From NCBI GenBank assembly GCA_947650365.1, contig OX393552.1, positions 20,122,851-20,186,850 on the forward strand: a DNA stretch of 64,000 nucleotides. The letters run 5' to 3'. Both the position numbers and the translations under genes were made by a program. Below the pieces are notes generated by a model. The model saw only the letters and a list, made by a program, of their open reading frames with translations. It did no database searches and was not told where the DNA came from. The stretch comes from Chamaelirium japonicum (lineage: Eukaryota > Streptophyta > Magnoliopsida > Liliales > Melanthiaceae). This document shows, one piece after another, positions 1-64,000 of this stretch. The stretch's first letter is position 1. Every line of letters begins with the position of its first letter.

Positions 1-1169
1 CGATTAAATCTCCTATATTTTATCTATGCAACTGCTGCCCCTTTGAATGGTGAGTTGAGAGGTTCTGATTACTCTGTTCGTTATTAGCCCTGATATTGCA
101 TTTGGAATCTTGCTGATATAATTAGGCGTTTGTTGTTCGGATAATTTAGATTGGAATACCTGCTTGCGTGCTTGTTGTGCTTTGTTAAAGCCATTAACCA
201 TATTATTTGTTTAAGTCAACTTCTTGTGTCTGCTCGGAGCAACAAGCGACCCCGTCGCGGCTCAACGAGTCTTTGAATTCCCTGTCGCACACACTGTTCC
301 ACATCAATTATCCTCGGCAGTACTACCGACGAGAGCGAGACGATAATAACAGTGATGCACAATTTGATCCTCCTCGCCACACCATGTGGTATTGAGTGTT
401 GGTTAGATGTAGTGAGTCTAGCTTTTTTTTTTTGTTGGACAATATAGTGAGTGTGACTTTCGAGTTCCTTAGGAATAGTTATTGTATATTCTATTTCTTT
501 CCGAGCTCATATTAGCTATGTATGTCTATTTTAGCAGTAGTTATGTTTACAATTTGTATTAATCAAGTGCATGTGAAATCTCTATGATCCTTATATCATT
601 CAGCTCAGTCCTTTGTGGAGCTTCCTTAATTATCAATGTGCTTCAGAGCCAACCCCATCTTGATAAGATGTGGCTTGGTTGCTCCTTTTCAAAGTCCGCA
701 GCCATTTCAAAAATAATATACTTGCATGAGACGCAAGAGTTCTTGGATCTGAATCAGTCCAATCCCCAACCTCCACAATAGTAGTTACTTATCTTCTATC
801 TAAAAACCAACTTTTCTAGTCTCTCTTTTTTGCTGGACTTTATAGTATTTTTTTAAGACACTTTTTTTTTGTAATTGTAGAGAAAAACATGTCGCGAAAC
901 CCCACTCTGGTTTTTCTTCGTTCTTCCCTTCCCACCTCCACCAAACATCAATAGGCAATACCTAAATCCATATGCACTACGATCTCCAATTACAATATCA
1001 CTCTACATGTTCTCAAATCAGACATGCCCATAAGCCCCTCTCTAGATCCATTACTTAAAAGTATGTAATAACAATCAGCAAACCAGCACAGTAATCAGTT
1101 AGGCATTACAATATATCAAACAGCACAACCAAAAAAGAAGTCTACCAAGTCATAAAGATAGAAGTTGAC
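1..1169. other. no gene seen; probable intron 2 of the DRIP-like gene
   Basis: No reading frame here resembles a known protein. Because exon 2 of the minus-strand RING gene ends at 1170 with a GT directly after it, this stretch is most simply its second intron, with the remaining exons beyond the left edge. A 62-codon minus-strand frame at 13-201 is open but I do not recognise it. Confidence 0.4.
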
Positions 1170-4100
1170 CTGAGCTTCTCTAATGGAACACAACCCAAAT
1201 CAATATTACAAATTGGACAGCAATCTACCTCCTCCTCGGTAAGTTTCTCAAAGATGCACTTCCTGCAAACTGCTTAAATGACAGAAAGTCCAAGGGTCAT
1301 ATATGCTTGTTAATGAAAAATTGGAAGTCATCAATCTGAAACATACTGCACGTAATCAATCTTGAATAATTATGATAACTATAATAGCAATGTTTAAGCA
1401 GTCTTGTCAACAGACAGTCGAAAAGTAAAAGAGTCAGGGATGAATCAAAATATTGTAAAAACCAGGTCAATAAAAAATAAAGTTGATTGAAATAAACGAA
1501 TAAGGGTTCGATTTTCGGCAACTAATAAAAAAGGTTGTAGATTATACAATAAAGGAGTATAGAGAAACAAACAAATGCTTATACAATTAGATCCCTGGGA
1601 AATAACCAACGCAAGAGGTGCCTTCACTTGGTAGACTGTTACATCAAATTACACCAAATCAACCCCCATTTGAAGCGGAGAAAACCAACAAGAGAACATT
1701 GAACTTAAACATCAACTCAGGTAAAGTTAATAGAAACGTTCACTCAATTTCTATAAAATATGATTTTAAGAACAATGATTTATATGAATAAGTTATGAAG
1801 GTAAAAAAAAAACCTTGATGGTGCTCTACCTCCGGGGGGCAAGGGAGAGGTCAAGAAGGGCTCTGTCTCGTGGATGGATTCAAGAGAATAGAGTCTCCTA
1901 CGTTGACGTCATAGGGTCTTCACGACAGATAGTCATGGGGGAGGTGAACCATTGACTGGTTCCGCTCTCCCCTTGAACTAGGTGACATAAGCCGAATTGT
2001 AAGCCCCCCACCCCTCTCCTTTTCCATCTTTCTTTTTTCTCTCTCCACTTCTTCTTCTGACCTTCTATCCTATCACTCATTTCCCCTCTTCAGTGTATAA
2101 TCTCCTTCCTGTTTTTCTCCACTCCGATTCTTTACGAACATTGTCAGGGCCTCAACCCCATCCCCCGCTCCCCCTCCTCTCTCCCTCTCCCTCCCTTCTC
2201 CTTCCTAGTAGACTCCTCTTGATGGCCCCGTTCTGAAGGCCTTGTCCCTCTTTCACTCTTTCATTGACCTCGAAAGTACTATTGTTTCTCTGCAAAGAGC
2301 AGGACTATTCCATCTACAAGTGCCCTAACGCTAAGATTTGTTTTCGTTGTAAGCGTACAAGTCACAACAACCTATCGATTGTGCACCCATGTTCTTAGTC
2401 CTCCTCTGTGAGGGGTCGTTTTGTCATCAGGCCTCTTCCTAGGTGTCTCCATCGATGCCACCTTTCGCGAGAGTTGCAATACTCCCCTTGATATTGGTCA
2501 CCAAGGGCACCTTGAGAGGCTCTCTCACTAGGCAATTTGTAGGGCCTTCATTCGCTCTGTGTCTGCAGATGAGCTCTCCTTGCTTCTTCAAAACTTTCAG
2601 TGAGTATTAGGCAGCCCGAAAGCCCAATAGGAATGATATATAGTTATTATATATATTTAGTTTATACACTATGCATAAAAATTGCGATAGCACGGTGGTG
2701 AAGTTGTTTGTTATGTATTGACATGTTCATTGTTCGAATCTCCTAAATGCTCTACATATTGTTTTAAACATTAAACAAAACATTGTTATAGCCCGAACCC
2801 GACCAAAAAAAATGAATAAAAGCATACCAGGGTTGGGACTGGATTTAGACCCTTGGCAAGGCCCGGTCTGACAAGCCCAACTGGACTTGACTTCTTTAAG
2901 CTCAACCCGTTCTGGCCCAAAGATTTTAGATCTGAGCCCGACCCGGCCTATTTGACACCCCTGCCAGGGCCGGATGGATACTCGAACTTTTTCTTGAAGA
3001 AATACTAAGAGGTTGATCAACATGATCTTTGTCTTATCCTCTTTGACTTCTTTCTTGATAAGGTTTTTTTAAATGCTCTAACATATTATTGGATTATTCC
3101 TAACCCAACAAAAGTAGGAGCGTAGCTCATTACAGACTTCTTTGTTCCATCTGTTTGTGTTTATAAGATTGCCTCCAAAGTTCTAGTAAACGAACTTAGT
3201 ACCATCATAGAGTCATTTGTCTTGGATTTTTAGTCGGCGCTTACCAAAAGCATATTTAATCTTTGACAGTGTAGCAACCCATGAAATTATCCATTTCTTG
3301 AAGGAGTCAAAAGGTATTCGTCTTAAACTAGATTTTGAGAAAGATTTTAATAGACTTCATTTAGAATTTCACTTATCTAGAATCCAAGCAAAGGGTTTTT
3401 CTCATAGGTAAATATGTTAAGGGGTTGCAACAGGGATGCATATTGTCTCATTATCTTTTCATCTTGGTAATTGATGTTTTTAATTCTTTTATCGGGAGAG
3501 GGGTTTTTGTTGGTATTTTGAGAGATCTTGGGGATCACGGATAGACGCACCCAAACCTCCATTTCTTGATGACACCTTGCTTTTTTGTGATGCGTTGCCT
3601 CTCCAAGTTATCGATTTGGAGATTCTCCTATATAGCCTCGAATGGATTTTAAAAGAATTTTCCATAAGAACTACTTATAATTTGTTGGAGATGACGACCA
3701 AGCACAATATCTTTTGTTGCCTTGTTGAATGTAAGAGAGACTCATTTTGGATGAAATGCCTCGAACTGCCAATCTATGATTGTAGGCTTCAAAGGGAAGA
3801 CTAGCTGAAATTTGATTCAGAAGATTGATGATTGTTAGGATGGTTGGAAAGGAAGATCTCTCTTCCTAGATGGGTGGATCATTTTAGCCAACTCCATCCT
3901 ATCAGCTATTGCTTTCAACATTTACATGTTAAGAAAATGGTGGTAGCGATCCAGTGGCGACATCAGGTAACTAGAAGAACATTCTATCGGCAACATATTT
4001 TCGGAGGTTCTCTCCACCCTAGGTTCGCACTAAAGCATCCGGGAATATCTCACCTTTTGGAAGGGGATCCTGAAAGTGAAAGATTCTTATAAGGCAGGTA

Positions 4101-5473
4101 ACAAAATCATTTTGGGAAATTAGAAGATCAATAGACTCTGGAAAGACTTGTGGAGTTATGGGTGGGAAATCATGCCCTTAAAGTTACATTTCTTGAGCTT
4201 TTCATTTTGACGGAATAGGAAAATACCTCTATTCGCTCTCAATTTTAGTGTGGGGCTCTACGTCGAGATGGCAAGTTAAGTTCTCTTCTTCCTTGCTCTC
4301 GGTATCAGCAGTTGAAACTTCAAGATCAGTTGTTAATTCTTTATCCCTTTTCGCTCCTGGCGAGGCCAAATAAGGCTTCCTGGAGTTATCATTCTTCTGA
4401 CATTCGGTTAGCTCTTTCTACTCAGCACTCACTTCTTTTGAAGACAACTACCTAGCAGCCAATGCTATTTGGAAGACAAGAGTTCCACCTACGATTCAGA
4501 ATTTTTCCTTATTGGTTGTGCATAATAAGATTCCTATGAAAGTGAATCCACAGATAAGGTAACACACGAGAAGTGAATCCACAGATAAGGTAACACACAA
4601 GCAACCATGATTTGTAATGCACCTTCTGCAATTCATTAGAGAGACATCTTCTCACACTCTCCTTCGATGCAACTTTGCGAGATCCATTTGGGACCACTTC
4701 TGTTCTAGTCTAGGTATCCATACACATCCTTCTAACCTCGGGCGGCACAGTGGTCCTGCAAATTGAAGAAGCCGGTTCGGCTGATTCGGGATACTCTTGC
4801 TATGGCCACATTCCGGGTCATTTGGATGGAGAGGAACAATAGGATTTTCAACCAAAAAAGTGACAGATGGTAGTAGGATTTTCAACCAAACCTTAAAAGA
4901 TCTCTGGATACATCAAACTTTTGTAATCTGAATTGATATTTACTGTGATAAACTTTTGTAAACCAAAAAAGCCACCTTTTTCAACTAAAAAAGTGACAGA
5001 TGGTAGTAGGTTTCTCAGAAAAAAAAATTGAAGGCATTGAAGATAATAGAGATAACCCATGCAGCATGAACAGTAAAGGCTCCATCAGAGTCAAGTAAGT
5101 ATGATCAATCAAAGGCAAGAACAGAGTCCGCTTGATGCAGCAGCCCACGCAGGACGTGAAATTGGTATCATAAAACGGGGGAAATGCGATTATGCGAGAA
5201 CCCCAGATCGTGGAACCCGAAATTACGAGGCACCCATGTCACACAACCCAGCAACAGGCACCATAGAGATCCGAAACGTACGAAAGACACGAAGAACCCA
5301 GATCAGAGAAACAGGGGACCCGCGTGGGACTCACACGTATGGAGGCATTCGGAGATGGTGGTGGCCTCGTTCAGTAGCTTGTTGCAGAGGGGGCACGTCA
5401 TGCGCTCGGCTAGCAGCTCCCGCTTCACCCTCACCACCTGCGGCGGCCCCGCCGCCGCCCCGGCTTCCGTCAT
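1170..5473 (-). CDS. DRIP: DRIP-type RING-finger E3 ubiquitin ligase, exons 1 and 2 (3' part outside window)
   Basis: Partial minus-strand gene. Exon 1 is 5473-5335 and exon 2 is 1269-1170. Exon 1 starts at an ATG with an in-frame TAG 48 bases upstream, ends in codon phase 1, and is followed by a GTGAGT donor. Exon 2 is preceded by a pyrimidine-rich tract and AG, and ends in phase 2 before GT. Joined, they give 80 residues holding a complete C3HC4 RING: C27, C30, C43, H45, C48, C51, C64, C67, with CPLCNKLL, TTISECLHTFCRKC and CCPICNIDLG as in Arabidopsis DRIP1/DRIP2. Known DRIP proteins are nuclear E3 ligases that ubiquitinate the drought regulator DREB2A; the Polycomb-like RING proteins are the nearest alternative. 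The C-terminal RAWUL-type part is not in the window. Intron 1 (about 4.07 kb) contains a LINE in the opposite orientation. Whether the gene is expressed cannot be told. Confidence 0.85.
2270..4960 (+). mobile_element. broken L1-type LINE in intron 1 of the DRIP-like gene
   Basis: Decayed non-LTR retrotransposon. A CCHC-like knuckle typical of LINE ORF1 is near 2290-2400. From about 3080 to 3570 come reverse-transcriptase pieces: a stretch like VYKIASKVLVNEL, then an AHEIIH-like block with a D-F-EK core near 3260-3350, then GLQQGCILSHYLFILVIDV for the usual GLRQGDPLSPYLFILVMDV, then a degraded FADDT region near 3560. A zinc-binding RVT tail (IWKTRVPPTIQNF, then a C-x-A-RSIWDHF block) is at 4465-4720. 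Frames are broken by many stops and shifts, so it is long dead. A GGCCCGGG-rich island at about 2845-2970 interrupts it. Start and end are approximate. Confidence 0.6.
2845..2972. repeat. GGCCCGACCC-rich island (hAT-like end)
   Basis: A short run of degenerate CCCGACCCGG-type repeats ends at about 2965 with TTTGACACCCCTG, which matches the terminal inverted repeat of the other GGGTCGGG islands of this window. The left end is not recognisable, so this is probably a truncated copy inside the LINE. Confidence 0.45.
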
Positions 5474-5890
5474 CCCCCCTGCCGCCGCCTCCCCCCGGCC
5501 CCTCGTCGTCGGCGCAGGCTAGCTCGCTCCCCTGCATGCCAGCTCACCGCCGGAGCCCGCCGCCCGAAACCATCCAGACGGCTCCAGGGCGGCACGCATT
5601 GATCGCCGACTCACGTAGGGGATCTGGCGATGGGAATACCAGATAAAGACTGGATTTTTACTGGCCGGGCAGCCAAGATACGCCGAGGAGGAGGGTAACT
5701 GGGGGTTTCCGGCCGGAATCCGGCGAGCCTGAGGGTGGAGATCGCAAGGGACCGAACGGCGGCGGAGGACGACGACGGATGAGAGAGAGAGAGAGAGATA
5801 AAGAACAAAAAAAGCGCAGAGATCGAGGAGGCCTGTGGCGTGCTTGTGCTAAAACAACGTGTCTACGGGGACCATCAACCCCTCCGGTAC
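5474..5890 (-). promoter_or_regulatory. 5' leader and proximal promoter of the DRIP-like gene
   Basis: This GC-rich stretch lies directly upstream of the exon 1 ATG on the minus strand. A pure GA run at about 5781-5798 reads as (CT)n in the gene's sense, a common feature of plant 5' leaders. No clear TATA box is seen, so the transcription start is not fixed. Confidence 0.4.
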
Positions 5891-6081
5891 GAGCTCGACT
5901 CTGCTCCAGAGATGGAAATGTCCAGTGATAGCCAGGAGCGATATCAACCGTTGGATTGAGAAATATCGATCACGATGCTTGTCAACGTCCTGGTGCATCG
6001 TGGCCTCTGCTTCTGCATCGGACTGCCGATCTAGTTACCGGCCCACACTGGCCGCTTCATCACTGGAGCAGAGTCGAGCTC
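5891..6081. mobile_element. 191-bp MULE-like MITE upstream of the DRIP-like gene
   Basis: The ends are a 19-bp perfect inverted repeat, GAGCTCGACTCTGCTCCAG at the left and its complement at the right. Flanking 9-mers CTCCGGTAC (5882-5890) and CTCGGGTAC (6082-6090) match at 8 of 9 positions, the length expected for Mutator-type target duplications. No coding capacity. It lies about 100 bp beyond the GA tract of the gene leader. Confidence 0.7.
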
Positions 6082-6198
6082 CTCGGGTACGAGGGCGGAT
6101 GCTAATGTGCACCCCTACGGTGTGCAGGTTAGCCCCACGGTCCGATTGAACCGTGGCACGGTGCAAAAGCCGGTTCGGAATTTGGTTACAGACTCGAG

Positions 6199-6371
6199 AG
6201 CATTTTTGCTGCCCTAGCTTATTGCCCAATCGGGATGTGCCACGTCAACAGTCAAACTGGTAAATAATGACGTCAGCAAGTGTGGCATGTGTACGGAAAC
6301 AAGTGGCGCTCCGTTGTCCTGGTTTTACTTTCCACGTGGCACATCCTGATTGGGGTGTCAGCAAAGAAAGT
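6199..6371. repeat. imperfect fold-back repeat
   Basis: Two arms of about 55 bases (about 6199-6262 and 6314-6371) are imperfect inverted copies, sharing the core ATGTGCCACGT. The right arm contains a CACGTG G-box. No clear flanking duplication was found, so calling it a MITE is inference. The flanks 6091-6198 and 6372-6452 hold nothing I recognise. Confidence 0.5.
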
Positions 6372-6452
6372 GCAGCGTAGCCATCGGATGGCAAAAAAAA
6401 ATGGTTTCCACCTTCCACTATGATCGTGATGATCGGCTCATGATTTAGGAAA

Positions 6453-6780
6453 CGATATGTGGTGATCTGAAAATCAACGGTCACGATCTAGATTATGGGA
6501 TGAGCCCAAGAGTGGATACCACTGTCGCTGCCACTAGCCACTGTCGTCCCCGGCCACAACCACCACCGTCGTGGCCGGCAGCCAACCTCCACCGCTTGCC
6601 ACCATCATCACAAACGACCACACGTCGCCGCTGGCCTCCACCGCACCTGTCGACCATCGGCCACCACAGTCGGTAGGGAGGCAATCAGCAAGGACAATGG
6701 CAATAATTGGTGGCATCCCCTCTTGGGTTCATCCCATGATCATAGATCGTGACCATTAATTTTTGGATCATCACATATCG
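6453..6780. mobile_element. fold-back element with GC-rich interior
   Basis: Arms of about 65 bases at 6453-6518 and 6716-6780 are near-complementary, starting CGATATGTGGTGATC at the left and ending GATCATCACATATCG at the right. Between them is about 200 bp of GC-rich sequence that looks unlike the AT-rich arms, as if captured from elsewhere. No transposase and no clear target duplication are visible. Confidence 0.6.
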
Positions 6781-6954
6781 CTCCCCAAATTGCCAACAAC
6801 TGATACGGAAGACGATCTAAACTTAGACAATGTCTCGTCGTGTGTTGTAATTCGGTCTCAAATTAAGCCTATTTTAAGAGAATTTTTTATGCACACTTCA
6901 CGAATTACTTAAGAGAACCTGCTTCATATTTTTTTCTCTTTCTTTTTATTTTTA

Positions 6955-7193
6955 GGATTATTTTGACTTTGCCCCCCAAAAATTTACCTTAAATTAGACT
7001 TTAACCCCATCTTTTTATTAATTAGATTTTACCCCCCAAAACTGACTGTTCCACCAGCTCACCCCCCAAAACTTCTCTTAGTTGGTGAGCTGACGGAACG
7101 TTTAGTTTTGGGAGGTAAAGCCTAATTAATGCAAATATGAGAGGTAAAGACTAATTCAAGAGAAGTAGGGGGGGGGCAAAGTCAAAACAACCC
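6955..7193. mobile_element. MULE-type fold-back MITE, copy 1
   Basis: 239-bp element made almost wholly of two inverted arms beginning GGATTATTTTGACTTTGCC. It is flanked by a perfect 9-bp duplication, TTATTTTTA at 6946-6954 and 7194-7202. The arms carry repeated TAGACTTTACCCCCC-type blocks. It belongs to the same family as 35716-35980 and the half copy at 53189-53280. The 9-bp duplication and long arms point to non-autonomous Mutator-like elements. Confidence 0.85.
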
Positions 7194-7399
7194 TTATTTT
7201 TATTGACAAGTTTATCATCACCTCTTCATAACCCACCTCTCCCATCAAAAGATTCAAAACTTCCCACCTCATCAGCACCACCTATGCTCGCCCCCAGTTC
7301 CTCCTCTCTATCACTTGTCGTCACACACTCTATCATCTACTCCCACCTCGCCCGCACCACCTCCCACCTTCCCCTCTCCTTTTCTGTTGGGATCTGAAG

Positions 7400-8023
7400 G
7401 CTCTGACAATCTTAATTCGATCACCAGATCTTTTGTGGAAGCGATATCGCAAAGGATCGAGGTCGAGGTTTTTTCAGAGATCACATACCTAAAAAAGGTG
7501 ATAACCATATAAGCACAATAAAATAAAGATGCAAACAATAGAGAAATATCATTTCACTATCAAGAGATTACAATCATTGGCGGTGGGTCACCATTTGTTG
7601 GACCAATGCATATCGTATCTCTACAATCTCACAATGAACACAAAACCCCCGGAAGATACACATGAGAATACCGAGCACCACCGAAAGTATAAGCACCGAA
7701 GAAGCCACCGAAGAAGATCCATCGAGGAACTCGAAGATGTTCCGCACACCGTACCTTCTTCCACCCTTCTTATTCCTCTCTCCTTTTCTTTTTCTCTCAC
7801 AAGATCTATGCCTGCCCACGACGGTTGCAACACCACCGCTCGGTCACCCTAAATCCCCAACGAATCCCTTTTATAATAGAAAAACCATATGACTTTAGTT
7901 TTTACAAAACTGCTCTGTCCCGTATCCGTTCCGTCTCCAAACTTTCTCTCGTCTGGATTTCATGCCGATTCATCGTGCGCACGATCCATTATATGGGTGT
8001 TGGCTAGCTTTTGCAAACCAATA
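7400..8023 (-). mobile_element. possible Ty1/copia LTR relic
   Basis: The right end reads into ATCTCCACCTTA, the complement of the AAGGTGGAGAT purine tract that borders copia 3' LTRs here at 29634 and 62228. General layout resembles those LTRs. The left end is a guess, and there is no clear internal region to the right. A broken fossil of unknown age. Confidence 0.35.
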
Positions 8024-9224
8024 ATCTCCACCTTAACTAGATACCGCAATTGTACCTTATTTTTTTTGGTGATCGACAAACTCATTTCATCTAGAACCTG
8101 GGGGCATGGTGTTCGAGCATAACCTCCCCCCAAACAGCAATAGCATGGTGCTGTTGGGGCGGGACGTAGGCGGTTGTGAAAGACGACTACGGCCACAATG
8201 GCCACAAAGACATGGTTGCAAAGTTACTAATAAATGGCTGTTTTAAGACTCCAATGGGCATAGGTTGGAGTACCGTCGATGGGTGACGGATCGGAGTACA
8301 AAGGTGCAAAAGCAGTCGGTCGCATACAAGCAATGCTATTTAACCAACCCCATCACCAACCTGCATAGGTAGTTGTTGGCTATTGGACGGCACTCAGACA
8401 GGATGTCACTAGTGATATGTTTGATATGACACAAACTAGGGACTTTCAAAATATTACTATGAGCAATTACCAGCGTAGGCAGGTTGGTGATATGGTTGGC
8501 TATATGAGTTGGTTGAATATAGGATTTCTCATGTGTGATGGTACCTATCAACGGGCCTCATAGTTAGGGCCTCTGGCCTGGCACTTGTGGGGGCCACTGC
8601 AATGCTCAGTGTGGCGCATCGTGATAGACGTCCCCCACATTGTGATGGGATAAGGCATCCCCATCAAAGTGGGCCGGACAGTGGGGGCTACTAACAAGTG
8701 ATGTGATTGAATATATATCCTTTTTTGTGGGTAGTCACTGGGAATAGACTTGATGGCTATTTTGAAATTCTAGAGATTGCCCTACCATAGTCACTTCCGA
8801 CCTAACATTTTGATAGGATAAGGCTATATACAACCCACTATTTATAGAGGCACCCAGACTACGACAGGCAACCTTGGATTTTTTTTGTAAGAGCAATCCA
8901 TCCTATATGCAACCCACACTCCTTTCTCTTCTTTTGTCCTCCGTCGCAGGCTATTACCCACCGCCGCCACCATCGGACGAGCACGTGCATTGGCCAGGTT
9001 GGGTCGACACAGGCTGGGCCCGATCGAGATCAAGACAGCCGTGAATGTCAGGCCTTCTTTTTAATTGATTTTATTTTTTTAATATTTATTGGAGAATTAT
9101 TCATATAATTACATGTTATCTAAGGCATTGTCAGGTTTGTTGAATATGGTTGTTTACTCGGACGCATGCAAACGTTACCCAACAGAGTTGTGTATTACTC
9201 TTTAGTGCAGGAACCGTTACTGCA
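8024..9224. other. unassigned intergenic stretch
   Basis: About 1.2 kb with no recognisable protein, RNA gene or terminal repeat. It is read as old degraded repeat DNA or intergenic spacer. Confidence 0.3.
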
Positions 9225-10745
9225 TACAGGACTAGTCTATAGATGTTGGACGATGGATGGAAGAATGTTTTGGCAGAGGACCTCTATATAAGAGAGGATC
9301 CAAACAATTGGATAACGAGAGAATCCTATTGTTTTTGCATCTGATCATGATTGAATGGTGAAAAAATCTCGAATTTAAATCACCAAATCCATAAACCCCT
9401 TGAACTTTCAAGGTATTGTATATGATCAATACAGTCGTTTAATTCCTTTAATTGCAGTTCAATACTACAAACCACTGCTCTATTCCATTGACAAAGAGTT
9501 TCTAACTTCAATAAGCCAATAGGTAAATATTTGATAAGGATTAGAACCTATTATATGATTCCAAGCATTGGCGACCTCATCAACACAAATAGGTCGAAGA
9601 AGCCAAAAATGTTCAAATCTAAAAGGTTTGAAACCCTTAGAATACAAGGTTCAAGGTTAAGTAACACCGGACAATGATCAGATGAAATACGCAGAAGATG
9701 TCGAACTGTAGCATCCGGAAATAAATTCAGCTACTCTTTGATGCGAAAGCTTAACCAATCATTTCCAAATCAAAGTCTTAAGGAATGATTATTTGACTAG
9801 CCTCTTTTTCCCCTTTCCCTCCCCACCTAGAGTTAGGGTTTCGTCCCTCCATCTCTTAGCCTCCTCGGATACCGCTGGTGGCTCCGGAGAGGCCAAACCT
9901 TCAGATCGTGGTTCTCCAAGGTTGGGATCTAGCCCCCTTCCTTCCCTTTGTGGGGCTTCTCCGGGCGGGCGGCGTTTTTGTGTTAGTCACGCCGGAGTCG
10001 CGGGACTCACCCATACTTGGTTCGACGGCCTCGCTCGGCATCTGGAGCGCGACCTTGCTGGACTCAATCAGAGTACTGCAATCTGGCCCCAACATTGATG
10101 ATTCGGACGGTGGTTGTCCAGATCGTCTCCTCTAATCGGTGCATGGTGCGGCTCTTGGTGGATCATGGCGGTGGTAGCGGGGTTTTGACGGCAGCAAAGA
10201 AATCCGTTTGCGATTCCACTTTTGGCAGAGCTACGGGAGCTGGTGATGGGTCATCGACTCAACGTCTGGCTACCGGTGGTGGCCATGTTTTTTGTATTGT
10301 TTTGTGTGGATTTACTTAGTTTCCTTTCCCTTATGTTACTTTCTATTAGGGGCCTTGATCCCTGTTCTTGTTGTGCCGCCGGGTTGGCGATAGTGTTCGG
10401 CGGGGTGGTGGTTTGGGTTTTTTTTTTAATCTTCTAGTTTCTATGCGTCCGCCGAATTGTGGCGGCTTCGTTTGTCCCGTTGAAGTGGCGGTGTTTGTCA
10501 TGCTAGCATTGGGCCATGGCGCCTCTTGGGGGTTATGTGGTGACCTCCCCCTTTAATCTGTCAAAAAAGAAGAAGATTATTTGACCATGTAAATTGATTT
10601 CCTTTGAATTCAAAATCAAATAAACAATTGCCACTCACAAAATTATTCCACATTAGCAATCACACTGTTTAAGGTGAACTTGTCATCGATATCATATCAA
10701 TTAAAACCTAATTTGTAGGATAATCCTCCATCATAAATAAATAGT
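9225..10745 (-). mobile_element. broken LINE (endonuclease to RT linker), interrupted by a short retroposon
   Basis: Minus-strand LINE fragments lie on both sides of a nested insertion. At 10590-10745 the minus strand gives an endonuclease-like block ending GNQFTWSN; at 9425-9790 it continues with SDHCPVLLNLEP, the conserved end of the LINE endonuclease; at 9235-9400 GDLNSRFFHHSIMIRCKNN matches the linker before the reverse transcriptase. The 777-bp element at 9798-10574 splits it. Multiple stops and shifts; no RT catalytic motif remains here. Confidence 0.7.
9798..10574 (+). mobile_element. short LINE-derived retroposon, copy 1, nested in a LINE
   Basis: 777-bp element flanked by an 11-bp duplication, GATTATTTGAC at 9787-9797 and 10575-10585. 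It begins in a leader with AGTTAGGGTTTCG, has a GC-rich middle with no long coding frame, and ends CTGTCAAAAAAGAAGAA after a block ending GGTGACCTCCCCC. The A-rich 3' end and variable-length duplication are those of target-primed retroposition. The same head and tail occur at 10829-11620 and, inverted, at 27112-27850. It is probably a deletion derivative of a plant L1 (leader plus 3' end). Confidence 0.75.
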
Positions 10746-10828
10746 TTATATACATTTGTCCCAATCGAAGTGGGGCTCAGAGTGCCTGTCCCCGTTCCAC
10801 ACACACACGCACACACACACACACACAC
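10586..10828. repeat. LINE remnant, then (CA)n microsatellite
   Basis: The first 160 bases are the continuation of the surrounding minus-strand LINE. A CA repeat at about 10801-10828 follows and abuts the second short retroposon. Confidence 0.6.
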
Positions 10829-11620
10829 CTTTTTTTTTCCCCTCTAACCTAGGGTTAGGGTTTCTCTCCTCTTGGCCTCTCCGGACACCAGTGGGGCCAA
10901 GGGATCCGGTGTGGCAGCTATCTAGGGGCCGGAGTAGGCCCTTCTCCCTCCCCTGTACATAGGAGCTTCCCCCCTATCAGTCCGGCCTTTTGTGCTCGGA
11001 GATCGGGCTCCGCGTGACTCCCATCAGCTCGGATCAACGAATTATGATCTCGGATCGGCGACATCCGACCAGATTGCAGCCGGCGGATGTAGTGGTTTAT
11101 GGACCCGGTCGGAATATGTTGGGTATGCCTAGTCCCATTCGCTGATCGGTGATGGGTAATGGTGGCTCAAGGCAGCAACGATTGTTCGTGGCAGATCGGG
11201 GGATTCACGCATCTCTTCTTCTCAGTCGGAGCTAGTGGTGGTGATGGATCGGGCTGATGATCCAACTTTTGGTTTGTATTTTTGTTTCCTTGTTCAAGCA
11301 AGTGTTTGCTATGTTTTTGGATTTTCTTTATCTCCTTGCCAGGGGTTCGTTGGGTAGTCTGGTTTTCCACCTGATGGGTGGTCTGGGTGATCACCGGTGT
11401 GTCAATGGTGGTCTGTGTTGCCCTTGTTGGTGGGCGGACTGTGTGGTTTCCTACCAATTGGTGGTCTGGATTCCCCGTTGAATGGCGGACTTTTCATTTG
11501 CAGCACCCACTATCGCTGGCAGGCTTTTCATTTGCAGTGCTGGCATGTGGCGCCTCCTGGGGGTCTGGTTGTGACACCCACCCCCCCTTTTCTGTGAACC
11601 ACCAAAAAAACAAAAACAAT
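10829..11620 (+). mobile_element. short LINE-derived retroposon, copy 2
   Basis: Head-to-tail relative of the element at 9798. It starts in a CCTAGGGTTAGGGTTTC leader near 10846, shares the cytosine-rich leader and the 3' block ending GGTTGTGACACCCACCC, and finishes in CACCAAAAAAACAAAAAC. No open frame codes for a recognisable protein. I could not define its target duplication because the left end runs into a CA and T tract. Confidence 0.6.
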
Positions 11621-11740
11621 TTACAAATATGCTAAATGAATCAAGAAACAAAACTATATGAGATCTTGAAGAATAAAGAGATGTAAAAAGAATTTCCGAA
11701 TAGACGATTCATGGAACTAGGTAAGATGTAACATTGCTAT

Positions 11741-14124
11741 TGTAACGCCCCGATATTTTACGGATTTATTCAACCCGTATAATACTGGGGTGTTATGAAT
11801 AAAAACTTGATATAGATAAATTCCATCAAATATGGAAATTACTGAGCCATTCTATTAAAAACATCATTATTTGATTACAATATCTCGAAATCGAAAGTCT
11901 AAAGCTAAGACTTTCCACATCGACATATCATATTCCGGCTCCGTCATCGTCATAGAAAAGGGTGTAGAGTGGGTCTTCAACTCCTTCTGGGTCGATTCCC
12001 GATCGCTCCTCATCTTCTTCGGGTGCTGCAGGGTTGGTCTCTGTAGGGTGCACATCATCTGTAGGGGGGTGAGTTCTATCCACTGACTCACCAATGACTT
12101 AGTTTTATTCATGCTAAAACATATATATTGAAAGCAGTAAACATGACTACGAAAAGTAAACAATAAAATATTAATCACCCGATTCCCTTTTTGGCCCTTC
12201 CGCCAGGATAGGAATCTCAAGCCTTACCCGGGTACTTTTAGTCCGCAACAAGGCTAGCCCCACACCTAGGTACTTTTAGTCCTCAGACCAGGCTAGCCCC
12301 ACACCTAGGTAACTTTTTGGCCTTCCGCCAGGGCTAGACCCACACCCAGGTACTTTTTGGCCTCAGCCAGGGCTAGACCCACACCCAGATACTTCTTGGC
12401 CTCAGCCTAGGCTATCCCCACACCCGAATAAGTGATTACGTATTTCAAAATTTATCATCACATAGCAAATTACCGATATTCTATAGCATATATTTAGCAT
12501 GAACAAACTTAGTTTAAGTCCCCTACCTGAACCGTTGAAGACTCTTACTCCTGGTGACGAAGCTCTAGGAAGCTCATAACCTGAAAGTATGTTACTATAA
12601 TACGTTAGTTTTTAACCTAACTTTTAGCAGGATTTTCCGAAACGTTTTCCGATATGAATTAATAGGTTTCTCTTCTTTAGGGGTATTTTGGTAATTTTTA
12701 AAATACTTTAAATTTATACTTAGTGTGTAGAACTTTTCATTCTGAAATCGTGGCCTCAGACGGAACTCAATTCGGAGTTCGTTTGCTCCCGGTATGGCCA
12801 AAATAGCCGATATTGTCGGAATTTAAATGGGCGTCTGCCTTTAGTAAAAATGTCAGGTTGCTTTCAGCAATAACGGTGCAGTTTAACGAAGGTAGAGTCG
12901 TTTTATCATAGTTTGTTATTTGGGCTCATTGGGCTTCGGCTCACGGTGTTTAATGGCTTTAATGGGCTTCGGCCCAGACTATGTTTAATGGGCTTAATGG
13001 CCTAATGGGCTTCGGCCCAGAGGTTTAATGGGTTAATGGGCTTAGGCCCAGAGGCTGAATGGCTAATAGGCTTCAGCCCAGAGGCTTAAGGTTTTTATTG
13101 TATTGGTGGTTCCGCATCATAACCACAATCATGTAGTCGCAGACGGAATTCGATTCCGAGTTCAAATAAAAAGATTATGACCATTTAACCTTAGGGGTAA
13201 AATGGTAATTTTACTTTTTAATTGTCGGTTATGGTATTTTAAGATCTTATTAGGTGTATTTTATCATTACGAGTCCAACGCCACTGACGGAACTCAATTT
13301 AGAGTCCGTATGGGTAAGATATGGTCAATACAGCTTACCTTGATAATCTATATGTTTAATTATAGGTGATTTAGAAACATAAGATGTAAATGGATCTATT
13401 GGTTAGCCTAGAGGGCTTTAGATTGGTTTTAGAAAAGGTTGTGGGTTCTAAAATGAAGTCTAGCTATTTTTCACCAATATTTTTATAACGGGTTAATGGG
13501 TTTAAATTTCATACCTGACCCAACAACCCGGGGTGGTGTGAGGTGGCGGTCGGCCGGAGGTGGTGGTCGGTGGTGGCGGCGCCGGAGGTGGTTGCTGGCC
13601 GGAGGTGGTGGAGGTGGTGGCCGTTGGCCGAAGGTGGTGGCGGCGGGGCGGCGCCCGGTGGCCGGAGGTGGCGGCGCCCGGTGGCCGGAGGGGCTTGGGT
13701 GAAGAATTCTATTGAAGTGGGGGGTTTATATAGGCCTCCTAGGAATACCAAGAGTCCCGAGGTCTTTATTGCAAAACTGTCGTTTGGTCTTCCCATTTAA
13801 TATAAGAATTATTTCGCTTGTATTTGAATAGAAAAACATTAATGGATTTTTGGTTAGAGAAAACTGGTTTAAAATTTTATTAAAAGGGTCTCGGGTTCGA
13901 ATCCTTCTATTGGCTAATATATTTATACATATATACCATTTTTCTTTTAAATTTTTAAATGCTTTAAATGAGTTCAAAACGAAAAAGTTTATATATGTTT
14001 TTTGATCGTTTCGACGAGACGGACGCAATGGCCCCATCCAATTTTTATTTTAAATTTTGTATCAAAAATTCTTATTATATAGTTTTAAATTATATTAAAT
14101 TATTTATATTTTTGGGATGTTACA
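11741..14124 (-). mobile_element. Ty3/gypsy solo LTR (2384 bp)
   Basis: A single LTR with TG..CA ends (TGTAACGCCCCG on the left, TGGGATGTTACA on the right) and a perfect 5-bp duplication GCTAT at 11736-11740 and 14125-14129. No internal region, primer site or second LTR adjoins it, so it is a solo LTR left by LTR-LTR recombination. The minus orientation is favoured because CTATATAAAC at about 13729 lies upstream of a GC-rich leader and the minus-strand 3' end, CGGGGCGTTACA, resembles the end of the intact gypsy element at 18630. A fossil. Confidence 0.85.
12234..12430. repeat. tandem repeat inside the solo LTR (about 39 bp x 5)
   Basis: Five diverged units of about 39 bases share the pattern CTTTTTGGCCTCAGCCAGG then CTAGCCCCACACC and AGGTA. 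A second short-period array built on GGGCTTCGGCCCAGAGG lies at about 12930-13095, and a GGTGGTGGCGGC-rich block at 13540-13700. All are internal to the LTR. Confidence 0.7.
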
Positions 14125-14245
14125 GCTATGAACCACTCACCAAGTTCAGTCCATATGTATGAAGACGTGTCGACTTCTTAAAGAGAAGGCAAAACTCCAC
14201 CACTGATAAGAGCATGGCGATACAAACATGCCAATGGAATAGGGT

Positions 14246-14554
14246 TCACGCTGGAAGATGGAGGAAGAAGGTGGAGGAGGAAGGGGGAGGAGGGCCATCG
14301 GATTAGGGTTCCAGGGCTTGAAGGATAGAAGAAGGAGGAGGAAATAAGGAGAGAGGTGGAGGAAGAGGGAGGAGGGGGTGCCGTCAGAAAATGAGGCGAC
14401 GAATGAGGCTTGGGCGGCGGTCGAGGCGGAGGACGATGGGTGCGGCAACAATAGCGACCGGCTAGAGGTTGGGGATGAAGGTAAACAAGGTATTAATTCA
14501 TTTTTTTAAGATTTGGGTGCCAAAACTAATTCCATGGGTGCAAATAGAGCATCC
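14246..14554. mobile_element. half of a fold-back element (right arm only)
   Basis: Matches the right arm of the element at 27853-28497: a GAAGATGGAGGAAGAAGG-type purine-rich stretch, a TTAGGGTTCC block, and a terminal CCATGGGTGCAAATAGAGC. The left arm is missing. Noncoding. 14130-14245 and 14555-14709 show nothing else. Confidence 0.55.
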
Positions 14555-14709
14555 CCCGGTGCGTGATGGAGCCACTCATAACTGCCTCAAACCAAACAAC
14601 TGATTCATAGTCCACCAAAAATACATCAAACCAAACAATGGATTAGTTTATAAATGCCGCTAACCAAACAAGTGTAGTTTCACATGTAAAAGTCATACCT
14701 ACATCTAGT

Positions 14710-15180
14710 TAGGGGTGGCAATGCGTTGGGTCGGGTCGGGTTAGGGTTCGGGTTCGGGTCAGGTTGAGAGATAGGTATAACGGCAAAACGCCCAACCCGA
14801 ACCCGATCCGTTTAATAAACGGTTCAAAAACTTAAACCCAAACCCGATCCGCCTAATAAACGGGTTGACCCGACCCAACCCGTTTAACCCATTTACTAAA
14901 TAGGTCAGGTCTTGTCGGGTCGGGTTGGCTCGGGTTGGGTCAACAGAACCCATGTAAACTTGTCGGGTTGGGTCAAGACGGGTCGGATTGGGCCGGGTTG
15001 GGTCGGGTTGGTTCAGGTTCGGTCGGGTCAGTTCGGGTTGGCTCGGGTCAATCGGGTTATAAGTATAAACCCAAACCCGACCCATTAAATAAACGGGTCA
15101 ATCGGGTCGACCCGTTTATGACCCCAACCTGTTTAGGCCAAACCCAAACCCGCTAACTTCGGGTCGGGTTCGGGCACCTA
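14710..15180. mobile_element. hAT-like element full of GGGTCGGGTT repeats
   Basis: Begins TAGGGGTGGCAATG, the hAT-type terminus seen in other islands here, and contains about 450 bp of degenerate GGGTCGGGTT and its complement arranged as inverted halves. The right end (GGGCACCTA) is a worn copy of the terminus. No target duplication is visible at this copy. Noncoding. Confidence 0.55.
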
Positions 15181-15264
15181 GAAGCAAACGAACGTAATCT
15201 AAGATAAAATATAAACACCTCAATGGTGTATCAGATTTTTTGTCGCTAAGGGTAATGGCACAGT

Positions 15265-18200
15265 TGTAATACCCGGTACGTTTGATTTCAGGGTAGCCCA
15301 GTTTTAATTATTATTTTATTGTTGCTAAATTGATTGTTTTGTTTCGTATTTATGATCGTCAATGGTGTGTGCTTGAACATGAGTTGGACTGGGCAGTGGG
15401 CCCCGGGTCCGGGTCGCTAGGCAACGCTGGAGGCATGGCAGGAATGTTATTGATGATAATTTAAATTAATTAAAATAACAGGTTTTTAGGCGAGTCTGTC
15501 GGACTCATGAGGTTTGCGCACTGGCCCGTCTTGGTGCGATGCGAGCCCGAGTGTGAGCCTTGCTTAATTGCGAGCAATGATAGAAAAAAAATAAAAAAAA
15601 TAAAAAATAAAAACCCAAATCCAATCTCAACCCAACCCAACCGAACCGACCTTCTCTCTCTATCTCTCTTCCCTCAAATCATAAACCCAAACCCCATCTC
15701 AACCATCCATCTCTCCCTCTCATCTCCACTAATAAAACCGAAACCCACCCAGATCTCTAACCCATCTCAAAAACTGACCTCTCTCCCTCTATCTCTCAGC
15801 CGAACACCCCTAAATCCCGATCTTCTCCCCTATATCTCTCAACCGATCCCTCTCTATCCCGCCGCCCAGCACCCTCCGATCATCCCTCTCAAGCCCGAAT
15901 CCCCTCCCGAAATCCCTACGATTTTCCTCAACGGATCGATCCGATCTCGTCAACCGCAGCCCCGATCCCCCCTGAAATCTCGATCCCCTCTCATCCCTAT
16001 CCCGTCGGGCCCCTCTTCCTCTATAAATAGAACCACCCGACCCGACCCCCCTGATCTCTCTCCGATCTCTCACCCCCGTCCGACCTCTCCCTCTCTTTTG
16101 GATCTCTTTTTCCCTTCCGATCTTCCCCTGTGGTCTGTGAGAGCGGCAGCCGACCGGGGAGGAGCAGCCGGCGCTGGAGAGGAGCAGCCGGAGGAAGAGC
16201 CATAGCCGAGGACCCCCGACTGCACCAGGTCAGCCTCCCCTCCATCCCCTGTTCCTTCTTTTTCCTTCTTTTTCGGCTCTGTTGAGACCAACCCGACAAA
16301 CCCCTGCCTTTTCCCCTTTTTCTGTGCTGATACGACTAGCCACCATTGAACCGTCCCTACCTTCACTGCAACGTCTGTGTCTTGTGCCCGATGGCCCAAC
16401 GAACCCAGTCGACCTTTAGCTTTGCATGACTCCTAACCTGCCGGTTTTGGCCTAGCACCCGAAGCTGAAAACCTAGGGTAGAATTGTTTTTTTTCTTTTT
16501 GGTGGTATTGTTGTTGGCAGTCGGCCCGATGGCGGATTCGCTAAGCCAAACCAAGTCACACCCGAACAACCCTCGTACCCATCCGGTCGTTCCCAGATTC
16601 GACCCAACGAGACTAGTTAATTACCCCCAATCCGAATTTAGACCCTGTAAGGTCCTTAGGTCCGTCTGTAAATTATTTTTCTGAACCCAAAACCCTAGCC
16701 CGAGGACGTCTTGGGCGAAAGATGAACCGAGCCCCGACTTGGCTTTCTCACCCTTGTAGAGACTCACCGACTTAGATTTTAATAAATACTCGTGTGATTG
16801 AATTACTAGTTTGTACCGGGACGATCCAGCCGTGGACGGAGCAGAGGCCAGAGACAGGAGTCCGTGCACGTCGATCAGGTGACACCGCATGCTTTCTTTA
16901 ATAATTAATAATGTTGATATAGAAAATTAAGGGTAGGTATCCATAACGCTGCATGCGGGTCCCGCCGGACGTCGTCGCATGTGGTCGAGTGGACCCCGCC
17001 TTGCATGCGGAGTCGCGAGTCCGGCGACGCATGCATAAAAAGTTAATAATTTAATAATAAATATTCTATTGTTTGCATGGACACTATAGATAGGTATTCC
17101 CTTAAAATGAATAAATAAATGATTAAAAAATTATCGGGACCCACCCTCCTGAGGGGAGCGTGGTAACCCTAGTAAATGGATGTTGGGCGAGAGTGCTTTG
17201 TTATATTTAATTATGATGCTGGGTTGTGAGTGGGTGCGAATCCTGGTGTAATCCATCGAATATGATTAAACATTGTTTAGTTTTCTTTAACGCCATGTGG
17301 TTTGTTAATCGTTGTTAATCTACCTGGTTAGAGGGTAGGGACCCCGTGCGCGCAAGGGTCGTGAACCACCTTGTGCGTACAGCCGAAGTTAAGTAGATTA
17401 GGGGTCACGGGCAAGGGTTGTGGTAAAGTCAATAGGAGGTGCCCTCGAGTAGGGATTGGCCTAGCAACCCTGTCCCGAGGAGTTGAAGTCCCCATAGTAA
17501 AGCAAGTTGGGCGGTAGAGCTCCACCGTGAAAGACGAAAAACCCCTTATGATCATCTGGGTGAATTGTGCATGGAGTTGGTGGATGCACGGCGAGAGAGT
17601 TGGCCCTCTACATCGAAATAAAAGGCCCGATAGTAATGCCCGACCGGGGGCAGGTTGAACAAAATATTCGGGGTTCATGTATGAGTGTGTAATTGTCTGA
17701 TATTAAATTTTGAATTGTATGACTGTTCACACAATGACCTAGTGACAGTAGGATTTGCATGTGAATATAGAAATTGCATGGACACATAGGACGTGATTGA
17801 GAACATAGCTTGATAATTAAGTTAATCAATAATTTGTCTTAAAAATTTGAGCGTTGTTAATTATTAAAATTGTTAGCTTGTCACTAGCCATTTATTTGGC
17901 TAATCTCCCAAATATATTTTTTGGGGGCTACTCATTCCCACGAGTAGACTCTTCTACAGGAGCTGAGGCACAGGAGCAGCAGTAGGAGTCCAGTAGTTAG
18001 CTTAGGGTAGCAGCTTATCTTTCTATTTATGTCAATCTTAGTAGTGGTACTTTTTCATTCGATGTAATCGAATTGGATTGAATAATAATTCTATTATTAG
18101 GTAGCTAGTGTGATAAGTGGTAATGTGCCAGCTGAATTCTTTGGGTAGGCCTCTCCTCAAGGCCCCAAGCCTAGGTTAGATCACCACAAAAATATAACAA

Positions 18201-18630
18201 GAAGAATTGACCTAATTTGACAAGCCCAGTAAATAGGACCTCCAGACAGATGCACCGAGTGTTCGGGAGCGGGTGAGATACTTGGCTCGCCGTCAGAGGC
18301 CTGAGCCTCGTGCTCCTTTAGAGGATATTCTGTCAGTATGTCGTGACATCGTTGGGTCGCATGTACTGAAAGGATATCCCTTTAGCAAGTCGAGCCTGGC
18401 CTAATGTTCTCTCTGTTGATAAATTTTAGTTCTAAAAGGAATACAAATATTTTCAAGTTTCAAACTATCCTCTTTCATTTCTCTCCCTTCTTTCATTTGC
18501 TTGTGTGTGAGCGTAGAAAGAGCCCAGTGAGAATCCTAAATTGGCATAGTTAAGTAACCATACCCAGAACCTCTTCCTTTTTCTCACCTCACACCCCAGG
18601 AATCGGTCTTCAGATTTCTGGGGCGTGACA
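15265..18630 (+). repeat. 5' LTR of the gypsy element
   Basis: Runs from TGTAATACCCGG to GGGGCGTGACA, 3366 bp. A TATA box (TATAAAT, about 16022) follows a CT-rich region and precedes the presumed transcription start. An apparent 232-codon frame inside the LTR lies over this low-complexity CT/CCC-rich stretch and is not treated as a gene. Confidence 0.92.
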
Positions 18631-18632
18631 GC

Positions 18633-18644
18633 TGATATCAGAGC
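18633..18644 (+). promoter_or_regulatory. primer binding site of the gypsy element
   Basis: TGATATCAGAGC lies two bases after the 5' LTR and differs at one position from TGGTATCAGAGC, the usual complement of initiator methionine tRNA in plant LTR elements. Confidence 0.8.
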
Positions 18645-18749
18645 CTAGGGATATATTCCTAGGGGTTAGTTTCTAGGATTATGAGTCAGTCTAGAGTCTA
18701 AATAGTTGGTTAGTAGATGGTTGACGTTAGGACTATCTTTTCATTTCAG

Positions 18750-19900
18750 ATGGCGGGTACTAGGAGTGGAAATGGTGCGAGCAATGGAGTAGGATCGTCC
18801 TCTGCGTCTGATAGCACGACAAGGATAATGGAAATGCTCCAGGGGATGGCCACCATGGTCCAGCAGCAGCAGGCTGCTGTTGCGCAGCAGCAGACGGCTG
18901 CTCAGCAGCAGGGCGAGCTAGCACAGACTGCTCTTGCCCAGGCCCAAGCTCGTCAGCAGGCTGAGGGCGAGCGGCAAGGGAAATTACTGAAAGACTTCAA
19001 GGCGATGGTACCACCGAGCTTCAAGGGAGAGCCAGACCCCATAGAGGTCGATCGATGGTTCCAGCAGACTGAGAAGATACTGAATGCGTTGGGCATCACC
19101 GACGATAGGAGAGTGACCTTCGCCTCGTACCAGTTTGAGGCTGAGGCTAACTTCTGGTGGCAGACAGTCCAGCGCACCAGAGCAGCAGATCGAGGAACGA
19201 TTACATGGCAGGAGTTCGAAGAACTCTTTCGGAAGAAGTTCTTTCCGGTTACCGTGCAGAACCGGATGGAGATGGAGTTTCTAGCGCTATATCAGGGATC
19301 TCGTACTGTGACACAGTATGAGGCCAAGTTCTCGGAGCTTGCGAGGTATGCTCCACACCAGGTGGCGACCGACGGCAGGAGAGCCTTACGCTTTGAGCAT
19401 GGCTTGAATCCAGCGATCAGAGGTAGAGTTACCCCTTTCTTGGGGCAATCTTATGAGGAGTTGGTCAACCGGTCTCTGGCAGTGGAGCAGGAGTTGAAGG
19501 AGTCCTGCGCTATCATGGAGAAGCGGAGTGGCAGCAGTCGCAACGGTCCACCAACTCAGAAGAGGTTTAAGCCTATGGAGACTCGACCACCGTCGCGCCA
19601 GCCTCAGAACTTTTGTGGTCCTCCAACTCTTGGACCACCGCGGCGTGGATGTTTTCAGTGCGGTTCGTTGGAGCATCTGAAGTGGAACTGCCCACAGCTT
19701 CGTCGGCAGCCACTCCTACCAGCTCCACCCCAGAGGCCTGCTCTGCCGCCACCACCTGTGCAGCAGCAGAGGCCTCCACAGAGAGCTCCACAGCAGCAGC
19801 GTCCTCCCCAGCCACAGCAGCAGAGGCCTTTCCCCCGTCAGGGCGGAGGAGGCAACCAGGCTCAGGGAAGGACGTACATGTTAGTTGGTCAAGACCCAGA
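18750..19900 (+). CDS. gag region of the gypsy element
   Basis: Capsid-type polyprotein region of a retrotransposon. After a Q-rich N-terminal part comes the Retrotrans_gag domain (about 19000-19510) with the usual FKG-x-PDP start, WW pair and FF-x-V block, then a P/Q-rich linker with one CCHC zinc knuckle, CFQCGSLEHLKWNC, near 19650. The start at 18750 (MAGTRSG) is typical; an in-frame ATG 33 bases earlier is less likely. Particles would be cytoplasmic. Fossil element; no repair implied. Confidence 0.85.
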
Positions 19901-20034
19901 GGCTTCTGGGGGAGCGATCGAAGGTAACCCTGAACTTAGAATTTCAATTCGTAGACATAATGGTGTAGTTGTCTTTTCTATTTGCTTTGACTCATTAGAA
20001 CCTGTAGCAACCGGTAGCTAGATTAGTTTCTTAC

Positions 20035-23000
20035 ATGTTTCCGATAATGCTAGGTACCCTTCCTGTCTTTTCGACCCTTGCTTTCGTTCATTTCGATAGC
20101 GGGTCTACTCACTCCTATATCGTCCCTAGTTTTGTCAAGACCTTGGGACTGGAGTCGGTTCCATTGAGTAATACTCTGTCAGTGTTTTCACCACTCGGGG
20201 TAAGTACCGATGTGGACCGGATTTGCCGGGACTGCATCATTCATATAGGAGACAGAGAGCTCTCGGCAGACCTCATCATCCTGGACTTAGGAGGAGTGGA
20301 TGTACTGCTTGGGATGGATTGGATGTCAGTCTATCACGTTACCCTTGATTGCTTTACTAAGAAAGTCACATTCTCACTTCCGGGGAGCGAGGCTTTTTAC
20401 TTCTTGGGAGACAAGCAGAAGATCTTGTGCCCGGTACCGCTGCAACAGATAACCCTCAGCTTACTAGCGCAGCTACCGAGTAGAGATAAAGATGGGAATC
20501 CAGTGGTACTATCACTGATGGTTCATGAGTTTTCGGATGTCTTCCCATATGAGCTTCCAGGCTTGCCTCCACCTCGAGAGGTTGAGTTTGCTATAGATTT
20601 GGCACCGAGAGCAGCACCGATCTCGGTTGCTCCATATAGGATGGCTCCCGCGGAGCTAAAGGAGCTGAAGACCCAGTTGGAGGAGTTACTCGATAGAGGC
20701 TTCATTCGTCCCAGCACATCTCCTTGGGGAGCCCCAGTTCTTTTTGCTCAGAAGAAGGATGGGACGAAGAGGCTTTGTATCGACTATCGTAAGCTGAATA
20801 GCTTAACGATCAAGAATAAGTACCTTTTACCGCGAATTGAGAACCTATTTGATCAGCTGAAGGGGGCTTGCTATTTCTCGAAGATTGACCTGAGGACCGG
20901 ATATCACCAGTTGGCTGTGAGAGCAGAGGATATTCCGAAGACGGCGTTCCGGACGCGATATGGGCACTATGAGTTCTTGATCATGCCCTTCGGTCTAACG
21001 AACGCCCCTGCAGCATTTATGGATCTGATGAACCGAGTCTTTAGCATGTTCTTGGATAGATTCATAGTAGTGTTTGTGGACGATGTCCTCATTTACTCCA
21101 AGACGGAGGGAGATCATCGGGAGCACCTGAGTGCTGTGTTGCAGACCCTCAGAGACCACCAACTGTATGCCAAGCTCAGTAAGTGTGAGTTTTGGATGCA
21201 GGAGGTGAAATTTCTCGGACACGTTGTCTCGCAGGAAGGCATCTCCGTGGATCCATCGAAGATAGAGGCCATGATGGACTGGGAGCAGCTGAAGAACGTA
21301 TTTGAGATCAGGAGTTTCTTGGGGCTTGCAGGCTATTACAGACGTTTTGTGGAGGGATTTTCTCATCTAGCAGCACCTCTCACCCGTCTGACAAAAGAGG
21401 GTGTCAGGTTTGAGTGGTCGGAAGATTATGAGAAGTCCTTCCGGGAGTTGAAGAGGTGTCTCACTTCAGCCCCAGTGCTTACGATTCCGGCCAGTGGCAA
21501 AGGTTATGTTGTCTTCACCGATGCCTCACTGATGGGGCTTGGAGCTGTACTGATGCAGGATGGTAGGGTGGTAGCCTATGCTTCTAGGCAATTAAAGACT
21601 CACGAGAGGAACTATCCCACCCATGACTTGGAGTTGGCTGCAGTGGTTTTCGCCCTGAAGATATGGAGGCACTACTTGTACGGTGAGGAGTTCGACATGT
21701 ATTGCGACCATAAGAGTCTGCGATACATCGGGAGTCAGAAGGATCTGAATATGCGACAGAGGAGATGGATCGAGGTCCTGAAGGATTTCAATTATTCGTT
21801 CTTTTACCATCCTGGTAAGGCGAATGCTGTTGCAGATGCCTTGAGCCGAAAGTCCCGTAGCCAGCTTGCTAGATTGGTGACTGATCGACAGGACTTTCTG
21901 GCCACGATATAAGGCTTTGATTTGTGGGTTCAGTGGGAGTCCTCTTATACCGTGTTGTGCACCATACGAGTGCAGCCTAGCCTACTTCAGAAGGTGATTG
22001 CAGCACAGAGGTTGGATTCTGAGTTGGAGGAGATTAGAGTGCGGTACGACAGTGGAGAGTCTGTCCCGGATTGGTCGATCGATGCTGATGGAGGTCTAAG
22101 GTTTCGGAGGAGGTTATGCCTCCCTGCTAATGAGGAGGTTCGAGAGGAGGTGTTGTCAGAGGCGCATCGATCCAAATTCTCGGTGCACCCTGGCGGCACC
22201 AAGATGTATCTTGATTTGAGAAGACAGTTCTGGTGGAAGGGCATGAAGCGTGACGTGGCCGCCTTTGTGTCTAGATGTTTGACTTGTCAGCAAGTCAAGG
22301 CTGAGCACTAAAGACCGGCTGGATTGCTACAACCGCTTTCAGTAGCTGAGTGGAAATGGGAGCACATCACGATGGATTTTGTTTCGGGGTTGCCTCTGAC
22401 CCGGAACAAACATGACTCAGTTTAGGTGATCGTGGACCGACTGACGAAGGCGGTGCACTTTCTTCCGGTGCGGACAACGATGACATCCATCGACCGAGCG
22501 AAGTTATATGTGAGGGAAATTGTCAAGCTGCACGGAGTTCCAGTTTCCATTATCTCGGATCGAGATCCTCGGTTCGTTTCTCGATTTTGGGAGAGCCTGC
22601 AGACAGCTTTGGGGGCGAAGCTCAGTTTTAGCACTGCATTTCACCCGCAGACGGATGGCCAGTCAGAGAGGACGATTCAGATTTTGAAGGATATGTTGCG
22701 GGCTTGCATAGTAGATTTTGGAGGCAGTTGGGAGGAGCACCTACCACTTGTGGAGTTTGCCTACAACAATAGTCACCAAGCTAGCATCGGCATGGCCCCC
22801 TATAAGGCTTTGTACGGGAGGCCATGTCGGTCACCTCTTTGTTGGGCAGAGGTAGGAGAGCAGAGTCTCTTGGGGCCAGAGCTTGTGCAGGAGACGACTG
22901 AGATGATCCAACTGATTAGAGAGCGACTTAGAGCGGCGCAGAGTCGACAGAAGAGCTACGCAGTTGTGCGTCGACGCCCGCTCGAGTTTACTGTCGGAGA

Positions 23001-23405
23001 CCATGTCTTCGTGAAGGTTTCCCCTCGGCGAGGCATCACCAGATTTGGGAAGAAAGGGAAGTTTGCTCCGAGGTTCATAGGTCCTTTCGAGATCTTGGAG
23101 AGAGTTGGCGTGGTGGCATATCGTCTGGCACTGCTCCCGCAGCTCTCTAGCATCCACGGTGTCTTTCACGTGTCAATGCTTCAGAGGTATGAGCCAGACC
23201 TGTCGCACGTGTTAGATTGGCAGGACCTGACTCTCAGTTCAGACGCGTCCTATGAGGATAGACCGGTCAGGATCTTGGCTAGCGAGGATCGAGTGCTTCG
23301 TACAAAGACCATCCCCATGGTGAAGGTGCAGTGGCAATACTGTAGTGAGGAAGAAGCTACGTGGGAGCTCGAGTCAGCGATGCGGTCCCAGTACTCTTTT
23401 TTGTT
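20035..23405 (+). CDS. pol region of the gypsy element (PR-RT-RH-INT-chromodomain)
   Basis: Domains in order: aspartic protease with FDSGSTHSY near 20092; reverse transcriptase (about 20600-21160) with [10 protein letters not shown] and FVDD near 21073; RNase H (about 21500-21770) starting FTDAS; integrase with an HHCC-type zinc region (about 22165-22300), then the catalytic core with [14 protein letters not shown] and GQSERT blocks (about 22425-22850), then the GPF-type extension; and a chromodomain (about 23310-23395) with the VQW..C.EEEATWE pattern. The domain set and order define chromoviruses. The coding frame is in pieces (about two breaks). Fossil. Confidence 0.88.
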
Positions 23406-23447
23406 TGATGATTAGTGTTAGTTAATTTTCGGGATGAAAATTTTAAT

Positions 23448-23460
23448 AAGGTGGGTAGGA
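23448..23460 (+). promoter_or_regulatory. polypurine tract of the gypsy element
   Basis: AAGGTGGGTAGGA lies immediately before the 3' LTR, where the plus-strand primer of reverse transcription is expected. Confidence 0.7.
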
Positions 23461-26400
23461 TGTAATACCCGGTACGTTTGATTTTAGGGCAGCCCAGTTT
23501 TAATTATTATTTTATTGTTGCTAAATTGATTGTTTTGTTTCGCATTTATGATCGTCAATGGTGTGTGCTTGAACATGAGTTGGACTGGGCAGTGGGCCCC
23601 GGGTCCGGGTCTCTAGGCGACGCTGGAGGCATGGAAGGAATGTTATTGATGATAATTTAAATTAATTAAAATAACAGGTTTTTAGGTGAGTCTGTCGGAC
23701 TCGTGAGGTTTGCGCACCGGCCCGTCTCGGTGCGATGCGAGCCCGAGTGTGACCCTTGCTTAATTGCGAGCAATGATAGAAAAAAAAAATTAAAAATTAA
23801 AAACCCAAACCCAATCTCAACCCAACCCAACCGAACCGACCTTCTCTCTCTATCTCTCTTCCCTCAAATCATAAACCCAAACCCCATCTCAACCATCCAT
23901 CTCTCCCTCTCATCTCCACTAATAAAACCGAAACCCACCCAGAAATCTAACCCATATCAAAAACTGACCTCTCTCCCTCTATCTCTCAGCCGAACACCCC
24001 TAAATCCCGATCTTCTCCCCGGTGCGATCTTCCCCCCTCTATCTCTCAACCGATCCCTCTCTATCCCGCCGCCCAGCACCCTCCGATCATCCCTCTCAAG
24101 CCTGAATCCCCACCCGAAATCCCTACAATTTTCCCCAACGGATCGATCCGATCTCGTCAACCGCAGCCCCGATCCCCCCTGAAATCTCGATCCCCTCTCA
24201 TCCCTATCCCGTTGGGCCCCTCTTCCTCTATAAATAGAACCACCCGACCCGACCCCCCTGATTTCTCTCCGATCTCTCACCCCCGTCCGACCTCTCCCTT
24301 TATTTTGGATCTCTTTTTCCCTTCCGATCTTCCCCTGTGGTCTGTGAGAGTGGCAGCCGACCGGGGAGGAGCAGCCGGCGCTGGAGAGGAGCAGCCGGAG
24401 GAAGAGCCATAGCCGAGGACCCCCGACTGCACTAGGTCAGCCTCCCCTCCATCCCCTGTTCCTTCTTTTTCCTTCTTTTTCGGCTCTGTTGAGACCAACC
24501 CGACGAACCCCTGCCTTTTCCCCTTTTTCTGTGCTGATACGACCAGCCACCATCGACCCGTCCCTACCTTCACTGCAACGTCTGTGTCTTGTGCCCGATG
24601 GCCCAACGAACCCAGTCGACCTTTAGCTTTGCATGACTCCTAACCTGCCGGTTTTGACCGAGCACCCGAAGCTGAAAACCTAGGGAAGAATTGTTTTTTT
24701 TATTTTTGGTGGTATTGTTGTTGGCAGTCGGCCCGATGGCGGATTAGCCAAGCCACACCAGGTCACACCCGAACAACCCTCGTACCCATTCGGTCGTTCC
24801 CAGATTCGACCCAACGAGACTAGTTAATTACCCTCGATCCGAATTTAGACCCTGTAAGGTCCTTAGGTCCGTCTGTAAATTATTTTTCTAAACCCAAAAC
24901 CCTAGCCCGAGGACGTCTTGGGCGAAAGACGAACCGAGCCCCGACTTGGCTTTCTCACCCTTGTAGAGACTCACCGACTTAGATTTTAATATATGCTCAT
25001 GTGATTGAATTACTAGTTTGTACCGGGACGATCCAGCCGTGGACGGAGCAGAGGCCAGAGACAGGAGTCCGTGCACGTCGACCAGGTAACACAGCACGCT
25101 TTCTTTAATAATTAATAATGTTGATATAGAAAATTAAGGGTAGGTGTCTATAACGCTGCATGCGGGTCTCGCCGGACGTCGTCGCATGTGGTCGAGTGGA
25201 CCCCGCCTTGCATACGGAGTCGCGAGTCCGACGACGCATGCATAAAAAGTTAATAATTTAATAATAAATATTCTATTGTTTGCATGGACACCATAGATAG
25301 GTATTCCCTTAAAATGAATAAATAAATAATTAAAGAATTATCGGGACCCACCCTCCTGAGGGGAGCGTGGTAACCCTAGTAAATGAATTTTGGGCGAGAG
25401 TGCTTTGTTATATTTAATTATGATGCTGGGTTGTGAGTGGGTGCGAATCCTGGTGTAATCCATCGAATATGATTAAACACTGTTTAGTTTCCTTTAATGC
25501 CATGTGGTTTGTTAATCGTTGTTAATCTACCTGGTTAGAGGGTAGGGACCCCGTGCGTGCAAGGGTCGTGAACCACCTTGCACGTACAGCCGAAGTTAAG
25601 TAGGTTAGGGGTCACGGGCAAGGGTTGTGGCAAAGCCAATAGAAGGTGCCCTCGAGTAGGGATTGGCCTAGCAACCCTGTCCCGGGGAGTTGAAGTCCCC
25701 ATAGTAAAGCAAGTTGGGCGGTAGAGCTCCACCGTGAAAGACGGAAAACCCCTTATGATCATCTGGGTGAATTGTGCATGAAGTTGGTGGATGCACGGCG
25801 AGAGAGTTGGCCCTCTACATCGAAATAAAAGGCCCGATAGTAATGCCCGACCGGGGGTAGGTTGAACAAAATATCCGGGGTTCATGTATGAGTGTGTAAT
25901 TGTCTGATATTAAATTTTGAATTGTATGACTGTTCACACGATGACCTAGTGACAGTAGAATTTGCATGTGAATGTAAAAATTGCATGGACACATAGGACG
26001 TGATTGAGAACATACCTTGACAATTAGGTTAATCAATAATTTATCTTAAAAATTTGAGCGTTGTTAATTATTAAAATTGTTAGTTTGTCACTAGCCATTT
26101 ATTTGGCTAATCTCCCAACTGTATTTTTTGGGGGCTACTCATTCCCACGAGTAGACTCTTTTGCAGGAGCTGAGGCACATGAGCAGCAGTAGGAGTCCAG
26201 CAGTTAGCTTAGGGTAGCAACTTATCTTTCTATTTATGTCAATCTTAGTAGTGGTACTTTTTCATTCGATGTAATCGAATTGGATTGAATAATAATTCTA
26301 TTATTAGGTAGCTAGTGTGATAAGTGGTAATGTGCCAGCTGAATTCTTTGGGTAGGCCTCTCATCAAGGCCCCAAGCCTAGGTTAGATCACCACAAAAAT

Positions 26401-26838
26401 ATAACAAGAAGAATTGACCTAATTTGACAAGCCCAGTAGATAGGACCTCCAGACAGATGCATCGAGTGTTCGGGAGCGGGTGAGATACTTGGCTCGCCGT
26501 CGGAGGCTTGAGCCTCGTGCTCCTTTAGAGGATATTCTGTCAGTATGTCGTGACACCATTGGGTCGCATGTACTGAAAGGATATCCCTTTAGCAGGTCGA
26601 GCCTGGCCTAATGTTCTCTCTGTTGATAAATTTTAGTTCTAAAAGGAATACAAATATTTTCAAGTTTCAAAATATCCTCTTTCGTTTCTCCCCCTTCTTT
26701 CATTTGCTTGTGTGTGAGCGTAGAAAGAGCCCAGTGAGAATCCTAAATTGGCATAGTTAAGTAAACATACTCAGAACCCTCTTCCTTTTTCTCAGCTCAC
26801 ACCCCAGGAATCGGTCTTCAGATTTCTGGGGCGTGACA
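23461..26838 (+). repeat. 3' LTR of the gypsy element
   Basis: 3378 bp, co-linear with the 5' LTR, from TGTAATACCCGG to GGGGCGTGACA, with its TATA box at about 24229. Differences from the 5' copy are scattered substitutions and a few small indels, one of about 17 bp in the CT-rich leader. Confidence 0.92.
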
Positions 26839-26843
26839 ACAGT

Positions 26844-26994
26844 TGTGGTACAATGGAAAGCACTAATTTTAAAATTGGCCATATGCACTAACATAATCAC
26901 ATCCACTTTACTCAGATAATGGATTTCAAGAATATAAAAGTAGTCATAAATCACAATTTATAACTGAGGCAATTATATGATTGCATATATATAC
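26844..26994 (-). other. intron sequence of the MRS2-like gene
   Basis: Between the gypsy element and exon 26995-27039 there is about 150 bp of AT-rich DNA starting with a GT donor in the minus sense. The next expected MRS2 exon is not in it. Confidence 0.5.
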
Positions 26995-28990
26995 CGTGGT
27001 CAGATTGTTCAAGGTGCCATCAATTTGCATGAAATATGCCTGAATAATTAGAAAACCATCAAAGTTATATGGTTTTTTCTTGGCAGGTTAGAACAGAAAA
27101 TATTTAGGAATGTTTTTTTTTTTTGGTTTCAATGTCTCTCCTAGCTTCATTAATCCATGGAAAAGGGGAGGTCTGGGAGGCGCTCTAGCCTGGCGCTAGC
27201 TACAATAACCGCCACCCGGTGAAGATACCAATAGCCGTACCACTAGGTGGAGAGAAGGGGGACAGGGCCCCGAGAAGACGGCCACTCGGCTGGAACAAAC
27301 ACATATGCATACAACATGCTACTAGAGCACCGCCACCGACGGGGAAGAAGAAGAAGAAACAAAAAAGGCAGGGGGGGTGGTAAATCAAAATACAGTACCC
27401 CAAACAAGAACAACCATCATCTCCGGCAACACGGACAAACCTAAAGGATCAGCAGCCGCTCACCGTCCTCTGACGAATCCCGCCACCACCTCAGCTTCGG
27501 GACTCGCGCCGTTGACCAGAGGAGGCGACTCGAAAAACCACCAACACCAACTTGATGATCAGGGACGAATCTGACGCTATAACTGCTATCTCCGAGAAAT
27601 CACGCCCCCATCTCCAATAGGGAGCCGTCGAAATAGAGGAGAGGCTCGCAACCACGTCTCCAGCACTACGATCACAAAATCCAGTTCATCGGATGAGCCA
27701 TATATACATGGGAGGAAATTGCGGCCAGATCCCAACTCGGAGCATGCCATCACAAAATTCCTAATCTCCTCGGAGCCGCCATCTGTATCTGGGGAGGCCA
27801 ATAGGGGTTCACCGAAACCCTAGGGCCGGAGGAGAAAGGGAGGGAAAAAAGAGACGCTCTATTCGCACCCATGGAAATAGTGATAGCACCCAAATATTTT
27901 TTTTTTTTTTTGTAAATTCCCTATTTACCCGCATCCCCAACCTCCATCCAGTTGTCGGCCTCATCGCTTTCCGCCTTGGCCACTGCCCAAGCATCCTTTG
28001 CCATCGTCTTTTCCGATGACACTCTTCGCCACCCCAGCCTTCTCCTCTGTCATCAATGTCCGATTACCCAACCCACACCATGGCCGTCCCCGCGCCGCCA
28101 CCCTCCTTCTTTCTTTCTTCTTCTTCTTCTTCCTCCTCCTCCTACTCATCTTCTCCACGTCGGAACCCTAATCTGATGCCCCTCCTCCCTCCTCCTTCCT
28201 CTATCTTCCCACGCCCTATGGTTCAGACGTGGGGAAGATAGAGGAAAGAGGAGGAGGAAGAAGGAATGGGGAGGAGGGAGATAGGCTTAGGGTTTCGGCG
28301 AGGAGAAGATATAAGGAGAATGAGGAAGAAAAGATGAAGGCGGCAGGGCGGAGTACGATGGTGACATGGACAATAGAGGTGGGCTGGGGGGGCATTTTGG
28401 GATTTCTGTGGGTGCCAATACCAATATGTCAAAATGGGTTGGGGACCAATACAATTTCAGGTGCCATAACTAATTCAATGGGTGTGAATAGAGCGTCCAA
28501 AAAAAAAGAGAAATGTTATTCTGCCTGAAGGTTTTCATGATTCTGCTTAGCACGATTTCCGTGGCAGCATACGAGTGGCGGTTGAATCTCACTAGCGAAA
28601 TTTAAATCTCTAATACCACCAGTAGTACGCTGCCATATCAATTGGGCTAAGTGGAATCCGAAAAAACTTATGGCCGAATAGCATTTATTGGAAAAAAAAA
28701 AGAGGGGGAGGGGGAGGGGGGGGGGGGGGGGGGTGCACTCAGGAATGGATTTGTTAATATGACCTCAAGTAACATTTCTAGCTCCTCAACATCATTCTCA
28801 TTTCCATGAAATGTTTCTATACTTGCCATGCTAGCTCTAGATATCTTTAAGGCCAGTGTTGGTGAAGCAGGGAACCAGTTAGAAACCCCAGAGCCACTAG
28901 TAGGTGAGGATGCCCCGACCAATTTTCTTGACAAGTAAAGATCAGCCATGTTATCATCATCATCCAGCAGCTGTTCATGTTCATTTCTTA
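26995..28990 (-). CDS. MRS2: MRS2/MGT magnesium transporter, two internal exons only
   Basis: Minus strand. The upstream exon, about 28990-28764, encodes about 76 residues with [18 protein letters not shown], a serine/proline-rich segment and [12 protein letters not shown], then a GT. The next exon, 27039-26995, has CAG before it and GT after it and encodes [15 protein letters not shown]. In MRS2/MGT (CorA-like) Mg2+ channels these blocks are consecutive and lie just before the membrane helices with the GMN pore motif; they form part of the long cytosolic or matrix helix. The N-terminal exons and the GMN exon were not found in the window. The intron between the exons (1724 bp) holds a short retroposon and a fold-back element; the next intron holds the gypsy element. 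It is either a gene with very long introns or a truncated remnant. Both exons read without a break. Confidence 0.75.
27112..27850 (-). mobile_element. short LINE-derived retroposon, copy 3, in an MRS2 intron
   Basis: Inverted relative of the elements at 9798 and 10829. The T run at 27113-27124 is its A tail in the minus sense, and its leader with CCCTAGGGTTTCGG (minus sense) lies near 27815-27830. The GTTGGGATCTGG block matches copy 1. Noncoding; the target duplication was not resolved. Confidence 0.6.
27853..28497. mobile_element. 645-bp long fold-back element
   Basis: Terminal inverted repeats of about 39 bases start GACGCTCTATTCGCACCCAT at the left and end ATGGGTGTGAATAGAGCGTC at the right. 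The two halves are imperfect inverted copies along most of their length, meeting at a 14-base spacer near 28212-28226 where ATCTTCCCACG faces CGTGGGGAAGAT. No coding capacity and no clean target duplication seen. A half copy lies at 14246-14554 and an end fragment near 50690-50790. Confidence 0.65.
28498..28763. other. intron spacer with G run
   Basis: Contains a pure G run near 28716-28733 and otherwise nothing recognisable. It is part of the intron between the two MRS2-like exons. Confidence 0.4.
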
Positions 28991-31249
28991 CCCCCACAAA
29001 ACACTAAGATCCCTCTCAGACACCACAACACAAAGTAGAGATTCCCCGCACAAAGATTAGAGAATGCCGAAGGAATCGCAGAGAAGAGAACACCCGCCGA
29101 GATCGAAGCTGAGGAAGACACAACAAAAATCCGTAGTCGAATCCCTTCCTTCTTCTCTCTTCTTCTTCTCTCTCTCTCTCCTCTCTTCATTCTCTTCTTC
29201 CACACGGCCGCAAGAAACCCTAACCGTCGCTTGCTATATATTTCTCCTTCAAAATCTCTCAATGGTTTCCAATCAACCCTAGGGATCCCTTAACCCCCCT
29301 TTAAATAGGAGAAAAAAGTACTCCCATAGGAAACCTAAAAGCCACCCAAATATCGGCCAAAACTGTATCAACCTGCAGCCGCAAACTCGTCCACACGTGC
29401 ATGAATTCTGGGTCATGCGTATGACTTGGACAGGCCGTGCACATGACATGGACAGGTCGTGCATACGATCTGCTCCCAAGTCGTGCGCATGACCCAGGGC
29501 GTGCACACGATCAAGACAGACAATTCCCTCTCGGCATTTTCCCGCCAATTAACGGTTACAGCAGGAGTCATGCACATGACCTGTCCAGGTCGATCATCTT
29601 GGGCATGTGGGCTTCTTTGGGCCAAACCCCAACAATCTCCACCTTTGGCCCTAAGAACCCCAACATCTTGAAACCTTCCGCCACGCCACTGTCGATGCCA
29701 TCGCTATTGTCTAAGGAACCCGTGATAATCCTTTCCATCCTTGTCGCACAGATTGGTCACCCTATACCGGGTGTCTACACCCAACTAGGTGCCCGATCAT
29801 CTATAGTCGTTGACCGACCAAGCCCAATTTTGTGTTAAACTTGACCAGAACGCATTGCTTCTTCATCTTCTGTGCACCTGGATTGGCTTTGAATTCACCT
29901 GCAGACTTGCTCTTCACCAAGCCCACCGCTCCTGGAACTTTCTTTGTTGTGACTTTATATAAGTCTCATCTGCAGACTCCTTCCCAGACTGAAGAAGTGT
30001 CATCCGTGACTTTTAGGGCTCCACCTGAATCGGTGTTCCCATACCCGAGAGAATCCAATCTAGAAAGTGAGATCAAATTTACTCTCATACTTGGAACATG
30101 ACGAATGCCCACGAGGGTCTGAATGAACGAACACATATTTTCGACTCCCCTAGTCAGCATCCTGAAGCCATTCTAGATCGTCATACTACCACCTTCATAC
30201 TACGCATAGGCACTGAATCATGCCCTATGTGAATAAACATGGTGTGTGGCACTATTATCAAGTATCCAGTTATGGCTTTCAAACTCAAAGGTCGCCAATA
30301 TTATCACTCCATTATTTTCGAAGATTGATACTTGATTTTCATATTAGTCAGCCTCGGAATCTCCATTGTCATTCGCCGACCCAGAGCCCTTTCGGAAACT
30401 TGCTCCACCTTTCCCCTTGCACATGCTCCTCACATGCTCGGACTTACCACACTTCCAACATACAACGTTCTTCATGCTCTTTGCATCCGATCTCATAACT
30501 ATCACCTAGACAGAAACCTTCGCGGACGCACTCGAACTTTTCCTACGTTCTTCTTAATTTTGTAGAGTTCCCACCACATCTTCAAACTTCATCTTCGCAG
30601 TACTGGAAGAATTGCGAACCACCATTACAACACTATCCCAACTGTCCGGAAGTTCCTACAAGATCAGTAGAGCCCTAATTTCATCGTCGAAGTTAATTTC
30701 GACAGTCTCCAGTTGACTTGTAACTCCATTGAAGGTATTAATGTACTCTGCTATACTCTCGCCATCGACCATCCTCATATTGAATAAAGTCTTTATGAGA
30801 AGAACCTTATTTGAGGCTGAAGGTTTCTCGTACATACCAAATAATGCTTTCATTACAATTGTCGTGGTCTTCTCCTTGGAGATGTTGAAGGCCACCATTG
30901 GAGACAGAGTGACGAATTAGGCCTATCGCCTTCTTGTCAAATGGGATCTTCTACACCGTCTTCTTCATCAACCCAAGAATATCTTCGAGGTTAAAAGATC
31001 CACATAGATGTATGGATCTAAACCCTCTTGTAAGGTAGATCTAGATATATGGGTATTGATAGATTGTTCTTAGAGGTTCGGGGGCATCGACCCATGATAG
31101 GTTTAGATATTCAATAATCTTTGATATGTAGCGCACACCAACAACCGAGAAACTCTGACCAATTCCTTCCGCTGTCATGATGGGTCATGCACGCTATCAG
31201 TCTGAGTCATGCACACGATACATCCAGAGGGAACTTTTTTTTCCCAACA
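28991..31249 (-). mobile_element. Ty1/copia relic with one LTR and part of gag-pol
   Basis: On the minus strand an LTR ends (plus sense) at about 29634 with CCCCAACA next to ATCTCCACCTTT, the purine tract complement. Internal pieces follow: a block like LVGIRHVPSMRVNLISLSRLDS near 29990-30130, which precedes the copia integrase, and a UBN2-type gag block with MYEKPSASNKVLLIKTLFNM near 30660-30890. At 31138-31249 a short piece with the same motifs as the LTR ends CCCAACA and is probably the stump of the other LTR. Much is deleted and there are many breaks; an old fossil. The LTR's left end is uncertain. Confidence 0.7.
29410..29600. repeat. cluster of GTCATGCGCATGAC-like palindromes in a copia LTR
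   Basis: At least six variants of GTC(A/G)TGC(G/A)CA(T/C)GAC occur within about 190 bp near the start of this minus-strand LTR, that is, in its U3 part. The same motif recurs at 31180-31225 and at 62025-62205 in a related LTR. The core CATGCA resembles the RY element bound by B3-domain factors; a regulatory role is inference. Confidence 0.65.
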
Positions 31250-31552
31250 CCACGACACTCTGGTTTAGATGGAAAGCTAGATGTACCAGAGCCTTTGAGA
31301 AAAAAACTCATCCCTCAAATCCACACCATTGAACTCATCAACCAGATGATGCAGTTTACGAATCAAGCTTTTAACACTATTGATCCATTGATTGCGGAGG
31401 TTACAACCATGAAAGATGGCAGCCACTTCTTATATGCTAAGAGATCTCGAGGGGTTCCTCATCTATGCAACCACCTCATCAACGCTCACCATTGACCCAT
31501 TGATTGCGGAGGCTACAACCATGAAAGATGCATTATCAGCCGCCTCCAACTA
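31250..31552. repeat. short direct duplication
   Basis: A block of about 40 bases (CATTGATTGCGGAGG then TACAACCATGAAAGATG) occurs near 31378-31418 and again about 112 bp on. The plus frame is open across part of it but matches nothing I know. Confidence 0.4.
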
Positions 31553-31769
31553 TTAGGGTTTGCATTTTATCTTTGAAGGAGATGTCAAAACCAACGTGGA
31601 CTGTTTTCTTCATCTTGATCATGATCCGTTGTGGTGTATTGCTAAAGTTATTTTAGACTGTTGCATCAATCTGACGCATTTGCCTTCAACAACTATTTGC
31701 TATTATCTGAGAAGCTCTAATTTGGTGGCGCAAAATCTTGCGTGTGAAAGTTTCACGAATTTTTTTTAA
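31553..31769 (+). mobile_element. RNase H-like (RVT_3) fragment of a LINE or related element
   Basis: The plus frame gives FEGDVKTNVDCF, a hydrophobic stretch, then ICYYLRSSNLVAQNLA, matching the second half of the plant RVT_3 RNase H domain (EGD..., ...RSSN..AH.LA). It ends in an A/T-rich tail. Only this segment is left. Confidence 0.55.
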
Positions 31770-31789
31770 AAGAAAATCCCTCTCAGTGT

Positions 31790-32345
31790 ATTAGGGGGGG
31801 TTTCGGCCTAGACCCCTACCAGTTTATTTGAAAAAAAGAGAAGATATAAGACGGGGAGTACAAGAGGGGGAAGAAGAGAACCAAAACTAAAAAGAAAAAA
31901 AGAAAAGAAAAGAACAACACTCAGAGAACAACATCAGAAGGTGTGCAAGAACATGTCCTCCATCATGACTAGATCTTCGCCTTGCAATGCGACTTTCCAC
32001 AGTTTAAGTCTCCCCGCTATCGTCTTGAGCACGTCCTCCTTCTCTACTGCCTTCCTTGAGAAGATTTTATGATTACGCTCAATCCAGATGCTCCAGCATG
32101 TTGCGATGACCGTCAAGTCTCAAGCTGCCCTCCACTGCTTCTTGACCCTCTTCTTGTGCCCAATCGTCCAGAGGGAGTGAAGACTGCCAGGTTTTCCTTT
32201 TAATGCCGAGTGACTCTCTGATGTGATTCCAGAGCTAGGCCACAAAAGGACAGTGGAGGGAAAGTTGATTCACGTGTTCTTTAGGCGCTCCGCAGAAGAC
32301 ACAAGACAAGTTTGTGATATTGGGGTTGTTCCTTTGGACTAGTGA
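31790..32345 (-). mobile_element. LINE 3' end (RVT zinc-binding region and tail)
   Basis: The minus strand encodes CVFCGAPKEHVNQLSLHCPF near 32235-32300 and WSIWIERNHKIFSRKA near 32040-32090, both typical of the C-terminal zinc-binding region of plant L1 ORF2. 31790-31925 is the probable 3' untranslated part. Frames are shifted between pieces. The 5' portion is absent, the usual 5' truncation. Confidence 0.65.
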
Positions 32346-33076
32346 TGCGACAGATCACCCCACCGAGAATATCCCTGAACGAGTCCACCTCCATGTGGGT
32401 GAATCCGAATGATCAGAGATCGTGATGAAAATGAGAATATAATTTTCACGATTTATAATTTAGCATCCAATCTTGGGATCCACTCACTGTACCCCTAGCT
32501 ATAGAAGCTATGAATATATGGACCAAGCTAGCAGTCCTTAAAAAAAGGGGGGGGGGGGACTTAGTGAATGGTCGAAAACAGGAGATCCTTTAAGCCTAAG
32601 GACAGAGGAAAAAATATCCCTCGATTGGCTTCAAATTTTGATTTGCATGCCACTCTCCTCTAAACTAAACCTAATCCTAAAACCTAAGATCTACAGGCCA
32701 TGGGGTGAACCCTAGACCTAATCCAAACCCTAAAATCTAAGTTCTACAGGGCATGGGATGAACCCTAGACCTAATCATAAAACCTAAACCCTAACCTTAG
32801 ATCTAATCATAAACCTAATTCGAACCAATCCGACCCCATCGACGCCTCTTGTCACTACTAGCTGCGACTTGTGCCGCCATCGCTATTGACCCCGCTCGCC
32901 GGCGATGTTGCTGTTGTTGTCGCCGGTTGCTCGAAAGAGAACAGAAAAGGAGGAGAAGGGAGGGGAGCAATTTTGGGTTTATGAAAGTCTTAAAAGAAAT
33001 TAAAGGAATCTTGTGAGTGTCCTGTTCATTAATCCGATATGTTCTATGGGACCTAACACCCATTTCACTAAAAAGG
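32346..33076. repeat. spacer with telomere-like CCTAAACC runs
   Basis: About 32655-32815 is built of variants of CCCTAGACCTAATC and CCTAAAACCTAA, repeated several times with a GTTCTACAGGGCATGGG-type unit. The rest shows nothing recognisable. Confidence 0.45.
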
Positions 33077-35251
33077 TGTTGGGGTTTCATCCCCATGGAG
33101 GAGACCTAAAGGGGAGGGGAGCATAGCTCCCTCCCAACTGGACTTGCAGCCGAGTCGTCCGGCGACATCCGACATGCGCAGGTGAGTTCCTTAGCCACAA
33201 ACGGGCATAAAATTCAGCAAACCCACCCGAGCAAAGTCGGGTCAAATATGTTTTTCTGGTTTTTTTACAGACCTGTTTTGGGGTGTTTTAAGGCTCTTTG
33301 TGTTGTAGCTCGTGTGTCCTTAGTGTGGATTTTCTGTATTAACATTAATAAAGATGCCTTTGGTTATTGCTTTAATTAGAATACTACTATGGTATATGTT
33401 AATACACATATAATAAAGGACCCTAGGGAACACAGTAGGCCACTGAGGCGCATAGTGGATCCATGCTTGGGAGACCCAGTGGACCAGTTATGTGTAGACC
33501 TAGAACTAGTTCACAGCTTAGGTGATGTTGGTCGCTTCACCGAGAACAAGTTGTTGGCAGGTAGAGGATGTGGTGAAGTCTCCACCACGGGAACGCGGGA
33601 TTCCCATTCACCTGACCAAGCACGATGATCGTGTTGAACAGGAACCAAGATGGTGCACAGTTCAGTGATTCAGACACTGGTGCATAAATCGTCTTACTAC
33701 TATAGATAATATGTCCTTAACCCTGAGGGACCATGTACACTGGGCCAACCAGTTGTGTGGTGCTTTGATGTGCCAGCGTGTGCGGACCTTCCATAGTCCA
33801 ATACCACGGTACGTTGGGTTATTCGGCTGGCGCTTGAGTGACATGTAATCTCTACAGGTTATCCGACGTCCAGTATTGGATGGGTGCATTTTGATGAGTC
33901 AATCTGTCCACACAGTTAACCTAGGCCTGGTGGTTGTAAGTATGACTGACGATGTTCCGGGTGCTAGGCATAGAACCGGAAGGTGTGTGGTGTTATAGAT
34001 GACAAGTCATTAATTTCTAGTCAGATGATCGATCGGGATCTGACGGTACTCCCCACCGCCCGAGTCGTATCTGGCACCAGTAATAGGAGGGACTGAGGAT
34101 TATCGGAGTATAGTAGAGAACAAATTTACGAGGGAGTAACATAAGTTTAGGATCACTAGAGTTCAACTCGCGTCGCACTCTGGGTGGCTACACGGGTTAA
34201 TCGGATTAAGGCTGATTAACAGAACTTTCGGTGTATCACCAGAACAGTTAATCAGGGATCTGGTTGGAGCTAGAATCCCGAACCTTGAAGGTTCCACCCT
34301 GTCGTTGCATATAGGAATTGTTCCCTGACCTGGTTGGATATGTTGGATGCGAAGTAGCACGATGGAGCGCAAGCCCGGAGCCTAAGAACCTAATTCACAT
34401 GTGTTACGGGCCATAGGGGTATTTTGATAAATACTGAAATATGGCTCAGAACCTATTGAATATGGATTTTAAAATGAGCGGAATAATTCCAGGAGCTCAT
34501 AGGCGCTGACGGAACTCGATTCCGAGTAGCGCACCTCACTCAGTATCTCTTTCAGTTTTTCACTTTTCGTGAAGGGCGTTTTCGTCCAAGCTCACGATAG
34601 ACATTGGAAACCCTAAAAACCGACCCCCCCTCATCCTAATCTAATTAGGGCCGGCCCTAGCTTGCGCATGGCACTAGGAGACCGGCCTTATATATAGAAT
34701 AGAGGGGGAGGGGCCGGCTTTTTAAGTGCTCCCCCTCTCCTAATACCCGAACCTCCCCCCTCTCCTCCTCTTGTGTGGTTTCGGCCAAGGAAGAAAGAGG
34801 AAGAAGAAGGAAGAAGAAGGAGGAAGGAAGGAGAAGGAAGAAGAGAGAAAGAGAAGGAGGAGATCTCGCGGCTCGCCATCGTCTTCGCAATGAATTCCTC
34901 CGTCTGCTCGTAGTCCTTGTACTCAGAGACGTGATTTCGAGGATTCCTCAATTCGCAAAGGACAAGGTGCTATCCGACAGCTTCCCTTGCGATTCAAGTG
35001 CAGTTCTTCATCGTTCCGTTCTCTCCGGATCATAAATCCAAAAGGTATGATGATTCTAAACACCTAACTAGATGCATGCATGTCTTCCGTAGATCGTGGT
35101 ATGCCTCTAGGGTGTTCGCACATAAGCTAAGATTATAGATTTGCATGTAGATTGTTTTGTAGAATTAATTGTAATGAAACATACACCGTATGATCTTCGG
35201 ATCTATCTTTTGCTTCCGCTGCGACTCTGATAAGCGGATCCAATTCCAACA
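33077..35251 (+). mobile_element. possible long LTR of a copia-like element
   Basis: A candidate TG..CA unit: start TGTTGGGGTTTCATCCCCAT, end AATTCCAACA. It contains TATATATAG near 34690 followed by a purine-rich leader, and a TCTTTTGCTTCCGCTGC block near the end as in many plant copia LTRs. It also shares the CTGACGGAACTCGATTCCGAG motif with the solo LTR at 11741. No primer site follows and the flanks do not show a clear duplication, so boundaries are provisional. Fossil. Confidence 0.4.
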
Positions 35252-35706
35252 CTTTGAAGGGGCTTTTGTGGTGTGGGGGTTGGCTTTGAGGAATCTTGGA
35301 GATGGCTTTGAGGGCTGATTTTCTAAGGGAAAAGAAGATCTTTCTTCTACAAGGGAGGATGATATTTTCTTGGGGATCGATATTCGACGGATAGATCGGA
35401 TCTAAGCTTGCAAGGAGGTATGTTCCTTGAGGCTTGCTAGGGTCTCTATTTGTTGAGCCTTAGAAGGGGGAAATGTGTAGTTCTAGAAGGAGGGAGAAGA
35501 ATGAGTCGGATTGTACTCTTGTCTTACTTGCCGTCTTTGATAGTGAAGCCCTCCCTCACGTAAATCCCCGAGTCATTTTTGATTGTGATTGATTTTATTT
35601 TGTATTTATGATTATATTGTTGTTTGTTTTTTTTGATTCATCTCACGGAGGAAAGGTCGTCAGTTTCGTAGTTGAGTGTGTGTGATTTTTCCATCAAAAG
35701 GAACCC
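35252..35706. other. no feature seen
   Basis: G/T-rich intergenic DNA with no recognisable coding or repeat structure. Confidence 0.3.
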
Positions 35707-35715
35707 TCAAATTAA

Positions 35716-35980
35716 GGGTTATTTTGACTTTGCCCCCCAAATTATGCCTTGAATTAGACTTTACCCCCCATTATTTCATTAATTAGACTTTACCGCCCAA
35801 AACTAACAGTTCCGTCAGCTCACCTCTCAAAACTTTATTTCTTTTCCGTCAGCTCACCCTTCCTCTTAGATGAAGAGCTGACGGAACAGTTAGTTTTGGG
35901 GGGTAGAGTCTAATTAATGAAAAGATGGGGGGTAAAGTCTAATTCAAGGCAAAATTTGGGGAGCAAAGTCAAAATAACCC
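35716..35980. mobile_element. MULE-type fold-back MITE, copy 2, just upstream of the F-box pseudogene
   Basis: 265-bp element with inverted arms of about 105 bases, starting GGGTTATTTTGACTTTGCC and ending with the complement. A perfect 9-bp duplication TCAAATTAA flanks it at 35707-35715 and 35981-35989. It ends 108 bp before the F-box ATG, so it lies in the promoter or leader of that locus. Confidence 0.88.
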
Positions 35981-36038
35981 TCAAATTAATCGGAAACTTA
36001 ATCAGCCAAGAGGTTCTTGTACTTTGAATAACCTCCCC

Positions 36039-36082
<44 letters not shown>

Positions 36083-36088
36083 CCTGCC

Positions 36089-37625
36089 ATGGGTGGCGTC
36101 GACAGGATCTGCCAGCTCCCCGACGATATCATCCTCCACATCCTCTCCTTCCTCCCCTCAATGCAGCTTCGGGCGAGGACCAGCCTCCTCTCGAAGCGAT
36201 GGAGGGACATCTGGACCCACCACCCCTCCCTTCACTTCTCCCCCCCTCCCACCGCCTCTAGGGTCGGCATGGCCGCCGCCGCAATGGAGTACCTGAGCGC
36301 CGTCCTCAGCTGCCTCCATTCCTACAGCGCCCCCGTCCTCCATCAATTCTTCGTCGACCTCTGGCTCCCTACACCCCGCACCCCCGCCGACTGCGTGTTA
36401 CACGTCTTGGCCGGCAGTTGGATTCGCTTCGCCGGCCTTCTCTCGGTCCGTGAACTCCGCCTCCGAGCCATGGACGCGAACCACTACCCTTCAGACACGA
36501 CGACAAGCTCCCCACGATCCCGGCCTCACTCTTCGGCTGCCGATCAGTCACCGACCTCGAGATCTGCTGCGGCGCCTTCCCCAACATCCCCTCCGACTTC
36601 CACGGCTTCCGCCTCCTTAGAGCCCTCTCTCTGGAGTGCGCATCCATCTCCAACGGCGCCCTCAAGGACCTCCTCGTCGGCTGCCCGCTCCTCTCCAGTC
36701 TCAGCCTGGTCGGATGCAGCTGTCTGACGGACATCGACGTGAACGTCAAGGCGCCCAATCTCACAGATTTTGTTCTACTTGTTGATGGAGATTTGACGGC
36801 GGCGACCATCGAGGCCCCCAATCTCACATCCATCGCCTACGAAGGCGATCTGCCGTGCCTCGAATTGAAGTGCTCCCCGGTGTTGCGTGAAGCCGCGCGC
36901 CGTTCGTTGGGACTACATAACCAAATTGGGTACACAAGGTGCTTTCATGAGAGTTCTGTTTGTGATCTCTGCCGCCAATGTTCTGACAGCGAACGATTGG
37001 TTCTATAAGATAGGTAACCTCATTTATGTCAATACGTTCAAATTCTATAATTCACTATACTCTTACCTTGTTAATCATTCGTGATTCTTATTTGTCGGTG
37101 CTTCCAAAGTTTGCGATCACTAGGCCAGCCGTGTTCAATAATCTCAAGGACCGAGATCACTGAATCCGCCGCGCTTGACGTGCTCATCACCAATATCGGA
37201 GGATGCCGGATGCTAGAGAAACTCGGCATTAATGTATGGTTGCATGCCAAATCCACTCAATCACTATTGTACCTACCTTTGGTTATGACCTTTGCGACGA
37301 TTGTTATCTTAATTTGCAGCTCACATATGTACATCTAGAGTATGGCGATGATTCTGTTCGGCACTTGAAAGAGAAACTTGAGCAAGATTGGCGCAATCCG
37401 CTGGACTACTTAGGGGAGCCAGGTTGTTTCTAAGGGCGTCTCAAAACCGTCACAGTGAGAGATTTTCTGGAATTCTAGAATGTAATGGACCTGGTCACGT
37501 TCTTGTTAGGGAGTGCTGTTGCATTAGAGAAGTTTGTTGTATTCGACTTTCTAGAACGCGATGAAGAGAGGAGCTTCGGGAGATGTTTGCTCCCATCCCT
37601 AAAGCTTCGCCCCAAGTGGATCTGA
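36089..37625 (+). pseudogene. F-box/LRR/FBD protein, frameshifted
   Basis: F-box proteins link substrates to SCF ubiquitin ligases through SKP1. The ATG at 36089 follows a (CT)n leader at about 36045-36080. Residues 6-50 form an F-box (LPDDIILHILSFLPS, then RTSLLSKRWRDIWTHHP). Near 36495 the family match moves to the -1 frame (LRR-like LPTIPASLFGCRSV to NLTSIAYEGDLPCLEL), and near 36880 it moves back (VLTANDWFYKIG, then a GT). After TTTGCAG at about 37320 a last exon carries an FBD region (RLKTVTVRDFLEF to ALEKFVVFDF) with in-frame stops at about 37431 and 37476. Two shifts and two stops make it a pseudogene in this assembly; a base-calling error could explain a shift but not all four. An LPKFAITRPAVFNNLK piece near 37108 is a worn middle exon. 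Confidence 0.82.
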
Positions 37626-40032
37626 AACTTTCACTATTGTAGAATAAATCTCTGGGTGATTCTTATCGAAAACATGTTGATATCTTTTGATGATGGACAC
37701 TTGAAAGTGATTAGGTATGCATTACCTCTGGCTCTATGCCAAGAGATTTCCTCGCCTTTTGTTCTTCAAATAATTTGCTAATTGTTCTTTTTAACATTCG
37801 GTGATTGCGAAGTGTGTTTGTGGTTCATATTTTGTATGGTACTTATTCATTTATTGAATATCTTACGTTATTAATTAAAATGCACAGGTTGATAGACTAT
37901 TTTTAGAAACCTGCTTTTTTTTTTTCAGGGGACCTTTTGTGTTGCATAATCATGTTATGCTCTATCATACTTGCTCATGTAACCTTTATACTAAAATTAC
38001 CATTACCGATGATTTTGTGTGCCTACCATTTGTTTCTGTTTCTATGCCATCATGTTTTGAAATATCAGCGTTACTATGCTATCAACAATTAATTTTACTT
38101 TCATTATGACATATCCATGCAACTTTTTTCTTCTCAAGTTCATCTTCTTTATTTTGCTTTACTTTTGGAGTCGTGTACTTTGTAGCATACAGTCTTGATA
38201 CTGCTTTATGTAGGGATGAAAGTAAGATAATCGCATAGCACATCTTGTATAGGTCTCTAAGGGTCATTATTGTTTGTAGTTCTCAAATCCTCTACATGAT
38301 GTGTGGGGGAATTTTCTGGGATCCCATAAATGTTCTTCAAAGCATGCTGCGTACGGAGAGATTAAGAGAAATAGAAAAAGATAAAAAAAAAGGCACGCAA
38401 AGTTTTTATTCGGAAAAACTCTCCCTAAGACAGGAGAGAAACTGAAAAACCACGAGGCAAATATGAGCAAATTAGCTATTTTTTCAGAATTACAGGAGAT
38501 GTGAACACACTCTCGATTCTTCTTCTCTGATAGAGATTTGTAAGCAATCTCTATTTCTTTCTTGCTTCTCCTCTCCTGATCAACCAACCGTTGCTTTTTT
38601 ACATTATTTTCTATATCTTTTATATAGTTCTCCCCTAAGGATAAATGCTTCCTCATACATAGATGTTCCTTTCGACTAATGATACTGTAATCTTCGTAAT
38701 TTCAACGTTCTTGATATCACTTCTTGGGAACCGTTGTAATCTTTCCTTTTGAGTTTGATCTTCATCCTCGACGTGATCTCCTTGGACGTTTAAGGTAATC
38801 TTGAATTTGTTTGTAATCTGCTTGGTTGTTCAAAAAAGAGGTTTGAATTCTCAATGATGATCTCCTTAATTATTGGAATAAATTCATGCATCCTGATAAT
38901 TAAAGAAAACACCATGTATAGCTCTGGTTTGATCACTGTTGCCATGCGAAAGCTAACAATAATTGATGAGATGAGCTATTCCTCTTTGAGGAAAGCTCCA
39001 TTCTGCTCAAGGTTTGGGAATTCGGGTCTGGTTCGGAGCGGGAAATGAACGGACCGGTTCAAGCAAATAAATAAGAAAAAAGAAATCAGAAATTTGGGTC
39101 TGATTCGTATAATTCGAGCTGGAATCAGACGTTTCAGGTCCATGCATTTTGATATATGAGCATGGATTAACTGCTAACTATACATCCATAAGTCAAACTA
39201 ATATAACGATGATATGAGCCAAATCCAAAGCATACATGATTCGGAGGCATAATGTAGGTTCGGGGGTTGGGATCGACAAAAAATCCGAATTGGTTTGGGC
39301 AAACCGATGTGGGTTGGGATGGACCCTAAAACCATGTTTCTGATTCCGTTCCCTTGCCTCATCGAAGTAGACATATTGGATAAATTATTTTTCTTCAAAG
39401 AATTGTCATCAGCTATGCCCAAAGTTAAGCTATTCCATCGCATATAGCTCTGCTATCTCCCTATAATCTGTGTTGCCTGAGCCGAGCTGTCTTGAGATGA
39501 GACTAGCTCCGCTCTTCGTGGTGTGATCTGCTTTTATTGCCCTTGCTTTTACGTATGTAGGGTTTAGCTTCCTACTCCCTTAGTTTGGAGAGCTCAGCTA
39601 TTGCCCTTATTTCGAACTATTCTCCACTGAACTCTTCATAGCTCTGTTCTAGCTCAATAGTCTGACTATCCACTTGTTTATGCCAATAATGGCCATGTGT
39701 AATCAAGATTTATATACCTACAATCGCACCTTATTAGAAAGTTGGACTGACCCAATCGTCGAAGCACCCTTTGTGATTCTGAATAGTTCTATAGGACACT
39801 TGGAAATAAAAATGAAGTTCATCATTGCTACTTTACCGCCAAGCAGAACTACCTTGACTTTGAGGTCCTTGCACGTTTCTCAAAACCAATTTAAGCTGAT
39901 GTGGTTGGTTGGATTTCTTCGTCAAAAGGGATGTAATTAAACACACTGGTGCTGAGAAAACATACTACCAGACTACCCTAAGCGATTGATCTTCTATTTT
40001 GTTTTCTCTCTTTCACCGAGGATTCGGGTTTA
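37626..40032. other. AT-rich intergenic stretch
   Basis: About 2.4 kb with no recognisable gene. A weak GGTTCGGG/GGGTCTGG island lies at about 39010-39310 and may be an old relative of the hAT-like islands. A 129-codon minus frame at 38267-38656 is open but looks like no known protein. Confidence 0.4.
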
Positions 40033-40965
40033 TGTTGGGAAAACTGGTTTTAACAGTTAAGTATGCCTAGTTTTATGTAGTGAATCCCAACTTGGACATA
40101 AGATTGTTGTTGAGTTGGCGTGCGTTATTTTAATTTTTTTCTTCCCTAGGGCTTTAATCAAAATTGGCTAGAACCACCTTTCTCATATCGACCATGATAA
40201 GATTGGGAGAATTGTGATTCTCTTATTAGGGCTCTCAAGGCCTGTATAAATAGAGTACGAAACGCCTACCATTTACATGATAAGCACACTACCTAGTTCT
40301 TTTCTATACACCCCTATCTCTCTATACACCTACACACGTATATAAATATCTCAACTGACCAAGTGAGATCACCTAGACCAGATTGAGATCTTTATAAGAT
40401 ATGGTCAATCTAGACCTTCTCTTGATAAGGAGTCATAGTCATCTAGGATTCTAAAAGTAGACCTAACTCTAGATTTGGGGCTTAAGTAACAAGATAGGAG
40501 CAAAATGAACCTTACTCCATTATGGCGTTAGCCTAACATATATATATATATATATATATATAAAAGGCGGTGAGTGTAATCACCAACGTTGCGAGCATAC
40601 CACTCTAGAAGGGATAGAAACAAGTGAAACATACACATATATCTGTATAATCTCTAACATTCCCTCAAACTCAAAGTGGATCATAAACCGAGAGTTTGCC
40701 AATCAGAAACTGAAAATGGAGTAGCATATGAGGCTTAGTAAACATGTCCACAATTTGGGCCTCGAAACTCGGAAGGCACACGAGGCAAGGTGATGGTGCC
40801 AGAGAGATAGTGGTGACGAACAAAGTGAAAGGTGATCTTGATGTGCTTCGTCCACTCTTGAAAAATGTGGTTGATAGCCATCGGAATAACACTGGTGATT
40901 ATAGTCATGGTTTCAAATTTTTGTTGAAAGTAACTGTAAAATTTAAGTGAAGCATTTTGGTTTCA

Positions 40966-41265
40966 ACCACATCATCACCATCGGCACCATCTCCCTCGCT
41001 ATCATCAGTGAGGACCACGACCTTCATATTTGGCTTATCGATGAAAATATTCACAATCTCAAGAACCCCAACATATTCAAATTACTCGAAAGCATCTCCG
41101 ATAATGTCCAACACGCATCCGTGACGCTCTGACACGTATCAGACTTGATTTTTTTTTTAATAGAGGACATGTTTTTTGGCATGTCGGACACGTGTTGGAG
41201 CGTATCGGACATGTGTCATTGTCTGACCCGTGTCGAACACGGATACGTAGAAGTTCGAGAGTGTC
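40966..41265. repeat. 300-bp direct repeat, copy A
   Basis: Pairs with copy B at 42030-42313, in the same orientation about 1.06 kb apart. Both run from ACCACATCATCACC to GTTCGAGAGTGTC and end in a GTGTCGGACACG-type run. Both have a similar open frame (LHIWLID then NPNIFKL) that I do not recognise as a protein family. Confidence 0.75.
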
Positions 41266-41464
41266 ATTGTAGACTTGTTAGTTTCATAATTATATATGAA
41301 ACTAACCAAACATAAAGCTAAAAGTTAACTTTAAAAGTCTTCAATAAACAACAGTAACATCATTACATTATAATGGATTCAAGTGCATAGTTTCAAACTT
41401 TCAAAACACAATAAAGACAAATAGAACATGCATAGAATCATCATCCATCAAGGCCAACATCAAG

Positions 41465-42017
41465 TAGGGGTGCAACTCGGGTCGGTTTGGTTCGGATTTG
41501 AGCAAACCCGGAACCGAACCGAACTAGTTCGGTTCTACCATATTGAAACCCGAACCAACCCGACTTGGGTATAGACCCGAACCAACCCAACCCACACTAA
41601 GGTCGGATTGGTTCGGATCGGTTCTCGGGTTAGGAGTTGGTCTAAAAAAAAAATGGTTATAGGCTATTTACTAGCAAACTAAAGATCCATATTGGGCTTT
41701 CGGCTTTAGCCACCCATTGAGTTCTCTTGATAGTTGGTTCAACGTTAGCAAACAAATAACATTTACTCGGGTGCTAGTGTGATGAAGCCCAAAAGTCCAA
41801 ACCCGTGACACATATATATGGACTAATATATATGAGTTCGGTTCTCGGGTTGGGTCGGGTCTACCCGAGCCTCAACCCGGAACCGGCCCGTATTTAGTCG
41901 GGTCCACAAAACTTAGAACCGAACCAACCCATTTAGTCAAAATACCCGAGCCAACCCGACCCATTTAGGTCGAGTTGGGTTGGTTCTCGGTTTTACCTGA
42001 CCCAAGTTGCACCCCTA
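41465..42017. mobile_element. hAT-type element with GGGTCGGTT repeats and perfect 8-bp duplication
   Basis: 553 bp. Terminal repeats TAGGGGTGCAACT and AGTTGCACCCCTA are exact inverses. The target duplication ACATCAAG is perfect at 41457-41464 and 42018-42025. The 8-bp length and TAGGGGTG terminus are those of the hAT superfamily. The interior is a head-to-head run of degenerate GGGTCGGTTTGGTTC and its complement around a unique AT-rich centre. No transposase. Confidence 0.9.
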
Positions 42018-42029
42018 ACATCAAGTGCC

Positions 42030-42313
42030 ACCACATCATCACCCTCGGCATCGTCTCCCTCGCCGTTATCTATGAAGACCACAGCCTCCATATCTGGCTT
42101 ATCGATGGAAAGATTCGCAATTTCAAGAACCCCAATATTTTCAAATTAGTCGAAAGCATCTCCGACAATGTCTGACACGCATCCTACACGTGTTAGACAT
42201 GCTTTATTCGTGGAGGACATGTTTTTTGGCGTGTCAGACATGCGTTGGAGTGTCGGACGCGTGTTCGTGTCTGACTCGTGTCGAACATGGATACTTAGAG
42301 GTTCGAGAGTGTC
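42030..42313. repeat. 300-bp direct repeat, copy B
   Basis: Second copy of the repeat at 40966-41265, starting five bases after the hAT target duplication. Copies differ at roughly one base in ten by eye. After it comes GGTGCTTCATAG, which may be an element terminus. Confidence 0.75.
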
Positions 42314-42789
42314 GGTGCTTCATAGATTACAATGAAGAGGAGTTGAGGAAGTAGATTCGATGCCTAAGCATGCAGAAGGTGTTGAAGCTAGCCAGGCGGT
42401 CTCAGTATATATGCCAACCATAGCATGGTACTCGGCCTCAGTAATGGAATGAGAGACGACAACCTGCTTCTTGCTCCTCCAGAAAATAGGAGAGTCCCGA
42501 AGGATGATGCAAACCTGATGATTGACTGACGATCACTAGGATCTCTAGCCCTATCAACATCAGTAAATGTCTGAAACTCCAAAGAGGAGATAAAAGACAC
42601 ATAGAGGGAGCGAGAAGAAAACACAACGGAGCTGCATAGAGGATAGAGCGACGAGCATTAACAAACTGACTGAACTTCCTCATGTCACAAGCAATGTTCT
42701 GGCGAGAGATGGTCAGATAGACAAGTTTACCCACAAACTATTGATACCGCATGGGATATGGAAGCGGCTCACCATTAATAGAAGGAAGA

Positions 42790-43701
42790 TTCACATGGAG
42801 CTTTTATGTGGAGCATCTCGGGAGAATCCTTCTGACATGTTGACGAAGCCGGTTTCGGTAACTAAGTTTAACCATTGCCTGAATTAATCAAGATTTGATG
42901 AGTTTTTGCACCTCGGGGTGTTAGTGTCGTCAGGGTACTTTGGCGCATCTTCATGACGTGATTTCAGATACCGTTGAGGTGTTGTTTGGGCATCGTCAGG
43001 GTGCATTGGAGATGATGATCAGTTTTTGAGGAGAAATTTCTCTAAGATGGAGAATTATTGAGTTATGGCTCAATTTGGAGGACCATGAAATCTTATTGTC
43101 TTACTGGTCATCAATCCTATCCGATCAATCGGTTTTGCTGTACAGGAAGGTACGTTCTGGAAGACCGGTCAGATTTACTCTGGACGATGTTTTCCCAGGT
43201 CGAGGCTAAACAGATCGATCAGACCTTAAGGCCGACCGATCGGCTTGTCTGTTTTAGGAATCCTTTTTTTCCCCTAGTCTGGGTCTCTTATGTGATGTAA
43301 ACGGTAAACCCTATGCTATATAAAGGGTGTTGAGAGACCAAACTTGGTGCGGTTGGTGGTCAATTTGAGAGGTACTTAGTGATATTCTTGAGAGAAAGAG
43401 AAGCCCTAGTGTGATTAGGGTCTTCTTGTTGAAGTTGAGCGTTGCTTGTAACTTCTTGGTTTCTCCATAATAGTGGACCGTCTTTGCCCGTGGTTCTCCC
43501 ACAAAAATTTCCACATAAAATCTGTCTCTTCTTCGTGTGCTTCTGTTTTGTGTTTAGGATTTTCATTGCTTTGTGTTTTGATACTTCTAATTCTTGAGAT
43601 TGTCATTATGTTCCACGATTGATTTCTCGGAGGATTGATCTGCAATCTAATCTATATTATGGGGGTCCGTCTATGCCTATGCCAACGCTTAACGCACAAC
43701 A
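42790..43701 (+). mobile_element. Ty1/copia 3' end and LTR, plus strand
   Basis: Plus strand: an RNase H end with NPSDMLTKPVSVTKFNHCLN near 42825-42885, spacer, a purine tract like AAGATGGAGA near 43030, then an LTR at about 43047-43701 ending CGCACAACA. A TATA box (CTATATAAAGG) lies near 43317. It faces the opposite way to the copia relic on its left, so two different elements meet here. The 5' part is missing. Fossil. Confidence 0.65.
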
Positions 43702-44073
43702 CTTTTAAGAACTTTGAAGTACCTCATTAGTTGTTTGGGAAGCTTTGAAGTCACTTGCAAATCCCCTTTAGTCGTACTTGGGGATTTTGGCTGGAATTTT
43801 TTGGGAACATTTTCAAGTGGAGAACTTCAAAGTTCCCACAAACTTGCCTATTTTCAAGTTCCACGTAATTACGTAAATAGGTGCAATTTTAATGTTCTTG
43901 CGACCACGATCGGCCGACGGCCTCCGCGGCCGCCACAGATCTAACAACTAATTCAAGTTGTGCTGGACTTTTGACCAAAGTCCTTGAGGAGTTTTATGTC
44001 CTTGGGCAATTTGAATTAATGATCTCAAAGCCTATGGATTTTGAAAGTTCACAGGAGTTCCTTAAGCCCGTCA

Positions 44074-44109
<36 letters not shown>

Positions 44110-44389
44110 AAATAATTGTACAGAAAACTTTGCATGGTGCACTTAACTTGCAGCCCTAGTGATACGGTTTATGAGATTTAGACTTGCCTTGCTCTCTTAC
44201 TCTTGCAAAGAAGACTCTTGTGTGTTTACCGAAGAAATCTATGTATTGCATTGATATTTTGAAGCATCTACCCTTTTCACATTCTGGCAAATATCTTCCC
44301 TCTGTTCTATTCATAGAGATTATAATTCCAGATATCACTGTTGTGTTTTGATCTTGGTCGGTCATATATGTTTCTCATTTCTTTGCAGA
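43702..44389. other. spacer with (CA)n
   Basis: No gene seen. A pure CA repeat lies at about 44079-44108. Confidence 0.5.
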
Positions 44390-45105
44390 TTTTCTTTTAC
44401 GTCGCTCAGTTTGGATGTTAATTGGTCCCGAATGGGCAAACTTCATCCACCGTCATCCAGTTCATGTGAAGCTGACTTGTGAAAGATTATGTAATGAAGT
44501 TCTTTCTTTGATACATTTTCTGATGTTCTTTAGTTGCTGAAGGTGCGGTCTGACTCTCTCGCCCTCATCGGAGTAAGAAGATCGACGTTTGTTGTAAATT
44601 GCGTTCTATCTTCACAGTACAAATAGCAGCCAAAGAGCTGAAAGGTAACAACATTGACATCAATAGAATTGCATATTGGAGGGAGGTGTAAGTCTGAATC
44701 CTCCCTTCTCTGTTTCTTCTGTATCTATGTGTGGTGGTGCCGGTCGGCAGAAATTCAGAATCAGCCAACATAGGGTCTGAGAGACGTCGACAAGACTCGT
44801 GCAATCATTTTACCTGATGATGATGGAAATTTCTGATCAGGCGGTGTATAGGGGTGCAGCAACTAACGACGACCAATCAAGCTTTTCAAATTCGACATGC
44901 GTGGAGGTAGGGGTTGGGTTTTAGAATGTGCTGACCTTTTGTGGATGTGCTATCTATTGCAGGGGGATCATCATCGTCAAAAATCAACAAATCCTGAAAC
45001 GTCTGTGCGGGTGTGATGGATCACATGTCAAACACCATGAGTCAGGAAATTGAGATGTCAATGGATCTTGAAGATGTTTTGGGGCACTCTTTACAGGGTA
45101 AAGTG
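44390..45105 (+). other. exon-like pieces of an unrecognised gene
   Basis: Several stretches look bounded by splice signals on the plus strand. TTTCTTTGCAG precedes about 44391. CTTCACAG precedes a 68-base segment at about 44620-44687 that reads IAAKELKGNNIDINRIAYWRE and is followed by GTGTAAGT. CGGCAG precedes, and GTAGGG follows, a segment near 44752-44908. TATTGCAG precedes about 44963. Frames do not all stay open, and I do not recognise the product. It may be a host gene remnant or chance; no function is proposed. Confidence 0.3.
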
Positions 45106-45170
45106 TAGTTTACACAAAAATCTGAGGTTTCTCCCAATTTGAGCACCCAGTTTCACAGATTGCCCAAGTC

Positions 45171-45650
45171 TAGGGGGTGTAAAACAGGCCAGGCTGGCTC
45201 GGGCCGGGCCTAAAATTCTTCGGGCCGGGTCTACAGATGTCAAGCCCAAATAGGCCAGTTGGGCTTATCAGGCCTGGCCGGGCCGGGCCGGGCCAAGGGT
45301 ATGAGCCCGAGCTTATATTTGAAATTTCGGGCCGGGCCGTGCCGGGTTTGGATTTAAAAAAAAGGATTTTTAAATTAAAAAACATATGCATAGTGGGGTT
45401 TGAAGGCTGAACCTCTAAAAGCGTTAGAGCAGTTATAGCTGCTGCACCTTAGTTCATTTATATTTTATACACCCTGTCTATATATATATACAATAAGTAC
45501 AGAGTATTTATATCGGGCTTTTGGGCTGGGCTTTCGTTTCTTTTTTTGGGTCGGGCTGCGGGCTCAAGGTGGAGCCCGGCTCATGGTATGTTTGGGCCGG
45601 GCCGGGCCGGGCTGTTGACTTCGGGCCAGTGGGCTTTTTTTACACCCCTA
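45171..45650. mobile_element. hAT-like element with GGGCCGGGCC repeats
   Basis: 480 bp with ends TAGGGGGTGTAAAA and TTTTTTACACCCCTA, inverse of each other apart from one extra G. It is filled with GGCCGGGCCGGG-type repeats. The flanking 8-mers CCCAAGTC and TCCAAAGC agree at only five positions, so the duplication is worn or absent. Noncoding. Confidence 0.6.
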
Positions 45651-45918
45651 TCCAAAGCTATAGTAAGTAGCTTTTAGCTTTACTTTTTTGTGTACTTTTT
45701 TTTTTCTTTTGTATTGGGGGGGGGGGGGGGGGGGTGAGATTGTTATCCTTGGCTTTAAATCCAACTAGTAAGAAACCCGGGCAATGTCAGGATGAACTTG
45801 ATGCACGTCACTTAACACAGACGATATCACAGTTGTCCGAAGTAGTGTGCAATCTGATGTGATTCACTTGTTAGAGAGAGTAAGAGAATACTAATGATTT
45901 TTCTAATTAACATCAAAT
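45651..45918. other. spacer with G run
   Basis: Contains a pure G run near 45715-45734. Nothing else recognised. Confidence 0.4.
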
Positions 45919-45923
45919 GATCA

Positions 45924-46260
45924 TGTTGAGAAAAGTCCCATATTGGTAAAGGGGTGGGAGTTCCACGTCTTCATATATCGTTGCCCCCTCCCTCTCATCA
46001 CCGATTTTGAGGGGGCACGAGAATTGTAACATGGTATCAGAGCTAGGCCTCACCCCGTCTCCCCTCCATATGGTTATGTCATACCCTCTTTCCCCCTCCG
46101 ATTGAGATCTTCTTCCTCCCTCCGATCAAGAGGCGCTCTGCGTGCGGGTAGGTGTTGAGAATAGTCCCACATCGATAAAGTGATGGGTGTTTTACGTCTT
46201 CATATACCGTTGCCCCCTCCCTCTCATCACCGGTTTTGAAGGCGCATGGGAATCGTAACA
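45924..46260 (+). mobile_element. TRIM retrotransposon, complete, 337 bp
   Basis: Two 108-bp LTRs (45924-46031 and 46153-46260), each TGTTGAGAA...GTAACA. TGGTATCAGAGC, the methionine tRNA primer site, follows the left LTR directly at 46032-46043. A G-rich stretch (GTGCGGGTAGG) precedes the right LTR. Flanking 5-mers GATCA and GACCA differ at one base. The internal region is about 120 bp and codes for nothing, as in terminal-repeat retrotransposons in miniature. The LTRs share the AGTCCCACAT block with the array at 59495. Confidence 0.88.
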
Positions 46261-47269
46261 GACCATCAAATGCTATTGAATGGGTATTTATCATCTTTAA
46301 ATTAGGTTTTAATAGGATTTATGAGAGGGCCGCGTTCACACACGGGAGAAGGATTCTTGCTCTTCAAAAGTAGTCCATATATCACAACATGAGAGAGAGG
46401 GATACGTTTTGGTATTATACTATTAGATTAGATTTGTTTTGATATAACATTGTTGTGCATAAACAACCAGGTTACTCATCATCTTTCTTTACTCTAATCA
46501 TTTACTCATCTTTTAAGAAGCAACATTTTGATCGCCTGTTTTCTCAAAGATGAGAAAATGGCGAGAAAAAAGATCGTGAGTTACCTGGTTGTTTCTTACT
46601 ATGTTCAAATAAATCGGATTTAAAGTTAGAGTTATTTTTGTCTTAAAAAACAGATTAGCAGAAAAAAAGGAAAATTTTATACATACCCTAAGTAAATGTG
46701 TTAGCCCTTATTTGTTTAGTTACATAAAATAAATTAAAGTAAATGAAGAACATAAAAATCATTTACTTAAATATTTTTATGTAAATATGGTTGTCAGACT
46801 GAAATACACCTTATCCTAAACCTAGTCATGTTTTTTCTAAGTGCTGAGTTCTGAAACCCAAAAACTGAAGCGTTTCGGGACCGATTTCGAGAATATTTTG
46901 AAAAATTGTGTTATTTTGCGCTATATTACAAAATATCTTGTAGTTTTTCAACCGGTTAAAATTGTATATGATATTCCGTATCGGAGCCTCAAAAAAATGA
47001 GTTTTTTTTTTAAATTTTCCTTACAACATAATTTGTAAAATAATTGCAACAAGCTCGATTAATGCCAACTCCATCGAAGAAAGTTGGTCATTAAAGTCGT
47101 TCAGGCCAAGACCCAAATTACTGATACGCGCTTGGAGTTGGGCCTTGTCTTTAAACCCCGATACACAATAGGTTTGGAATTGGGCCATTGAAAATAAAAA
47201 TGGGCACGAACACGGGTTTGATTGAGTCCATCCCAGGCACGGCCCATTATGAGCCCTACTGGTGAAGGC
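46261..47269. other. intergenic, nothing recognised
   Basis: AT-rich DNA of about 1 kb. No frame resembles a known protein. Confidence 0.3.
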
Positions 47270-47720
47270 TTTTGATGGGATCAATACTTTGAACAAAAAG
47301 GTTTAAGCTAAGAACTAGATGCAAGTAGAAATAAAATATATACATATGGATTAGAATCCATAGACCCATCAAATATTATTTAGCCAGACCACCTGCTAAG
47401 CTACCCAAAACAGGCAACGTACTTCGGCTTCGTCATCGTTGGTACGATCAAGTTTTGCTTTGCACTTTTTCAAGAGATAGCACTTCCTGTGAGCATGAAG
47501 ATGTATCCTAATGTAGACTTGTTAGTATCATCGCAACCAATAAAGTCTGAGTCTGAGAAACCATGAGCCTCCTATTTTAAAGACTTTATATATACCAATA
47601 TTGTGTAGTCTTTCGTTCTTTGCAGATAATAAAGGACGACCTTCTGTATCGTCTTCTACTGAATTAGCCACAGGTTCTGCCATAACTTTCATAACATCCT
47701 GATAATAAAGTTGATGTCAT
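47270..47720 (-). mobile_element. Ty1/copia RNase H relic
   Basis: The minus strand gives FSDSDFIGCDDTNKSTLGYI and a following block like SAKQNLIV, matching the D-S-D-F-A-G...KSTSGY...SAKQ region of copia RNase H. It is only a fragment with several breaks. Fossil. Confidence 0.55.
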
Positions 47721-48723
47721 GTCTGATGTAAATCATGGTTTCCCAACTATAGATACTTTTTTTTTTTGAGAACCCCTCCAAGAGGAGGGAGGGTTAGGCA
47801 GCCCCCAACCAGTTAGATGTTGGGTTTTCTACTCTATTAAGGTATGCAAACGATGACTAACAAAATATTGAGAGGTTACAAATCTAGTGCAGAAAGTAGT
47901 AGAACAAAAGTAGAGGGGTTTAGCATGCAAATTTTAGCACAACACACAAGCAAGGTTTAGGTTGTCCTAAGGCTGTCTACAGATATGGCAAAAAAGGTGG
48001 GGAGGAGGAAAAAGAACAGTGGACTTAGCAGTAGTCGAGACTTGTGCTTACACAATGCCTTGAAAGCTATTTCGCCGCCTCGGTAGGTGCTTCAAGGCCT
48101 CCGACGAACGCTACCCATGGTACAACGACTGGACTCCTCTTCAACACCGAAGGAACCCCTTTGGGACTCTTAGCGTACTCCAGACAACAAACGAATCACG
48201 AACGAAAGAGAAAGAAACAGAGAGAGTGGAGAGAGCTCTTTGATTTTTGTGTGTCTTCTGGCTTCACAGAACCCTCTCTTATATAGAGATCCTTAGTCAT
48301 AACGTTCTCACACTCACAGCTCATTGCATGTAGCAATGATTCCCGCATTGATGAGCATTCATTGCTCTGTCGAGTGTAACGGTTGCATACGATAGTGCAG
48401 AGGTCCAGGTTCAATGAACCTAGCTCAACCTCGTGAAGAGTGTAACGGAAGGAATAACTCTCTATTAAAAAATTAAAACGCAATGTAAAAGAAGGCCCAA
48501 AGTCCGAATCCCATTCGCGTCCACGCGACTCGCAAGCCGTGGCTTGTCCCGGCTCGGCGCGTGTGTGTGTGTGGTGGGCTATGGCTTGGCTCTTGGAAAG
48601 CTACAAAGCCCAATGAAGGGAGTTCTATTATAAATGCATTAAAAGATCTCCCCATGGGCAATATGGGACTAACCACAAAAAATCGATTTTTTCATTTTCT
48701 TGTCAAAACCAATTTTTGTAACA
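47721..48723. other. unassigned, possibly LTR-like
   Basis: A T run at about 47758-47770 starts a stretch with GAACCCCTCC and inverted GGGAGGGTT, like the end of a retroelement. The rest has a TATATAGAG near 48281 and a leader-like segment on the minus strand that could be a copia LTR, but no boundaries were found. Confidence 0.3.
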
Positions 48724-49425
48724 TTATATTAAAAAAGATAAGGTTACAATGCGGTTACAAAGGTCACGTGCTTCTATATTGAAGGACTCTCCCCAAGGGA
48801 TGATCCATAACTTGAAGATCGAAACAACGGATCTCCGAAGTTTCTCCTCCCCTGCTGCTTTGCCGCTAAAAATGCGATTGTTCCTCTCAGGCCAAATTAC
48901 CCAAAGTATAGCCATCGCTAAGATATTCCACGAGGATCTAATGTTTTTCCTAACCCTCCTCCTTCTCCAGGTAAACCATAGGGCCTTCAAACTTCTCGGG
49001 TGGGATGCTATCTCACATTTACTCTCGAAATGGTCCCACACTCTCTTTGCCAACTGGCACCCAAGGAGGAGGTGGGAAGCACTCACTTCTTCGGTGTGAC
49101 AGAAGGTGCACATAGACTCTGTAACATTCGTGTTCCTTCTCTTCAGCATGTTAGCCTTGGTGAGAATCTTGTTCCTTGTAGCTAAAAGGGAGAAGATCTT
49201 GATCTTCATTGGCGCCTTAGTCTTCCAGATCGCTCTCGATGGCAAGAAGCTCATGCTCTCTGGCACAAGATTATGGAAAAAGGACTTGACGGAGAAAACT
49301 CTAGAAGTGTGCCATCTCCACTTTACTCCATCTGCGACCAGTTGAAAGGTCATTGCCGAGAGTATTTGACTCAAATCCTCCAGCTCCTGTAGCTTCTCTG
49401 AAGAGAGGAGTAGGGTTAGTCGCAT
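48724..49425 (-). mobile_element. LINE ORF2 C-terminal part
   Basis: A 233-codon open frame on the minus strand, the best preserved LINE fragment here. It reads FSVKSFFHNL, then AIWKTKAPMKIKIFSLLATRNKI, a zinc-binding set C-x2-C with H (CTFCHTEEVSASHLLLGC), then WVIWPERNNRIFSGKA. This is the RVT zinc-binding domain and tail of plant L1 elements. The reverse transcriptase is not present. The minus-strand 3' end lies near 48724. Confidence 0.8.
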
Positions 49426-49469
49426 ATTCCAGAGGCACTCGTTCCTTGATAGGCGTGATTTAGACCGGA

Positions 49470-50640
49470 TTGAGGCTCCTCGTTTGCAAGCCTTTTCTCA
49501 CTTGATTCTTTTTGACTCGATTCTTGGGACATTGGAAAGTGTGAAAAAAATTAACTGGGACTTTTCTTGGAGCGCATTGTTGTATGCCAAATAGCTTTAG
49601 GACTTTATCAATATATGCGCGTTGAGACAAGCTAGGTCTCCCATTTGAATGATCTCTATCGATCTTAATCCCAAAGTTCTTGCAGAGGAACTTCTTTGCG
49701 TCATGTAACAAATGTAAACAATTGCTAGCAAGTAATATGTCGTCGATCTATGGGACCAAAATAATAAAGCGAATCATAAATAATTTAAAATATATACATC
49801 GATCTACTAGATTCTTCATAAAACCATAACTGGTGATAACTTGAAGAAACTTTAAGTACGTCATGATGCTGGCTTGACATAGGGGTGACAATGGGTCATG
49901 TTGGGTCTAGTTTTGGGTCGTGTCCAAAACCCCTATACCCGGACCCGACCCGTTTAACTAATCGTGTCTAGATCCTAAACCTGTACCCGACCCGTTTATA
50001 AACGGATAGACCTGATAAGACCCGTTTACCACACGGGTTTATTCAGTTGACCCGATCCGACTCGACCCGATAGACATGCTGATACTATATATTACAGTAT
50101 CGGATTGCTGGTAGACCCGACACGACCCGTTGAATTTTAAATGGGTCTTCCCAGGTCTACCGTGTCCAGACCCTAAACCCGGACCCGACCCGTTTATTAA
50201 ACGGGTCTATCGTGTCAACCCGTTTATGACCTGAACCTATTTAGCCCTGACCCAAACCCGCTAACTTTGCGTTGGGTCTGCTGTGTCGGGTCCGAAATTG
50301 GCAGCCCTAGCTTTGAGATCATATATAAATCACCTTTTTAATTTGCAGATAAGATATTTGTTGTAGATTTATAAACCTTCAGGTGGAACTATATAAATTT
50401 CTTCCTCCAGGTTACCATTTAAGAATGTAGCCTTCATTTTCATTGACGCAATTCAAGATCGTACGTAGTTTGCCAACAGAGCCAAAATGATCATGTGGGA
50501 GTCCTTCTTTGACACAGGAAAAAAAAACTTCCTCATAGTCGATGCCTTTGAGTCACTTAAAACCTTTAGCTACTAGTTTGGATTTAAATCTTTCAATCTT
50601 TCCTTCTGAATCCTTTTGGTTTTGAAGACGCCATGCATTT
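49470..50640 (-). mobile_element. Ty1/copia reverse transcriptase relic split by a hAT-like element
   Basis: The minus strand carries RT pieces on both sides of 49880-50309. To the left is a VDDILLASN-like motif near 49720-49750, followed by LSQRAYIDKVLKLFGI near 49590-49640. To the right is the upstream RT with blocks like ERFKSKLVAKGF and LRQMDVKTTFLNG worn down. Many breaks; an old fossil interrupted later. Confidence 0.6.
49880..50309. mobile_element. hAT-like element with GACCCGACCC repeats, nested in a copia relic
   Basis: 430 bp, beginning TAGGGGTGACAATGGG and ending ATTGGCAGCCCTA. The interior is degenerate GACCCGACCCGTTTA and its complement. Flanks GCTTGACA and GCTTTGAG suggest a worn 8-bp duplication. 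It cuts a copia RT, which proves insertion. Confidence 0.65.
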
Positions 50641-50844
50641 TGCATTTCACTTTCTAGAAATCCTAAGTTTGTATGACGTCAAGACAGATTCAGGTGTTAT
50701 GACTAAATTAAAATGTTTGGGATGGGACCAAGACGGATTCGGGTGCCATGACTAAATTTATGGGTGCGAATAGACGGACCTCCCTAAACTAAAAGATTGA
50801 GTTGGTAGTTCAGTTCTTGCCGGTGAAGTGCGATCAGGAGGAAG

Positions 50845-51161
50845 TGTCAACCCGATCCTACCCGATCCGAACCAGCCCGAACCGACCTGAACCAACCTGG
50901 CCCAATCCGACCCATCTGACCCAACCTGATAGGTTTACATGGGTTCTGTTGACCCAACCCGACCCGACACGACCCGACTTGTTTAGAAAACGGGTTAAAC
51001 GGATCAGGTTGGATCAACCCGTTTATTAGGCGGGTCGGGTTTGGGATTAAGTTTTTGACCCGTTTATTAAACGAGTCGGGTTCGGGTTGGGTGTTTTGCC
51101 CTTATACCTATGTCTCAACCCCACCCGAACCCGACCCGACCGGACCCATTGCCACCCTAAT
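50845..51161. mobile_element. truncated hAT-like GGGTCGGG island
   Basis: The right end ATTGCCACCCTAA is the family terminus, and the inside is degenerate CCCGACCCGAACC. The left end lacks the terminus. An end fragment of the fold-back family of 27853 lies just before it at about 50690-50790. Confidence 0.5.
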
Positions 51162-51734
51162 TCCTAGATTTTAGAGGTATCAAAGTTCTACCGGATCCAC
51201 TTCAGGATAACTCGAGTTAGGGGGGGGGGGGGGGTTACCGCTCTTTTCTGACCGGAGGATTACTGGTCAGTAACGAAATTAAAAAAACTAAGAAACGAGG
51301 CAGAAAAGACGTGTGAATGCATCTGTGCTTTCGGCATGACGATTTAATGCAGAATGTATGAATTTGGTATCGTTGGGAACTACCGAAATTATACATTCAC
51401 TTTGAGATGAGAGGTTTTTTGTGGATAGAAAATAAAACCATCCAAAAGATGAGACATTATGAAAAGACATTTGGACAATGTGTTTTAAGATATTGGTGGA
51501 AACCAAAAAAGAATTTTGTTGGCTGGTTAAATTCAGGTAATGGCTTTTGGTCTATCTTGACGATCAAATTCACTACTGTAAATATTCGAACTTGTTCTTG
51601 AACATTGTTTTTCGTTCGTTTTTTTTTTGCCATAATTTTTTGCTTTTAATGAACAACAAGTATGTGACTAACATAATTAACCTCCTCAGAAAAAGCAGCT
51701 TCCAGTACTGATCCATGGTCACATATGGTAAGCG
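51162..51734. other. no feature seen
   Basis: Intergenic DNA with a G run near 51219-51232. Confidence 0.3.
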
Positions 51735-52160
51735 GTTCGCTACGGTTGTTCGTTCATTGGTTTGGACAAAGGTGGAGCTGCGTGGGTCATAGCAAATAGC
51801 CATCGACAGGTGGTCGCAGCATCTTTTTTCCGTGCTATGTAAAGAGTGCTCTCGCCACCGAATTAGAAATGGTTAAAGGAGCTTTGAAAGAGTTGACATC
51901 GCTTGGAATCGAGAAGTACGTGATCCTTATGTCGGACTGCCAAATGACCATAGGCATCGTTAGTGGAGGAGCGACACACATCCTACCGGAACTGTTGGAA
52001 CTAGCCAATAGTTGCCAGTCGATAGCTTTGAGGCTGGTAGCATCCGGTTGTGGTGGTTAAGGCGTTGATTTACCACGTGTGTGGACCAGATGTCGAAGCT
52101 CGCCAGAATCAGATCAGTGAGTTCTTATTGGGTCGAAGAGCTTCCGATCAGGCTTCATTG
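51735..52160 (+). mobile_element. RNase H-like (RVT_3) fragment
   Basis: The plus strand reads GGAAWVIANSHRQVVAA, then SALATELEMVKGALKEL, then LMSDCQMTIGIV, matching the D-x-G-AA-VI, E-A-x-A and SDC blocks of plant RVT_3 RNase H domains. A few shifts and stops interrupt it. It comes either from a LINE or from a host RNase H-like gene copy; no intact N-terminus is seen. Confidence 0.55.
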
Positions 52161-53188
52161 TTTACTACTGCAAGACATCATGGAGTTGGCATGTGTTTTG
52201 GAGGCTAATGAAGGAGAACTCTCTCATCACTAATCAGAGCTATTATGCCGATCGAGCAACAACATCCGGCTTTATAAATTCATCACATTGACACATGCAT
52301 GATATATGCTTGAGGTTGGTTAATTGATGGTCTAACCCTCTGGCAGAGTTGAGTTGTGGGGTGGGGTTATCCCCAGCTAGCTAGTGTACGGCAAGCGACT
52401 TCCTACTGACCAGTGGGTCAGCATCTCGATCGGTGAAGGCGTTAATTCTCCTCCAGCTAGCGCGAGCGGACGTCTCCATGAAGAATCAAAGGTGCTCGAT
52501 TTCCTTCTCGGCAAAGCCTTTGCAGGTCCGCCTAGACCATGATTAGCATGATCACGATGTTGGAGTCGGTGGTTCAACAGCTGTAAATAGTGGCCAAGTT
52601 TTACCACTTTCTTAGTAATAAATTAAATTTTTATTTTTTTTGGTACACCGGATCTCAATAACTTAATTCCCTCAAACACATAGTGGACATGACAACACAG
52701 CAAATTGAGGTCCCTGGCTGCAAGGTGGTACGCACCTTGCGGACGGACGGACGGATCGTGGGCCGGGTGGTGTCCGGCGGAGAAGTATGTGGAGCCTCCA
52801 TTTCCCCTGCCGTATCTCTGTCCGTGCGTCGGGTGGGGGAGGTTGAGGTGTAGCAAGCTGATCCCGCGTGCAGCCGATTCCCCGAGAATTGGCGGACGCA
52901 TCTGGCAGCGAGGAGGTCAGGCTGTTGAGAGCATCTACCTTCTCTGTCTCCCGCTCATCGTCATCGGAGGCGAGCGTAGTACTCCGAGTGCTGCTGCGAG
53001 AAGAGGAAGAGTACCGGTCGCCACTCCTCGATCATGTTCATCACGTTGTCGTCCATCGTTAACGACGGAGACCAGCGTGTCGAGATCCTCGTCGGGCTGC
53101 TGGTAATCGCCGCACAATCCAAGTGCTCCGGTCGTCGTAGGAGAGAACAACGCACCAATGTAGCAAAGCCGGCCGTCGAGGGGGAACA
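52161..53188. other. GC-rich unassigned region
   Basis: 52700-53190 is GC-rich and open in several frames on both strands (longest 133 codons plus, 92 minus). None gives a family I recognise, so it may be a gene remnant or captured GC-rich DNA. 52161-52620 shows nothing. Confidence 0.3.
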
Positions 53189-53280
53189 CTTAGTTTTGGG
53201 GGGTAAAGTCTAATTAATAAAAATATGGGGGGTAAAGTCTAATTCAAGGCAAAATTTGGGGGGCAAAGTCAAAATAACCT
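53189..53280. mobile_element. MULE-type fold-back MITE, right half only
   Basis: Matches the right arm of the elements at 6955 and 35716, from TTAGTTTTGGGGGGTAAAG to GGCAAAGTCAAAATAACC. The left arm is missing and it abuts the GC-rich region directly. Confidence 0.75.
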
Positions 53281-53941
53281 ATTACTTATTAATAGTCAAG
53301 AAATGGTTTTATTATGAACAAAATATCAAATTAGTTTATAAAATATTAAAAAAAACACTTTAATGCTTCCATAACAAAGTCAACACTCATAGGACGAATC
53401 TATTTCATATAGGAAATGAGTAAGTGACCCGTGCAACATACATTTACAAGAAAGTTGTAACTGCTTTGCATGGAGGAGGGAAGAAGACCCTCCTAACCTT
53501 GGTCTCTAGTTATCAGGTCCCCCTTGAGCCTGCTTGCGAGATTTTCTCTATCCCAAAACCCAGGTGTCCAGATGATGTCCCATCATATCAATAAGGATTA
53601 TTTCCGCCCTCTACTTTATCGAGGTGGGACTAATATTCCAACACTGCCTGCTATAGAGGACCCTTAATGGGCCAACTAGAGAAGCCTAAGGAGCTGTCAG
53701 TGTTGCGGCACCTAAAGTCCCACACGGGAACGGAAACTGCCTAGCTACTAAAGATCCTTTCGTCTAGGTTTTGTCCTAGATTTCCACAAGAGATAGTAGT
53801 GTATCATTCTCTCGCTTCGAAAAGGGTTTGCCCCATACTCCTACCTCTCCAAGAACCCTACTTCTTTTTTTCCCTTCCTTTGGCTTGTGTTGATATTCCT
53901 TCCTTAGTTCCCAAAGATTTAGAAAGATGCAAATTTACGAG
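53281..53941. other. intergenic, nothing recognised
   Basis: About 53590-53760 resembles a spacer with GTGGGACTAATATTCCAACA and AAAGTCCCACACGGG, phrases like those of TRIM LTRs, but no paired repeat was found. Confidence 0.3.
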
Positions 53942-55330
53942 TACGTTTGGCATTGGTTTTGAAATTTTAGGTTTTGATTTTGGAATATTATGAACTAGTC
54001 CTGTGCAAAACCGGTTTTAGCTTATCGAGAACCAATCCTAAAATTATCAATATTTTAGCATTTAAATCAGTTTTGAGCCCAAAACTAGTTTTGCAGTTAT
54101 TTCCCCCATTTAAAATATTCTCTTTTAAAAACGTTATCTCTATAACATACTCTCTCTATCACATTCTCTTTCTATAATATTTTCTCATTCAACAATATGC
54201 ACATTCTCTCTATATCATTTTCTCTCTCCAGTAATTTATCATTCTACAACGTTATGTTCGTAATACTCTCTTTATCTATATTCTCTCTTTATAATATTTC
54301 TTTTTAGAGCATTTTCGATCTCTTTATAACATTTCCTCTCTCCACAATATTTTCTCTTTCTCTATAATATCTTCTTTATTTACAATATTTTATCTATATA
54401 ATATTTTATCTTTCTATATTATTTTTCTCCTCTATGTTATTTTCTATCTCTACAATATTTTTTCTTTCTAAAATATTAATTATCTCTACAGTATTTTCTC
54501 TTTGTAACATTTTCTCTCTACACTATTTTCTCTCTTTACAATATTCTCTCTATAACATTTTCTTTCTATGATATTTTCTCTCTATAATATTTTTCCTATG
54601 TATAATATTTTTCTCCTATGTATGATATTTTCTCTCTCTACAATATTTTTCTCTCAATCATATCTCTTTCTATAATTTTTTCCCTCTATGATTTTTTCTC
54701 TCTACAACATTTTTCTTCGACAACATTTTCTTTATAATATTTTCTCCTTCTACAAAACTTTCTCCATTTACAATATTTTCTCCCCTACAACACTTTCTCT
54801 CTATAATATTTTCTCCCATAATAATATTTCATTTCGCTATAATATTGCCTCTCTATATAGCATTTCCTCTCTCTATAATATTTTCTCTCTACAACCTTTC
54901 CTCTATGACATTTTCTCTCTCTATAATATTTTTTCTCTCTGTGTTTTCTTTACAATATTTAATTTTTTTCTCTCTATAGTCTTATTTATTTAATACTTTT
55001 TACCTATATTAATCTCTTTAGTATTTTATCTCTTTAGTATATGTGTATCTAAAATATATTTTTGTATGAATATTCTCTCGATAATAATTTTCTCTCTTTA
55101 CAATAGTTCCTCTCTACAAACATATACGCTATTCACAAAAATTCTCTACCGTTTTGCCCCCTTGCCTCAAGAACCCAAAAGAAAAACCCTAAAGAATTTT
55201 TTTTTTTTTTGGTGATTTTTGATTTTGGTTTTGGAAAACCAACTTTCTAACTGGATCCCAAACATACTTAATATCTTATATCAAAACTAGTTTGGCAAGC
55301 AAAAATCAGGTGTCCAAACCAGCCAATCCC
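53942..55330. repeat. kilobase tract of TCTCTCTATAATATTTT-type repeats between inverted flanks
   Basis: From about 54110 to 55110 the DNA is a degenerate array built from TTCTCTCTATAATATT-like units of about 15-20 bases, one strand being almost free of G. Its flanks are loosely inverted: a CGTTTGG...GGTTTTGATTTTGG stretch near 53942-54000 and a complementary-looking ATCCCAAACATAC and GGTTTTGGAAAACC region near 55210-55330. A 101-codon frame at 54688-54993 is a product of the repeat and not a gene. Confidence 0.6.
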
Positions 55331-55379
55331 AAATGCATCCTAAATCTTTTACAAATTCTTTGATGGGCGGTTCCCATTG

Positions 55380-55780
55380 ATGTGGAGGCTAGCTACGGAC
55401 ACTATCGACTCCCTGAAGGCCATGATTCGGGTCCCAGTTCTCCCTCACCAATGAGGAGATGGTCCATCTTGTCGTCACAATAACATGACTCTGCACTCGA
55501 GCCGCACCACCCTCGACGACGTCAAGGAAATGCTCCAGGAGTTCGATGGCACCACAATGTCTAATTACAAAGGCAGACACGACATCAAGGCGAGATGCAA
55601 CGACACAATCCATGAGCTCATGGAGAAGATCCAGGAGGTAACATGTAGTGTTGAGCCCTTACGGGAAGAAAATTTTCCATACATGTTACTTATCGGTGTT
55701 GACGGTCTGACCCTCCTATAATTCGGCGTCTTCAACAAAATCACCCTTTAGGATGAAGTTGATGTGAATCTATATTTCTG
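55380..55780 (+). other. unrecognised conserved-looking frame
   Basis: 78 codons from 55485 (MTLHSS...) with blocks TTLDDVKEMLQEF and IHELMEKIQEV that could form a helical, coiled-coil-like segment. Base composition is more gene-like than its surroundings. I do not recognise the family and see no splice context that settles it. Confidence 0.25.
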
Positions 55781-55819
55781 GGTCTGGGGCACCATGAATA
55801 GAACCCCCTTGGTTAATTG

Positions 55820-55821
<2 letters not shown>

Positions 55822-55865
<44 letters not shown>
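55822..55865. repeat. (AT)n microsatellite
   Basis: A pure AT run of about 44 bases. Confidence 0.9.
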
Positions 55866-55867
<2 letters not shown>

Positions 55868-55869
55868 GT

Positions 55870-57240
55870 TCGCCTAGTGTCCTATTCCCATGCGACTTTT
55901 CTCCTATAAAGGGAGAGGTGTGTGGCTCTAGGGTTTGAACGTTAAGATCATCTACGAATGCCGGCTATATAAAGAGAGAGAGAGAGAACGTGTGAGAGAG
56001 AAGGGAAAAAGAAGATGAATTAGAGAAAGATGGAAGAAGAAAAAGATTGGACAGGTTCTTCCAAGCATCTTTCTCGACTTCTTGGGTCTTCTTTGTAGGA
56101 CCGACTCAATACAAGTTGAGGCCTAAGATGAAAACTTTTAAATATTTTATTAATATTTGATATATATAATTAAATTTATAGTATACAGTTTTTATTAGGG
56201 CTTTCAGTTTTAATTTTATATAAGTCTTAGATATATAAGTGTTGGTTCGGGGGTCTTCTTTTCATATGGGCCCTTAATCTATTAAGTGGGTTTGAACCTT
56301 AGGGCTTTCTTTTGCCACCGGGCCTAAGGTAACAACATTAATGGCTTTATGGTCGAGTCATCCACTTCGGTATTTCATTTTTCGGTATTGTTTGGAAACC
56401 TCTGGTGTAGTTCCTGGTTGTTTGTTTTCGTTGTGTGATTGTTCTAGGTGATCGAGGATAGAGATACGTGTGCGGGGTTCCGACAAATGATGAACCACAA
56501 CCTGATTCTTGTAATCTCTATTAGTGAAAATTAATCATAATCCTTGATTGTCGATATTCTCGTTGTTTGTGCTTGTGTGTGAATTTTTTATCTGGTTGTT
56601 AAGTCATGAAACTTCGACCTCGATCCCTTGGGGCATGCTTCCGAGTCTAGATCCTCATAATCTTTTCTCCCAGCAGGAAGCAAAAATATATATACTGTGC
56701 TATATTTGGCTTGTTCAACAACTACTTTAGGGTTGGGGCTTGAGTTTCAAATGACACCAATAGATTGAATAATTAATTCAATAGTACATGATCATAACAA
56801 TAAGATCTGATATACTTATAAGATTTTAAGCTTGAATTCCTGTTTTTATTGTGGTAAGACAATATTATCACATCCTGTCAAGCAAATATCAGCCTATTAA
56901 GAAGAACTTCAGATAGTAAGATCAAAACAAGGATTAAAACCTACAAGCAACTCCAATAAACACAACCATAATCATCTTAATTATCCCACTAAGTTTTATG
57001 TGGTCTCATAATCTTTCAAACTTGCAGTGTGGTGGTCTGCTTAGAGACCACACATTACTTTCTACAAGCACCCCTTCAACCAATGGCCATTAAACTTGGA
57101 TGATGCCCATGCTGACGTGGAAATTATTGGTTGGCTGCATGTAGATGAGGGTTTGATGCAAGGGTTATCCATAGGTTTCCAATGGTGGTAACTATGTCTG
57201 TGGTGCATGGCCCTCAGCTGTCCAATAATTTGCTAAATAT
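55870..57240. other. intergenic upstream of PSBW
   Basis: A plus-strand GGCTATATAAAGAGAG with a GA run near 55965-55986 looks like a promoter and leader, but no matching coding region follows. Otherwise nothing recognised. Confidence 0.3.
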
Positions 57241-57297
57241 CCACACATACAACATAACTAGTGGGTGCCATGCCTCCATTGTTACAAACTATATATC
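57165..57297 (+). promoter_or_regulatory. PSBW promoter elements
   Basis: A TATA box (CTATATATCC, about 57290-57299) lies about 85 bp before the ATG, leaving room for a short leader that contains a GA run at about 57342-57372. An I-box core (GATAA on the minus strand, 57165-57169) lies upstream; I-boxes are common in light-regulated photosynthesis genes. The light link is inference. Confidence 0.5.
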
Positions 57298-57378
57298 CAC
57301 CTCTCCCTTAATCCTACTCCCTTATTCCTTCTCTGAGGTCTAGAGAGAGAGAGTGATCAGAGAGAGAGAGAGCGCGCG

Positions 57379-58024
57379 ATGGCCGCCATCAGTGCTTCTT
57401 CAACAACCTCCACCATGGCACGCGCCGCCCTAGTGCCCAAGGGGCCGATCGTCATCTCGTCCTCACCGGTTCTAGGTAAAGTTCAATCCTCGTGGATCTT
57501 TGCTTGCCATAGGATGCCCATCTTGATGGTTTGAACCATGGATTTGAAGTTCAATAATCACGATTAGCGCATAGATTATATAATTTCTTTAAAAAAAAAC
57601 TCATAGATTAATCAATTCATTCATGATGCTCTATAAGTTGAGAGAATTTATGCACATTTTTTTTCGTTGATTTTATTCTTTTGGCGTGGGCTCGATCACA
57701 GGCTTGCCTCAAATAGGAATGAAGGGTGGAAGAGTCAGATGCTCTGCGGCCGAGGGGACGGCTTCGGAGCACCGCAAAGGTGCGGGGGCGTTGTCGCTGT
57801 TGGCGGCAGCGGCGGCGGCGGCGACGGGCGTGATGAGCGTGTCGAGCCCCGCGCTGGCGCTGGTGGACGACAGGCTGAGCACGGAGGGCACGGGGCTGCC
57901 CTTCGGGCTGAGCAACAACCTGCTGGGTTGGATCCTGTTTGGTGTGTTCGGCCTCATCTGGTCCTTCTACTTCATCTACACTTCCACGCTCGAAGAGGAC
58001 GAGGAGTCCGGGCTATCCCTCTAA
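57379..58024 (+). CDS. PSBW: photosystem II reaction centre protein W (PsbW), chloroplast precursor
   Basis: Two exons, 57379-57475 and 57702-58024, joined across a 226-bp GT-AG intron in phase 1, give 139 residues, normal for PsbW precursors. Residues 1 to about 45 are a serine/alanine-rich stromal transit peptide; about 61-85 form a hydrophobic, alanine-rich segment ending SPALA, a typical signal-peptidase site; the mature protein would be residues 86-139. It holds the family signature [20 protein letters not shown], one membrane helix (about 105-127) and the acidic tail [10 protein letters not shown]. PsbW is a thylakoid subunit that stabilises PSII dimers and PSII-LHCII supercomplexes. 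All parts look intact; the ATG is the first in the leader and the reading frame is unbroken. The only doubt is the exact cleavage site. Confidence 0.96.
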
Positions 58025-58029
58025 TTAGC

Positions 58030-58640
58030 TGATGTGCATGTAATTATCAGCTTATAATTAAGCTGATATGTAATTAATTATGTCAAAGTATATTGATTGG
58101 ATGACTTGTGAGAGCAACTTATTCCCCCTTAATCCTCTTCCAGAAGAGGTTATTACCGTCAATTATTATTTCTAATGCAATTTGATAGTCCAGCATTTCG
58201 GTTGGCATAGAAACAGCCGGAGTGATGTTTTTTAGTTTCCAAGTCCTTCGTTCCATCGGAACAATTACTGACCGTTATTTTCAAATCATAGAATTCATAA
58301 TGGGAATAGATTGTTCCGGAATGATGCCAAACACCGCTTAATGCGGTGGTTGTTTCTTTAATTAATGCTTCAATTCTACTGACATCACGATAAATAAGTA
58401 TGACAAAAATCTTCATTCAATGCATAGAATAATATCAGCATTAACATTAAGCATCGATAATAAAATAACGATATGGTGATTGTATTGTACACACACTCTC
58501 GTATTACTCTTGTATGTCTGACCCACACAAACTATAGAGTACAGCCAACGTATCCTAGCACACGCAGACAATCCATTCATACCCCAAACAACTCCCACAT
58601 GGACACTCAGGCTCGCCCACCCTTATGTTAACTTGGTTAT
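58030..58640. other. downstream flank of PSBW
   Basis: AT-rich 3' flank, probably holding the PSBW 3' untranslated region. No other feature seen. Confidence 0.4.
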
Positions 58641-59130
58641 GTATAATATAAACATTTGCTAGGGATGTATGTGAAAAGGGGTGCATAAACAATATTCACT
58701 TTGATATAGGGGAAACCAACAAAAAGCCCTTTTATATGAGGTAAACCAGAGGGGACGATGGGAGAAACTTGGTTATGTTTAATATCAATATTTGCTAGGG
58801 GGGTGTATCTGCAAAGAGATACTTAAATCATCCCTTTGATATAAGGAAAACCCACCAGAATCCAGTTTCCCCATGGGTATATATATAATAGGGAATTGAA
58901 ACCAATAGGAATCTGGTTTCTCCATGGATGTAGGATTTCAGTAGAAGAGATCATAGAGTCTTTTATATATAATAGGGGTATATATATAGATTTGATATAA
59001 GGGAAACCCCTCGGAATCCGATTCCACAGGGGTATACGTTTTGCTATAAGGAAAATCAACTGGAATCCAATTTTCTCATGGGTGTAGGATTTCAATAGAT
59101 GCGATCATAGCGCCTTTTATAATAGGGTTA
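58641..59130. repeat. degenerate local repeat cluster
   Basis: A unit like GATATAAGGGAAACC(A/C)ACCGGAAT then CC(A/G)(A/T)TTTCC and TGGGTGTAGGATTTCA(A/G)TAGA recurs about four to five times with variable spacing (near 58700, 58840, 58905, 58990, 59040). No coding sequence. Confidence 0.55.
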
Positions 59131-59164
59131 TAGATCATCATAAATAGTGAATGGACTTGAAGGA

Positions 59165-59320
59165 AATGCTATTTGAACATACATGGAGACATAATGCCAA
59201 TGTGAGGACATTGGTCAGCGCTCGATGCGATAATTGATGCACTGAGCATTGGCCGATGCTTCCCACGTCGGCATTATGCCCGCGAGTATGTCTCCTTGTA
59301 TGTTCAAGTAGCAAGCCTTG
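59165..59320. repeat. inverted repeat with arms of about 45 bases
   Basis: Arms near 59167-59208 and 59264-59315 are imperfect complements sharing TTGAACATACA and GGAGACATA, separated by about 60 bases. It could fold into a hairpin or be a small fold-back element; no target duplication was found. Confidence 0.5.
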
Positions 59321-59494
59321 ATACAAAATGAGTGGAACATACAAGCATAGGACGACGAGCCAGAGGGAACATGCAAGCAAGCATAGGACATCATCGAGCA
59401 TGGATGTGGCATTTGTCTATGTGAAAGTTGTTATTGTCATGTACATGACCCTTTGTTTTACGGTGGGGGCATAACAATCGTACGTGGGCGGTCA

Positions 59495-60901
59495 TGTAGA
59501 TACCCTCTCGTCCCAAAACCCGGATTATAAGGGGAGGTCCACAAGAGGGTATCTGAGCACACCATTGTCCAGTCCCTAGCCGATGTGGGACTAAACCCAA
59601 TAATCCCCCCCCTCACGCGAGGCTAGGGCTGAACCACCCGCAAGCCCCCATCTCGTGAGGCAACTGACAGGAGGACACTCCAGCCCAACTAGATCCGAAC
59701 TGGGCGACAACATAGCTCTGATACCATTTGTAGATACACTCTCGCCCCAAAACCCAGGTTGTAAGGGGAGGTCCACCATAGGGTATATGAGCACACCATC
59801 GCCCAGTCCTTAGCCAATGTGGGACTAAACCCAACAATCCCCCCCTCACACGAGGTTAGGGCTGAACCACCCGCCAGCCCCCCTCTCGTGCGGCAGGCGA
59901 CAAGGGAGGAGGACACATCGACCCGACTAGATCCGAACTAGGCAACAACCTGATTATGATATCAGTTGTTGGCGCGGAATACCTCAGATCATGTCTCAAT
60001 TCGCCGCCTCACGCTCACGGAAGCGATCTAGGGTTTTTGGATCTCCGACGATCTACAATCATAGAGAAAAATAGCAAAGAAAATAATCCACACGACACAA
60101 AGATATTTGTCCACGCAATTCGAAAATATCTACCTTTGTGGGTGTCGGTCACCGTCCTGGAGCAATGGAATTAGAACTTAAGAGTTTACAACCCTCTTCT
60201 TCTTCCTTGTCTCCACCGGATCTCAAGGTGATGAATCTCTTATCTCGATCCCTGATCTTCTTCATCTCTCAAACGCAAGCGAGAAGACCAAAAAAAGACC
60301 CTAAAATGAGCTATCAAACACAATGACAACCCCTTACAAAGCCTAGAGTGAAAACCCTATAAATAGCTCCCACAAATCGTGCAAACACGGATCCAACCTG
60401 TGCACGTTTTGTGCATGGCGTCCAGTGGCGGGCGCCACTCTCGCGATGAGATTTCTCCCCCTCACACGAGGCTAGGGATGAACCACCCGCCAGCCCCCCT
60501 CTCGTGAGGCAGGCAACAAGGGCGGCAACCTGGTTCTGATACCATTTGTAGATACCCTCTCACCCCAAAACCCGGGTCATAAGGTGAGGTTCATTATAGG
60601 GTATTTAAGCACACCATTGCCCAGCCCCTAGCTGATGTGGGACTAAACCCAATAAACCCCCCCTCACATGTGGCTAGGGTTGAACCTCCCGCTAGCCCCC
60701 CCTCGTGCGGCACTAGGGGACGATAAACTCATGGGTACAATCAACCCACACCCGGCTAAACCTGGTTGGGCAGAACCTAGATCTGATACCATTTGTAGAT
60801 ACCGTCTCGCCCCAAAACCTGGGTCGTAAGGGGAGGTCCATTAGAGGGTATTTATGCACACCATTACCCAGCCCCTAGTCGATGTGTGACTAAACCCAAC
60901 A
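59495..60901 (-). mobile_element. head-to-tail TRIM array: four 108-bp LTRs and one foreign LTR-like segment
   Basis: Four LTRs of exactly 108 bp (59495-59602, 59729-59836, 60547-60654, 60794-60901) each begin TGTAGATAC in the plus sense and end AACCCAACA or AACCCAATA. Between them are internal segments of about 125-140 bp that start with a CCCCCC-rich purine-tract complement and end with a primer-site complement (GCTCTGATACCA at 59715-59726, perfect). Orientation is therefore minus. At about 59967-60452 the LTR position is taken by a different segment of about 485 bp, with TRIM internal sequence on both sides in the same orientation. Noncoding throughout. Such LTR arrays arise by unequal recombination. 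Confidence 0.82.
59967..60452 (-). mobile_element. foreign LTR-like segment inside the TRIM array
   Basis: It starts TGTTGGCGCGGAATACC right after a worn primer-site complement (GATTATGATATCA), and ends near CGCGATGAGA before the TRIM purine tract. It contains ACCCTATAAATAGC near 60357, phrases typical of plant copia LTRs, and a TATA-like site. The end lacks a clear CA. Whether it is an inserted solo LTR or a chimeric element is open. Confidence 0.5.
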
Positions 60902-61500
60902 GAGTTAGCAGAGTTGGATAGTTGAGCAATGTTTGTAGATGGTGAGATGTTGATTGGTACAACATTATGGTAGATTTTGAATTCTTCTGTGAGAAGATAG
61001 CCGAGTAAATCAGCGAGGTGAACTGGTTTGTCCCGAGTAGTAATTGAGCCCCGAAATGGACCATATCAGGGGTGAGGTTGTTAGATGAATTATTGGAGAT
61101 GCCCATGGCCGGTTCTAAAACAAAGAGATATGGGGGAGGTGTGGAAGGGGAGGTCGGTGGTAACTAGGGTTTGGATTGGTCTGAGAATGTTGTGGCCCAA
61201 AGAGGAAGGATGAAGGTCATGTATGAAGGCCTTGATACCATGTGAAAACATGGTAGCAAGTTTGGATTTTGGTTGCTTTCCATTGATCTCATATATTACA
61301 ATGAATAAAGAATTTTAGGGTATAACAAACATAACAATGATTACAAGTGGCAGGTGATGATTCAGTGAGGCATTAACAAGCTATGAGATTTGGTCAATGT
61401 GGAGTTAAGATGGTTTTGAATTCTTTTCTTTGATAAAGTCGTGCATGTTGCGAATCCTCCTCCAACAGTACTAGATGAATAATTCGATATCGAATCGCTT
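60902..61500 (-). mobile_element. 5' end of a Ty1/copia relic
   Basis: Plus-sense CTTGATACCA at 61231-61240 is a primer-site complement and abuts TGTGAAAACATGG, the end of an LTR that runs rightward from 61241 (far boundary unclear, about 61500). To the left, the minus strand opens a short gag-like start (MGISNNSSNNL) near 61105. The remainder is cut off by the TRIM array. Broken fossil. Confidence 0.5.
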
Positions 61501-61529
61501 TGACCACGTAGGTCAATAAAGATCAATTG

Positions 61530-61623
61530 CACAATAACGATTCTTCGATGAATCGATGCGAAACAAGCAATTCATCACACAATAGAGAAATAACAAAGCA
61601 AGAGAGAAACAAACACAAAGCAA

Positions 61624-61678
<55 letters not shown>

Positions 61679-64000
61679 TTTACATGAAACCCTTGTGGAA
61701 AAAATCATAGGCGAAGACGATCGGACAATCCACTATCACGAACAATGGATCGGAGTTACAAGCAACGCCCAACTCCAACAAGATGAACTCCCTTCAGCGA
61801 GAGCACCTCCTTCTTCTCCAAAATCTCTCTCCAAGATTCCCTTAAGTTTCTTCTTCAATGCATACAAAACTTCTATCATCCCCAAAACCCTAGACTCCTT
61901 TATATACCAGGAGAATATGTTACACAAGGTAATCCTGAGATTTTCACAAAATAGCCAAATCTGGAAAGTCAAATCGTACAAGACTGCATCAAACCCGTGC
62001 TTGTCAGGCACATTTGTGAGCATGACCTGGGAAAGTCGTGCGCATGACCACCTGTAGGCTTCCGCTAAAGGACACGTCAAAAATCTCAGGGGCCAAAGTC
62101 ATGTGCACGACTGTTGGGTCATGCACACGATTGCTTGGGGATAAATACGCCCTTTTTCAAGGATGTGTCGACTTTATCAGATGGTATGGTTGTGCGCATG
62201 ACTTCTACAGTCGAGCCATGCCTCAACAATCTCCACCTTGGTGAGAAGTATGAATTCAAATTCAATCGTCGTCTCCACTTGCACCCTAACGGTGCACAAA
62301 GATACCTCCTCGATATCCCAAAACGTGTCCTGAAGACGCACAAAGTATCCTGAAGGTGTGAAATTTCTCAAATCATCTTGACTAAGCTTAGATAATGTCT
62401 GAACTTAGTCACTGGAATCGGCTTTGTCAACATGTCGACAGGATTATCATGCGTGAAAATCTTTTTCAAAGAAACCGTCTTTTGCTTGATATGCTACCGA
62501 ACAAAATGATAACAAATATAAATATGCTTCGTCCATGAGTGATGGACCTGATCGTCATTCACCAAGTAGATAGCGTTTTGGCTATCGGAAAACATCTCCA
62601 TGCTAACCTGCAAAAGATTGAACTCGCCCATAATACCTCGGAGCTGAATTACCTCCTTGGCGCCGTCCGTAATGGCCATGTATTCAGCCTCTGTTGTCGA
62701 CAGTGCAGCCATGTCATGTAGAGGCATTCCAACTCTCCAGACCATATGCCTGTATAAAGAAATAACCTATCATAGACTGATGCCCATCCAGGTCACCAAC
62801 ATAGTCTGCATCAACATATCCCACTATATCTCTGACTGAGTCGCCATCTCTCTGAAAGAGTAATCCCAAGTCCAGTGTACCCTGAAGGTATCGTAATATC
62901 CACTTCACTGCCTACCAATGCTCCTTCCCTGGATCAGTCATGTAACGACTGACTACACTGACTACCTGTGCAATATCTGAATGAGTACACACTATGACGT
63001 ACATCAAACTGCCGACTGCACTTGCATACGATACATGAACCATGTAAACATGCTCGTCATCGGTGCTCGAAGATTGTTTCGTTGATAGTTGGAAGTGTGC
63101 AGCAAGGGGGATGCTAATTGGATTAGCACCACCTATCCCTTAACGAGAAACCATCTTCTGAAAATAGTTTTTTTACGTCAAACGAACTGTACCATGCTTC
63201 CAATCCCTGTGAATCTTCACCCCAAGAATTTTCTTCGCACCGCCCAAGTCCTTTATCTCAAATTCATCACTCAACTAAGATTTCAGGATATTGATATCTG
63301 ACATGCTCTTTGCAGTAAAAAACATGCCATCCATATATAAAAGAAGAAATATTAATAAACCATCACGAAACTTTCTGAAGTAGACACAATGATCATACTC
63401 ACTTCTAACGTACCTGTGATCTCCTATGAATGTGTCAAATCTCTTGTACCACTATCTCGGCGATTGCTTTAGGCTGTACAAGGACTTCCTCAATCAGCAC
63501 ACATGGTCTTCCTTGCCTTCTACCATGAATCACTCAGGCTGTTGTATGTAGATAAGCTATTCCAACTCAATATACAAGAACACTGTCTTCACATCTAGCT
63601 ATTCTAGCTCAAGATCAAATAGTGCTATCATAGCCAATAACAGAATAGAGGTGTGCTTCACTATACGTGAAAACACCTCATTGTAGTTGACGTCATTCTG
63701 CTGTAAGTAGCCCTTAGCTACCAATCGTGCTTTGTACCGAATACCACCTGGAGCCTTCCCTTTCTTCTTGTAAATCCATTTGCAGCCGATCATATTCTGC
63801 TCTCTGGGTCTCGCAACAAGCTCCCAAGTCTGATCCTTATGAAGAGATACTATCTCTTCACCTATGGCCGCTCCCTACTCAACGCAACCTCTGTCCTGGA
63901 CTGCCTTACGAAAAGTGGTCAGCTCATCACTATGAATAAGAATTAGTGTATAAGCAACTAACTCCTCGTACCCGTATCTGATTGGAGCTCTGATAGTCCG
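61530..64000 (-). mobile_element. Ty1/copia relic running off the right edge
   Basis: Minus strand. The 3' LTR ends (plus sense) at 62228, CCTCAACA beside ATCTCCACCTTGG, the purine-tract complement; its left boundary is near 61530 and uncertain. Then come RNase H (TTEAEYMAITDGAKEVIQL near 62640-62700, with WILRYLQGTLDLGLLF near 62860-62905) and RT (CKWIYKKKGKAPGGIRYKA near 63735-63787). Several breaks; the 5' half lies outside the window. It is related by LTR motif to the relic at 28991-31249. Confidence 0.75.
61626..61676. repeat. (CA)n microsatellite
   Basis: A pure CA run of about 50 bases inside the copia LTR region. Confidence 0.95.

Follow-up and report, generated by a model that had tools for sequence, protein, structure and literature searches.

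A truncated copia LTR in a tandem TRIM array of Chamaelirium japonicum, and TRIM elements with an LTR of another family elsewhere in the genome

The TRIM array and its surroundings

The window, the whole stretch of 64,000 nucleotides analysed here (C4:20122851-20186850 of the 1.52-Gb assembly of Chamaelirium japonicum), contains a Photosystem II PsbW gene, a Ty3/gypsy-type element, several repeats and a tandem array of TRIM units (Table 1). The array consists of four TRIM LTRs and one foreign segment, every unit lying on the minus strand; read on that strand the order is LTR d, internal, LTR c, internal, foreign segment, internal, LTR b, internal, LTR a. Each of the small LTRs is exactly 108 bp long, as an earlier note on this DNA had it, and the foreign segment that it described is real, although it measures 489 bp and not 485 bp. 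The units have the features of TRIMs: short LTRs with TG..CA ends (TGTTGGG..TCTACA on the minus strand; LTRs a and c start with TA), the primer site TGGTATCAGAGC, a G-run as purine tract and no coding region, with internals of 91-139 bp. With four LTRs and four internals the locus belongs among tandemly arrayed TRIMs, which have more than two TRIM LTRs with internals, but its LTR slots are not all filled by one family, as a copia LTR occupies the middle one.

Table 1. Features of the array and of the remainder of the window (window coordinates).
Feature	Position	Strand	Remarks
TRIM LTR a	59495..59602	-	108 bp; 3' outer end of array; outer flank GGTCA
TRIM internal a/b	59603..59728	-	126 bp; primer site 59715-59726; G-run adjoins LTR a
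TRIM LTR b	59729..59836	-	108 bp
TRIM internal between LTR b and foreign segment	59837..59966	-	130 bp; degraded primer site 59953-59964
Spacer by foreign segment	59965-59966	-	AC on minus strand, as in most copia-family copies
Foreign segment, colinear part	59967..60430	-	3' part of Ty1/copia LTR; CCAACA end at 59967; segment in all 59967-60455
TATA-like motif (putative)	60358..60365	-	TATTTATA in foreign LTR; label is our assumption, function putative
Inverted copia U3 patch	60431..60455	+	25 nt; starts at palindrome GGCGCC
TRIM internal by LTR c	60456..60546	-	91 bp, internal deletion; primer site 60533-60544; G-run touches inverted patch
TRIM LTR c	60547..60654	-	108 bp
TRIM internal c/d	60655..60793	-	139 bp; divergent subtype; primer site 60780-60791
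TRIM LTR d	60794..60901	-	108 bp; 5' outer end of array; outer flank GAGTT
Photosystem II PsbW gene	57337-58024	+	~1.5 kb from array; PF07123, E 2.9e-47 (57671-58021); likely first exon at 57337, weak match
Ty3/gypsy-type element	15265-26838		gag, protease, RT, integrase and chromo-like domains; enclosed by ~3.4-kb direct repeats, 96% identical
Imperfect tandem array	54098-55125		16-18 bp unit TCTCTATAATATTTTC and variants
MITE-like family, related palindromic repeats	35709-35987, 6946-7217, 53183-53279		35709-35987 is an inverted repeat of ~280 nt, 81% complementary
MITE-like inverted repeat	59167-59313		just left of array; 27-nt repeat, 93% complementary, 93 nt apart
Copia remains	60902-64000	-	RVT_2 fragments 63599-63874 and 63275-63451; LTR-like stretch; further primer-site-like 12-mer at 61229-61240

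The motif TGGTATCAGAGC, which we take to be the initiator-Met-type primer site of plant LTR elements, is matched with 0, 1 and 1 mismatches next to LTRs b, c and d, and with 4 mismatches next to the foreign segment. This last, degraded site is not a chance likeness, because only 312 of the 127,978 12-mers on the two strands of the window lie within 4 mismatches of the motif and because the internal around it can be aligned with the other TRIM internals.

The four LTRs differ from each other by K2P distances of 0.13-0.19, the outer pair, a and d, being 84% alike. The internal c/d represents another subtype (K2P 0.25-0.38 to the remaining internals), and the 91-bp internal next to LTR c lacks ~36 nt. 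Attempts to date or group the LTRs gave no clear answer: site patterns divide into four for ab|cd, two for ac|bd and one for ad|bc, and the history of the array is ambiguous because rare changes are common to a and b, to c and d, or to a and c. For each window LTR, the five nearest LTRs include none of the other three. Cassandra identity was ruled out by an Rfam scan of positions 58000-63000, which detected no 5S rRNA-like sequence and gave a single match, to another family and with a score under the gathering cut-off. A search of a plasmid collection gave no match, and a search of viral contigs with a TRIM oligonucleotide likewise returned 0 matches.

Identity and limits of the foreign segment

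A genome search with the foreign segment gave 41 match rows including the segment itself (40 of 611 candidates scored), and the next best match among those listed is 79% identical. In the family copies examined the homology stops at ..CCAACA or a similar end, and at 12 of 30 family loci a primer site follows the LTR end. The spacer ahead of the primer site in these 12 copies, which include two near-identical pairs (L005/L006 and L016/L017), is AC in 8, AT in 3, TC in 1 and AA in 0; it is AC at the window segment as against AA at TRIM LTRs b, c and d. One family member, L063, carries RVT_2, Retrotran_gag_2 and Pol_BBD domains between LTRs of 723 and 707 bp and has ACATA flanks on both sides, and the relatives of the segment are thus LTRs of elements with copia-type gag and reverse transcriptase. 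From this family homology, the CCAACA end with its AC spacer, and the domains and LTRs of L063, the segment is recognisable as the 3' part, about two thirds, of a Ty1/copia LTR that lies in the same orientation as the TRIMs and retains its natural 3' terminus. It does not represent a full LTR of 485 bp, since complete LTRs of the family are 691-723 bp long. A comparison of the segment with LTR-like DNA of the window flanks (blastn, short words) gave chance-level matches only.

The two sides of the segment differ. Its intact 3' end meets the TRIM internal at the initiator-Met-type primer site common to both families, and the join falls inside or beside that shared site; the crossover cannot be placed more closely because the adjoining primer site has 4 mismatches. 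At the other side, comparison with the 723-bp LTR indicates that the first ~225 bp (U3) are gone, together with a 33-nt stretch, and the outermost 25 nt are an inverted piece of U3 that abuts the TRIM purine tract. This 25-nt motif occurs in forward orientation in 11 of 29 other copies (with at most 6 edits) and inverted in none of the 29; its match in L014 covers 24 of 25 nt (1 edit), and the body of the segment is ~78% alike. The purine-tract side is no LTR terminus. The earlier statement that the segment lies exactly where an LTR belongs therefore holds for the primer-site side and fails for the purine-tract side, with its truncated U3 and inverted patch.

No duplication of 4-6 bp is present at the outer ends of the array, where GGTCA and GAGTT agree at one of five bases. 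A target duplication around the segment itself, which by the earlier note would speak against an exchange, was sought as well: none of 5-6 bp occurs in the scanned grid, but the scan is weak, since in so wide a grid a 5-bp match turns up at 47% of random places, and two 4-bp matches near the segment both lie away from the LTR end.

At the level of the family, TRIM insertions do have 5-bp duplications, the window array being without one. Among 27 other distinct TRIM loci, 16 have an exact 5-bp duplication and 4 more agree at four of five bases, whereas only 1 of 702 mismatched flank pairs drawn from 27 loci agreed in all 5. Of 30 TRIM loci, the following were left out of this control: L031 (the window array), L039 and L058, which repeat loci that had been counted, L055, and L033, L035, L046 and L049 with truncated or wrongly clustered ends. 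L045 and L055 both have CGCTG and lie 17 kb apart, possibly as one duplicated locus, in which case the count becomes 15 of 26. TRIM arrays with exact duplications are found at L043 (four LTRs), L047 and L051 (three each). The first of these (L043, the same locus as L058, at C11:59164071-59164935) is a clean four-LTR array with an exact duplication, AGATG, and makes a good control.

Hybrid elements elsewhere in the genome

The pattern of a foreign LTR end followed by primer site and TRIM internal was found at 48 sites in the genome, as against 0 in the control, and ten of these were fetched for inspection. In an independent sample, defined by primer site and TRIM internal (76 sites; control 0), at least 7 of the 76 TRIM primer sites, representing 6 events, bear a foreign LTR; the window slot and X68 fall outside the pattern behind this sample. 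Among the best matches listed of 735 sites, most are TRIM LTR ends. Joins of the same type as that in the window were found on C2, C6, C7 and C9.

At two loci a single internal has unlike LTRs on its two sides, and the whole unit is enclosed by a duplication. In L074 (C7:28547500-28549000) a copia LTR of the segment's own family (342-978) is followed by a primer site, a TRIM internal (979-1108) and a TRIM LTR (1109-1216), with ACCCC on both sides; the copia LTR has both of its ends, is 637 bp long with an internal gap, and starts with TA, and the spacer is AA, the TRIM type. In X76 (C2:59229700-59232600) a 1270-bp LTR of another family, here called Z, precedes primer site, TRIM internal and TRIM LTR, with GTTTT on both sides; the locus accounts for two of the 48 pattern sites and lies in a 959-bp tandem duplication. 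X69 again joins an LTR of the segment's copia family, with both ends, to a TRIM internal and TRIM LTR, but its flanks, TATTT and TCAAT, form no duplication.

More complex or less complete joins were also seen. L065 reads TRIM LTR, internal, an odd LTR, Z internal, Z LTR, TRIM internal and TRIM LTR; it has TCTTC on both sides, the flanks being rich in CT, and its outer LTRs are 90% alike. It accounts for two of the 48 pattern sites, of which one is an ordinary TRIM LTR. At positions 835-905 of this locus an LTR slot contains a rearranged TRIM LTR, in which the part enclosed by two short inverted repeats appears to be inverted. X67 has yet another LTR joined to a TRIM internal, with a copia-like purine tract ahead of that LTR, and X68 combines a third LTR with a c/d-type TRIM internal, a TRIM LTR, a primer site, a Z internal and a Z LTR. 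L066 consists of a Z LTR and 41 nt of TRIM internal. With X67, X68, L066 and L078 (described below) outside the count, as one end is cut or the copy lies inside another element, three of the five testable chimeras have an exact 5-bp duplication (L074, X76 and L065) and two do not (X69 and the window array). L075 was dropped as a TRIM chimera, having only 22 nt in common with TRIM. In L061 (6985-7240) a 3' LTR of the segment's copia family touches an oppositely oriented TRIM at its purine-tract end, where CAACA runs straight into TRIM internal with no TRIM LTR in between.

The earlier note had proposed a genuine exchange of LTRs between two retroelement families, to be sought in stand-alone elements with the segment's LTR at both ends of the TRIM internal. 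The genome yielded none with a segment-family LTR at both ends; it did yield L074, with such an LTR at the 5' end and a TRIM LTR at the 3' end, and X76, with an LTR of another family. It is therefore very likely that families exchange LTRs in this genome. The window locus alone is no proof of it, because the 5' end of the segment is no LTR end and the array is without a target duplication; it is probably a damaged instance, in which the 3' terminus joined within the shared primer site speaks for the proposal and the truncated other side with its inverted patch does not.

Origin of the hybrids

In the standard replication cycle the plus-strand strong-stop DNA consists of LTR and primer site, and it anneals to the minus strand at the end that carries the primer site. 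The reading that we favour, and regard as reasonably probable, is that this second strand transfer took place between families at their common primer site, and that the window hybrid was shortened afterwards and became joined to another TRIM array. According to this model, TRIM and copia RNAs with the same initiator-Met-type primer site would have been packaged in one particle, and copia plus-strand strong-stop DNA would have annealed to the primer-site end of the TRIM minus strand, its wrong partner. Extension would then give copia LTR, primer site, TRIM internal and TRIM LTR in one step, and integrase would insert the product. Such products would include L074, X76 and, in its undamaged state, the array's right-hand half in the window (segment, internal, LTR b, internal, LTR a), with a two-unit TRIM as partner. 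Another TRIM copy would account for the left-hand half (LTR d, internal, LTR c, internal), that copy having lost its last LTR at a break. This break would have removed the 5' part of the copia LTR, and its repair would have left the 25-nt inverted U3 piece joined to the purine tract of the neighbouring array.

The window has a join at the primer site, and elements of the hybrid form with 5-bp flanking duplications are present at two other loci; that the window copy arose by the same route as these is what we infer. A later break and fusion in the window is suggested by the inverted patch, by outer flanks that do not match and by the lack of a duplication, and fusion fits because each window LTR is nearer to LTRs elsewhere than to the others of the array and because the outer flanks differ, though LTRs of the array do have a few rare changes in common. 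Several further observations count against the model. Second strand transfer would predict the spacer of the donor, and the AA of L074, seen in 0 of 12 copia copies, therefore speaks against its simplest form; the copia LTR of that locus (637 bp) also starts with TA and has an internal gap. No duplication attests a single insertion at the window array, nor at X69 with the same LTR family, and the TCTTC of L065 lies within CT-rich flanks. The inverted patch would also need a template in trans, and it matches L014 at 24/25 nt, the body being ~78% alike.

An origin by DNA recombination only, without any strand transfer between families, appears rather unlikely. A copia element would have lain beside TRIMs, a microhomology deletion between two 12-bp primer sites would have taken out the body of the copia element together with a TRIM LTR, and a second break would have been closed with filler. 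The window array suits such events, having no duplication, unlike outer flanks and an inverted patch, and short inverted templated insertions, mostly of about 5-34 bp, are reported at breaks in yeast (PMC11724301). X67 and X69 fit as well, and the purine tract ahead of the LTR in X67 may be better explained by copy-choice or DNA recombination. However, this route does not easily produce L074, X76 and L065, where the five bases immediately beyond the two LTR ends match exactly.

It is distinctly improbable that the whole array is one mosaic product of reverse transcription, comparable to L065, and that its duplication has since decayed and its foreign LTR suffered later damage. L065 does have TRIM LTRs outside, a foreign LTR inside and TCTTC on both sides, and the distances between the window LTRs (K2P 0.13-0.19) are all of one order. 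Template-switching complexes, however, have a duplication and closely alike outer LTRs, and the window array has GGTCA and GAGTT, agreeing at only 1 of 5 bases, and outer LTRs 84% alike. Moreover, the foreign LTR of L065 comes after what appears to be its own internal and purine tract, whereas that of the window follows a TRIM tract and is truncated in U3, and the internal c/d is of another subtype. An assembly artefact is very improbable: repeats are a known cause of mis-joins, but the same type of join recurs on C2, C6, C7 and C9 and the array units differ by K2P of at least 0.13. The least credible account, in which a copia element or a solo LTR simply inserted into the TRIM array, was rejected, for although insertions nested in TRIMs are known (Wukong, PMC4528315), no TRIM LTR sequence remains on either side of the segment, its 5' LTR end is absent and the scan around it, weak as it is, gave no 5-bp duplication.

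Known systems, implications and a converse hybrid

TRIM arrays, template-switching complexes, recombination of Onsen and LTR swapping are already known. The last of these, an exchange of LTRs between autonomous and non-autonomous elements, is said to occur in soybean, going by the title of a 2010 paper of Du et al. The tandemly arrayed TRIMs of Gao et al. (2016, PMC4717578) likewise alternate short LTRs and internals, share LTRs and have 5-bp duplications around intact arrays, but the available part of that account describes no slot with the LTR of another family, as is found in the window. L065 fits the template-switching complexes of Triticeae, in which co-packaged RNAs and use of the wrong template lead to a complex insertion with a duplication (Sabot and Schulman, 2007, PMC1950507). 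In that model the R regions of similar elements pair and the outer LTRs are alike, whereas in L074 and X76 the two outer LTRs are unlike and the join lies at the primer site. Co-packaged transcripts of Onsen recombine pairwise and give recombinant LTRs in extrachromosomal DNA, but within one family and with junctions in R, U3 and coding sequence (PMC5668417). Tandem LTR retrotransposons of rice share LTRs and have duplications at their flanks, but are described as copies of one element with no LTR of another family (PMC11899658). TRIM tandem arrays are also formed by Cassandra, for which recombination and template switching have both been proposed (PMC7215508); its LTRs contain the 5S rRNA-like sequence that the Rfam scan did not find in the window array. 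In the literature compared, consisting of open-licence papers partly available to us, we found no report of a single element with a TRIM LTR at one end, an LTR of another family at the other and a duplication around both, which is no proof of absence.

TRIMs encode nothing, and for most the partner is not known: in 278 of 289 plant TRIM subfamilies Gao et al. (PMC4717578) detected no relative that encodes the enzymes. It is possible, if somewhat short of probable, that TRIM RNA is reverse transcribed in the particles of several unrelated LTR families, with the initiator-Met primer site as a universal joint and second strand transfer repeatedly giving the TRIM the 5' LTR of its helper. If so, the foreign 5' LTR would name the helper, and each chimera would be a fossil of the TRIM's mobiliser; if that LTR marks the copying particle, the genome sequence itself reveals the helper, which can then be put to the test. 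Elements with two unlike LTRs would further demonstrate that the primer site alone is enough for second strand transfer to pair DNAs from different families. They would also imply that integrase is able to insert DNA bearing two unlike LTR ends. The dating rule that both LTRs are identical at birth would fail for such insertions, and their LTR-LTR divergence could not date them.

The converse pattern, a TRIM LTR end followed by primer site and copia internal, was found at 2 sites. In L078 a copia U3 (205-539) passes into approximately the last 29 nt of a TRIM LTR (532-558), followed by AA, the primer site and copia internal (561-940, 86%), the remainder of the element being missing. Its structure looks as that of a first-strand-transfer recombinant would, with TRIM minus-strand strong-stop DNA landing on copia RNA. 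L079 was dropped as a copia chimera, being a TRIM with a different internal: on the minus strand of that locus (301-662), TRIM LTRs of the 108-bp type enclose an unrelated internal, and LTRs and internals thus seem to be modular beyond the copia swaps.
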